A DNA stretch of 40,236 bases, from assembly GCA_024276275.1 (NCBI GenBank), contig JAJRXM010000035.1, positions 1 to 40,236 of the forward strand. The letters are read 5' to 3'. Within the stretch, counting starts at the first letter, position 1. Each line of letters starts with the position of its first letter. Below the pieces are notes generated by a model. The model saw only the letters and a list, made by a program, of their open reading frames with translations, made no database searches and was not told where the DNA came from. Of this stretch, positions 1 through 40,236 are shown one piece after another. The DNA comes from Candidatus Zixiibacteriota bacterium (GTDB lineage Bacteria > Zixibacteria > MSB-5A5 > GN15 > FEB-12). Made by a program: the position numbers and the translations under genes.

Positions 1-131
1 CGAAATTGAAACGGTTATCGAAAAAAGTCTGGATAAATAAACCGAGAGCTGCGTAAAAACAGAAAAAAATGTAATTTTGTAGAAAATTTCAAGAAGAAAT
101 AATTAAGAAATGTGTCTCATTTTTATTGACA
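1..131 (+). mobile_element. Probable right end of an insertion sequence (IS21/IS481-like), partial
   Basis: The last bases, about 111-131, read TGTGTCTCATTTTTATTGACA. Terminal inverted repeats of this form (a gacaca/tgtc motif ending in TTGACA) are typical of IS21- and IS481-type elements. It lies exactly where the SBBP-repeat gene on the minus strand stops following its repeat consensus. A short plus-strand reading frame ends at 38-40, as a transposase or helper gene would just inside an IS end. The assignment rests on remembered terminal sequences and context. The other IS end, the transposase body and the target duplication lie outside the window. Confidence 0.4.
2..40 (+). CDS. C-terminal end of a plus-strand gene, possibly IS-encoded (partial)
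   Basis: Reading from base 2 gives EIETVIEKSLDK and then TAA at 38-40. The stretch has no stop and an amphipathic, charged composition that fits a protein C-terminus. It is only 12 residues, so no family can be named. Its position just inside the proposed IS end suggests an IS-encoded protein, but this is inference. Confidence 0.3.
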   Translation, partial: EIETVIEKSLDK

Positions 132-1777
132 AGTTCCGCGTCTACATCATTGCCACCTATATAAGTGCTGTAAATTAGACTATTACCTGCACTACTTAAT
201 TTTGCTACAAAAACATCCTTACCGATTGCTTTGCTTCCCTGATAAGCATTAAGTGTAGGGAAATTAGAGGAATATGTATATCCAACTACATAAGCAAAAC
301 CAAGCCCATCTACAGCAATTCCATGACCCCAGTCAGAACCTGATCCACCTAAGTAAGTACTGTAAGCCAAACTATCACCGGAACTGTTTAACTTTGTAAT
401 AAAAACATCCCACGTAGCACCTAGTATTGTTCCTTGATAAGGATTATATGTCGGAAAATCGGTAGAAACTGTAGCCCCTATCACATAAGCTGACCCTAAT
501 GCATCTATTGCTATATCGCTTACATAGTCAGTATTATTGCCGCCTAAATAGGTACTGTAAATCAGACTATCGCCACCGGAACTTATCTTCACAACAAAAG
601 CATCTTCAGCATCACCATTAAGGGTTCCCTGATATGGGTTGTGTGTTGGAAAATCAGCAGAACTTGTCCTGCCAGAAAGATACACAACCCCGGATGCATC
701 TACAGCAATACCTCCTGCCGCTTCACTGCTACTACCGCCTAAGTAAGTGCTGTAAACAAGACCTGTCCCGGAACTGTTTAACTTTGTGATAAATATATCT
801 GTAGAACCATCACCTATTTGATAAGGGTTAAGCATCGGGAAATTAGTTGACGATGAATGCCCTGTTACGTACGCAGCCCCGGAAGCATCTACTGTAATTG
901 CAGTACCAAAATCACTTTGGTTTCCACCCAAGTACGTACTGTATGATAAGACCGGGTCTATTACTAGCGGTATTGACGAGTCAAAAGTAGAGCTTAATGC
1001 AAAGCCGAAAGAGTTATCGGATTTCTGAATATAGCTTCCGTCAATTGGTACACGTTTATTATTTTCTACTTGATAAATAACAGGTCGTTGTTCGACAACC
1101 TCGCCCCACATAGTTGTTACAATTAATTCGCCGTTATTATTTATAGCAATAGATTCTACACCTTCGTATTGAATTTTTATCTGCGAAAAATCAGCACCGG
1201 GAGAAACAATAAAATCATATTCCATCTGTTGTTTGCCGTTATCATAATACTTTAAATCGATACCGTCATATATTTCTTCATACAAAACTGCATTATAATT
1301 GGGAACATTAGTTGCCCATTTTGATTGGTCGTTTCCTAAATAATAATTGCACTTATAATCTATCATGTCAACACCGACCATTTGCGGATTTTTATTAGCT
1401 CCTATAAATTTGGCTTTGATCAACATAGTTTCATAAGATTCAACCTGATGTAAATCCTTCGACATGTTCAGGGTTACATCATCAAAAGAATTAGAAATCT
1501 CTGACTCGATTATTCGGGTAAATTGGTAGTAAGCAGCATCTGAACCGAACCACATAGTAGCACCGACAGAATTAGCACGAAATTGAACTATATCGTCCCA
1601 TTGTCCTTGATTCTCTGTAAAAAACAAAGGCATATCAGTTAGTTTGTGAGTTGCCTGAATATCTGAAAAATTGTTATTAGGTTGATTAGCCTGAACGGAT
1701 TCTATGGGAAAGATTGTTTGATTGCCTAAAAATATTATAATGTATAAAATAATAATATTCGTTTTAACATATTTCAT
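89..1777 (-). CDS. Secreted SBBP beta-propeller repeat protein, C-terminally truncated
   Basis: The protein starts with a hydrophobic signal segment (residues ~5-30). A ~240-residue N-terminal domain containing FTENQGQWDD follows; this domain commonly precedes SBBP repeats in large secreted bacterial proteins. From ~residue 280 there are four full repeats of about 60 residues of the type YSTYLGG...D.G..IAVD..G.AYV.G....FP..NPYQG...D.FV.KL. A fifth begins (YSTYIGGNDVD) and then departs from consensus, ending after AELVNKNETHFLIISS. Family members normally have more repeats and a C-terminal sorting domain. The ATG has a strong AGGAGG site 6 bases upstream. The departure coincides with a putative IS end at about 131, so this is probably a gene cut by insertion. 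The cellular role is unknown; a surface or secreted protein is likely. Confidence 0.85.
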   Translation of the reverse strand: MKYVKTNIIILYIIIFLGNQTIFPIESVQANQPNNNFSDIQATHKLTDMPLFFTENQGQWDDIVQFRANSVGATMWFGSDAAYYQFTRIIESEISNSFDDVTLNMSKDLHQVESYETMLIKAKFIGANKNPQMVGVDMIDYKCNYYLGNDQSKWATNVPNYNAVLYEEIYDGIDLKYYDNGKQQMEYDFIVSPGADFSQIKIQYEGVESIAINNNGELIVTTMWGEVVEQRPVIYQVENNKRVPIDGSYIQKSDNSFGFALSSTFDSSIPLVIDPVLSYSTYLGGNQSDFGTAITVDASGAAYVTGHSSSTNFPMLNPYQIGDGSTDIFITKLNSSGTGLVYSTYLGGSSSEAAGGIAVDASGVVYLSGRTSSADFPTHNPYQGTLNGDAEDAFVVKISSGGDSLIYSTYLGGNNTDYVSDIAIDALGSAYVIGATVSTDFPTYNPYQGTILGATWDVFITKLNSSGDSLAYSTYLGGSGSDWGHGIAVDGLGFAYVVGYTYSSNFPTLNAYQGSKAIGKDVFVAKLSSAGNSLIYSTYIGGNDVDAELVNKNETHFLIISS

Positions 1778-1820
1778 GTATGTCCTCCTGATTATTGTGA
1801 AGTAAACTTGTACTATAATA

Positions 1821-1848
1821 AATATACTTAAATATGCATATTTGTCAA
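1821..1848 (-). promoter_or_regulatory. Sigma-70-like promoter for the SBBP gene, with a palindromic spacer
   Basis: On the minus strand there is a perfect -35 TTGACA (1843-1848), a 16-base spacer and a -10 TATATT (1821-1826), about 45 bases before the ATG of the SBBP gene. The spacer and its edges form a perfect 14-base palindrome, AAATATGCATATTT (1830-1843), which could be an operator. The promoter match is good; the operator idea is speculative. Confidence 0.55.
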
Positions 1849-2027
1849 ATGTTACCGCTTCGTAGGTTGTTTAGCTATTTTAACAATTTTAATTATTTAC
1901 TCCGTCGTCGTAAAAATCGTAATAATTGCGATTGCTGTAAAAACAGCTTTAGAAACCCAAAATAGAGATAAAAACAGGACATCAACGGTCTATCCGGAAC
2001 TTTCTTAAGGTTTTATCGTTTATTATG
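1849..2027. other. Divergent intergenic region between the SBBP and LVIVD genes
   Basis: The whole gap between the two divergent genes is 1778-2150. The outer parts carry one promoter candidate for each gene. The middle, 1849-2027, has no ORF with coding character. The only structure seen is a small GCTGT-AAAA-ACAGC hairpin near 1936-1949, which has no U-tract. Confidence 0.5.
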
Positions 2028-2056
2028 TTGACAATAATTAACTATCGGCTATTTTA
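2028..2056 (+). promoter_or_regulatory. Candidate promoter for the LVIVD/dockerin gene
   Basis: TTGACA at 2028-2033 is followed after 16-17 bases by TATTTT/ATTTTA (2050-2056). This would give a leader of about 90 bases before the ATG at 2151. The -35 is perfect but the -10 is weak. Confidence 0.35.
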
Positions 2057-2150
2057 GTTAGAGTTAATTACTTCCGGTACCGATTACATTACTAAGAATA
2101 AACTAAACATCACATATATTATTTGCCCTTGGCATTTTGAAAGGTTTGAT

Positions 2151-4046
2151 ATGCCCAAATATTTAAAGAAATTTTGTGTAACCGCTTTTTTATTCTGTTT
2201 TATTGCTTCTGCCCAGCTTATTGCAATGCCTCTTGAAGTATTAAACGACCCGAACTTTATTCTTCCTCACGACAGGAAACCTGTAGAGAATTCAGGATCG
2301 TTGAATTCGGCTTCTCAATCAAATGAACCTTCCGCAAATTTATACAAAAGTGGCGATTCAGTCTTTTTTGTCTGTAACGAATATACTTTTATCTCTCCTA
2401 CCGGATCCGGTTCAGATTGTTGGGGATGGACAGATGCTAACGGTACCGATTATGCTATTTATTCAGGATGGAATACAATTGAATTTTATAATTTGTCAAC
2501 CGGTACACTTGCTGGTTCTGTTCCGGCTCCAAGTAGCTCCTGGCACGATATTAAAACATACCAAAATTACTGCTATTCTGTTTCTGAAAACACAGGTATT
2601 AATGCAGGACTATCGGTTATTGATATGTCATTCCTCCCTGATTCGGTTCATTTTGTTACTTCGGTACCAATTTCAAATGCAGGTCATTTGACATCTCATA
2701 ATTTGAGCATTGATACAGCAGCAGGATATGCCTACGTCGAAGGTACATCAGATGTTAATCAATCAATTAGAATAATTAGTTTGGCCGATCCGGAAAATCC
2801 GACATACGTAGGCAGTTTTGGACCGGGTGGAGGTCTTCATGATGTATTTTGCCATAATGATACACTTTACTTAGCCGAAGGCTGGAACCCATCAATTTCT
2901 ATTTGGGATATGTCTAACAAAGCAGCACCGGCACTTTTAACTCGCTGGACAATTCCGAATGCAGGATATGTACACAATGTTTGGCCGACCGGTGATAAAC
3001 GTCATGTATTGACTACTGAAGAAACTTCTCAGAAAACAGTCAAACTTTGGAATATCGAAGATTTAAATAATGTACAGCTTATTGATGAATATCTAGGGGG
3101 AAGCGGATTAGCTCATAATGCTCAGATTGAAGGCGATACCGCTTTTGTTTCACACTATGAATCAGGAGTTGTTGTTTTAGACCTTAGCAGCGGTACTTCA
3201 ATAGTTGAGATTGCCCAATTTGACACCTACCCTTCCACGGAAACTGCTAATTTTAATGGTTGCTGGGGAGTCTTTCCGCACACACCAAGTGGACGATTTT
3301 ATGCCTCCAACATGGAAGGTCAGCTTTATGTCTTAAAAGAATTTGATGTTGTACTAGCTGACACAATGATAGCATTAGATGTTCAGTCATTACCCGGTTC
3401 TGCAATTAGAGTAGATATTTGGGCAAAGTTTACTTTAGATATGCATGAATTTGAAATTCCGTTTAACTGGGGTGGTCCTTTGAATCTCGTATATGACTCT
3501 ATATCGACAGCCGGACTTATGACCAGTTATTTTGAAGTTCAACAGTTTTCTGCTTGGGACGGTTTTTTCAACAGAGCGGCATATTTACTACGTGCTTCAT
3601 CCGGTAACACCTCTCCAAATTTACCGGCCGGTGAAGGAGTCATTTTATCAATCTACTTTACTATACCCGGAGGAGCAAGCGGTGGACCTAACCCGATTAC
3701 ATTTACACCGTTTAGCGGTAAAGAACCGTCGTTCAGAAACAACTGTATAAGTTACACTCCTGACACACTCAGCGGTGCTGTAGCCTTGGGTGACCCTCCT
3801 TGTTGTATCGGATTTAGAGGTAATGTTGACGGAAGTTTTGAAAATCCACCGACTGTAAACGGGATAGATATTTCTGATCTTGTAGCTATGGTTGCCTGGA
3901 TGTTTTACGGCGGAGCTGATTTAGCATGTCCGGAGGAAGGCGATGTTGACGCATCGGGCGGAGCAATCCCAATTGACATCTCTGACTTAGTAGCTCTAGT
4001 AAGCTTCATGTTCCAAGGAGGAGCTGAGCCTGCTGCCTGCCTTTAA
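2151..4046 (+). CDS. Secreted LVIVD-repeat (choice-of-anchor B-like) protein with cohesin-like domain and dockerin-like tail
   Basis: A signal peptide (residues ~5-26) leads into about 330 residues of LVIVD-type propeller repeats. These include RIISLADPENPTYVGSF, SIWDMSNKAAPALLTRW and VVVLDLSSGTSIVEIAQF. Next is a beta-rich region of ~150 residues with a cohesin-like look. The last ~75 residues form a dockerin-type duplicated calcium-binding fold: GNVDG, then IDISDLVAMVAWMF, then GDVDASG and IDISDLVALVSFMF. Such tails occur on secreted proteins of Zixibacteria-like genomes without any cellulosome. AAAGG precedes the ATG. A perfect hairpin follows the stop. Substrate or binding partner is unknown; an extracellular or surface location is inferred. 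Confidence 0.85.
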   Translation: MPKYLKKFCVTAFLFCFIASAQLIAMPLEVLNDPNFILPHDRKPVENSGSLNSASQSNEPSANLYKSGDSVFFVCNEYTFISPTGSGSDCWGWTDANGTDYAIYSGWNTIEFYNLSTGTLAGSVPAPSSSWHDIKTYQNYCYSVSENTGINAGLSVIDMSFLPDSVHFVTSVPISNAGHLTSHNLSIDTAAGYAYVEGTSDVNQSIRIISLADPENPTYVGSFGPGGGLHDVFCHNDTLYLAEGWNPSISIWDMSNKAAPALLTRWTIPNAGYVHNVWPTGDKRHVLTTEETSQKTVKLWNIEDLNNVQLIDEYLGGSGLAHNAQIEGDTAFVSHYESGVVVLDLSSGTSIVEIAQFDTYPSTETANFNGCWGVFPHTPSGRFYASNMEGQLYVLKEFDVVLADTMIALDVQSLPGSAIRVDIWAKFTLDMHEFEIPFNWGGPLNLVYDSISTAGLMTSYFEVQQFSAWDGFFNRAAYLLRASSGNTSPNLPAGEGVILSIYFTIPGGASGGPNPITFTPFSGKEPSFRNNCISYTPDTLSGAVALGDPPCCIGFRGNVDGSFENPPTVNGIDISDLVAMVAWMFYGGADLACPEEGDVDASGGAIPIDISDLVALVSFMFQGGAEPAACL

Positions 4047-4070
4047 TTTATAATTATAATTTCTAATTCT

Positions 4071-4099
4071 CAGAAAGCCCGCCAAAAGCGGGCTTTCTG
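4071..4099. terminator. Perfect hairpin between convergent genes
   Basis: CAGAAAGCCCGC (4071-4082), loop CAAAA, then GCGGGCTTTCTG (4088-4099) form a perfect 12-bp stem. It sits between a plus-strand stop (4046) and a minus-strand stop (4123), so it probably ends both transcripts. It lacks a long U-run on either strand. Confidence 0.7.
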
Positions 4100-4122
4100 C
4101 TATCAACTAAATACCACCGATA

Positions 4123-4872
4123 TTATTCCAAAGTAAATGTTACGGTATAAGAAACCCATAACGAAATAGGTATTGAGTTTTGTAGTGCAGGACTGAATCT
4201 ATTTTCTTTTGCTGCTGCTACTGCAGCTTGGTCGAGTGATTCATTCCCTGACGTATGAGCAACTATAACTTTTTTCACAAGTCCGTCTTTTCCTACCAAG
4301 ACTTTTATTACGACCTTTCCCTCTATACCTGCTAGCTTACATAATCGAGGATAAACAGGTTGTTCGTAATAAAGCATCTCTGCCATTTCTTCAAAGGGAA
4401 CAAATTCAGTTTCACCCGGATAGATAACAGTATCTACAACACCACCGGCACTATAAATCCCGTCACTGTTACCGCTACCGATTATATTATTATCCAACCC
4501 CTCACCTGCTGTTCCGCTTACATCGGTCGGCGTTATCACATCTTCAAATTCAGTATTATCAATCTCCAAATACTCTACATCAGGAACAGGGATAGGTATT
4601 GCTCCCTCAAATGATTTAATTTCCGGTTTTTTCTTTTTAGGTCTCAACCTTTCAGCATCTATCGGAGTTAACTTTCTTTGATCTATAAGTTGACATATTA
4701 TTCCACGTGGTTTAACCGTTAATCTCTTTTTTTCATAATCAAATAATGAGGCTATCCAAATTATTACGAATGCCATGATAACTACTGATAAATTCCCAAT
4801 AAGCATATTTCTTTGATAAGATGCTTTCATTTCAAAAGCACCGTACGGTGAAAAGATAGCTTTTGTTCGCAT
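4123..4872 (-). CDS. TonB-family energy transducer (second paralogue)
   Basis: A short cytoplasmic N-terminus is followed by one membrane anchor (~residues 27-45). A periplasmic linker with a basic, proline-rich part (RLRPKKKKPEIK) comes next. The C-terminal TonB domain covers the last ~85 residues: QPVYPRLCKLAGIEGKVVIK, then DGLVKKVIVAHTSGNESLD and AAKENRFSPALQN. It resembles the neighbouring TonB at 5064-5795 throughout, including the N-terminal SPYGAF/SPYGAY motif, so the two arose by duplication. It lies after that gene's terminator, so it may be transcribed separately. It would carry energy from ExbB/ExbD to an outer-membrane receptor; which one is unknown. Confidence 0.9.
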   Translation of the reverse strand: MRTKAIFSPYGAFEMKASYQRNMLIGNLSVVIMAFVIIWIASLFDYEKKRLTVKPRGIICQLIDQRKLTPIDAERLRPKKKKPEIKSFEGAIPIPVPDVEYLEIDNTEFEDVITPTDVSGTAGEGLDNNIIGSGNSDGIYSAGGVVDTVIYPGETEFVPFEEMAEMLYYEQPVYPRLCKLAGIEGKVVIKVLVGKDGLVKKVIVAHTSGNESLDQAAVAAAKENRFSPALQNSIPISLWVSYTVTFTLE

Positions 4873-5011
4873 ACGTTAACTCCTTTTAGAATTGACGGTT
4901 CTTTTCTATCGAGGAGATAGTATAATTGAGGGGAATTTATTTTTTTGTTCAAAAATGTATGAAGAAAATTACTTCTAATATAGAAACGAATAAGCGGTTA
5001 GAACTGTGCAT

Positions 5012-5046
5012 AAAAAAAAGGTATCCGCTTAGGCGAATACCTTTTT
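5012..5046 (-). terminator. Rho-independent terminator after tonB of the ExbB/ExbD operon
   Basis: On the minus strand GGTATTCGC, loop CTAA, GCGGATACC form a 9-bp stem with one G-U pair. A/T runs extend it and it ends in eight Us. It lies 18 bases after the stop of the TonB gene at 5064 and separates it from the second TonB gene. Confidence 0.85.
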
Positions 5047-5063
5047 AATTCAACATTTAGTTA

Positions 5064-5795
5064 CTATTGATTTAACTTAAAGTCAACTTTATATGTAACC
5101 CAAACAGGAATAGGTCTTCCGTTTTGGATACCCGGTTTAAACTTGTTACCTTTAGCAGCATCGACAGCAGCATCATCTAAAGAAGCAGTACCGGAAGATT
5201 TCCCGACTTGGGCTCTGATAACATCACCGTTTTTACTCACAAGAGCTTTCACCCAAACAACACCTTCAATACCTGCTTGTTTGGCAAGACGAGGATACTC
5301 AGGAGTTATATAGTGAATCATTTCAGGCATAGTTTCAACCGGAACAAACTCATCAGCTGACGGAAGATAATCATCTTCATCAATATCAACAATAATATCA
5401 CCGTCGTCACCGGCAGTAATATCAGGAGCAATAATTTCAGCTAACTCATCTTTTGTTGCTAAGACGACATCTTCATCAAGAACTTCATCATCGGCAACCG
5501 GTTTTGGAATACCAACTTTAGGAGCAGCAACATCAGGTTGACTTACTTTTACTTGCGGAGGTTTCTTCGCAATAGACGGAGGTGGACCTAAATCGGCAAT
5601 AGTTTTAATAACGACAGCAGAAGCATCATAGGCATCAGCATAGTCATCTTGCATTGCGGAATATATCCACGAAACTAAAAGTATCAGCAACACTACAGAA
5701 ACAACAGAAGCAGTCCCGATAGATAAATTCCGTTGATACTTGGATTTTAACTCATAAGCACCGTAAGGAGAGTATAGAATGGATTGTTTAGCCAT
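5064..5795 (-). CDS. tonB: TonB-family energy transducer (first paralogue)
   Basis: There is one transmembrane anchor (~residues 27-47), a proline/acid-rich periplasmic linker (e.g. LGPPPSIAKKPPQVKVSQP) and a C-terminal TonB domain. The domain contains TPEYPRLAKQAGIEGVVWVK, GKSSGTASLDDAAVDAAK and NKFKPGIQNGRPIPVWV. Its ATG overlaps the stop of the upstream ExbD (TAATG), which implies translational coupling. With the ExbB-like and two ExbD proteins upstream it forms a complete inner-membrane motor plus transducer. It would transmit proton-motive force to outer-membrane transporters. The operon contains no receptor, so its cargo is unknown. Confidence 0.92.
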   Translation of the reverse strand: MAKQSILYSPYGAYELKSKYQRNLSIGTASVVSVVLLILLVSWIYSAMQDDYADAYDASAVVIKTIADLGPPPSIAKKPPQVKVSQPDVAAPKVGIPKPVADDEVLDEDVVLATKDELAEIIAPDITAGDDGDIIVDIDEDDYLPSADEFVPVETMPEMIHYITPEYPRLAKQAGIEGVVWVKALVSKNGDVIRAQVGKSSGTASLDDAAVDAAKGNKFKPGIQNGRPIPVWVTYKVDFKLNQ

Positions 5796-6448
5796 TATAA
5801 TTCACCCCTTTCGATTGCCTGCTGCACAGCAGCAGCCATTATTTTATTATCACGTTCTTCCCAATCGCCGATAGCATATCTATAGGAGAACTTCCCATCT
5901 GCTTTTGTCAGGTCCCCGACCTCTTTACCGAGTTTTTCAGCAATAAATGAGTTCCAGGAGCGTTCAATTAAGTCGATTTCATCGAGAATATTCACCATAT
6001 CATCATAGCTTGCATCATCATGGATTAGTATAAGAGTATTCAGTTTACTGTTTTCTCTATTTTGAGTTACTAACAAAGATTGCAGGGTATCACTATTAAG
6101 CTTATACACAACTGTATCAGGAGTATTCGCAGCAGTCGGTAAATAAAGAGGAAGATTATCAGGAGACGGTGTTTTTAAATTCCACCAGAACCGTCCTTCA
6201 CCGTCAACACGGATAGTGATTAGGTTCGATTCTTTAATTTCAACTTCTTTATCATCTTCAGCCGGAGGCAAATTAATCTCCATAGCCTGAGGCATTGCAA
6301 ATACAGTTGTAACCATGTAGAAGATCAACAAGAGGAAAGCGATATCGACCATAGGTGTCATATCTAGCAAAATAGCAATACGACGTTTCGGTCTTCTTAG
6401 CCCTTTCCCTTTTGTGGGTTTCGAGCGTTCGGCAACAGCACCAGCCAC
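5795..6448 (-). CDS. exbD: ExbD/TolR-family biopolymer transport protein (long form)
   Basis: A basic N-terminus precedes one membrane helix with the family signature LLDMTPMVDIAFLLLIFYM. The aspartate in MVDIAF is the conserved proton-path residue. At 217 residues it is longer than typical ExbD (about 140), with an insertion in the periplasmic part before DDASYDDMVNILDEIDLI. The chosen start is GTG at 6448, with AAAGGAAG about a dozen bases upstream. It should form a stator/motor complex with the ExbB-like protein. The stop overlaps the ATG of tonB. Confidence 0.9.
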   Translation of the reverse strand: MAGAVAERSKPTKGKGLRRPKRRIAILLDMTPMVDIAFLLLIFYMVTTVFAMPQAMEINLPPAEDDKEVEIKESNLITIRVDGEGRFWWNLKTPSPDNLPLYLPTAANTPDTVVYKLNSDTLQSLLVTQNRENSKLNTLILIHDDASYDDMVNILDEIDLIERSWNSFIAEKLGKEVGDLTKADGKFSYRYAIGDWEERDNKIMAAAVQQAIERGEL

Positions 6449-6514
6449 TTAGTAATCACTTCCTTTCAAATTCGTTAACGTTTATTCATTTATTTGAACA
6501 AACGGTCATATTAT

Positions 6515-7015
6515 TTATTCAGCACCGGCAGCGTCAGCAGCTGCTGATTCTAATTCATTTTCAGTAATAATTAAGAATCTTTCTAAACCATTTTCCTGCA
6601 TTCGTTTCATAATTTTTTTCATAGTACCAAACGATGCATCTTTGTCTGCTTTAATAACCACCAAAGCTTTCAAGTTCTTAGCACGAGCTCGAAGGATTTT
6701 CTCTGCCACACAATAAGCATCTTCGCAAGTGGATACATTACGAACAGTAGTTTCAATATCTTTTCCTTCAATATTCACAACTGCGAGAGAAGTATAATCC
6801 ACATACATTGAATCTAAACTAGTAACGGTGATATTAATAATATCTTTATCCGGCAATTCGATCTGCGAATGTGATTCCGGCAGTTCTACCGCCCGTGCTT
6901 CAGGTGGTTTAAAAGTTGTCGTAGCCATATAGAATATGAGCAGGAGGAATGCAATATCCACCATAGGAGTCATATCAAGTTTTATGGAAATACGACGTTT
7001 CTTTTTAGCCGCCAT
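6515..7015 (-). CDS. exbD: ExbD/TolR-family biopolymer transport protein (short form)
   Basis: At 166 residues it is close to ordinary ExbD length. The N-terminus is rich in Lys/Arg and the membrane helix carries the same LDMTPMVDIAFLLLIFYM motif with the conserved Asp. The periplasmic domain ends in the usual VVIKADKDASFGTMKKIM pattern. It follows the ExbB-like gene by three bases. Two different ExbD paralogues beside one ExbB gene are common in FCB-group bacteria and may form a mixed dimer inside one ExbB ring. Confidence 0.92.
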   Translation of the reverse strand: MAAKKKRRISIKLDMTPMVDIAFLLLIFYMATTTFKPPEARAVELPESHSQIELPDKDIINITVTSLDSMYVDYTSLAVVNIEGKDIETTVRNVSTCEDAYCVAEKILRARAKNLKALVVIKADKDASFGTMKKIMKRMQENGLERFLIITENELESAAADAAGAE

Positions 7016-7018
7016 AAG

Positions 7019-7777
7019 TTAGATTCCTTCTTTTTCTTTCAATATTTGTAGAACTTCAAATGTTGCTTCATCGGTAGTATAGTTAAAAGCATCAACTTTA
7101 TTAACAAAGAAGTTATAGAAGAAAATACCGAAAATACCTGAAAGAAGTCCACCGGCAGTATTGATAAGAGCTTCTGAAATACCCGTAGCCATAGCAGAGG
7201 CATCAATAACACCACCTTCTACGTTACCGGTAGCAGCAAAAGCACGAATCATACCTAAAGTAGTACCTAAAAGCCCAACCATAGTAGCAATCGAAGCAAT
7301 AGTTGAAAGAGCAATTAAGTTTCTTTCAAGTAATGGACCTTCTAACGCATTTGCTTCTTCAATAGCAGATTGTGTTAATTTAATACGTTTTTCACTATTG
7401 ATATTAGAATTACCTTTTACTTCACGATAACGGTCAAGACCGGCACGTAAAACATTTGCTGTAGTACCACGTTGTTTATCACATGCTGCTAAAGCACCGT
7501 CTAAATCATCAGAGCTAATTAGAGTAATGAGTTTTTTAAAGAAAACTTGTACAGAGCTTTTACCTTTAGCGTTACCGTATAAAGACAAATAACGTTCAAC
7601 AACAAAAGCAGCTAACATACAAAATACCATAATAAGAACCACAACAAGCGGACCGCCATGATAGACAGATACTAAGAGTGGATTATCAGATGTACGACAG
7701 ATACCGTACCAAATACCGAAACCAATTCCCAATGAGACAAGGGCATTGATTGTAATAAAAAGAGTTTGTTTAACCAC
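7019..7777 (-). CDS. exbB: MotA/TolQ/ExbB-family proton channel protein
   Basis: The 252-residue protein has hydrophobic segments near residues 7-27, 44-62, ~155-180 and ~205-228. It has the family core LSTIASIATMVGLLGTTLGM followed by IRAFAA. This is the proton-conducting ring subunit that works with ExbD. The gene lies 35 bases after the upstream membrane-protein gene and 3 bases before exbD, in one operon. ExbB rather than TolQ is preferred because TonB-domain proteins follow and no TolA, TolB or Pal is seen. Confidence 0.92.
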   Translation of the reverse strand: MVKQTLFITINALVSLGIGFGIWYGICRTSDNPLLVSVYHGGPLVVVLIMVFCMLAAFVVERYLSLYGNAKGKSSVQVFFKKLITLISSDDLDGALAACDKQRGTTANVLRAGLDRYREVKGNSNINSEKRIKLTQSAIEEANALEGPLLERNLIALSTIASIATMVGLLGTTLGMIRAFAATGNVEGGVIDASAMATGISEALINTAGGLLSGIFGIFFYNFFVNKVDAFNYTTDEATFEVLQILKEKEGI

Positions 7778-7812
7778 TGAGCTAAACCTCCATATAGAAT
7801 TAATTCATTATT

Positions 7813-8760
7813 TTAAATTTCTACACCTTTAAGGGCATTCAAAATAGATGCTCCTAAAGATACAACCACACCATACGACAAACTTCCCATAAATACACCG
7901 GGGCCGTAAGAACTACCCAGTGATGTAAAAACTGCTTTACTGTCAAAGCCGTACTCAGCTCCAATAAAAGAGAGCATAAATGCTAAGAAAAACAGAATCG
8001 CAGGAATCCAGTTAAACTTAAGAATTTTCTTTAATGCCAAAGCTTGTTGATCGGCATCACCTTTCATACCGTATAACCCATAAAGAGTATACCCGGGTAT
8101 AGCAAGACTTGACAGGACAAAAAGAATAAATAAAACACCGGTTATTATTAAAATAATTCCGGAACCAAAAACATAACCACCGACAGTACCTAAAGAAGTT
8201 AGAACACCGTATCCCGCAAGATGATAATACTCCTTGCGAATTTTCTTTTTGGCTACAAAGCCGTGTAGAACTTCTTCACCTGGAGTTCCACTAGTTTCTG
8301 TATCTAAAAGAGTGCTGTCATTTGTTGCTACTGCTAATGCTGTCGAATCCATAACCTGAGAGACTGAATTCATAGTGTCGCTCATAGTCATTAATGTTGA
8401 ATCAGAAACAATTGACGAATCGACAACTGCACTAATTGGCTCGTCATTATTTTCCTCAACAATTTCATTATATGCCGAAAACCAGGGGAAAAACAAAGTC
8501 CCTATAATAACGATACACGCAAGAGTCAAAACATTACGATCTAGTGTCGATACCCGTTCTTCAAGCAACTTACACTCATCCCGGACAACATCACCTTTTT
8601 CACGTTTTAACTTAACTGCTTCAACATGTTTGGATTTCTCGGCATCAGATTTAAATAAATCTTTTGGTGTACCCGGAAAAACATCAAAACCGATAAAGCT
8701 GTAACGCTCTTTCTCAGTTATCTGTTTTTTTGGTTCACCTTTTTTACCTTCTGCAGCCAT
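7813..8760 (-). CDS. Unassigned multi-span membrane protein of the ExbB/ExbD/TonB operon
   Basis: I do not recognise the family. With the ATG at 8760 (GGGAG 6 bases upstream; a TTG 12 bases earlier has no better signal) it has about 315 residues. A charged cytoplasmic N-terminus contains KHVEAVKLKREKGDVVRDEC. The first membrane helix is near residues 83-102. A Ser/Thr/Asp-rich linker (~103-170) follows, then three or four helices in the C-terminal half. It lies between the TPR gene and exbB in the same direction with short gaps. It could be a scaffold or regulator of the TonB motor; that is only a guess from position. Confidence 0.75.
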   Translation of the reverse strand: MAAEGKKGEPKKQITEKERYSFIGFDVFPGTPKDLFKSDAEKSKHVEAVKLKREKGDVVRDECKLLEERVSTLDRNVLTLACIVIIGTLFFPWFSAYNEIVEENNDEPISAVVDSSIVSDSTLMTMSDTMNSVSQVMDSTALAVATNDSTLLDTETSGTPGEEVLHGFVAKKKIRKEYYHLAGYGVLTSLGTVGGYVFGSGIILIITGVLFILFVLSSLAIPGYTLYGLYGMKGDADQQALALKKILKFNWIPAILFFLAFMLSFIGAEYGFDSKAVFTSLGSSYGPGVFMGSLSYGVVVSLGASILNALKGVEI

Positions 8761-8805
8761 TAAGACTCCCAATCATAATTGTTAAAAACATTTATATACT
8801 AATTC

Positions 8806-10730
8806 CTAAAACTCAAACTTCAAGTCGGCTTGACCTTTTTTTGCTTCCGTATGACCCGGTTGACATTCTAATACCTTGCCATACCAATCATAAGCTGCTT
8901 TATATTCAACAGATGCATCAATAGCCTTTTCAGCTTTTGCAGCACCCTGTAAATGATAACATTGAGCTATCCATAACACCAAGCTGACATCATCGCATTT
9001 CCCTTTATCAGCAGAAATACATTTATAAGCATTTTTTAAATATTTTAAAGCTTTTGAATAATTTTTTGTACAAACACCACCAAAGTATGCATACCCGAGT
9101 GATTTTTTAGCATCGCAGTTATTCGGGTCCATTGAAACTATTTTTTCAAAAAACTTCACACCGTTAACACAATCAGCCAGTTGGTAAAGATAAGTATTTG
9201 CGACAACTGATATAATCTTTTGATCTTCAGGCTTATACTCAAGGTATCTTAGCATAAAATCAACAGCAACTTCATAATAATTTACATTTGCATCTACAGC
9301 ACCGGAAGAAGTATCTTCAGCTTCTTCGCCGTCTTCTTCTAAATCTTCTTCTTCATCATCAGCAGATGTGCCGTTGGCAATGTTTAGAGCACTATAACCG
9401 GCATTTTTTAAAAGTGAGGCAGATTTATCATTGAGTCCTAAAGCAATACGTTTTTCGTAATACTCAATAGCTTGTGCATAGCTTTTAAGAGAATGGTACC
9501 CTACCGCTATATTTTGTATTATCCGTTTTTGACCGGGTCTATCTGCAAGAGATTTAAGATAATATTTTATAGCTGTCATATAATCTTTAGTAGAACGATA
9601 GTAATAACTATCACCTAATAATTGGTACAATTCATATTCTTTAATAGGTGACTTGTATTCAGGCCCCTGTTCTGCAACCCACGTAATATGTTTATTCAGA
9701 TATTCACCTGATTTTTCATATTGTTTTGTACCCCAAAGAGCTTTGGCATAGTTAAAATAAATATCTTTGGCAACAAACGGGATTGCGAGAACTTTTTCAT
9801 AGTACTCAACAGCATCCTCAAAACCGTACAAAGCCGAGTAAGACATTGCTAATTCAAAATAAACTCTTACATGTGCTGAGTCCGCTTGAGCATTTGAAAG
9901 TTCTATATATCTTTTATAAGCACCGATTGTTTCTTTAAAACGAATCGTTCTTTCCTCACGGCTTCTAGATGAGCGGGCAGCTTTGAAATAAATCCCCGCG
10001 GCACGTCTCCATGAAGGAGCATGAGTCGAATCCTTTTGTAGAACTATTTTTAATTTTTCAATAGCACAGCCGTAGTCTTTCATCTCTAGACAGGCTTCTG
10101 CCCAATGATAGTAAACTTCTAATCCGGCAGTATCTACTTCCAACGCTTTTTCGTACTCAAGAACAGCAAGAGACGGAACCCCTTGATAAAAATTGGCATC
10201 ACCAAGATGAATATGATACATAGCATTATCCGGTTCACCTATGAGAGCTTGACGGAAAGCTTTATCAGCCTCGGTATATTTTTTCTGTTCCATAAAGACA
10301 AGCCCTAATCCGTCTTCAAAACGGAACTTATTCTTCTTGTCTTTCTTTTTACCTGTTTTAAATGTTTCAAAGGCTTCTTCAACCATGTTGAGTTCAAGCT
10401 GAGTCATCCCCAACCAATACATTGAATCATAATGCTTTTTTTGGCTTTTAATGACAACTGAAATTGTTCTGCTGCTTTTGTATAACGTTTTTGAGCAAAA
10501 TGAATTTGACCAAGTGTATAGAAATTCAAATAATATGACTTATCTATTTCAATTTCTTTTTGTAATAGGTCTATCGCTAAAGCCGTATCACCTTTTTCAA
10601 GTGCAGCTGCAATAGGAGCTTTGATTTCTTGAGCTCTAATTTTTGATGACATAAATAGTATTAAAACTGTCGAAAGCAGAATCGCAACTAATTGATAATT
10701 AAGGTGTTTCTTCAATCTGTTTATCCTCAT
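8806..10730 (-). pseudogene. Exported TPR-repeat protein, reading frame broken by one base in a homopolymer
   Basis: Two overlapping frames (10730-10404 and 10422-8806) make one protein. The first holds a signal segment (to about SSKIRAQ) and the first TPRs; the second continues the TPR solenoid. The break is at a run of seven A on the coding strand (10436-10442). Adding one A joins the frames as LKAKKKHYDSMYWLGMTQ, and the repaired length of 641 codons is exact. At least eight TPR-like units are visible (e.g. AEQFQLSLKAK, AVLEYEKALEVDTAGLEVYY, EDAVEYYEKVLAI), plus an acidic segment (DDEEEDLEEDGEEAED). It probably heads the TonB operon as a periplasmic or membrane-bound assembly protein. Sequencing error and a genuine mutation both remain possible. 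Confidence 0.8.
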
Positions 10731-10751
10731 TTTAACTCGAATCAAGTCTCA

Positions 10752-10779
10752 AAAATATACTTTTCTCAACTATTGTCAA
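10752..10779 (-). promoter_or_regulatory. Sigma-70-like promoter upstream of the TPR/ExbB/ExbD/TonB operon
   Basis: On the minus strand TTGACA (10774-10779) is followed after 16 bases by TATTTT (10752-10757). The transcript would start near 10745, which favours the ATG at 10730 over the TTG at 10745 as translation start. No other equally good promoter was noticed within the operon. Confidence 0.45.
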
Positions 10780-10794
10780 GCAATTTTTAATGAA

Positions 10795-10998
10795 CTATTT
10801 AACGACTCTTACATTGATTCGTTTAATGATTTCAAAAGTATATTCAAGATGCATCCCAATTAAGAAAGTTATAGACACCCAGAGCAAAATAAGGGAAAAG
10901 CTATTTAAAATCTGATCAAACCTTATATGGATATATAAACCTGTCATAACTATCATAATCAGCGTGAAAACGTTTAAAACCTGAGTCGTTTTCTCCAT
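10795..10998 (-). CDS. Small two-helix membrane protein, unknown function
   Basis: From the ATG at 10998 (AAAGGA about 8 bases upstream) the product is 67 residues, starting MEKTTQVLNVFTLIMIVMTG. It has two hydrophobic segments (about residues 8-25 and 32-50), a charged turn between them (RFDQ) and a basic tail (IIKRINVRVVK). A longer frame upstream to 11073 lacks a better start signal. No family is recognised. It lies alone between the TPR operon and the TonB-repeat gene. Confidence 0.55.
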   Translation of the reverse strand: MEKTTQVLNVFTLIMIVMTGLYIHIRFDQILNSFSLILLWVSITFLIGMHLEYTFEIIKRINVRVVK

Positions 10999-11285
10999 GT
11001 TTCCCGTCCTTTCTTTTATACAGACCAGAATCGGATATCTTCCAATTCTTTTAATACTACATAAAGTATGCACAACTATTGTGCCGAAACATGATAGAGA
11101 ACTCTCGTTTTCAGAGGTATCTTGTTAATAGACAGAGGATTGAACCATTAAATAATACTTATCAGATGATTATTGCCTTTTCGCAATCGCAGAACTTGCG
11201 TCACTCGCTCTTCCGAACATGCAACCCGAGACAGCTGTATCTTATTGTTATATTTATGTTTACGAACATAAAGAGGTCAATTATC

Positions 11286-12389
11286 TTAATTCATCCAAAG
11301 ATACGAAATTCGTACATCTGTTTCGTTATAAGGCTCTACTCGGAGATATCCTTGAAAATCTACAAGATTGTCATTTTGGTCGATGGCAGGGAAAAACTTC
11401 AGCTTCGTTACTAACTTCCGTATTGAATTTGATAATTTCTTGTTTGAAGTACCGACTCTCATCACAGAAGCATGTCCGGAAGTGTCAATATGAATATATA
11501 CATTTATAGCTTCCATGAAGAACGAGTCGAACAATTGACGACCGTACCGATTAGACGGTACTCTTTTGGGGATCGGCTCAGATAACAGTTTTGATTTTTT
11601 ATTAATTATCTTAATTCGGTATTTATGCATTAGGTTAGATGAGTCGTTCACACCAGCATCATAAGGGGCAACAGGATAGCTTAACTGTGGGAAAAATGAT
11701 ACCATTAGATAAATATCTGCAGCTATTTCTTTACCCTTAATTTTAGGCTGCTTAATATCGCTATATAGAATAGCAGATTCGATTTGAGTTAAGAATTGGT
11801 CATTCGATGAAAATTCGTTCTGAATATTCGTAACCTTCCCCTCGTTCATAGACAACTTTTCTACTATATAGGGATACCGACCCGTTGAATCTGATTGATT
11901 AACTATTGAAAAATATGACGGAAATGTCATTACTTTAGGGAGTTCAACTTTATTCAGTTCACAGGCATATTCAAACAAATCATTATCCAGTACTATTGTA
12001 TCTTGGAAAAGAGGAAAACTGAGTTGAGGTTAATTTACCCTTTTATGTATTACCACATCAATAGGAAGAATCGATTTAATTTTCTTATTGTTTAGTATAG
12101 CCGGTTTAAATGATAATTGTTTTATATATAACTCGACTACGGGTACAATTAAAGAATCCTTTTTATTAACCGCTTTTAGAGATTTGACCTTTCCTTTTTT
12201 ATCTATATTTGCCAAAATTCCGGCAAAAACAACTTCGTTGTAGTGTCTAATTATTTTTTTAACTTTAAAAGGGGGTAATGAGTCAACCGAGGCGGGAGTA
12301 AAACCGTAAAGGGAAACATTTTTGGATTTCACATTCCCGACAAAAATGAATAAAAAGCAAAGAATGACTGTAATAAATATCTTTTTCAT
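11286..12389 (-). pseudogene. Secreted protein of three TonB-C-like domains with an in-frame TAA
   Basis: The stretch 12389-12030 encodes a signal peptide (MKKIFITVILCFLFIFVG) and a TonB-C-like domain. TAA at 12032-12030 (codon 120) interrupts it. The same frame then runs open to 11286. The sequence around the stop, RVN-stop-PQLSFP, matches the end of the second domain, VSFFPQLSYP, so the stop lies inside a repeated motif and not at a natural end. Domains two and three have the pattern SMNEGKVTNIQNEF / IDTSGHASVMRVGTS followed by LKFFPAIDQNDNLVDFQGYL. The repaired product has 367 residues. Function is unknown; the domains suggest periplasmic protein contacts. Separate translation of the second part would need a TTG or a later start. 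Confidence 0.65.
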
Positions 12390-12482
12390 GAATTATGTTT
12401 TCTTTCTTTATAACATTAGTGTAAATTATACAATAATAATTAGAAATAAAAGTTTTTTTATTTAAAAAGAAAGTTTGAAAGC

Positions 12483-13985
12483 GTGGCTCAATTACAAAAG
12501 TATTTTCTTAAGAATATATTTTCCTCAACCTCCGCATTTTCTGTTCGTATTCTTTTAAACTTTTTCTTTATTCCATACATAACCTCGATATTTGGCTCTA
12601 CCCGTTATGGTGTCTGGATCGTTATTTTTCAAACAGTTTCATATTTTACGTTGTTTGATTTTGGAATTAACTCTGCCTTAACCAGATTTGTATCCAAAGC
12701 ATTCGCAAAAAAAGATTTTCAAACTATCAATAAAATACTATCAACAGCAAATCTCTTATACTTTTTTATTGGAACATTAATTGGTCTGCTCGTTTTTCTC
12801 TTTCAGGAATACTTCTTTGGGATATTTGAAATCGGTTCTCCTGAGTTGATTACTGAAGGGAAAAATGCTCTTATCCTCTTAGGAGCTTTTTTATCTTTTC
12901 AATTCTATATGATGGCATTTGGAAACTCGCATGGTGCCTTCCAAAGACTTGACATATCTAAAAACTTATTAGCTATTGAAGAAATCATACGTATCGGCAT
13001 TATGTCAATTTTGCTTTATAATGGATACGGACTAGTAGCTTTGGCATCGACAATTGTAACGACAACAATTCTTCGCTCTATAGTAGGTATTTTCCTTTTG
13101 AAAAGAATTCATCCTGAGATAAAACTATCATTTCGTTTTGATAAAGATTCGGCGAAACAACTTTTTGGATATTCCAAAATCACTTTCTTTATTTCGCTCT
13201 GCTGGTTAATACTGTATGGCTCCGACAGTTTTATTCTCGGACTGCTCAGCACTACAGCCGCAGCAGGTATTTATGCCCCCGGAGCCCAGTTGATGCTGTA
13301 CATTCGCAATATAATAAACATAATCGGCGTTCCTCTTATTCCGGCAATTTCACACCTTGAGTCGAACGAATCATTTGAACGTATTCAGACAGTTTACCTG
13401 AAAGGTCTAAAATATATTTCATTCATATCATTTTCGATGGCAACTTCGGTTATTTTCTTTGCTGAACCGTTTGTACATCTCTGGCTAGATTATGAGTTTG
13501 TGCAGACTGCTGATGTCATGAAAATACTTGCCGTCGGCACAGCATTTTTCCTACCACAGATAATCGGTAATTCTATTTTGTTCGGATGTGAAAAGCATAA
13601 AGTTATTTTACAGGTTGTCGTCCTTGAAACAATTTCAAAACTTATACTTGTAATATTTCTTGTTCCGCTTTTCGGCATCGTAGGTATGGCAACTGCTAAT
13701 ACAATCCCACAGGTAATTTTGTATACAACCCTCTACCCGTTTTTAATAAGTAAAGTTCTCAAAATTTCGTATGGACGGATTCTGTATGAGATATTAAAAA
13801 CAGGCTCACTTGGATTTATCATAGCATATTTATTATCAACTTTATTAAGAAGCTATTGCAGTATCGACAGTTGGGGGGCATTCGTATGGCAAGTTGGAAT
13901 CATAGCAATTTTTGTATTGACGATTGGATATTTCATTTTAGAAAAAGATGACCGCAAAATGCTGAGAGATTTTGTAGGTAAATAA
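12483..13985 (+). CDS. Polysaccharide/oligosaccharide flippase (Wzx/MATE-like)
   Basis: The 500-residue protein is almost entirely membrane-spanning, with about 12-14 hydrophobic segments. It starts LQKYFLKNIFSSTSAFSVRI and has FDFGINSALTRFVSKAFAKK in the second-helix region. This N-terminal pattern (a 'G...ALTR' motif between helices 2 and 3) is typical of the polysaccharide biosynthesis/Wzx group. Such proteins flip lipid-linked sugars across the inner membrane. The start is a GTG. No glycosyltransferase lies nearby, so the gene stands alone on the plus strand. The substrate is unknown. Confidence 0.85.
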   Translation: MAQLQKYFLKNIFSSTSAFSVRILLNFFFIPYITSIFGSTRYGVWIVIFQTVSYFTLFDFGINSALTRFVSKAFAKKDFQTINKILSTANLLYFFIGTLIGLLVFLFQEYFFGIFEIGSPELITEGKNALILLGAFLSFQFYMMAFGNSHGAFQRLDISKNLLAIEEIIRIGIMSILLYNGYGLVALASTIVTTTILRSIVGIFLLKRIHPEIKLSFRFDKDSAKQLFGYSKITFFISLCWLILYGSDSFILGLLSTTAAAGIYAPGAQLMLYIRNIINIIGVPLIPAISHLESNESFERIQTVYLKGLKYISFISFSMATSVIFFAEPFVHLWLDYEFVQTADVMKILAVGTAFFLPQIIGNSILFGCEKHKVILQVVVLETISKLILVIFLVPLFGIVGMATANTIPQVILYTTLYPFLISKVLKISYGRILYEILKTGSLGFIIAYLLSTLLRSYCSIDSWGAFVWQVGIIAIFVLTIGYFILEKDDRKMLRDFVGK

Positions 13986-14012
13986 AAACCGCCATGCGTG
14001 AGCATAACGGTT
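13984..14012 (-). terminator. Rho-independent terminator of the 14.0-kb membrane gene
   Basis: On the minus strand CCGTTATGC, loop TCAC, GCATGGCGG form a 9-bp stem with two G-U pairs, followed by five Us. It overlaps the stop region of the convergent flippase gene. It is one of three near-identical hairpins in 2.1 kb. Confidence 0.75.
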
Positions 14013-14025
14013 ACTATGTAGCTTT

Positions 14026-14415
14026 TTAAATTCTTTCGATTAAATACCAGGGATATAAATAAAGAAAGGCTCCTACACAAAACAGCAGAAAAATAATAAC
14101 TGACATTTTCTTCTTTAATTTGAAATAAACTATCTGAAGTATCGCTCTGAATGCCCAAAAGAGACCAATACACAAAACAATAACATTACCTAATTTTGTA
14201 TCTACTAAATCTTCTGTATAAAAAAGTGATAACACCGAAAATATTATAAAAGCAAACATCAAACAAAAGTTTAGAATTGGTAATACACTTTTATTATATC
14301 GATTTAGTTTTTTTAATTCAGTACCCCACTCAAATATTCTCCAAAAGAAAATATGAAAGACAAAAAACAGTAAAATAAATATCCCACCAATTTTAATAAA
14401 TGTCTCTACAATAAT
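14026..14415 (-). CDS. Small membrane protein, unknown function, start uncertain
   Basis: The open frame runs from an in-frame stop just upstream of 14421 to the stop at 14026. It encodes up to 129 residues with three or four hydrophobic helices (e.g. GGIFILLFFVFHIFFW, LCIGLFWAFRAILQIV and MSVIIFLLFCVGAFLYLYP). The first in-frame ATG (14262) would discard the first helices, which are clearly coding in style. AAGGTG precedes ATT codons at 14415 and 14412, so a rare ATT start or a one-base error near the start is possible. No family is recognised. A terminator follows directly. Confidence 0.5.
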   Translation of the reverse strand: MIVETFIKIGGIFILLFFVFHIFFWRIFEWGTELKKLNRYNKSVLPILNFCLMFAFIIFSVLSLFYTEDLVDTKLGNVIVLCIGLFWAFRAILQIVYFKLKKKMSVIIFLLFCVGAFLYLYPWYLIERI

Positions 14416-14474
14416 TTCACCTTATTATTATTTTCACAGTTTATTGTATATTAGATTAGTTAAATGTAAGCAAT

Positions 14475-14502
14475 AAAAAACCGCCATGCTTGAGCATGAC
14501 GG
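14475..14502 (-). terminator. Rho-independent terminator after the repeat lipoprotein gene
   Basis: On the minus strand CCGTCATGC, loop TCAA, GCATGGCGG form a 9-bp stem with one G-U pair, followed by six Us. It lies 29 bases downstream of the lipoprotein stop. The stem is almost identical to those at 13984 and 16057. Confidence 0.85.
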
Positions 14503-14530
14503 CTCTAAAATTACTCTTTATAAAGTACAT

Positions 14531-15952
14531 TTAATACACATTACCCAGAGAATCTGTTTTAATAAGACTAACATCCCGACTACCTGCTCCAAATGATTCT
14601 GTAAACCCCGTTATCACAAAGCCTTTATCTGATGTCTCACTAACAGAATAGTTATTGCCATTCCCCATACCTAAACCTTTTACCCAGACAAGAACACCTT
14701 GATTATCAGTTTTTAAAATATAGCTCTCTCCCGTGATTACAAAACCTCCATCTGAAGTTTCACAAACTGATTCACCCGCACCCCTACCATAAGTATTCTC
14801 CCATAAAAGGTTACCACTATTATCGGTTTTAATTAAGTAAACATCATAAAGACCAGAACTAGATGAACCTACCTCGCCTGTAATTACAAAGCCACCATCT
14901 AATGCTTCTGTAACAGAATAACTTTTTTCAATATATTCACTACCAATAGTTTTTTCCCAGAGCATGTTACCATTGATATCCGTTTTTACAAGGTAAATGT
15001 CATGAAGTCCAGCTCCCGAAGATTCTGTTTGACCAGTAACTATATAACCGCCATCGGATGTCTCGCAAACAGAATAACCTCTATCATCTTCATTGCCACC
15101 AAAATTATTTTCCCAAAGAAGGTTACCTTCACTATCAATTTTAACTAGATACACATCGTCACCAGTGAGTGGAGTTCTGTGTTCCCATCCAATTACAATA
15201 TATCCACCATCAGATGTTTTTGCGAGAGAAAATCCTACAGAATGATAAGTACCATAAGTATTTTCCCATAATAGGTTGCCATCTCCATCGGTTTTTACAA
15301 GATAAACCCCAGCTGAAAATCCTAAACCGACTGACCAATTAAACCCAGTAATTATTAAACTACCATCGGTATTTTCCAGTATAGAAGTTCCTCTCTCATA
15401 CAACTCTCCACCAAACGTTTTTTCCCACACTTTGTTTCCACTTCTATCCGTTTTAACAAGGTAAAGATCAGCTGAACCTGCACCAAATGAAGCAGTATTA
15501 CCTGTTATAACATATCCTTTATCATCCGATAATTCTACGGCTGAATACCCATAATCGGAAGAGGTACCACCAAAAGCTTTCTTAAAAGTAATATGTAGAT
15601 TGATTGTGATTTGTACTGTATCACTCTTGAGTGTTTGATCAGTTGCAATCAACGAAATGACATGTCTATTCTCAGACAGGTTACTTATTGTTATTGTAGT
15701 CCCAGTACCAATCTGACCATCAATATCAGAAGACCAAACAAGCGAGCTATCTGTGAGTTTACCTTCTTCAGTATCTGTTGCTGTAGCAGTAAGTGTAATT
15801 GTATCACCTAAATTATAGTTCGAATTATCTTGAGGTGTTACAATTGAAACTACTGGAGGATTATCTGTTGGTTCAACAGGATTATCAGAACAACTTAGGT
15901 TAATAAATAGAATAAAAGCTATCAGGTATAATGCTAAATATCTTAATTTCAT
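14531..15952 (-). CDS. Lipoprotein with Ig-like domain and propeller-type repeats
   Basis: The start is the ATG at 15952, with GGAGGG 4 bases upstream. The resulting 473 residues begin with a lipoprotein signal and lipobox FINLSC. A ~90-residue Ig/cadherin-like domain follows (PPVVSIVTPQDNSNYNLGDT...). The remainder is seven or so ~50-residue repeats of the type SDGGYIVTG..ESSGAG..D.YLVKTD..GN.LWE...GG, probably a beta-propeller. It has no C-terminal sorting domain, consistent with lipid anchoring. Such proteins are common in Bacteroidetes/Zixibacteria-like genomes, with unknown ligands. It ends in SLGNVY, with its own terminator. Confidence 0.85.
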   Translation of the reverse strand: MKLRYLALYLIAFILFINLSCSDNPVEPTDNPPVVSIVTPQDNSNYNLGDTITLTATATDTEEGKLTDSSLVWSSDIDGQIGTGTTITISNLSENRHVISLIATDQTLKSDTVQITINLHITFKKAFGGTSSDYGYSAVELSDDKGYVITGNTASFGAGSADLYLVKTDRSGNKVWEKTFGGELYERGTSILENTDGSLIITGFNWSVGLGFSAGVYLVKTDGDGNLLWENTYGTYHSVGFSLAKTSDGGYIVIGWEHRTPLTGDDVYLVKIDSEGNLLWENNFGGNEDDRGYSVCETSDGGYIVTGQTESSGAGLHDIYLVKTDINGNMLWEKTIGSEYIEKSYSVTEALDGGFVITGEVGSSSSGLYDVYLIKTDNSGNLLWENTYGRGAGESVCETSDGGFVITGESYILKTDNQGVLVWVKGLGMGNGNNYSVSETSDKGFVITGFTESFGAGSRDVSLIKTDSLGNVY

Positions 15953-16056
15953 CAATCCCTCCAATAGAACAGAGATGTACATGTTTCACTTATTATGGGC
16001 TTCAACTATATATAGAGATATATATACTTTATTCTATTTTAGTCAAGGGGGTTTAC

Positions 16057-16088
16057 AAAAAAACCGCCATGCATTCGCATGACGGTTT
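16057..16088 (-). terminator. Rho-independent terminator after the E1 gene
   Basis: On the minus strand AAACCGTCATGC, loop GAAT, GCATGGCGGTTT form a long stem ending in seven Us. It lies 24 bases after the stop at 16112. It shares its core with the hairpins at 13984 and 14475. Confidence 0.88.
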
Positions 16089-16111
16089 CATATATTCAAT
16101 AAAGTTATTTC

Positions 16112-18406
16112 TTAGTAGTTATTATATAAATCTTCAATAGCCGTAACAATTTTTGCTACTGTCGGAAGACAGGCTTCATCACCGTCAACACCATACGCAA
16201 CTCGAGCATCTATCGCTGTTACAGTTTTTAAAGGAGCTTCAAGATGATACAGCCCTTCCCCGCCTGTTATAACAGATGAAATAGTCGCCGCAGCACCACC
16301 ATGGAAACGGTCTTCGGTTACGACAAGCACTTTACCGCAATCTTTTGCGGTGCGAATAATTTCATCTTCATCCATAGGCTTGACAGTACGCAAATCAACG
16401 ATACGTACATGAATACCTTTTTCCTGTACAATCTCAGCTGCTTTACGACACATCTGTAATGTTGCACCATAGGTGATAATTCCAAGATCGGTGAATTCAT
16501 CGTTATATGTTTTGGCAACACCAAATGGAATCAGTTCATCAATATCAGGATATTCTGCCTCAATCGGGACACCTTCCCAATCACGACGGTTATATAAAGC
16601 AACCGACTCACAAAACAGAACAGGGTCATCGGATGCCCAGGCAGTTTTTAACAGACCGGCGGCATCGCGGGCATTTGAAGGAACCGCAATCAACAGCGAC
16701 GGGATATTCATCCATGTTCCTAAGTTACCTTCAGAATGCCAGAAAGCTCCGGCACCTTGTTTATATCCACCGTATGTTGTACGTAAAGTCATCGGCATGA
16801 TAAATTTCCCACCTGAACGCTGGTAAGTTGTAGCAACTCTATCTTTTAAAATTTGATATGCAGGTGAAACATAATCTAAAAATTGAATCTCTGGCATCGG
16901 ACGACGTCCTTGATATACATGCCCCGATGCTCTGCCGATTATACCGGCTTCATCAAGTGGAGTATTAAAACAACGGTCGTTCCCGAAAGCACGTTGAAGG
17001 TTTTTGGAGACTAAGAAAACGCCGCCTTTACCTTTCATCTTTTTCTGTTTTTCAGATTCTTCAATCATATGACCGGAGAAATCGGCTACATCTTCACCAA
17101 ACATTATCATATCATCAGTCAACATAAAGAGATCAAACAAAGTGTAGTTGATAGCAAATCGCATAGTCATCGGACCTATATTTTCAGGCAGTTCCGGTGA
17201 TGTAAAGTAACCTTTTTTGTGAAACTCTTTATATTTCTTCGCACGGTCATTTTTGGTAGCATCACGATATTTTTTCCAGGTAGCTTTTACTTTATCAAAA
17301 TCGTATGTATACACTAAACTTTCAATCAACTCTTTTGATTTTGGGGTGAAGTTATCAACAGCTTTTTTAGACTCTGCAGAAATAGTTGCATCAAGCTCAT
17401 CCCACATTTTTTTAATATCTTTACCTGTTATGATACCGTCTTCAATGAGTGTAACAGCTGATTTTAAGATACAATCGTTTTTAGTATGCCAATCTACCTC
17501 GATAGGGTCCATATAAAATGATTGGTCATCTGAACCGGAGTGAGAACCCTCACGGGTTGTTTTGATGTTCATCAAAATAGGACCTTTACCGGAGCGGGTA
17601 TAATCAACAGCCTCTTTTGTTTTAGCTAAAGAGTCTTTTAGATCAGTACCGTCGCATTGAATAATTTTCAAGCCAAAACGTTGAAGACCTTCATACGGTG
17701 TAGTCGGGTCGCCCTCAGGAAACTGCTCTTCAACAGATACCGAAATAGCCCAGCCACAGTTATAGATAGCAGCAATAAATTTAGTTTTATAAAATGCGGA
17801 GTAAAATACTGCCCGACCGAATTCTGCTTCTGATGACGAGCCCTCACCGATAGAACAAACAGTAACAGCATCTTTTTTATAACGTCCACCCGGATGATGT
17901 GACTGCTTGGAAATTTTTACAGGATGCTGGATAGCTTCGGCAATACCGGATGCTTCCAAGGCATGTCCACCTGTCGGAGATGATTGCGGAATAATCGACA
18001 TTTCGGGATAGCCGGGATGTGCCGGTATCTGCATACCTTTGTTTGGTCCTTTAGCATCACCGATTGCTTCAAGCATTTTATCTTCAAGCGATGAACCTCT
18101 GTGTAAATCGAATGCTTTGTTTCTATAGTAACCCACCCACGGATCATCTTTATGTAAATTTTCACAAAAAGCAACATCAATAAGTTCTTTCCCACCACAG
18201 CCGATAAAAAAGCGGTTATATCCCTTACGAAGAAGAAACTTTTCTTCCAGTTCTACACGACGAGCTTTGAGCATTGTATACATCATCGCATTTAATTGTT
18301 TTGGTGTACGTCCCGAATATTCCTTAAGCGGCTTATCAGTTTTCGGGCGAGTTTTAACTTTAGTTTTAACTTCCTGTACTTTCTCTATAAGAGCAATAAT
18401 GTCCAA
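16112..18406 (-). CDS. Thiamine-diphosphate 2-oxoacid dehydrogenase E1, fused alpha and beta subunits
   Basis: The 764 residues contain both E1 halves in one chain. The alpha part (~50-400) has CGGKELIDVAF, the phosphate-loop region TGGHALEASGIAEAIQ, a ThDP/Mg motif written GEGSSSEAEFGRAVFYS and NCGWAISVSVEEQF. The beta part (~415-764) has MIMFGEDVADFSG, RAFGNDRCFNTPLDEAGIIG, PMTLRTTYGGYKQGAG and VLVVTEDRFHGGAAATISSV. Fused E1 of this kind is used for branched-chain or related 2-oxoacids. The metal motif has E instead of the usual D (GDG), a conservative change. AAGGAG precedes the ATG. No E2 or E3 gene is in the window, so the substrate (2-oxoisovalerate is the usual annotation) is unproven. 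Confidence 0.88.
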   Translation of the reverse strand: MDIIALIEKVQEVKTKVKTRPKTDKPLKEYSGRTPKQLNAMMYTMLKARRVELEEKFLLRKGYNRFFIGCGGKELIDVAFCENLHKDDPWVGYYRNKAFDLHRGSSLEDKMLEAIGDAKGPNKGMQIPAHPGYPEMSIIPQSSPTGGHALEASGIAEAIQHPVKISKQSHHPGGRYKKDAVTVCSIGEGSSSEAEFGRAVFYSAFYKTKFIAAIYNCGWAISVSVEEQFPEGDPTTPYEGLQRFGLKIIQCDGTDLKDSLAKTKEAVDYTRSGKGPILMNIKTTREGSHSGSDDQSFYMDPIEVDWHTKNDCILKSAVTLIEDGIITGKDIKKMWDELDATISAESKKAVDNFTPKSKELIESLVYTYDFDKVKATWKKYRDATKNDRAKKYKEFHKKGYFTSPELPENIGPMTMRFAINYTLFDLFMLTDDMIMFGEDVADFSGHMIEESEKQKKMKGKGGVFLVSKNLQRAFGNDRCFNTPLDEAGIIGRASGHVYQGRRPMPEIQFLDYVSPAYQILKDRVATTYQRSGGKFIMPMTLRTTYGGYKQGAGAFWHSEGNLGTWMNIPSLLIAVPSNARDAAGLLKTAWASDDPVLFCESVALYNRRDWEGVPIEAEYPDIDELIPFGVAKTYNDEFTDLGIITYGATLQMCRKAAEIVQEKGIHVRIVDLRTVKPMDEDEIIRTAKDCGKVLVVTEDRFHGGAAATISSVITGGEGLYHLEAPLKTVTAIDARVAYGVDGDEACLPTVAKIVTAIEDLYNNY

Positions 18407-18652
18407 TCTGTTCTCCTTCTTCTATTAAAAAACATAGTACCTACAATTGTTTTATCATACAACACAAAATTTCTGATTTTGCTCCAACAAAAATACGTTT
18501 TTTTAGTAAAAAGTAAATCGTTATATTGCATTATTTACAAAATAATTGCATTTCTTTTGACAAATATCTCAAAAAAAGAACTTGTCTCAGTCGAGGGAAT
18601 CGCTTAACTTCTATGAAAGACAACCGCTTACAGAAAAAAGGACAGTCTAAAT

Positions 18653-20671
18653 ATGAAAAAGTCGACCCGCTTAGTCTCAATTAAAAAACCTATCGGTACG
18701 CATGATTTATTTAATTTAAAGTTGCCTACTTCGGTCTCTATTTCCAATAATGAATCAAAAATCGCATATACCGTTGAATGGATGGATGAAAAAGAGAATA
18801 AATACTATCAAAATCTGCATCTTGTAGATGTTCATTCAAAGAAATCGGTCCAATTTACTCACGGCAATCAGAGTGATTCTTCAGCTATATGGTAACCCGA
18901 TGACAGCCAAATTGCTTTTATTTCAGGTCGAAATAAAAAGATGGGGATTTATCTGATGCCTACTGCCGGAGGTGCCGAGAAAAAACTTATCGAAATCGAC
19001 GGTGCTATTTCAAGTATGCAATGGACACCGGATTGTTCGCATTTGGTTTTCTGTCTCAGATATAATGATTCGCATTTTATTAAAGATGAAAAGAAGAAAA
19101 AAGAACAGCCTGTTTTTAGACATATTACAAAATTGTTTTATCGTTTAGACGGTGCCGGATTTCTACCACAAGATAAGTTCCAAGTCTACAAACTCGAAAT
19201 TGCTACCTGTAAACTTACTAAACTAACTAAAGGGAAACGTGACAATTTAGCTACTGATCTCTCCCCCGACGGTAAATTTATCGCCTATATTTCTAACCGT
19301 ACAAAAGACCCTGATATTGAAATGTCACAGGATGATATTTTTGTTCTTCCGTTGAAAGGCGGAAAAGAAAAGAAAATTTCCACACCTGAAGGACCAATTC
19401 ATTTTGTAAAATTTTCACCGGACGGAAAATCTCTTGCCTACTTAGGACATGACAACCCGGATGATGACTGGGGCTCTACCAATGTACATATTTGGAAAGT
19501 CGGACTTAACGGTAAACCGAAAGCAAAAGATTTGATGCCGACTTTTGACCGTTCAGCCTATGATGAATCTATTTCTGATATGGGTGATGTCGGCGGCGGC
19601 GGAAATATAAGTTGGTCTAAAGACGGCAAACGAATTTACTTTTTAGGCTCTGACTTAGGTGCTACAAATTTGTTTTATGTTCCTGCTCGTGGAGGTAAAC
19701 CGACCCGTATTTATAGTGGCAAATGTCACATCAAGGGATTCTCTGTCTCAGGTAAAACTCAAAAAGCTGCACTTGTATATTCCGATCTGAAAAACCCGGG
19801 TGATATTCAAATCTGTCCGACACAATACGGTGGCGAGAAAAAAGCTGTTCAGTTAACAAACTTGAATTCGTTTTTAAATAAAAAAGTTAAACTTGGTAAA
19901 ACAAAAGATGTCATGTTTAAATCTTTTGACGGTACCAAAGTACAAGGTTGGATGGTTTTCCCTCCGAATTTTAATCCGAAAAGGAAGTATCCCTCAATTT
20001 TAAATATTCACGGTGGTCCGAGAGTACAATATGCCCATACATTTTTCCATGAAATGCAATACTTCGCATCACAGGGATTTGTTGTCTTCTACACTAACCC
20101 TCGAGGAGGTCGTGGGCGAGGCGAAATGTGGGCAGCAGCAATTTCGGGAGGATGGGGTGATTTAGATTATAAAGATTGTATGGCGGCAGCTGACTATATG
20201 GAAAGTCAGAAATTTATCAACCCGAAAAAAATCTGTGTTACGGGCGGTTCCTACGGCGGTTATATGACCAACTGGATGATCGGTCATACCAACAGATTTA
20301 AGGCTACCGTTACCCAACGATGTCTTTCTGATTTGAAATCGTTTTACGGTTCATCGGATATCGGCTGGGCGTTGCGTCGTGAGTTCGACGGTGACCCATG
20401 GACAAATAAAGAAAATTACGAAAAATGTTCACCGATTACATATTACCAAAACATCAAAACTCCTGTTTTGATAATCCATTCCGAACAGGACTTACGCTGT
20501 CATATTGAACAGGGTGAACAGATGTTTGCTATGCTGAAAGTGATGAAGAAAACTGTCGAGATGGTACGCTTTCCCGAAGAACCGCACGGACTTTCCCGTC
20601 ACGGACGACCTGACCGACGCATCGCCCGCCTCGACTGGATTGTCAAATGGTTCAAGAAGTACACGAAATAA
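18653..20671 (+). pseudogene. S9-family (prolyl oligopeptidase-like) serine peptidase with an in-frame TAA at codon 81
   Basis: AAAGGA precedes the ATG at 18653. The first 80 codons begin the beta-propeller and stop at TAA (18893-18895). The same frame then runs open to 20671. The junction reads SAIW-stop-PDDSQIAFISG, where the family has WSPDG.KIAF, so the stop replaces a serine by a single change (TCA to TAA). Downstream are propeller blades (LSPDGKFIAYISN, FSPDGKSLAYLGH, WSKDGKRIYFLGS) and an alpha/beta hydrolase domain. It has Ser533 in GGSYGGYMTNW, Asp613 in HSEQDLRC and His645 in EEPHGLSRHG. The catalytic triad is complete. No ribosome site was noted before the next Met (18941), and starting there would lose the first blades. 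It would cleave peptides, probably in the cytoplasm since no signal peptide is visible. Confidence 0.85.
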
Positions 20672-20687
20672 GTTATACCTGTCATTG

Positions 20688-20795
20688 GATAGCTATAGCT
20701 TGAAAGATAATTAAACCTGTCATAGCGAGGAACGAAGTGACGTGGCTATCTCATGTTTACACAATGACATCCCAATCTTGATTTGGGATGTCATT
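20688..20795. repeat. Dispersed palindromic repeats after the S9 peptidase gene
   Basis: CATAGCGAGGAACGAAGTGA and following bases (20721-20753) closely resemble the 'GTCATTGCGAGGA...GAAGTGACGTGGCAATCTC' repeat found between genes in many bacteria. Directly after it, AATGACATCCCAA (20763-20775), loop TCTTGAT, TTGGGATGTCATT (20783-20795) forms a perfect 13-bp stem. The loop contains CTTGA, as in the hairpins near 39.2-39.6 kb. The hairpin might also end transcription, though it lacks a U-run. Confidence 0.6.
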
Positions 20796-21180
20796 ATCGA
20801 TAAACTTGAATTTATTAACTAAACTACTTTTCTTACATCATGCCAAACTACTCTATCACTCTAAATTTCTTTGTACTCAATAAAATTGTATCAGCTTTGA
20901 AAGAAATTATTATTTCTAAAAGTCTATCATTTGATTGGCGAATTTACTGTAAGTGAAATCCAGCTTGTTATATGGAATCTTAAAGATATAGAAAAACCTA
21001 CTATTTACTATAAATTTAACTTTAATAGATATAAAACTAGTGACCTTGAAAGTTTATGAAAAACTGTTAGGCGGAAACCCCTTACGGTACGAAAAATAAA
21101 TAACCTGTAAAAACTTATTGGAATTTGGACTCTTTCACCCTATCTTCTCATCGAAATTGAAAATAACGTAAATTTTAGAA
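20796..21180. other. Gene-free stretch before the zinc-ribbon gene
   Basis: This is AT-rich sequence with no convincing ORF of any length on either strand and no clear hairpin. It could hold decayed coding sequence, but I recognised none. Confidence 0.4.
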
Positions 21181-21192
21181 AAGGATTTTAAA

Positions 21193-21384
21193 ATGGCAAC
21201 TTATGAATGTTCAAAATGCGGTATGGCTGTAAATGCTACCTGTGCCAAATGCGACGCTCCACTTGTAAATGATATGTTAAAGCTCGACGACGGTAAAGAA
21301 GTACAGATTTCTAAATGTCCGAACGACCACGGCAAAATCAAATCACCTATGTGCTGTGGTGAAGATATGAGCTGTACTATATAG
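21193..21384 (+). CDS. Small zinc-ribbon-like protein, unknown function
   Basis: The 63-residue soluble protein has three cysteine groups: YECSKCGMAVNATCAKC at the N-terminus, a single Cys in SKCPNDHGKI, and PMCCGEDMSC near the C-terminus. Two CxxC knuckles plus the CC..C end suggest metal binding, probably zinc. Short proteins of this type are widespread and mostly uncharacterised. AAAAGGA lies 7-8 bases before the ATG. A strong terminator follows, so it forms its own transcription unit. A role in electron transfer or stress is conceivable but not shown. Confidence 0.8.
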   Translation: MATYECSKCGMAVNATCAKCDAPLVNDMLKLDDGKEVQISKCPNDHGKIKSPMCCGEDMSCTI

Positions 21385-21421
21385 CTTTCAATATTTAGAA
21401 TATCATCAAATTAACTAATTT

Positions 21422-21451
21422 AAAGTCATGCTAAACAGCATGACTTTTTTT
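21422..21451 (+). terminator. Rho-independent terminator of the zinc-ribbon gene
   Basis: AAGTCATGCT (21423-21432), loop AAAC, AGCATGACTT (21437-21446) form a perfect 10-bp stem followed by a run of Ts to 21451. Its GTCATGC/GCATGAC core matches the minus-strand terminators at 14-16 kb. Confidence 0.9.
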
Positions 21452-21556
21452 ACTGATTAAATTTAATCAAATTCCTTCCGATAATAGAACTTATATAATC
21501 TTTCAAAACACTGGATAAAAATGTATCATATTTTAGATAGAATAGGATTTAGAATT

Positions 21557-22687
21557 ATGAAAATAAGTTCAACTCTTATCATCATAGCTGCTGTAACAAT
21601 AATTATTTCATGCAGCAGCAACAATGTAGCAGACAACAATGTAAAAACAGTAACATACCCCCATGAATTCAACACTAGTGAAAATTTGATAGTCGATGAG
21701 TCCGGTAATGAGACTGTTTTTAAAGGAGTAAGTATTGAAAACCCGATTCTTCTCTCCCACTCATTTCAGGACAAAGCTACAATGGGACCCTTTTATTTCG
21801 ATCAGTACCTTGAATGGAATGAATCTATATTCCAAACTATATCACAATTTGGAGCTACTATTGTCAGACTACCAGTTCATCCGGCAACATGGAGAGTTCA
21901 TGGGCAGGTTGATTGTCTTGCTATACTCGATGAAGCTATCGCATGGGCAACAAAATATAAGTTCTATGTCATACTCGATTTTCATTCGGTAGGATATCCT
22001 CTCACGGGTGATTTTGAACCTAATTTTGCTGAAGGATATGGGGAGTTATTTCCTACAGCACAACCAGAGATGTTAAGTTTCTGGTCTATAGTTTCAGAGC
22101 ATTATAAAAACAATAAGACTGTGGCATTTTATGAATTATATAACGAACCGGTTTATCCGTCCTTTGCATCAGCTGTTTACACACAACAAACGACTCAATG
22201 GAATAACTGGAAAACATTCTCAGAAGAAATTATTGATACAATAAGAGCACACGATCAAAGTGCTACTGTGATAGTCGGTGGGTTAAACTGGACATACGAT
22301 CTATCATACTTATCCTTAAATCCATCCAATGCAGTAAATAGATCAAATGTCATCTATTCAGTACACCCTTATCCGGGTTCGCGTGTTTATGCGGATTCAT
22401 CTGTAGCCGATTGGGATTTAATTTTCGGTAATGAAAGTGCATCCTATCCGATATTTGTTACTGAATTCGGGTTCTTATCAGATGATATTAATAGTGTGCC
22501 TTACTATGAGGGATTATTTGTCGGTGATACTCTTTATAGGGATGCTATAAAATCATATTTGACTAATAAACGAATAAGCTGGACAGCCTGGTGTTTTTCT
22601 CCATACACATGGCCGAAACTCTTACAGGATAAAAATTATACTTTAACAGATGCAGGAAGTTTTGTTACACAATGGATGCAAGAATAG
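21557..22687 (+). CDS. GH5-like glycoside hydrolase lipoprotein (cellulase/mannanase fold)
   Basis: The ATG at 21557 (AGGAT 8 bases upstream) is preferred over 21521 because it gives a clean lipoprotein signal with lipobox IISC (Cys19). The 376-residue product has a GH5-type TIM barrel. Features are VRLPVHPATW on strand 2, YVILDFHSVGYP on strand 3, acid/base Glu197 in YELYNEP, HPYPG, and nucleophile Glu303 in VTEFGF. It should hydrolyse a beta-glucan or mannan and be anchored in the cell envelope. The exact substrate cannot be told. It is monocistronic, between a terminator and a convergent gene. Confidence 0.87.
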   Translation: MKISSTLIIIAAVTIIISCSSNNVADNNVKTVTYPHEFNTSENLIVDESGNETVFKGVSIENPILLSHSFQDKATMGPFYFDQYLEWNESIFQTISQFGATIVRLPVHPATWRVHGQVDCLAILDEAIAWATKYKFYVILDFHSVGYPLTGDFEPNFAEGYGELFPTAQPEMLSFWSIVSEHYKNNKTVAFYELYNEPVYPSFASAVYTQQTTQWNNWKTFSEEIIDTIRAHDQSATVIVGGLNWTYDLSYLSLNPSNAVNRSNVIYSVHPYPGSRVYADSSVADWDLIFGNESASYPIFVTEFGFLSDDINSVPYYEGLFVGDTLYRDAIKSYLTNKRISWTAWCFSPYTWPKLLQDKNYTLTDAGSFVTQWMQE

Positions 22688-22722
22688 AGTAGAGTTTATT
22701 AATCTTAAGATTTATTATCTTT

Positions 22723-23148
22723 TTACTTAAAAATACTACTTGAGTCTTTTCGGATATTATACCCTTTGCTCATGAGAAAATCTTCGCCCTCTTTCATAGT
22801 ACGAAAAGTCTTACCGATATCGCTATATTTACCTGAATCAAACATTCGCATCAGTTGTCCGTAACCGACCTGATGATTGATAATGAAAACTGTCCATTCC
22901 ATATTATTCTGACGACACCATTTATTTAGGTTGCCTATAACTTCAATTACCTCAGGGTGGCTTGATTTCCAGTTTGTTAAATCCATCAGTTTTGCCCACG
23001 GTTTTTTTATCAGAGGCTTGACAGTTTCTTTCATTTCATCAGCATATTCTTTTGCTGTTTCTACTTTCCAAATTCCGTATATTTTGCCGTACAGCATCTG
23101 GTTTTTCACATCTGTATCAAATGAGTATTCAAAACTCCAGAGATTCAT
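22723..23148 (-). CDS. STAS/SpoIIAA-like domain protein
   Basis: The 141-residue soluble protein begins with a beta-strand pair (MLYGKIYGIWKVETAKEYAD) followed by helices. It has the characteristic core KPWAKLMDLTNWKSSHPEVI and a strand WTVFIINHQVG, which fits the SpoIIAA-like/STAS fold. These small proteins are common and poorly understood. No kinase, phosphatase or sigma factor lies adjacent to suggest a partner-switching pair, so its role is unknown. Confidence 0.6.
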   Translation of the reverse strand: MNLWSFEYSFDTDVKNQMLYGKIYGIWKVETAKEYADEMKETVKPLIKKPWAKLMDLTNWKSSHPEVIEVIGNLNKWCRQNNMEWTVFIINHQVGYGQLMRMFDSGKYSDIGKTFRTMKEGEDFLMSKGYNIRKDSSSIFK

Positions 23149-23210
23149 ATAAACTACCTTAATAATTTTATTATATTATAGAACCCTACCGATTTTAAGG
23201 TAAGGGTTAT

Positions 23211-23236
23211 AAAAAAGAACACAAGTTATTTGTGCT
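23211..23236 (-). terminator. Terminator after the aspartyl-protease-like gene
   Basis: On the minus strand AGCACAA, loop ATAAC, TTGTGTT form a 7-bp stem with one G-U pair, then C and six Us (A run 23211-23216). It lies about 50 bases past the stop at 23286. Confidence 0.65.
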
Positions 23237-23285
23237 TTTATTCACAATATATTATACGTTTAAAACCTTAGAATGTTTAAATTAT

Positions 23286-24119
23286 TTAGTCTCTTATGTA
23301 AATTTTCTTCTGAGAATAATCAACGGTGATGTTAAACTTTGATAGAAATGATCCACCGATAATTCCCTTAAATTTTGCTCTCGGTGTAGACCTCTTAAAC
23401 TTTTTCAAATCCGATACATAAGTTCTTACATCCTTAGCCTCGACACCCTCGATATTGATAGATTTCAAAATAGCCCGTCGATTTTCCAAAATAGGTACTT
23501 CAAGCTGTGCAGCCAATTCGGGCGTTATGGTTGTATATGATGCACAATAATCAAGCATCATAGGGACAGTCAACTCATTGTTTATAACAACATCTACTAG
23601 AATAAAATGCCGGGATAGTGTAAACGGAATCTCGGTGTATTTTCTTCCTCGTAAAAAATCGGGTTCTTCTTTGGTAAGTTCCAGTAATTTATTAGGATAA
23701 TCAATTGAGACATAAAACTGTTTTAAAATCTGATAACCGATAAGTCCATCAGGGTTTACCCCACTTTTGCTTAATTTTGCCATATCTACAACGGTCGCAT
23801 TTACATTAGTAAGAGTAACATCATCGGTAATTTGAAGTGTTGCAAGTGAGGCTTTTAATGCTCTTGTGGAGCCGTCTATCCCCTGTATATTTCTCTGTCC
23901 CAGAGCTTGCAGGATTTCGATATTATTTTTTACGGCAAATTTATTATCAATGTATATCCTATCGGTACCGGTATCAATACCAAACCGCCCTGTAATTTCA
24001 CCGTCAATGAGAACATCAACCTCGACTATTCCCCTTATCGGGTCAAACCGTACCTGTTTGGCAAACAGAGAAATAACTGTCAGCAACAATATGGTCGAAA
24101 TAAGTATAAGTTTTTTCAT
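23286..24119 (-). CDS. Exported two-domain retropepsin-like aspartyl protease family protein
   Basis: A signal peptide (ending about LFAK) is followed by two similar beta-barrel domains. Domain one has GRFGIDTGTDRIYID with the catalytic-type Asp49-Thr-Gly, and PDGLIGYQILKQFYVSIDY. Domain two has MMLDYCASYTTITPEL, with Asp190 kept but DTG changed to DYC, and FKGIIGGSFLSKFNITVDY. The two halves could make a pseudo-dimer like pepsin. The altered second motif leaves it unclear whether it cuts peptides. It is predicted periplasmic. The gene follows ccmF but is separated by a hairpin. Confidence 0.8.
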   Translation of the reverse strand: MKKLILISTILLLTVISLFAKQVRFDPIRGIVEVDVLIDGEITGRFGIDTGTDRIYIDNKFAVKNNIEILQALGQRNIQGIDGSTRALKASLATLQITDDVTLTNVNATVVDMAKLSKSGVNPDGLIGYQILKQFYVSIDYPNKLLELTKEEPDFLRGRKYTEIPFTLSRHFILVDVVINNELTVPMMLDYCASYTTITPELAAQLEVPILENRRAILKSINIEGVEAKDVRTYVSDLKKFKRSTPRAKFKGIIGGSFLSKFNITVDYSQKKIYIRD

Positions 24120-24138
24120 AATATATTAATCGGTAAAT

Positions 24139-24165
24139 CTCCCGATGATATTTAATCATCGGGAG
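24139..24165 (-). terminator. Perfect hairpin after ccmF
   Basis: CTCCCGATGAT (24139-24149), loop ATTTA, ATCATCGGGAG (24155-24165) make a perfect 11-bp stem just past the ccmF stop at 24178. The T-run on the minus strand is weak (ATTTA), so termination may be partial. Confidence 0.65.
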
Positions 24166-24177
24166 AAAAGATTTATT

Positions 24178-26679
24178 TTACACTAGTTCATCTTTACGAC
24201 GATAGTAAACTAAAATAGCACCGATCATAATCAGCGTAGTACCCAGCCATACAAAATTAATAATCGGTTTTTTGGAGATATCCAGAATTAATCTATCCGG
24301 AGGTCCGGTTGATGTTAATCCCGGGATATTTAAAGCAATAGCACCTTGGTCAGCTAATATCTGATCAATAGAAACAACATATTTATTGTTTTCACCAAAT
24401 GATGCTGGTTTATGTATAGTCTCTGTTTCTTCCCCATGAGACTTCATTGTAATAGATGGAGTAAGTTTTATTATAGAACCGTTTTTGGAAACTTCGATAT
24501 TTGCTACAACAGTCATGGAAGCATGTGAATGATCCTCACTATTGTTATTACCCGCATCCTGAGACATCTCATATTTAGAAAACGTAAATGTATAATCTTC
24601 TACTTCAACAGGTTCATTTTTTTTCAGAACTAAAGCATTCCCCCCACTATTAGACTGCTGTATCTGCTCCGGTGCGAAATAAAGGTCATACAACCAAAAC
24701 TTATCTACATACGGTCTTTTCATGAGACCTTGTAATTTCTCAGAAAAATAGAGTTGAGGGTCGGCATCATACTCTTTACCGTCTTCAATATATGTTAATA
24801 TCAATTTATTCAACGGAAAATCAATATCATTTTCCATCCCTAAATACTTAACTGATAAACCGTATGCATCGGCACTTTCCCCTCGAGGAAGAATTAATTT
24901 CTGATTAGTACTAAAAGCAGATGATGCGAGAATACCTATAATCATAATTCCAAACCCAAGATGAGATATTTGAGCACCGATTGATTTCCAAGAGGAAACA
25001 TTTTTTACTAATGAAAGAGTATTACTGACAATTAACATTACCGCTACAGCAAAAAAGAGCAGATACAAGTAATTATCAACTCCGACATACATTGAAAATG
25101 CAACAGTTAACAAAGCAGCAATAATCGGGAAAAGAAGATCATTGAAGAACTCTTTATTAAACATATACATTGCAAATGATACTAAGATAATAAAAAACAC
25201 CGAGGCAAACATCAGAGTTGAACCGAGTACAAAGTAAAAAAGTCCAAAGCTTACTGCTAAAGAACTGACAGCAACTATACCAAGTTTTGCTTTCCAGTTT
25301 TCGATAGTGCGGTTTTGGAATGCCGTAAACGGTGCGATAGTTAAAAGAAGCGCATATATAATCGCAAACGGTGCCGCAAATGTATTATAAGTTGACAAAT
25401 TAGCAGCACGAGGCTCTTCGGCAAATATATTAGTCAGTATCGGAAGTGATGTCCAGAAAAGAACTATTATTGAGAAAACAAATAGTAGCGACATCCCAAC
25501 AAAGAGAATAAATTCTTTGTTAAATATATTTAATGAAATCGGAGTATTGCTAATCTGGTGTTGTTGTGGAATTAGTATTACGAGGTTGGTAATAACATAC
25601 AGAGTTATCAAAACACCTATATACTGATTGCCGCCTGTAACAAATGTTGTCAGAGCAAAAGCAGCAAAAAGTGAAGTAGCGATAATATAGTTAAGTTTAT
25701 TTTTCACAAAGAACATGAGAGTCATTAAAATATACAGCACTAAAAATAGAACAAGATATTGGTTAATACCCAAATCAACAAAACTATGTACCGAAAAATC
25801 AGCAAGCACACCGCTTCGCGTTAAAAATGTTCCGTAAATAACCAATACAAATATAAATGATGACATAAGTATATTTGATTTCCGTAATGCCCCGGTTCTT
25901 TTTTCAATAATCATTCCGTGTATAAACGCAAGCGATATGAACCAAGGAATAAACGATGAGTTTTCAACCGGGTCCCATGCCCAAAATCCACCCCATCCAA
26001 GAGTAATATAAGCCCAATAGCCGCCTAGGATATTACCGCCGGCAAGCATTAAAGCAGTGATTGCTGCCCACGGAAATGCTTTTTTTACCCATGATGAAAA
26101 ATCATTTAAGAGAAGAGCGGCCATCGCAAAAGAAAATGGAACAGCTGAAAGGGAATAACCTATAAAAATTACAGGAGGATGAACCACCATCCATGGATTT
26201 TGTAATAGCGGATTTAATCCGGCACCGTCCGGTGGAAATCCGTTTAACATAGCAAACGGTGAAAGCTTGACAAGTAAAAATAAGAAAGACAAATTAACTA
26301 CTGAATAAACAACCATTCCGACATTACGATAAATTCCGCCTTTTTTGATAATAATATACCCAAAGTAACAATTCATCATAAGCCATAAAAGATAGGTCCC
26401 TTCCTGCCCACCCCATAGAGCTGAAAGTTTATAAAAGAACGGTAAGGCTCTATCTGAATAGCTGTATACATAAGCGATAACATAAGTTTCTGAAAAGAAA
26501 AGGTAGCAAAGATAAAAAGTTGCCAGCGTGATAACAGCTGTAAATAAATGATAAGATTTTAAAGCGAGATTTTCATATGTCTTATTGCCTTTTGCAATAA
26601 GCAGAAAGAAAACTCCTGCCAATACATTAAAAGCAAATCCGAGATAAATTAATAGATCCCCAGGTACATTTGGTGCCAT
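24178..26679 (-). CDS. ccmF: Cytochrome c haem lyase subunit CcmF
   Basis: The 833-residue polytopic protein has the tryptophan-rich haem-handling motif GWGGFWAWDPVENSSFIPW. It also has the family segments LWGGQEGTYLLW and LQNPWMVVHPPVIFIGYSLS, containing conserved His. A periplasmic domain lies near the C-terminus before the last helix. CcmF takes haem from CcmE and attaches it to CxxCH apocytochromes. It begins two bases after the ccmE stop, in the ccm operon. No CcmH or CcmG is encoded with it. The length is above the usual ~650, owing to a larger periplasmic section. Confidence 0.95.
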   Translation of the reverse strand: MAPNVPGDLLIYLGFAFNVLAGVFFLLIAKGNKTYENLALKSYHLFTAVITLATFYLCYLFFSETYVIAYVYSYSDRALPFFYKLSALWGGQEGTYLLWLMMNCYFGYIIIKKGGIYRNVGMVVYSVVNLSFLFLLVKLSPFAMLNGFPPDGAGLNPLLQNPWMVVHPPVIFIGYSLSAVPFSFAMAALLLNDFSSWVKKAFPWAAITALMLAGGNILGGYWAYITLGWGGFWAWDPVENSSFIPWFISLAFIHGMIIEKRTGALRKSNILMSSFIFVLVIYGTFLTRSGVLADFSVHSFVDLGINQYLVLFLVLYILMTLMFFVKNKLNYIIATSLFAAFALTTFVTGGNQYIGVLITLYVITNLVILIPQQHQISNTPISLNIFNKEFILFVGMSLLFVFSIIVLFWTSLPILTNIFAEEPRAANLSTYNTFAAPFAIIYALLLTIAPFTAFQNRTIENWKAKLGIVAVSSLAVSFGLFYFVLGSTLMFASVFFIILVSFAMYMFNKEFFNDLLFPIIAALLTVAFSMYVGVDNYLYLLFFAVAVMLIVSNTLSLVKNVSSWKSIGAQISHLGFGIMIIGILASSAFSTNQKLILPRGESADAYGLSVKYLGMENDIDFPLNKLILTYIEDGKEYDADPQLYFSEKLQGLMKRPYVDKFWLYDLYFAPEQIQQSNSGGNALVLKKNEPVEVEDYTFTFSKYEMSQDAGNNNSEDHSHASMTVVANIEVSKNGSIIKLTPSITMKSHGEETETIHKPASFGENNKYVVSIDQILADQGAIALNIPGLTSTGPPDRLILDISKKPIINFVWLGTTLIMIGAILVYYRRKDELV

Positions 26680-26681
26680 GG

Positions 26682-27122
26682 TCAGACTCCGGTTTCTCCA
26701 ACGGCTTCGTTGTGTTTTTCCATATCTTGATATTCTTCGCCATCTTCACCTTGATACTTTGAAGGGCACTTCACAAGCATTTGTTCAGCGACAAAATGGT
26801 CTCCCTCGGTTTTTCCTTTCAAAACTACTGAAGTAGCTTGGTCAAAATTACCGGGAACGACACCTTTATAGATAACATTCATCTTAGATGCACCTACCAT
26901 AGATTCTGCTTCTGCATCATAAACTGCGAACTCCAAACGAGAATTAGCAGCATCATAATTCTTTGTAGCAAAATCAATTTTCCCCATTACCTGCACCATC
27001 TTTTGTGATGACTTTGCTTTTTCAATAGAGACATACTGAATAGTAGTATTCAAAAAAGCTGTAGCTCCCCAAATCATAAATAGCAATACAATAACACCAC
27101 CAATAATATATTTTGCTGTCAT
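26682..27122 (-). CDS. ccmE: Haem chaperone CcmE, CxxxY type
   Basis: A single N-terminal anchor (~residues 5-24) precedes an OB-fold periplasmic domain. Family landmarks are VIYKGVVPGNFDQATSVV and the distal haem-binding segment MLVKCPSKYQ. The residue that is His in E. coli (HxxxY) is Cys119 here, with Tyr123 kept: the CxxxY variant known from archaea and Desulfovibrio-type systems. It carries haem covalently from CcmABCD to CcmF. The ATG overlaps the ccmD stop (ATGA). Confidence 0.94.
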   Translation of the reverse strand: MTAKYIIGGVIVLLFMIWGATAFLNTTIQYVSIEKAKSSQKMVQVMGKIDFATKNYDAANSRLEFAVYDAEAESMVGASKMNVIYKGVVPGNFDQATSVVLKGKTEGDHFVAEQMLVKCPSKYQGEDGEEYQDMEKHNEAVGETGV

Positions 27123-27232
27123 TTTATTTTCTCCTCAAGTTTTTTTACTTTTTTATCTGTTCCAAAAATAAAGAAAAACAGTCCGACCCATACGATCAGA
27201 GTAACTGCCATAACTACATAGTTTCCATCCAT
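27119..27232 (-). CDS. ccmD: CcmD, small haem exporter accessory protein
   Basis: This 37-residue protein begins MDGNYVVMAVTLIVWVGLFF and ends in a charged tail rich in Lys and Glu. One helix plus a basic cytoplasmic tail, and the place between ccmC and ccmE, define CcmD, which helps release haem-loaded CcmE from CcmABC. Its ATG overlaps the ccmC stop (TAATG) and its TGA overlaps the ccmE ATG, so all three are translationally coupled. Confidence 0.92.
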   Translation of the reverse strand: MDGNYVVMAVTLIVWVGLFFFIFGTDKKVKKLEEKIK

Positions 27233-27891
27233 TATAAATCCTCCAGCTCCATTTGTTTCCGAAGTAAAAGTTGTACTCTGACTCCGATATTAAATAACCA
27301 AATATATAGTACGGTGAAAAGCGCCAAAGATGAGAAGAAAACTAATGAAATCGCACCTTCAATATTAAACTTCAAATCTGAATTTATAATTGAATCATTA
27401 GGATGCAGCGTCGGTACCATGCGTGGGACTATAAAGATTAAAAAAGGTACCGTAACAAAAGCAAAAATTGAATACACCGCAGATAGTGCAGCTCTTTTTT
27501 CCTCGATATCAATCGCACCTCTTAAGGCAAAATATGCCCCATAAATGAGTAGAAGAATAAAGATAGAAGTCTGTCTCGGGTCCCAGTTCCAATACATACC
27601 CCATGTTACTTTAGCAAACATCGCCCCGGTAACTGTTGCTAAAACACAAAAGATAAAACCGAGTTTAGCGGCAATCATTGCCATATCATCATATTTTAAA
27701 TCTTTTTTCTGTAAATATCTAATAGAATAAAACATCGACATGGCAAATGCAATCACGCAAATCCATGCTTGTGGGATATGATAATAGAAAATTCTGCTTG
27801 ATTCACCTATCTGCTGTTGAGGCGCAGGAAGTGCAAAAGAGAAGTAAATCATAATAGACATAAAGACAAATAAAACTAATTTCCACCACAT
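27232..27891 (-). CDS. ccmC: Haem exporter subunit CcmC
   Basis: The 219-residue protein has six hydrophobic segments and the WWD-type motif WGMYWNWDPRQTSIFILLL. Flanking His residues occur in FYYHIPQAW and near VPTLHPNDS. CcmC presents haem to CcmE. The position between ccmB and ccmD, and the size, distinguish it from CcmF and from CcsA of system II. A 108-base gap precedes it after ccmB. Confidence 0.93.
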   Translation of the reverse strand: MWWKLVLFVFMSIMIYFSFALPAPQQQIGESSRIFYYHIPQAWICVIAFAMSMFYSIRYLQKKDLKYDDMAMIAAKLGFIFCVLATVTGAMFAKVTWGMYWNWDPRQTSIFILLLIYGAYFALRGAIDIEEKRAALSAVYSIFAFVTVPFLIFIVPRMVPTLHPNDSIINSDLKFNIEGAISLVFFSSLALFTVLYIWLFNIGVRVQLLLRKQMELEDL

Positions 27892-27999
27892 CTTTCAATT
27901 TCTCCAAACAATCAATTTCCTTGTAAATCATTATACAACTAAAATTTAAAAAAGCAACAAAATTCGGAAGATTGGGCTTTTTTTCACAAGCTTTTCATT

Positions 28000-28689
28000 T
28001 TACTCACGCCATACAAACTTAAATAACAGGAGTGAAATAGTAGTCATAACAACAACATAGGCGATTAAAAACTGTATTTCTGATGATACCGAGCTGAGAG
28101 AATTATTATCTAAAATTTTCTCGGTTGCCCCGACTAAGACCATTAATAAAACCATAAGAATCGGAAAAGATACGACCGCAAACAATGCACCTTTGACCGA
28201 TGCTTTTGAAATAATTGCCGCTACAAGAGTTGTTGCCGATACCAGCCCGAAAACCCCTAGGGTTAAAATAACCACAAACGGTAGAATATTTTCTGTTGGT
28301 GCATCGGTAAATATAAAAAACATCGGCGTTATAATTGATGTCATAGTTATTAACAGAGTCAGATTAAATAATAGTTTTCCAATATATATAGAATTCGGTT
28401 CTGCCGTTAAATTTAATATAAGTGATGTACCGGTTTCTTCTTCTCTAATAAATGTCTGAGCCAAACCGGACATCGCCGAGAAAAACATAATAATCCAAAA
28501 CAATGCAGATAAAAGTTTAGGGGACAAACCGGACTGCCCTAATGAAAAAGACACAACAGTCAATGTTGTTACTCCGAACATTAGAATAGCATTCAAAGCA
28601 TTTTTCGTGCGAAGCTCCATCCGAAGGTCTTTAAAATAGACCGCAAGAGAACGGCTAAGTAAGCCTGACGATGTCTTTGGCAAGATCAT
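28000..28689 (-). CDS. ccmB: Haem exporter subunit CcmB
   Basis: The 229-residue membrane protein has six helices. Its N-terminus SRSLAVYFKDLRMELRTKNA and the motif EEETGTSLILNLTAEPNSIY (normally '.E...G.LE.L.L.P.....') match CcmB, the permease partner of CcmA. Its ATG lies within the end of ccmA, overlapping by 35 bases. Confidence 0.9.
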   Translation of the reverse strand: MILPKTSSGLLSRSLAVYFKDLRMELRTKNALNAILMFGVTTLTVVSFSLGQSGLSPKLLSALFWIIMFFSAMSGLAQTFIREEETGTSLILNLTAEPNSIYIGKLLFNLTLLITMTSIITPMFFIFTDAPTENILPFVVILTLGVFGLVSATTLVAAIISKASVKGALFAVVSFPILMVLLMVLVGATEKILDNNSLSSVSSEIQFLIAYVVVMTTISLLLFKFVWRE

Positions 28690-29278
28690 ACTCCTCTTTT
28701 TCGTTGGTGGCTATTAAGATAATTGAACTGGAACGATATTCTTCAACTATGTCAAACACAATTTTCTTTCCGTCATCATCCAAATTTGATGTCGGTTCAT
28801 CTAAAAATAAAAACTCGGGCTTTTTAAGAAGTGCTACAGCGTATTTCAGACGTTGTTTCATTCCCGATGAATACCCCATGACATAATCCATGCCTCTCCC
28901 CTCCAGACCGACTTTCTCTAAGAGAGCATTAATCTCTTTACCGGTAACATGGAAACCGGCAACAGTTGAGAAAAAAATAAGATTCTCTTCGGCGGTAAGA
29001 TGGTCATAGAGATTTAAATAGGGAGATACAAATGAGATGTAGCTTCTAAAAATATCATCAGATAAAACTGTTTGATCTTCTATGTATTGTACTACCCCCT
29101 TTGAGGGTGTCAAAAGAGCAAGGATTACTTTTAAGAGAGTCGATTTCCCGGAACCGTTAGAGCCGACAATAGCTATAGAATCGCCTGTAAACAGCTCAAA
29201 ATTGATTTTTGAGAAGACTTTACGTTCCCCAAACCGCTTGCCGACATCTTCGACTTTTAAACTATACATACTATCCAT
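28655..29278 (-). CDS. ccmA: ABC transporter ATPase CcmA of cytochrome c maturation
   Basis: Walker A is GSNGSGKST, the signature YSSGMKQRL, and Walker B FLFLDEPTSNLDD. The open frame extends upstream to 29377, but the first 33 residues do not look like an ABC protein. The ATG at 29278 (or 29269) gives a normal ~205-residue CcmA. It hydrolyses ATP to release holo-CcmE from the CcmCD complex. It overlaps ccmB by 35 bases. Confidence 0.9.
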   Translation of the reverse strand: MDSMYSLKVEDVGKRFGERKVFSKINFELFTGDSIAIVGSNGSGKSTLLKVILALLTPSKGVVQYIEDQTVLSDDIFRSYISFVSPYLNLYDHLTAEENLIFFSTVAGFHVTGKEINALLEKVGLEGRGMDYVMGYSSGMKQRLKYAVALLKKPEFLFLDEPTSNLDDDGKKIVFDIVEEYRSSSIILIATNEKEEYDLAKDIVRLT

Positions 29279-29381
29279 ATCGGTTTTCAACGTACGGATT
29301 GACAGGTAAAATGCAACAAAAAAAAGTCTGAAAGCTAATTTATTTATAAGTCGAGTTGTGTGAAATAGTAATATCAAATAT

Positions 29382-29412
29382 AAAAAAAAGGAACAGGCTT
29401 CACCTATTCCTT
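29382..29412 (-). terminator. Rho-independent terminator between the DUF1573 gene and ccmA
   Basis: On the minus strand AAGGAATAGG, loop TGAAG, CCTGTTCCTT form a 10-bp stem with one G-U pair, then six further Us. It lies 49 bases after the DUF1573 stop, so ccmABCDEF probably starts from its own promoter or by read-through. Confidence 0.88.
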
Positions 29413-29460
29413 ACAAATTTATCGGTACTCAAACTGAAACGATAAAACAGACTGTATGTC

Positions 29461-30159
29461 TTATTCTTTTATGTTACGGATAATTCTTCGAATCGGAAGT
29501 GACACTCTGGTGCGGAAATCATCGTTGATTTCAATAGTAAATGAAGAATCAAATTCTTTGTCGAGCTTGTCTTTGTGAATTGTAATCATTCCGTCAATAG
29601 ATTCGCCCGCCTTGATTTTTTTAGGCATCTTCACATCAAATGCTTTCCCATCAATATCAACCAATGTTATTTCGTAGTCTTTGTCTGACTTGTTTACTAA
29701 TTGAAATTTAGCTTTTCTTCTCGGCTTTTTAGTATACTGCGAAACATCTAACTTAAACGGTTCAAAACCGACAGGTCCGATAGATTCAGGTTTCGGAAAC
29801 AATTCCGCATCAATTCTCAGATATACTTTTTCGTCAGAGATATTTGTTTCGAGATACGGTTTTTTTGCTACAAAACCGCGAAAAGATTTTGTCGCAAATA
29901 TAATCTCAAGCGATGTTGAGTCGCCCGGTGCCAAAACTGAATCCTGAAGTGGTGCTTTTGTACAGCCGCAGCCCGGGATAATTTTTTCGATAACCAATGT
30001 ATCGGTACCGACTGATTTAATCCAAAAAGTATGACTTACTTTTGCTTTTTGAGGTGCTTTACCAAAATTAAAAGATGATTCGGGTATCTCTATCTGCGGG
30101 GCGGCATACAGAGAAACAGTTAATGATAAACATATAATCAAAAAGATAAATCTTTTCAT
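29461..30159 (-). CDS. Exported DUF1573 domain protein
   Basis: A signal peptide (to about LYAAP) is followed by the typical DUF1573 start: ESSFNFGKAPQKAKVSHTFW, then VIEKIIPGCGCTKAPL. The second half is another beta domain (KKPRRKAKFQLVNKSDKDYE). Proteins of this family are periplasmic or surface beta-sandwich proteins of unknown function, abundant in Bacteroidetes and relatives. It lies 37 bases after lepB and before the ccm operon. Confidence 0.85.
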   Translation of the reverse strand: MKRFIFLIICLSLTVSLYAAPQIEIPESSFNFGKAPQKAKVSHTFWIKSVGTDTLVIEKIIPGCGCTKAPLQDSVLAPGDSTSLEIIFATKSFRGFVAKKPYLETNISDEKVYLRIDAELFPKPESIGPVGFEPFKLDVSQYTKKPRRKAKFQLVNKSDKDYEITLVDIDGKAFDVKMPKKIKAGESIDGMITIHKDKLDKEFDSSFTIEINDDFRTRVSLPIRRIIRNIKE

Positions 30160-30196
30160 TTTAAGAACTCCACACTAATAAATTAAAATAAAATTG

Positions 30197-30892
30197 TCAG
30201 CTAATAATATTAAACAATCTTGACCATCGTACTTTCTGTACAAAATGAACAGTATTATAAATAAACATTCTCGGAACAGACAATGGGTCATTAATCGAAA
30301 CATCAGGAGACGGATAAATACCATCATTCCACGACCAGTGAATCATGAGTGCTTCACCGAGAATATTCTTTCTCGGAACAGTACCCCAAAAACGGGAGTC
30401 CGATGAATTGTCCCTGTTATCACCCATCATAAAAAAATTATCCTTTGGAATTACATACGGACCAAAGTTATCGGGAGAATCCTGCCCGCCACGTTTTCTT
30501 GGTTTGATATTTGGGTTGAGATATTTTCCGTGTTCAGGCAGTTTGAAAACTTTGCCGTTGACCATCACTACTCTATCTTTGATTTCTAAGGTGTCTCCTC
30601 CAACAGCGACACAACGCTTGATATATTTTGTGATACCATCTTGCGGGTATATAAAAATAACAACATCACCTTGTACAGGGTCTGAAATAGCAGGCAGTTG
30701 CCAATCTACAAACGGTAATCTGGCACCATAAATAAATTTGTTGGCTAATAGAAAATCTCCGACTAAAAGAGTATCCTCCATAGATTCAGAGGGTATTTTA
30801 TATGCTTCGACTACGGATGTTTTTATAAACACAGCCATAATGATAGCAAATAATAACTGTTTTAAGTTTTCCCAAACGGCATCTGAATTCAT
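30197..30892 (-). CDS. lepB: Signal peptidase I
   Basis: The 231-residue protein has one N-terminal membrane helix. Catalytic Ser37 is in YKIPSESMEDTLL and general-base Lys92 in KYIKRCVAVGGDTLEI. The conserved box MMGDNRDNSSDSRFWG and the following VPRKNILGEA are also present. It removes signal peptides from exported proteins on the periplasmic face. It is shorter than the E. coli enzyme and lacks the second helix, as in many non-enteric bacteria. It lies 72 bases after rseP in the same direction. Confidence 0.95.
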   Translation of the reverse strand: MNSDAVWENLKQLLFAIIMAVFIKTSVVEAYKIPSESMEDTLLVGDFLLANKFIYGARLPFVDWQLPAISDPVQGDVVIFIYPQDGITKYIKRCVAVGGDTLEIKDRVVMVNGKVFKLPEHGKYLNPNIKPRKRGGQDSPDNFGPYVIPKDNFFMMGDNRDNSSDSRFWGTVPRKNILGEALMIHWSWNDGIYPSPDVSINDPLSVPRMFIYNTVHFVQKVRWSRLFNIIS

Positions 30893-30964
30893 ATATGTCC
30901 TATTTTTTTAATTTCTATTTTCTCTTATACTCTATTTAAACAAAATTTATTCAATAATTTTCGA

Positions 30965-32032
30965 TTATCCGGTAAAAACTCGTAAAATATCATTATAGGT
31001 TACTACAAGAATTAGTCCGAGCAATAGAAAAACACCTACTTGCTGAGCATACATTCTTCCCTTTATAGAAACCGGAGAGCCTTTTATTTTTTCAATAGCT
31101 AAAAAGACCAAATGTCCACCATCTAATACCGGAATCGGTAGGATATTCAGCACTCCCAAATTAACTGATAATAATGCCATGAAAAACAGAAGCGGGACTA
31201 TTCCCTCTTTGGCGACATTTCCTGATTGTTTGGCAATAAAGACCGGACCGCCAAGTTCTTTTACAGAAACTTCGGCCGTAATTAAACTTTTTACCGTATT
31301 AAAAGTCAGCATCACAAAAAAGTTAGCTTTATCAAAACCGGCAACAACTGCATCAACAGCCCCCATATATTCATACGATGACGGTTTTGCGGCAAACCCG
31401 ATTATACCGAGCGTGTCAACACCTCCATCAGCATTTGGAGCTTCCACCATTGTAGTAGTAATAGTCTTACTTACAGTATCCGTTCCCCGAACCCATTGCA
31501 GTTCAAGGTCAGAGTTAACAATTTTATATATCTGAAATCTTAATGAATCAAAATTTTGGACAGAGGCACCGTTTAATCCGATTATCCTATCATCGGTTTG
31601 TAAACCTGCGGCAAATGCCGGCTTTTCTTCATCAACAACACCGACAACAATTTGATTATCTTCATACACAGGTTTACCGCTAAAATAGAATAAGCCGATA
31701 AAAATGACGACTGCTAAAGCGTAATTAAAAAATGGTCCCGCAAAAAGAACTGCAGCTCTGGTACCGACAGATTTTGACATAAATTCATTATCTGCTCCGG
31801 TCGATTCTTCCTCGGGGTTTTCCCCTGCCATTTTCACAAATCCGCCGAGAGGAATTGCACCAATACAGTATTCGGTTTCACCGTACTTCCTTTTGAAAAT
31901 ATACGGTGGGAACCCGATTGAGAATTTCTCTACAAAAATCCCCGCTCTTTTAGCGACTAAAAAATGTCCCAGTTCATGAATAAACACTAAAACACCTAAT
32001 ACAAATACAAATGAAACAAGAGTCATTAACAT
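30965..32032 (-). CDS. rseP: Site-2 zinc metalloprotease RseP
   Basis: The HExxH motif is His19-Glu-Leu-Gly-His23 in FIHELGHFLVA and the third ligand is Asp304 in PVLDGGHL. A single PDZ-like domain lies between (AFAAGLQTDDRIIGLNGASV). There are four membrane helices. At 355 residues it is shorter than the two-PDZ E. coli form and matches the YluC/single-PDZ type. It cuts anti-sigma factors and remnant signal peptides within the membrane. It overlaps dxr by 7 bases, the usual coupling. Confidence 0.95.
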   Translation of the reverse strand: MLMTLVSFVFVLGVLVFIHELGHFLVAKRAGIFVEKFSIGFPPYIFKRKYGETEYCIGAIPLGGFVKMAGENPEEESTGADNEFMSKSVGTRAAVLFAGPFFNYALAVVIFIGLFYFSGKPVYEDNQIVVGVVDEEKPAFAAGLQTDDRIIGLNGASVQNFDSLRFQIYKIVNSDLELQWVRGTDTVSKTITTTMVEAPNADGGVDTLGIIGFAAKPSSYEYMGAVDAVVAGFDKANFFVMLTFNTVKSLITAEVSVKELGGPVFIAKQSGNVAKEGIVPLLFFMALLSVNLGVLNILPIPVLDGGHLVFLAIEKIKGSPVSIKGRMYAQQVGVFLLLGLILVVTYNDILRVFTG

Positions 32033-33192
32033 ACAAATTTTCCTATCAGTTCGTCTGCTGTTTTACGAGCAGTTTTATCAGCTTCTAAAATATCCAGTAA
32101 ATTTGGTTGAGATACAATATTAAAATTTTGAAGCGTATCTTCTATACAATTAGTTATATCGGTAAAATGAATTTTTTCTTTCAGAAAAGCATCAACAGCA
32201 ACCTCGTTTGCAGCATTAAAAACAGCCGGTGCAGTACCGCCTTTTTCAGCGCAATGAAAGGCTAGTTTGAGAGCTTTAAATTTATCTAAATCAGGTTCTT
32301 CAAATGATAAATCAGGTAATTTAGTGAAATCCAAGGCTCCAAAAGGAGATTCTACTCTATCAGGCCAAAACAAAGCATAACTGATAGGAAGTTTCATATC
32401 AGGATTAGAAAGTTGGGCTATCACAGATGAATCATTAAATTCTACCATCGAATGAATAATTGACTGTGGATGAATAACGACTTTTACTTTGGATGCAGGG
32501 ATATTAAACAAAACAACTGCTTCCATAACCTCAAGCCCTTTATTGGCAAGAGTAGCCGAGTCTATTGTAATTTTCTGCCCCATTTTCCAAGTAGGATGAT
32601 TCAGAGCTTGGGCCTTCGTAATTTGCGAAAACTGTTCTTTCGGAAGTGACCGAAAAGGACCGCCGGAGGCAGTAATAATAACATTTTTCAGCTCGTTTTC
32701 TTTACCTGCCATTGCTGATTGCCATATAGCGGAATGTTCTGAATCTATCGGTAAAATCTTTGCTTTTGTTTTTTTGATAATCTCAGGGAATAATGGTCCA
32801 CCGCAAACAAGAGATTCTTTATTTGCGACCGCCAAAGTTCTCCCTTGCTTAACTGTTTCTAAAGAAACGAGCAAACCGGCGGCACCTACAACAGCATTCA
32901 CAACGATATCTACATAATAAAATTGAGCAAACTTGATTAACTCTTTTTCACCGAACAAAAGAGTGACCTCTTCATTTTTCAAAAGAGTTTTCAGCAGGTC
33001 AGCTTTTGACTCATCGACCAAACAAAGAGCTTCCGGTTTGTACTTATGGTACTGTTGTACCAGAAGTTCGACATTGGAAAACGCTGCTAATCCCCGAATA
33101 ACAAACTGCCCGGGATGAGCATCCACGACTTCAAGTGTCGATTTACCGATTGAACCTGTAGAGCCTAATATAAGTAGATTTTTAGGTACCAT
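32026..33192 (-). CDS. dxr: 1-deoxy-D-xylulose 5-phosphate reductoisomerase
   Basis: The 388 residues have the NADPH site GSTGSIGKSTLEVVDAHP, then AVANKESLVCGG and the metal/substrate loop PIDSEHSAIWQ. The signature NHPTWKMGQKITIDSATLAN and GLEVMEAVVLF follow. It makes 2-C-methylerythritol 4-phosphate in the non-mevalonate isoprenoid pathway. The length is normal. The order dxr-rseP is conserved in many bacteria. The ATG lies about 50 bases downstream of the preceding terminator. Confidence 0.97.
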   Translation of the reverse strand: MVPKNLLILGSTGSIGKSTLEVVDAHPGQFVIRGLAAFSNVELLVQQYHKYKPEALCLVDESKADLLKTLLKNEEVTLLFGEKELIKFAQFYYVDIVVNAVVGAAGLLVSLETVKQGRTLAVANKESLVCGGPLFPEIIKKTKAKILPIDSEHSAIWQSAMAGKENELKNVIITASGGPFRSLPKEQFSQITKAQALNHPTWKMGQKITIDSATLANKGLEVMEAVVLFNIPASKVKVVIHPQSIIHSMVEFNDSSVIAQLSNPDMKLPISYALFWPDRVESPFGALDFTKLPDLSFEEPDLDKFKALKLAFHCAEKGGTAPAVFNAANEVAVDAFLKEKIHFTDITNCIEDTLQNFNIVSQPNLLDILEADKTARKTADELIGKFVC

Positions 33193-33242
33193 ATATATAT
33201 CTAACGTAGCAAATAGTTCGCTGTTCCATTTTATTTTTTAAT

Positions 33243-33269
33243 AAAAAAGCGGGATAAAAATCCCGCTTT
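33243..33269 (-). terminator. Rho-independent terminator after the cyclophilin gene
   Basis: On the minus strand AAAGCGGGAT, loop TTTT, ATCCCGCTTT form a perfect 10-bp stem extended by further Us. It separates the cyclophilin gene from dxr, so dxr should have its own promoter just after it. Confidence 0.92.
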
Positions 33270-33292
33270 GCATTGTATATTTGCAATATAAA

Positions 33293-33991
33293 TTAGAGAG
33301 CATTTCCCTCAGCATCTGAGAGATACACTTTCCTCATGACAACTTCTTCTTTCGGTTGAGATACAGCTCCGCGGGCATCAGCTACGACCTCTGTAGAGCC
33401 TATAGCATGCAAAACATTATATCCCTTAATCAATTGCCCAAAGACAGTATACTGACGGTCTAAACCTGCTGTAGAGCGGTTTCTACCGAGACAAATAAAG
33501 AACTGACAAGAAGCTGAATTTGGGGACGGTGAACGTGCCATAGACAGAGTTCCGTCCTGATGAGGAAGTTCATTAAATTCAGCAGGAATAAAATAGCCTG
33601 CATTTCCGGTACCGTTTCCAAGAGGATCGCCACCCTGAATCATGAAATTGTTGATGACCCGATGGAAAATAAGACCGTTGTAAAACCCGTCTTTTGTTCT
33701 GGCAACAAATGAATCGGCATGAGCAGGTGCAACATCACGATAAAGCTCTAAAACCATTTTTCCAAAATCTGTTTCAATTGTTACAATAGGGTTATCTTTT
33801 GAACGGATTGGAAAAGATTTCCCTTTTAACGAGTCAGCAGGATTTGGAGCAATGTCGGCAACTACTTTTGCCACAGTTTTAGCTTCAGTTTTTGCCGGTT
33901 CTGACTTGGTGTTATTTTCTACTTTTTTCCCGCATCCTACAACAAAAAGCAGTAATGTTAAGACAAAAGCACTAATAAGATTTTTTTTCAT
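33293..33991 (-). CDS. Cyclophilin-type peptidyl-prolyl isomerase lipoprotein
   Basis: The lipoprotein signal has lipobox FVVGC (Cys20). After a Lys/Ala/Glu linker (to ~60) comes a cyclophilin domain: VARTKDGFYNGLIFHRVINN, FMIQGGDPLGNGTGNAGY, GTLSMARSPSPNSASCQFFI and YTVFGQLIKGYNVL. The catalytic Arg is in FHRV, and FMIQGGD and QFFI are present. The usual Trp for cyclosporin binding is absent, as in many bacterial forms. It catalyses proline cis-trans isomerisation of envelope proteins. Confidence 0.93.
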   Translation of the reverse strand: MKKNLISAFVLTLLLFVVGCGKKVENNTKSEPAKTEAKTVAKVVADIAPNPADSLKGKSFPIRSKDNPIVTIETDFGKMVLELYRDVAPAHADSFVARTKDGFYNGLIFHRVINNFMIQGGDPLGNGTGNAGYFIPAEFNELPHQDGTLSMARSPSPNSASCQFFICLGRNRSTAGLDRQYTVFGQLIKGYNVLHAIGSTEVVADARGAVSQPKEEVVMRKVYLSDAEGNAL

Positions 33992-34070
33992 TTTTTTCCC
34001 TAAGTTCAGTTACAAATTCATTTTGGGCGAATATATCGGATTTTAAAATGAGTGTCAAGTTTGTAATAAA

Positions 34071-34988
34071 TTACTTACCGTATCGTTTGAAACTTGTTTC
34101 GGTGGAATTTACCGGACTTTCATTATCTTTTTTAACAGTAGGAGGTGGAAGTGTAATATTTTCTGTCAAATGTATCTCAAAGACCTCTCTATCAACAAAA
34201 TTATTTGTCGTATCAGTCCAAAAAGTTATCCCGAGAGCAGGATATTTGTAATAATATGCAGGCGGAGGTGTCGGGTCAAAGACTTCGGCAGTACCTCCGT
34301 AAACAGTACCGACTTCCCCCATATTTGAACCGATTCCTAATGAATCTTTTGTTTTCCCTTTATAAACAGTATTAACGATTACCCCCAAAACATTTGCTGT
34401 ATCCACAAGAATAGAATCTTGGTTGATATCTTCCATTACAAATACAACCCCTAAAGTAGATTCATAGACTGCATACAAAATCCATGAAACAGGATCAACA
34501 TCAATTCGTACAGGGTTTCCGTTAAAATTCTTTATATCAGCATATCTATCTTCCATGAGAATATACTGTCCCTGACCTGTTGTTCCCGGGATGAGAGTAT
34601 TGGCTCGGACAGTAACAGTGGTAGTATCTACATTTCTGACAAGAGCTTGAATTTCAGCATGTCCAAGTGTACCGTCAAATCGGTATTGACAAACTGCTTT
34701 ACCATTGGCATCAGTTCTTGCCGAATCATTAACAATAGTGCCGTCTCCGAGTAATAAACTGAAATGTACCCAGTTGTTCGGTATCGGTGACTTATTGGAT
34801 GCACCTAAGCTGAATTCGATATCATTAGTCCCGCTCATTTGAGCTTTGTAATAAAAACCGCCAATACTGTTTAAACCGGGAGTAACTTCAGAGCTTGTAG
34901 AGTTTTTACCACATGATGAAAATAATAACGAAAACAATAATATAACTACTGTAAGAATAATCATTTTTGAGACCTTATTTTGTAACAT
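34071..34988 (-). CDS. Lipoprotein with a Big-1-like Ig domain, unknown function
   Basis: A lipobox (LFSSC, Cys26) follows a signal helix. A first domain (residues ~45-130) looks like a bacterial Ig-like (Big-1) unit with DGTIVNDSARTDANGKAVCQ. The rest contains ILMEDRYADIKNFN and NQDSILVDTANVLGVIVN and is not recognised. It is probably cell-surface or periplasmic. It starts 29 bases after the stop of the barrel-like gene at 35018, so the two may form an operon. Confidence 0.7.
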   Translation of the reverse strand: MLQNKVSKMIILTVVILLFSLLFSSCGKNSTSSEVTPGLNSIGGFYYKAQMSGTNDIEFSLGASNKSPIPNNWVHFSLLLGDGTIVNDSARTDANGKAVCQYRFDGTLGHAEIQALVRNVDTTTVTVRANTLIPGTTGQGQYILMEDRYADIKNFNGNPVRIDVDPVSWILYAVYESTLGVVFVMEDINQDSILVDTANVLGVIVNTVYKGKTKDSLGIGSNMGEVGTVYGGTAEVFDPTPPPAYYYKYPALGITFWTDTTNNFVDREVFEIHLTENITLPPPTVKKDNESPVNSTETSFKRYGK

Positions 34989-35017
34989 ATTCTACCTTTT
35001 ATATTGTGACCTAAGTA

Positions 35018-35707
35018 TTACGGTCTAAAGAAGAACTTTAACCCGATTCCGAATGTCATATATTTAGGTCGGCTGTCTGAGGCATAAAATTGATAAGTAT
35101 TTACCGATGATATCGCCATTGAATTCATTTTGTTTGCCGAATGCCAAACTGTCAAATCTGCTCCAAAATTGAAAGCGGTTGCAACTACAAAATCCGACTC
35201 TGATCTTGCTCCGATTACAGATGCTGAAAGTAAACCTGTTTGAAGACCTACTCCTGCATACGGAGCAAAAAATTGTTTCACAGGTGAACCAATATAGTAA
35301 TTCCAATTAAAATCAACATTATAAATTTTTAGCTTAAGCCAATTTATATAAGAATCAGGAGTAAACTCATTTTTAAAATTATTACTAATCTGAGCATCTA
35401 CAAAAGAAAACCCGACATTAAAAACAATATTGTTATTTATTAAACGTCCATAATTAATTCCGAATGATGTTGAATTATCATATAAGTCATCCGCATCAAA
35501 TTCAATTATCTGGTTAAAAACTCTCTCAAACAGTATCTCATATCCTCCAATTCCTATACGACTATAAGAACCGTGTGGCTTTGCTGAACTTACATTAAAC
35601 TCCATAACATTGTAACGGGCGGCGACTCTGGTTATTGAAAATATACTCGAAGAGCTAGAAATAATAATTATTGCGGTAACTAGAAAATATCGTATAACTT
35701 TACTCAT
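35018..35707 (-). CDS. Probable outer-membrane beta-barrel protein
   Basis: A signal peptide (to about SSSIFSITR) is followed by ~200 residues of alternating amphipathic strands. They are aromatic and glycine rich (GISTSFGINYGRL-like patterns, FAPYAGVGLQTGLLSASV), and the protein ends in YMTFGIGLKFFFRP. A C-terminal aromatic residue near the end and glycine turns fit an 8- to 10-strand barrel of the OprF/OmpA-like or DUF-barrel type. No specific family was identified. Confidence 0.65.
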   Translation of the reverse strand: MSKVIRYFLVTAIIIISSSSSIFSITRVAARYNVMEFNVSSAKPHGSYSRIGIGGYEILFERVFNQIIEFDADDLYDNSTSFGINYGRLINNNIVFNVGFSFVDAQISNNFKNEFTPDSYINWLKLKIYNVDFNWNYYIGSPVKQFFAPYAGVGLQTGLLSASVIGARSESDFVVATAFNFGADLTVWHSANKMNSMAISSVNTYQFYASDSRPKYMTFGIGLKFFFRP

Positions 35708-35907
35708 CCAAAAATTCCTTTATTTGTTTATCTAATATCTTTCATATGAATAAATCAGGTAAATGCATTAAGTCAAATAAAACCTATCTTTCATACAAAT
35801 CAAACGTAAAAATTGATGCAATTATCTCGGTAATATAATAAATTGCACCGCTTCTTCCTTATTTACGTATAATTTGCGATAAAATGACCGATAAACAGAT
35901 TAAATAC

Positions 35908-35936
35908 TTGACTATACGTGCTTGTTATTTTATTCA
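35908..35936 (+). promoter_or_regulatory. Candidate promoter for the hbd-ackA pair
   Basis: TTGACT (35908-35913), a 17-base spacer and TATTCA (35931-35936) lie 38 bases before the ATG at 35974. Both boxes are one or two bases from consensus. Confidence 0.35.
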
Positions 35937-35973
35937 CAATAGTAAAGACATTATAAATTAGGATTAGAATTGT

Positions 35974-36876
35974 ATGGCGAAATCAAATATTATTATTATC
36001 GGAGCAGGCATAATGGGACAGGGGCTCGCTGAAGCAATCGCAGGGTGCGGTCATGATGTTATCCTTATTGACAAAACAACCAAACTTGCTGAGCGAGGTA
36101 TCAAAGGCATCAGAGAATCAATCGACCATGAAATCGAACGATGGGGATTAACACAATCAGATAAAAGGGCAATTTTAGCACGAGTGCATCCTTCATCGGA
36201 TTTATCCCAGGCAGAAGAAGCAGAAATAGTTCTAGAAGCAATCCCTGATGACCTGAGCATGAAAAAGAAACTGTTTGGACAGCTTGATTCATTATGCAAT
36301 CAAAATGCTCTGTTAATAACCAACACCTCTACCCTATCCATTTCAGAAATCGCCGCCGCAACCAAAAGACCCGAAAAAGTCATAGGAATGCATTTTTTAA
36401 ACCCTGTTACAAAAATTCCGTTAGTTGAGTTTGTCAAAGGTTTAAAAACAGATGATGACACTTTTAAAAAGGCTGTCGAATTTGCTGAACTTTTGGATAA
36501 ACAATATATTACCGTCAACGAATATCCCGGTTTTGTTACAACCCGTATAATTGTTCCTATGTTAAATGAAGCAATGCATATCCTCATGGAAGGTGTCGCC
36601 ACGGCAAAGGATATTGACAAAGCGATGAAACTAGGCTTTGGATTTAATGTTGGCCCTCTCACCTTGGCAGACATGATGGGGCTTGATGTTGTCATGCTCT
36701 GGATGGAAAATTTACTCTCCGAACTAGTCGAACATAAATATAACCCTTGTCCTATATTACGGAAATTAGTCCGCTCCGGTCATCTGGGTGTAAAAACCGG
36801 TAAGGGATTCTTTGTTTACGACTCTGAGGGTAACAAAATTGATGAGAACCACGCCAACCATGTAAAGATCATGTAA
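35974..36876 (+). CDS. 3-hydroxyacyl-CoA dehydrogenase (3-hydroxybutyryl-CoA type)
   Basis: The 300-residue single-domain-pair enzyme has an NAD fold (IIGAGIMGQGLAEAIAGCGH, then VILIDKT). It has the family signature NTSTLSISEIAAATKRPEKV, then IGMHFLNPVTKIPLVEFVKG, with the catalytic His in GMHFLNPV. The C-terminal helical domain contains GFVTTRIIVPMLNEAM, FGFNVGPLTLADMMGLD and HLGVKTGKGFFVYD. It interconverts 3-hydroxyacyl-CoA and 3-oxoacyl-CoA in butyrate or beta-oxidation pathways. AGGAT precedes the ATG. ackA starts two bases after the stop, so the two are co-transcribed. No thiolase or crotonase is nearby. Confidence 0.93.
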   Translation: MAKSNIIIIGAGIMGQGLAEAIAGCGHDVILIDKTTKLAERGIKGIRESIDHEIERWGLTQSDKRAILARVHPSSDLSQAEEAEIVLEAIPDDLSMKKKLFGQLDSLCNQNALLITNTSTLSISEIAAATKRPEKVIGMHFLNPVTKIPLVEFVKGLKTDDDTFKKAVEFAELLDKQYITVNEYPGFVTTRIIVPMLNEAMHILMEGVATAKDIDKAMKLGFGFNVGPLTLADMMGLDVVMLWMENLLSELVEHKYNPCPILRKLVRSGHLGVKTGKGFFVYDSEGNKIDENHANHVKIM

Positions 36877-36877
36877 G

Positions 36878-38079
36878 ATGAAAATACTAGTTATAAATGC
36901 AGGCTCTTCATCTGTAAAATATCAACTTATTGATTCAACCGATGAAGTAGCTCTCGCAAGAGGGGATATTGCCCGTATAGGTATGTCAGCATCGGTGTTG
37001 ACACATAAACCGCATGACCGGGATGAAATAAAAGTAACAGCTGAGATTTTAGATCATATTGTTGCGATTGAATATATCGTTTCTATTTTGATGTCTGAGA
37101 ACCATGGTGTCATTAAAAATGTTTCCGAAATTGATGCTGTCGGACATCGGTTTGTACACGGTGGTGAAAAATTTTCAGGCTCAATGCTCATCACAAAAAA
37201 TTAATGGGTGAGTTTCGAAATCTCATAGAACTCGCACCGCTTCATAATCCCCATAATATCCGTGGTATAAATGCCTGTATGAAAAAACTACCAGATGTAC
37301 CGATGGTGGCTGTTTTCGATACTGCTTTTCATGCGGGAATGCCACCGCATGCATATATTTATGGTCTCCCCTATGTCATGTATAAAAAATACGGTATAAG
37401 ACGATACGGTTTTCATGGAACTTCGCATCATTATGTCTCCGACATCGCAGCGGAAAAAATCGGTAAACCTATTTCTGAATTAAAAATAATTACCGCCCAT
37501 CTCGGCAACGGTGCCTCAATCGCTGCAGTTCAAAATGGAACTTCGGTTGATACTTCTATGGGGTTTACTCCGCTTGAAGGTCTACTCATGGGAACCCGTT
37601 CCGGTGATTTAGACCCTGCTATTATTTTACATATCATGGCTCGTGAAGAATTAACATTACACGAGGCAAACACCCTGCTAAATAAACACTCGGGGTTAGT
37701 TGGAATCTCCGGTCTGTCATCTGACATGCGGGAAGTAATCGATGCCGCCGATACGAATAGCAACGCATCGCTTGCTCTGGACAGTTATTGCTACCGAGTA
37801 AAAAAATATATCGGTGCTTATGCTGCCGCAATGGGTGGAGTTGATGCCTTAGTATTCACCGCAGGTATAGGTGAAAACTCACCGATTGTACGACAAATGA
37901 TTTGTGAAAAATTACAGTTCTTAGGAATTGAAGTCAATGAGACAAAGAACAACGATGCTATCGCTTCTTATGCAGATATTTCTACCGAAAATGCGAGAGT
38001 TAAAACTTTTGTTATACCGACCAACGAAGAACTGGTTATTGCCCGAGATACCAAGCAGATTGTTGAGCAGGAAACCTGA
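36878..38079 (+). pseudogene. ackA: Acetate kinase, frame broken by one base in an A-run
   Basis: The first part, 36878-37204, has NAGSSSVKYQLIDS and [18 protein letters not shown]. The second frame, from 37204, has [74 protein letters not shown] and [10 protein letters not shown]. All acetate kinase landmarks occur once and in order. The frames join if the run of six A at 37195-37200 is seven, giving [20 protein letters not shown] and exactly 400 residues. It makes acetyl phosphate/ATP from acetate. Without the extra base the product is a 108-residue stub. An assembly or sequencing slip is the simplest cause. Confidence 0.9.
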
Positions 38080-38177
38080 ATATAATTGTAAAAAAGGATA
38101 AAAAGAGATAGTTTTTTTTGAATTTGATGCTTATCTTATTGTGTAAGCAAACGAGAACAATTAAAAGAAATGTTTTT

Positions 38178-38612
38178 ATGAAAATTTTGATACATATCGC
38201 TGTTGCTTTATTCATTTTCTCTTCCACTATTCTTGCCGGCAATCCATATATTATTTGTAAATTTACAAAGAACAACAATAACGATACAAACCTATCTATA
38301 AAAAAGCCAAAAGGCTGTGGTGAATGCCGTATGTCAAAGGCAGTTGAAAAAAGTTGCTACTCAGGTGAAAAACAAACGAACTGCAGTATTTCAACCGAAT
38401 CAGCTTTAAAGAAAAAGTGCGCCTGCCCTACTTCATTACCGATGCATTCTGCTGTTTTACAAGAGATAAAATTACCGACTCCTACGAAAACAATCGTCCG
38501 ATTTAATTCGGACTACTTTAATACCTCCAACACATTTAAATGCGACTTTTCGAAGTCGTCTCCTCTAATTGGAATACATAATACAATTTCCTCTACTATT
38601 TTACTTCTATGA
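38178..38612 (+). CDS. Secreted cysteine-rich protein, unknown
   Basis: The ATG at 38178 gives a clear signal peptide (MKILIHIAVALFIFSSTILA). A TTG 60 bases earlier is in frame but adds a charged, signal-spoiling leader. The mature part has clustered Cys residues (KGCGECRMSKAVEKSCYSG, NCSISTE, KKKCACPTS) and then a Cys-poor C-terminal half ending in hydrophobic SSTILLL. No family is recognised. Cys pairs in an exported protein suggest disulfides or metal binding. It sits just before another exported Cys-rich gene. Confidence 0.6.
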   Translation: MKILIHIAVALFIFSSTILAGNPYIICKFTKNNNNDTNLSIKKPKGCGECRMSKAVEKSCYSGEKQTNCSISTESALKKKCACPTSLPMHSAVLQEIKLPTPTKTIVRFNSDYFNTSNTFKCDFSKSSPLIGIHNTISSTILLL

Positions 38613-38623
38613 AGATTTGCAAT

Positions 38624-38652
38624 AGCCATGAAATCGCGTGGCTCTGATTTTT
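38624..38652 (+). terminator. Possible terminator between the two cysteine-rich genes
   Basis: AGCCATG (38624-38630), loop AAATCG, CGTGGCT (38637-38643) form a 7-bp stem with one G-U pair. Five Ts follow at 38648-38652 after a short gap. It lies 12 bases past the stop at 38612. Confidence 0.55.
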
Positions 38653-38692
38653 AATCAATTAGTATAAATTAAATTATAGAAAAGGAAATATT

Positions 38693-39073
38693 ATGAATAA
38701 ATTTCGTTTTACTGCAATAGCTATGCTCTTAATTCTCTTTATTTTTGGTGGAGTAACTATCGCCAAAAACAATGAGACAAAAAAAGATACAAAAACTACT
38801 TGTAATCATTCAAACATGAAACAAGCTGATTCTCAAAAGTGTGATTCTCATAAGAAATCATGTAACCCATCCGAATGTACTCCGGAAAAAATGGAACAAT
38901 GTAAAAAACAATGTGACATGAAAAATATGGAATGCACACCGGAGAAAATGGAACAATGCAAAAAGCAGTGCGACATGAAGAAGAAAGACTGTTCATCTGA
39001 TAAAATGAAAAAGATGTCCGGTAAAGATTCTTCAAAATGTTCTAAAATGAAAGAAAAATGTTCTAAAAAGTAA
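38693..39073 (+). CDS. Secreted cysteine/lysine/methionine-rich repeat protein
   Basis: AAAAGGA is 7 bases before the ATG. A signal peptide (ending about GVTIAKN) leads to a low-complexity mature protein. Its core is two 19-residue tandem copies of ECTPEKMEQCKKQCDMK plus NM or KK, and a decayed third (DCSSDKMKKMSG). Cys occurs every 3-7 residues with many Lys and Met, a composition typical of metal-binding or metal-storage proteins. It is not a known metallothionein. It is followed by its own terminator. A heavy-metal role in the periplasm is inferred from composition only. Confidence 0.7.
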   Translation: MNKFRFTAIAMLLILFIFGGVTIAKNNETKKDTKTTCNHSNMKQADSQKCDSHKKSCNPSECTPEKMEQCKKQCDMKNMECTPEKMEQCKKQCDMKKKDCSSDKMKKMSGKDSSKCSKMKEKCSKK

Positions 39074-39109
39074 TACTTGATTAGATTTATCGTTACATGA
39101 TTTTAGTTG

Positions 39110-39140
39110 GGCAGGTCTCGCATTTAAGACCTGCCTTTAT
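39110..39140 (+). terminator. Terminator after the cysteine-repeat gene
   Basis: GGCAGGTCT (39110-39118), loop CGCATTTA, AGACCTGCC (39127-39135) make a perfect 9-bp stem followed by TTTATTATTT. It lies 36 bases after the stop. Confidence 0.85.
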
Positions 39141-39154
39141 TATTTGCATTTTAA

Positions 39155-39205
39155 AAAGTCACCCTGAACACCCTGCCGAGTGTAACCTTCTCGAAGGACT
39201 TACCA
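39155..39205. repeat. Dispersed 'CCCTGAAC...TCGAAGGA' type repeat
   Basis: GTCACCCTGAACACCCTGCC followed by CTTCTCGAAGGACTTACC resembles the dispersed intergenic repeat family written GTCATCCTGAGC...GTCGAAGGAT in many bacteria. It starts the repeat-rich block that fills the gap up to the last gene. Confidence 0.4.
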
Positions 39206-39225
39206 AAGACTACTTCCGCCCACAA

Positions 39226-39579
39226 ACTCCTCTCCGTGCTTGACACGGAGTCCAGTACAGAACCAAACAGCAGACATTTGGTAGTTCATACATTCAAACG
39301 ATACACGCACCTTGCAGTCAAATGCAAACCTACCCTCTATGTCATCCTCTTTTCAGAATGTCATTCCCAACTTGATTGGGCATCCAACATTGTTGTTTCC
39401 CTACTCCTCTCCGTGCTTGACACGGAGTCCAGTACAGAACCAAACAGCAGACATTTGGTAGTTCATACATTCAAACGATACACGCACCCTGCAGTCAAAT
39501 GCAAACCTACCCTCAATGTCATCCTCTTTTCAGAGTGTCATCCAAAACTTGATTTGGGATCCAACATTATTCTCTTTTA
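39226..39579. repeat. Tandem duplication of a 177-base unit, two copies
   Basis: Copy one is 39226-39402 and copy two 39403-39579. Both start ACTCCTCTCCGTGCTTGACA and are nearly identical for about 130 bases. They differ mostly in the last part (AATGTCATTCCCAACTTGA against AGTGTCATCCAAAACTTGA). Each copy has two hairpins with a CTTGA loop: CTCCGTG-CTTGA-CACGGAG at the start and CCCAA-CTTGA-TTGGG or CCAAAA-CTTGA-TTTGGG near the end. A third partial copy is at 39913-39950. The open frame through the repeat has no protein character. Confidence 0.85.
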
Positions 39580-39608
39580 GCTCTAAACAAAATGGGTTCA
39601 GTCGCATA

Positions 39609-39910
39609 TAAAACACAGCCTGAAGGCTGTTTTATTAACCGTTTTTTCCCGACAAGCAACTTAGGCTTAGCCTGTTAGGGGGAAATGGCTTTGGCTTGAA
39701 AAATGGCTTTAAGCCATTTTTGCTCATAAAAATTGTAGTCTTTTTGTGCATACTAAAACTCTTCTTATAAAATGATTCTTTCATGTGTAACGGGATTAAT
39801 GCATGACCATTAAAAATGTATGGAACTTGTAGAGACTTTAGGACTTTAGTCCTATAGATGCTGTATTAAAAGGGCGTTTCACGAAACGCCCCTACAAACG
39901 GCCACTCCCG
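39609..39910. repeat. Cluster of short palindromes without genes
   Basis: Three clear hairpins are seen. ACAGCC-TGAA-GGCTGT lies at 39615-39630. The nearly uninterrupted palindrome AAAAATGGCTT/AAGCCATTTTT is at 39699-39721. GGGCGTTTC-AC-GAAACGCCC is at 39872-39891. A weaker AGGACTTTAGTCCT is near 39839-39852. The third type is a common dispersed intergenic repeat. I see no coding sequence here. Confidence 0.6.
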
Positions 39911-39912
39911 TT

Positions 39913-39950
39913 ACTCCTCTCCGTGCTTGACACGGAGTCCAGTGCAGAAA
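39913..39950. repeat. Third, partial copy of the 177-base repeat
   Basis: The first 37 or so bases match the tandem unit, including the CTCCGTG-CTTGA-CACGGAG hairpin, with one difference (AGTGCAG for AGTACAG). The similarity then stops. It shows that the hairpin end is the mobile or conserved part of the unit. Confidence 0.75.
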
Positions 39951-40014
39951 AGAATACATTCTTTTTCGTTCTATATTATCTTTCTATGCTATGTCCTCGT
40001 CTGCCAAAGATGCA

Positions 40015-40236
40015 TTACATAATCACCACAAACTTGCCCATCTGCACCTCACCGTCGGGGAACTCAACTGTCCAATAGTATAGCCCGCTTACAATCATCT
40101 GCGTATTTCGTGTTATCAAGTTCCAACTGTCGCGGCTATAAGTCGGGTCGGAAATATCTTTGTCATGTAAAAGATGTCGAACCAAATCACCGTCCAATGA
40201 GAATATCTTTATGTCGCATCTCGGAGGTAAATTGGC
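40015..40236 (-). CDS. C-terminal sorting/FlgD-like domain of a large secreted protein (partial)
   Basis: The frame is open to the window end and continues upstream. Reading from the edge gives ANLPPRCDIKIFSLDGDLVR, then SRDSWNLITRNTQMIVSGLY and YWTVEFPDGEVQMGKFVVIM. This is the FlgD-like beta-sandwich that ends many secreted proteins of FCB-group bacteria, comparable to type IX-type C-terminal domains (IRIFNL.G.LV ... G.YFY.V....G....GKFVVI.). The rest of the protein lies beyond 40236. An internal TTG at 40197 is not the true start. Confidence 0.85.
   Translation of the reverse strand, partial: ANLPPRCDIKIFSLDGDLVRHLLHDKDISDPTYSRDSWNLITRNTQMIVSGLYYWTVEFPDGEVQMGKFVVIM

Follow-up and report, generated by a model that had tools for sequence, protein, structure and literature searches.

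Escherichia coli requires CcmH, and a variant of the Ccm pathway, System I*, has reportedly been known since 2006 (said to go back to Allen 2006 and Goddard 2010). System I* is the variant Ccm of Desulfovibrio and archaea, and how some Ccm systems manage without CcmH is an open question around it, according to the accessible portions of PMC3601427 and PMC9084895. The absence of CcmH was part of the original definition of System I*, a feature that was later called not characteristic (PMC3601427). The same question is raised by a Zixibacteria genome, in which an intact-looking heme-attachment operon, ccmABCDEF, was found within the window (the whole stretch of DNA analysed, 40,236 nucleotides, contig JAJRXM010000035.1 of assembly GCA_024276275.1).

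All genes of this operon lie on the minus strand. ccmA (28655-29278) encodes the ATPase of the heme-release ABC complex, with a length of 207 aa when read from an inner ATG (the listed ORF begins with TTG at 29377), and matched only as an ABC ATPase (ABC_tran, 5.7e-27), TIGR01189 ccmA being below its cut-off at 2.5e-31. It overlaps by 35 bases with ccmB (28000-28689), encoding the membrane subunit (PF03379 CcmB, 2.7e-13), followed by ccmC (27232-27891), encoding a WWD-family heme handler (PF01578, Cytochrom_C_asm, 1.9e-28; TIGR01191 5.5e-30, below cut-off). The product of ccmD (27119-27232) has 37 aa (CcmD_alt, 2.5e-5; TIGR04391, 31.8 bits with a cut-off of 24), and the gene shares 1 base with ccmC and 4 with ccmE. 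ccmE (26682-27122) encodes a 146-aa heme chaperone (CcmE family, 1.2e-16) with CPSKY at residues 119-123 (26754..26768), a motif kept in all 87 Zixibacteria CcmE proteins that were read. After a gap of 2 bases comes ccmF (24178-26679), encoding an 833-aa cytochrome c synthase of the two-module type described below (Cytochrom_C_asm, 1e-31), whose top NCBIfam models are NrfE/CcmF, also below their cut-offs. Neither ccmG nor ccmH is present 3' of ccmF, where a gene for a retropepsin-like protein is located instead. The earlier note had read the cluster as ccmABCDEF with a CPSKY-bearing CcmE, a 37-residue ccmD overlapping both neighbours and ccmF as the last gene, all of which the family matches and gene boundaries bear out. 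The window operon is a System I*, in Zixibacteria.

The absence of CcmH was also proposed in that note, and a genome-wide profile search with PF03918 upheld it, giving 0 matches at E<=0.001 in the window genome while matching 4 of 14 controls, Thermus among them, although a missed gene is possible because the genome (3.39 Mb, 100 contigs) is 95.4% complete. CcmH does not appear in the Foldseek and VIA lists either, although these carry no weight as to its absence. The proposed absence of CcmG stands within the ccm cluster only, as elsewhere the genome encodes DsbD, a thioredoxin and a ResA-like thioredoxin lipoprotein (DsbE, 40.6 bits with a cut-off of 123), together with a redoxin-TPR protein showing a weak NrfG match. 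The genome is rich in multiheme cytochromes; the CXXCH pattern occurs at 467 places, compared to 213 for the backwards pattern, and five neighbouring multiheme ORFs share one stretch.

CcmF had been singled out as unusually long. It does exceed E. coli CcmF (647 residues) but is not exceptional, given that 65 of the 66 other Zixibacteria CcmFs have 711-865 residues, the remaining one (612 residues) being one of two ORFs that together make up a CcmF. The earlier note had spoken of an extra CcmF domain; rather than an unknown domain, comparison showed this part to be, for the most part, a duplicate of the periplasmic beta module that CcmF already has. Module 1 (residues 594-670; 24670..24900) carries a DLY motif in common with E. 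coli CcmF, and module 2 (residues 682-805; 24265..24636) is its tandem copy, both on the minus strand. Alignment of the two module profiles in hhalign gave 95.9% (89.9% in a first run), whereas 30 column-shuffled copies never exceeded 0.5% and a reversed control gave 1.3%. Short CcmFs have a single loop, which for 11 of them aligned to module 1 and module 2 at 97.2% and 96.3%, respectively. A further excess consists of ~44 genus-limited residues and ~50 that are common to near relatives. The extra membrane stretch at residues ~326-375 (25555..25704, minus strand), where AF2 confidence is low, is complete in same-genus genomes only; matches of other relatives stop near 326 and restart at about 360-379. 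Extra membrane stretches of this kind may at most tentatively be read as repeats of one hairpin: among 500 shuffles, 4 equalled the h1-h2 match and 82 the h1-h3 match, and the h2-h3 value (55) is uninformative, as these two had letters in common.

The synthase core is conserved. The four heme-ligand histidines H167, H298, H254 and H573 correspond to E. coli H173, H303, H261 and H491 (P-His1, P-His2, TM-His1 and TM-His2, respectively), and these positions are His in 119 to 122 of 123 aligned CcmF rows. The AF2 model (pLDDT 86.8) superposes on Thermus CcmF (6zmq) with Z 34.8 and rmsd 2.7 over 564 of 589 residues, displaying the CcmF fold. The spacing from P-His1 to P-His2 is 130 in nine one-module CcmFs and 131-132 in nearly all others compared.

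Total length is a poor marker of this architecture because a cytoplasmic tail can bring a one-module CcmF to as many as 789 residues. C-terminal length was likewise rejected as a marker, since some one-module CcmFs of CcmH genomes carry 188-278 aa after TM-His2, one of them (G215) running on into an ABC ATPase; modules were therefore counted by profile starts (i-Evalue <0.05, model start within 20, spacing >45 residues), using three profiles built partly from sequences later counted. By this rule, the window CcmF and its paralogue each have two modules, unlike the single-module E. coli-type architecture. Uncut CcmFs from Zixibacteria and the rest of the contig scan have two or three modules, with the exception of one split gene (L100, which scored 1 because its CcmF is spread over two ORFs). 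Contig ends truncate L230, L264 and L199, which scored 1 or 0, and three Zixibacteria CcmFs with ~352 residues in the corresponding part (L145-L147) scored two. Three modules were counted in 10 Acidobacteriota rows. A set comprising the CcmFs of E. coli and plasmids and a partial G144 sequence numbered 11, of which 10 had one module; the eleventh (Halobacterium) gave no module by the counting rule, so that its 284-residue part was left unclassed.

What module 2 might contribute was narrowed by two rejected candidates. As a thiol domain replacing CcmH it fails, since none of the 118 two- or three-module CcmFs has a periplasmic CxxC (14 of them have any Cys in this part), and module 2 therefore cannot take over the thiol chemistry of CcmH. 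A histidine in module 2 (F-D-M-x(1,4)-H) occurs in 71 of 118, compared to 4 of 49 one-module CcmFs, and also in module 1 in 18 of the 118; as it is not universal, it is not claimed as a heme ligand. The module 2 model superposes on the periplasmic region of CcsBA (Z 9.3, rmsd 2.9, 85 residues), a modest score because unrelated viral envelope proteins reach up to Z 8.4 with the module domain model. The ResB profile matches 26 of 45 CcmFs with two or three modules, compared to 7 of 39 with one module.

When the tree was built from the membrane core only (131 rows, namely a selection of Zixibacteria and those others whose core was long enough; a quick method without bootstrap), the two- and three-module CcmFs form one clade with SH-aLRT 96. 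The tree's own count gives 3 changes between one and two-or-more modules, the clade including two contig-cut rows labelled one, and a very long CcmF row without a module (L368) is placed inside the same branch. Among 55 genomes of the Bacillota-labelled group, with CcmFs classed among the matches listed, CcmH was present in none of the 14 genomes whose CcmFs are all two-module and in 28 of the 38 whose CcmFs are all one-module, with G144 kept apart and two genomes left out (G167, TM-His2 not placed; G252, 0 modules). G144 is the sole genome of the 55 with both types, and its CcmH adjoins the one-module copy. A Fisher test gave p 8e-7, with G144 counted as one-only (29/39) and the genomes treated as independent, although they are not. 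The link may be a single historical event because the two- and three-module CcmFs form one clade, and the second module is not necessary for the absence of CcmH, as ten one-module genomes also gave no CcmH match. Two-module CcmFs mark a bacterial group that seems to be mostly without CcmH.

The Cys-type CcmE, which the earlier note had tied to the lack of CcmH, accompanies it in the window genome but does not do so as a general rule. In the sampled Bacillota-labelled group, 22 CPSKY/CPSRY CcmE loci from 21 genomes pair a one-module CcmF with a CcmH in the genome, so that Cys-CcmE is not predictive of CcmH loss; the available part of PMC3601427 similarly describes CcmH as kept by about a third of Cys-CcmE bacteria, with CPSKY in 25 of 36 genomes. 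Among the best 80 of 546 loci retained from the contig scan, CPSKY was present in 78 as well as in L200, and CPTKY in one, largely by construction because the scan patterns (KCPSKY and P[GA]NF) included the motif. The way in which two-module CcmF travels with the absence of CcmH suggests that CcmF architecture is a better predictor of CcmH than the Cys/His switch in CcmE.

On balance, we lean towards a System I* with a two-module CcmF, in which the second module would perform part of the role of CcmH in cis. CcmABCD would place heme on Cys119 of CcmE, where covalent attachment is predicted, and holo-CcmE would pass it to the WWD site of CcmF with its two periplasmic histidines, H167 and H298. 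The reductant would come from a transmembrane heme liganded by H254 and H573, and CcmF would join heme to CXXCH. By analogy with the beta cap proposed in CcsBA, module 2 may cover the active site and hold the apocytochrome, as a putative partial substitute for CcmH, with thiol chemistry provided by DsbD and the ResA-like lipoprotein. No experiment on module 2 was found in the searched System I*/CcmF literature, as far as its accessible text goes. A broader proposal, which we consider improbable, is that two-module CcmFs are autonomous synthases whose duplicated beta module replaces CcmH as apocytochrome holder; in Zixibacteria, Calditrichota, Acidobacteriota, Eisenbacteria and some Bacillota-labelled lineages, these CcmFs would then stand functionally midway between CcmFH and CcsBA.

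The duplication could instead be a mark of lineage or have evolved to handle large multiheme cytochromes, with a third copy in some Acidobacteriota for the same reason, an explanation that is plausible though short of probable. It is consistent with the single clade, the varying copy number, the extra membrane stretches that also build up in the CcmF family and the multiheme ORFs of the window genome, and special CcmFs have been proposed for the very large apocytochromes of ANME archaea (PMC9012536, in the part available). The CcmH counts in the Bacillota-labelled group (0/14 two-module-only, 28/38 one-module-only) and the position of CcmH beside the one-module copy in G144 fit substitution, yet both are compatible with descent alone.

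Somewhat more doubtful is a divergent or unrelated partner that does the apocytochrome and thiol work of CcmH in trans, module 2 being unrelated to it. Candidates do exist: two Calditrichia genomes (G128 and G145) encode, directly 3' of a two-module-scoring CcmF, a zinc-ribbon protein whose pair of CcmH-like repeats stays under the Pfam cut-off; profile matches to CcmH occur in 6 of 110 Zixibacteria genomes (4 over the cut-off), with no ccm gene found in their fetched flanks; and the window genome has the ResA-like lipoprotein and the redoxin-TPR protein. However, the Pfam search that picked up these divergent forms gave none in the window genome or the 14 two-module Bacillota-labelled genomes, and a Desulfovibrio-type system that lacks both CcmH and CcmG is functional in Ccm-less E. 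coli, as stated in the accessible part of PMC3601427. It is very unlikely that the window CcmF is a specialised NrfE-like synthase with the second CcmF (749 aa, encoded next to ispH on a different contig) as the general one: both are two-module proteins and dedicated-substrate paralogues are known (NrfE; ANME CcmF2, proposed in the available part of PMC9012536), but CcmF and CcmE share the fetched stretch at 63 of the 87 CcmE loci from Zixibacteria, some stretches stopping at a contig end, and no nrfF, nrfG or nrfA was recognised by eye among the window ORFs or within 19 kb surrounding the second CcmF.

A change in CcmF that travels with the absence of CcmH gives the question a tangible starting point, a single domain that could be removed or transplanted, and CcmF architecture as a predictor of CcmH would help to annotate many uncultured lineages. 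A tandem module in CcmF is not described in the accessible text of PMC9084895, PMC3601427, PMC3884852, PMC10663686, PMC8975832, PMC12285233 and PMC9012536.

Among known systems, the window operon resembles System I* in its Cys-CcmE with CPSKY, its ccmABCDEF gene set, the lack of a detected CcmH and the lack of CcmG in the cluster, and differs in its Zixibacteria host and in a CcmF with two periplasmic modules, a feature not described in the System I* text consulted. Methanosarcina CcmABCEF likewise has a Cys-CcmE and its CcmH-free maturation was shown by genetics, but it has no ccmD and its CcmF is split over two genes (PMC9084895, in the part available). Thermus CcmF and E. coli CcmFH share the core fold and the four heme-ligand histidines; unlike the window system, with two modules and no CcmH match in the genome, E. 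coli has a one-module CcmF and ccmH in the operon. CcsBA of System II (7s9y), a synthase whose active site is described as covered by a beta cap (PMC10663686, in the part available), is similar to the whole CcmF model (Z 21.5) as well as to module 2, and the C-terminal part of CcmF is weakly ResB-like. In contrast to System II, the window genome gave no match to a separate ResB gene (only CcmF's own tail matched, below cut-off, at a maximum E of 1) and encodes CcmABCDE, so that heme would be delivered by CcmE.

The ccmABCDEF cluster that the earlier note had placed at 24178-29278 was confirmed as six tightly packed genes on the minus strand, each with a family match (ccmA as an ABC ATPase only), and the CxxxY motif read in its CcmE was recovered as CPSKY at residues 119-123. 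The source is assigned to Candidatus Zixiibacteriota from its named relatives; the closest relative of this CcmE, among the matches listed, is a Zixiibacteriota MAG protein (88% identity). Immediately upstream of ccmA is a DUF1573/OS_HP2 protein (29461-30159, minus strand); immediately downstream of ccmF is a retropepsin-like protein (23286-24119, minus strand). Elsewhere in the window, reading of ORFs on the plus strand revealed an acetate-kinase-like sequence in two adjoining frames (36878-37204, 108 aa, and 37204-38079, 291 aa), so that this gene is split in the present assembly.

The extra C-terminal part of the window CcmF is a tandem copy of its own periplasmic module, with module 1 at residues 594-670 and module 2 at residues 682-805. 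In profile comparison the two modules matched each other at 95.9% (an initial run under a different setting gave 89.9%), against at most 0.5% for 30 column-shuffled versions, 1.3% for the reversed profile and at most 0.5% for CcmE profiles. For 11 short CcmFs, including that of E. coli, the one loop they have scored 97.2% against module 1 and 96.3% against module 2. An AF2 model of the periplasmic domain (pLDDT 91.8) gave a Z score of 11.1 with Thermus CcmF, and the full window CcmF model 34.8 with 6zmq. Modelled module 2 aligned with the CcsBA periplasmic region over 85 residues (Z 9.3, rmsd 2.9), a score only a little above the 8.4 reached by unrelated viral envelope proteins.

The added length was located by anchoring CcmFs at three heme ligands of the E. 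coli protein (H173, H303 and H491). The H173-H303 spacing is 130 residues in the nine one-module CcmFs having both anchors, 131-132 in nearly all of the remainder and 135 in Halobacterium. The segment following H491 measures 145-184 residues in E. coli and bacterial plasmid CcmFs, compared with 260 for the window CcmF and 267 for its paralogue. Of 66 other Zixibacteria CcmFs, 62 have 235-280 residues there, three about 352 and one, from a split gene, 83; ten Acidobacteriota rows have 339-376. The membrane part of the window CcmF carries 44 additional residues common in full to same-genus genomes only, and about 50 further residues common to near relatives.

By profile, two modules were counted in 67 Zixibacteria CcmFs, window and paralogue included, and one in a single CcmF read as two ORFs. 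The 40 rows from loci selected by Cys-CcmE motif patterns gave 27 with two, ten with three, two with one and one with none, the last three being cut by contig ends; the E. coli, plasmid and partial G144 (a MAG labelled Bacillota) CcmFs gave ten with one and one with none (Halobacterium), and the Bacillota-labelled group 14, 43 and one with two, one and none, respectively. In a tree of 131 rows built on the membrane core only, with C-terminal columns left out, every two- and three-module CcmF falls on one side of one branch (SH-aLRT 96), which otherwise holds only three rows truncated at contig ends and a single very long one without a module.

The check for CcmH elsewhere in the genome, proposed in the earlier note, returned no PF03918 match in the window's own genome (3.39 Mb, 95.4% complete, 100 contigs, of which the window is C99); 4 of 14 control genomes matched. 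Cytochrom_C_asm occurs there in three places, namely the window CcmF, the window CcmC and, next to ispH on contig C13 (L170 8884-11133), a second CcmF, which has two modules and 749 aa; the sole ResB match, below cut-off, is the tail of CcmF itself. Among 110 Zixibacteria genomes searched, CcmE is present in 95 and CcmF in 102. CcmH matches at E<=0.001 were found in six, all within two families and four of them over cut-off; the CcmH-like ORFs read, in G105, encode short proteins of 122 and 149 aa, and profiles found no ccm genes near these six in the fetched stretches. All 87 Zixibacteria CcmE ORFs that were read carry CPSKY, and CcmF shares the stretch in 63 of these 87 loci, some stretches stopping at a contig end and ccmF sitting apart from the CcmE locus in some families.

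The presence of CcmH tracks CcmF type better than it tracks the CcmE residue. In a sample of 299 genomes from the phylum to which G144 belongs, 55 had a strong CcmF match and were kept: CcmH occurs in 0 of 14 with two-module CcmF only and in 28 of 38 with one-module CcmF only. Outside these classes are G167 and G252, which were unclassed, and G144, which has both CcmF types and encodes CcmH directly after the one-module CcmF; G150 has a similar layout, with CcmH directly after a CcmF scoring one module. The CcmEs found in the tabulated Bacillota-labelled loci all bear the Cys motif (CPSKY, CPSRY and one CPDHY), and the idea that Cys-CcmE accompanies the absence of CcmH did not hold, given 22 such loci (14 read by regex, eight by eye from the tails) in 21 CcmH-bearing genomes. 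A Metabacillus plasmid likewise combines a CPSKY CcmE, a 660-residue CcmF and CcmH. CcmH matches were found in 4 of 41 other Cys-CcmE genomes, drawn from the best 80 of 546 loci minus Zixibacteria and a few near or other ones: G144 and G150 over cut-off, G128 and G145 under it. The latter two, both Calditrichia, count against the association, as do the ten one-module genomes in the Bacillota-labelled sample without a CcmH match. In G128 and G145 the weak match is a protein (L268 1087-2037; L267 1171-2100) encoded right after a CcmF scoring two modules; it has a zinc ribbon, a membrane helix and two CcmH-like repeats bearing extra cysteines, and is possibly a CcmH variant. A further zinc-ribbon protein follows. 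As the association is confined to one clade, it may reflect history rather than cause. Five one-module genomes (G240, G158, G202, G322 and G353; L344, L346, L354, L355 and L358) encode CcmFs that extend in a long tail beyond their final membrane helix; in these genomes CcmH precedes CcmF instead of following it. Another locus (L335 3082-5859, G215) holds a single ORF in which CcmF runs on into an apparent CcmA-like ABC ATPase.

The window CcmF retains all four heme ligands and an intact WWD region (W222, W229, W233, W235 and D236, invariant in 45 CcmFs), suggesting that it should act as a synthase receiving heme from CcmE. The periplasmic part of CcmF is beta-stranded, and such caps have been proposed to lie over the active site of CcsBA, and perhaps also over that of CcmF (excerpts of PMC10663686); E. 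coli CcmH has been modelled as moving close to the same site (excerpts of PMC8975832); on these proposals, the second module may fill or shape the space that CcmH would use. No CxxC is present in the second module, so thiol reduction would have to come from elsewhere, most likely via DsbD and a ResA-like protein. The window's own genome offers candidates for this role: a 645-residue DsbD frame on C61, some 3 kb from a thioredoxin, and, on C85, a ResA-like lipoprotein containing WCPPCR. At the DNA level CXXCH was found 467 times, compared with 213 for the reversed pattern, and an 8 kb stretch of contig C18 carries ORFs with 6, 7, 8, 13 and 11 CXXCH motifs (the last incomplete in that stretch). 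Clients for the Ccm machinery are thus present, as is a plausible route for thiol reduction, yet no CcmH match. The same genome also encodes a protein that joins TPR repeats to a redoxin domain lacking CxxC (L176 1390-2517, C49), with weak ResA and NrfG matches.

Among archaea, a Halobacterium noricense plasmid (L274) encodes a CcmE (10946-11320) whose end has neither CxxxY nor HxxxY and a protein annotated as CcmD family (2144-2263), in contrast to the absence of ccmD from archaea stated in excerpts of PMC9084895. As far as our searches of partly available literature show, the doubled CcmF module has no earlier description, and it makes the CcmH question testable. The window operon itself is an ordinary member of the known variant.
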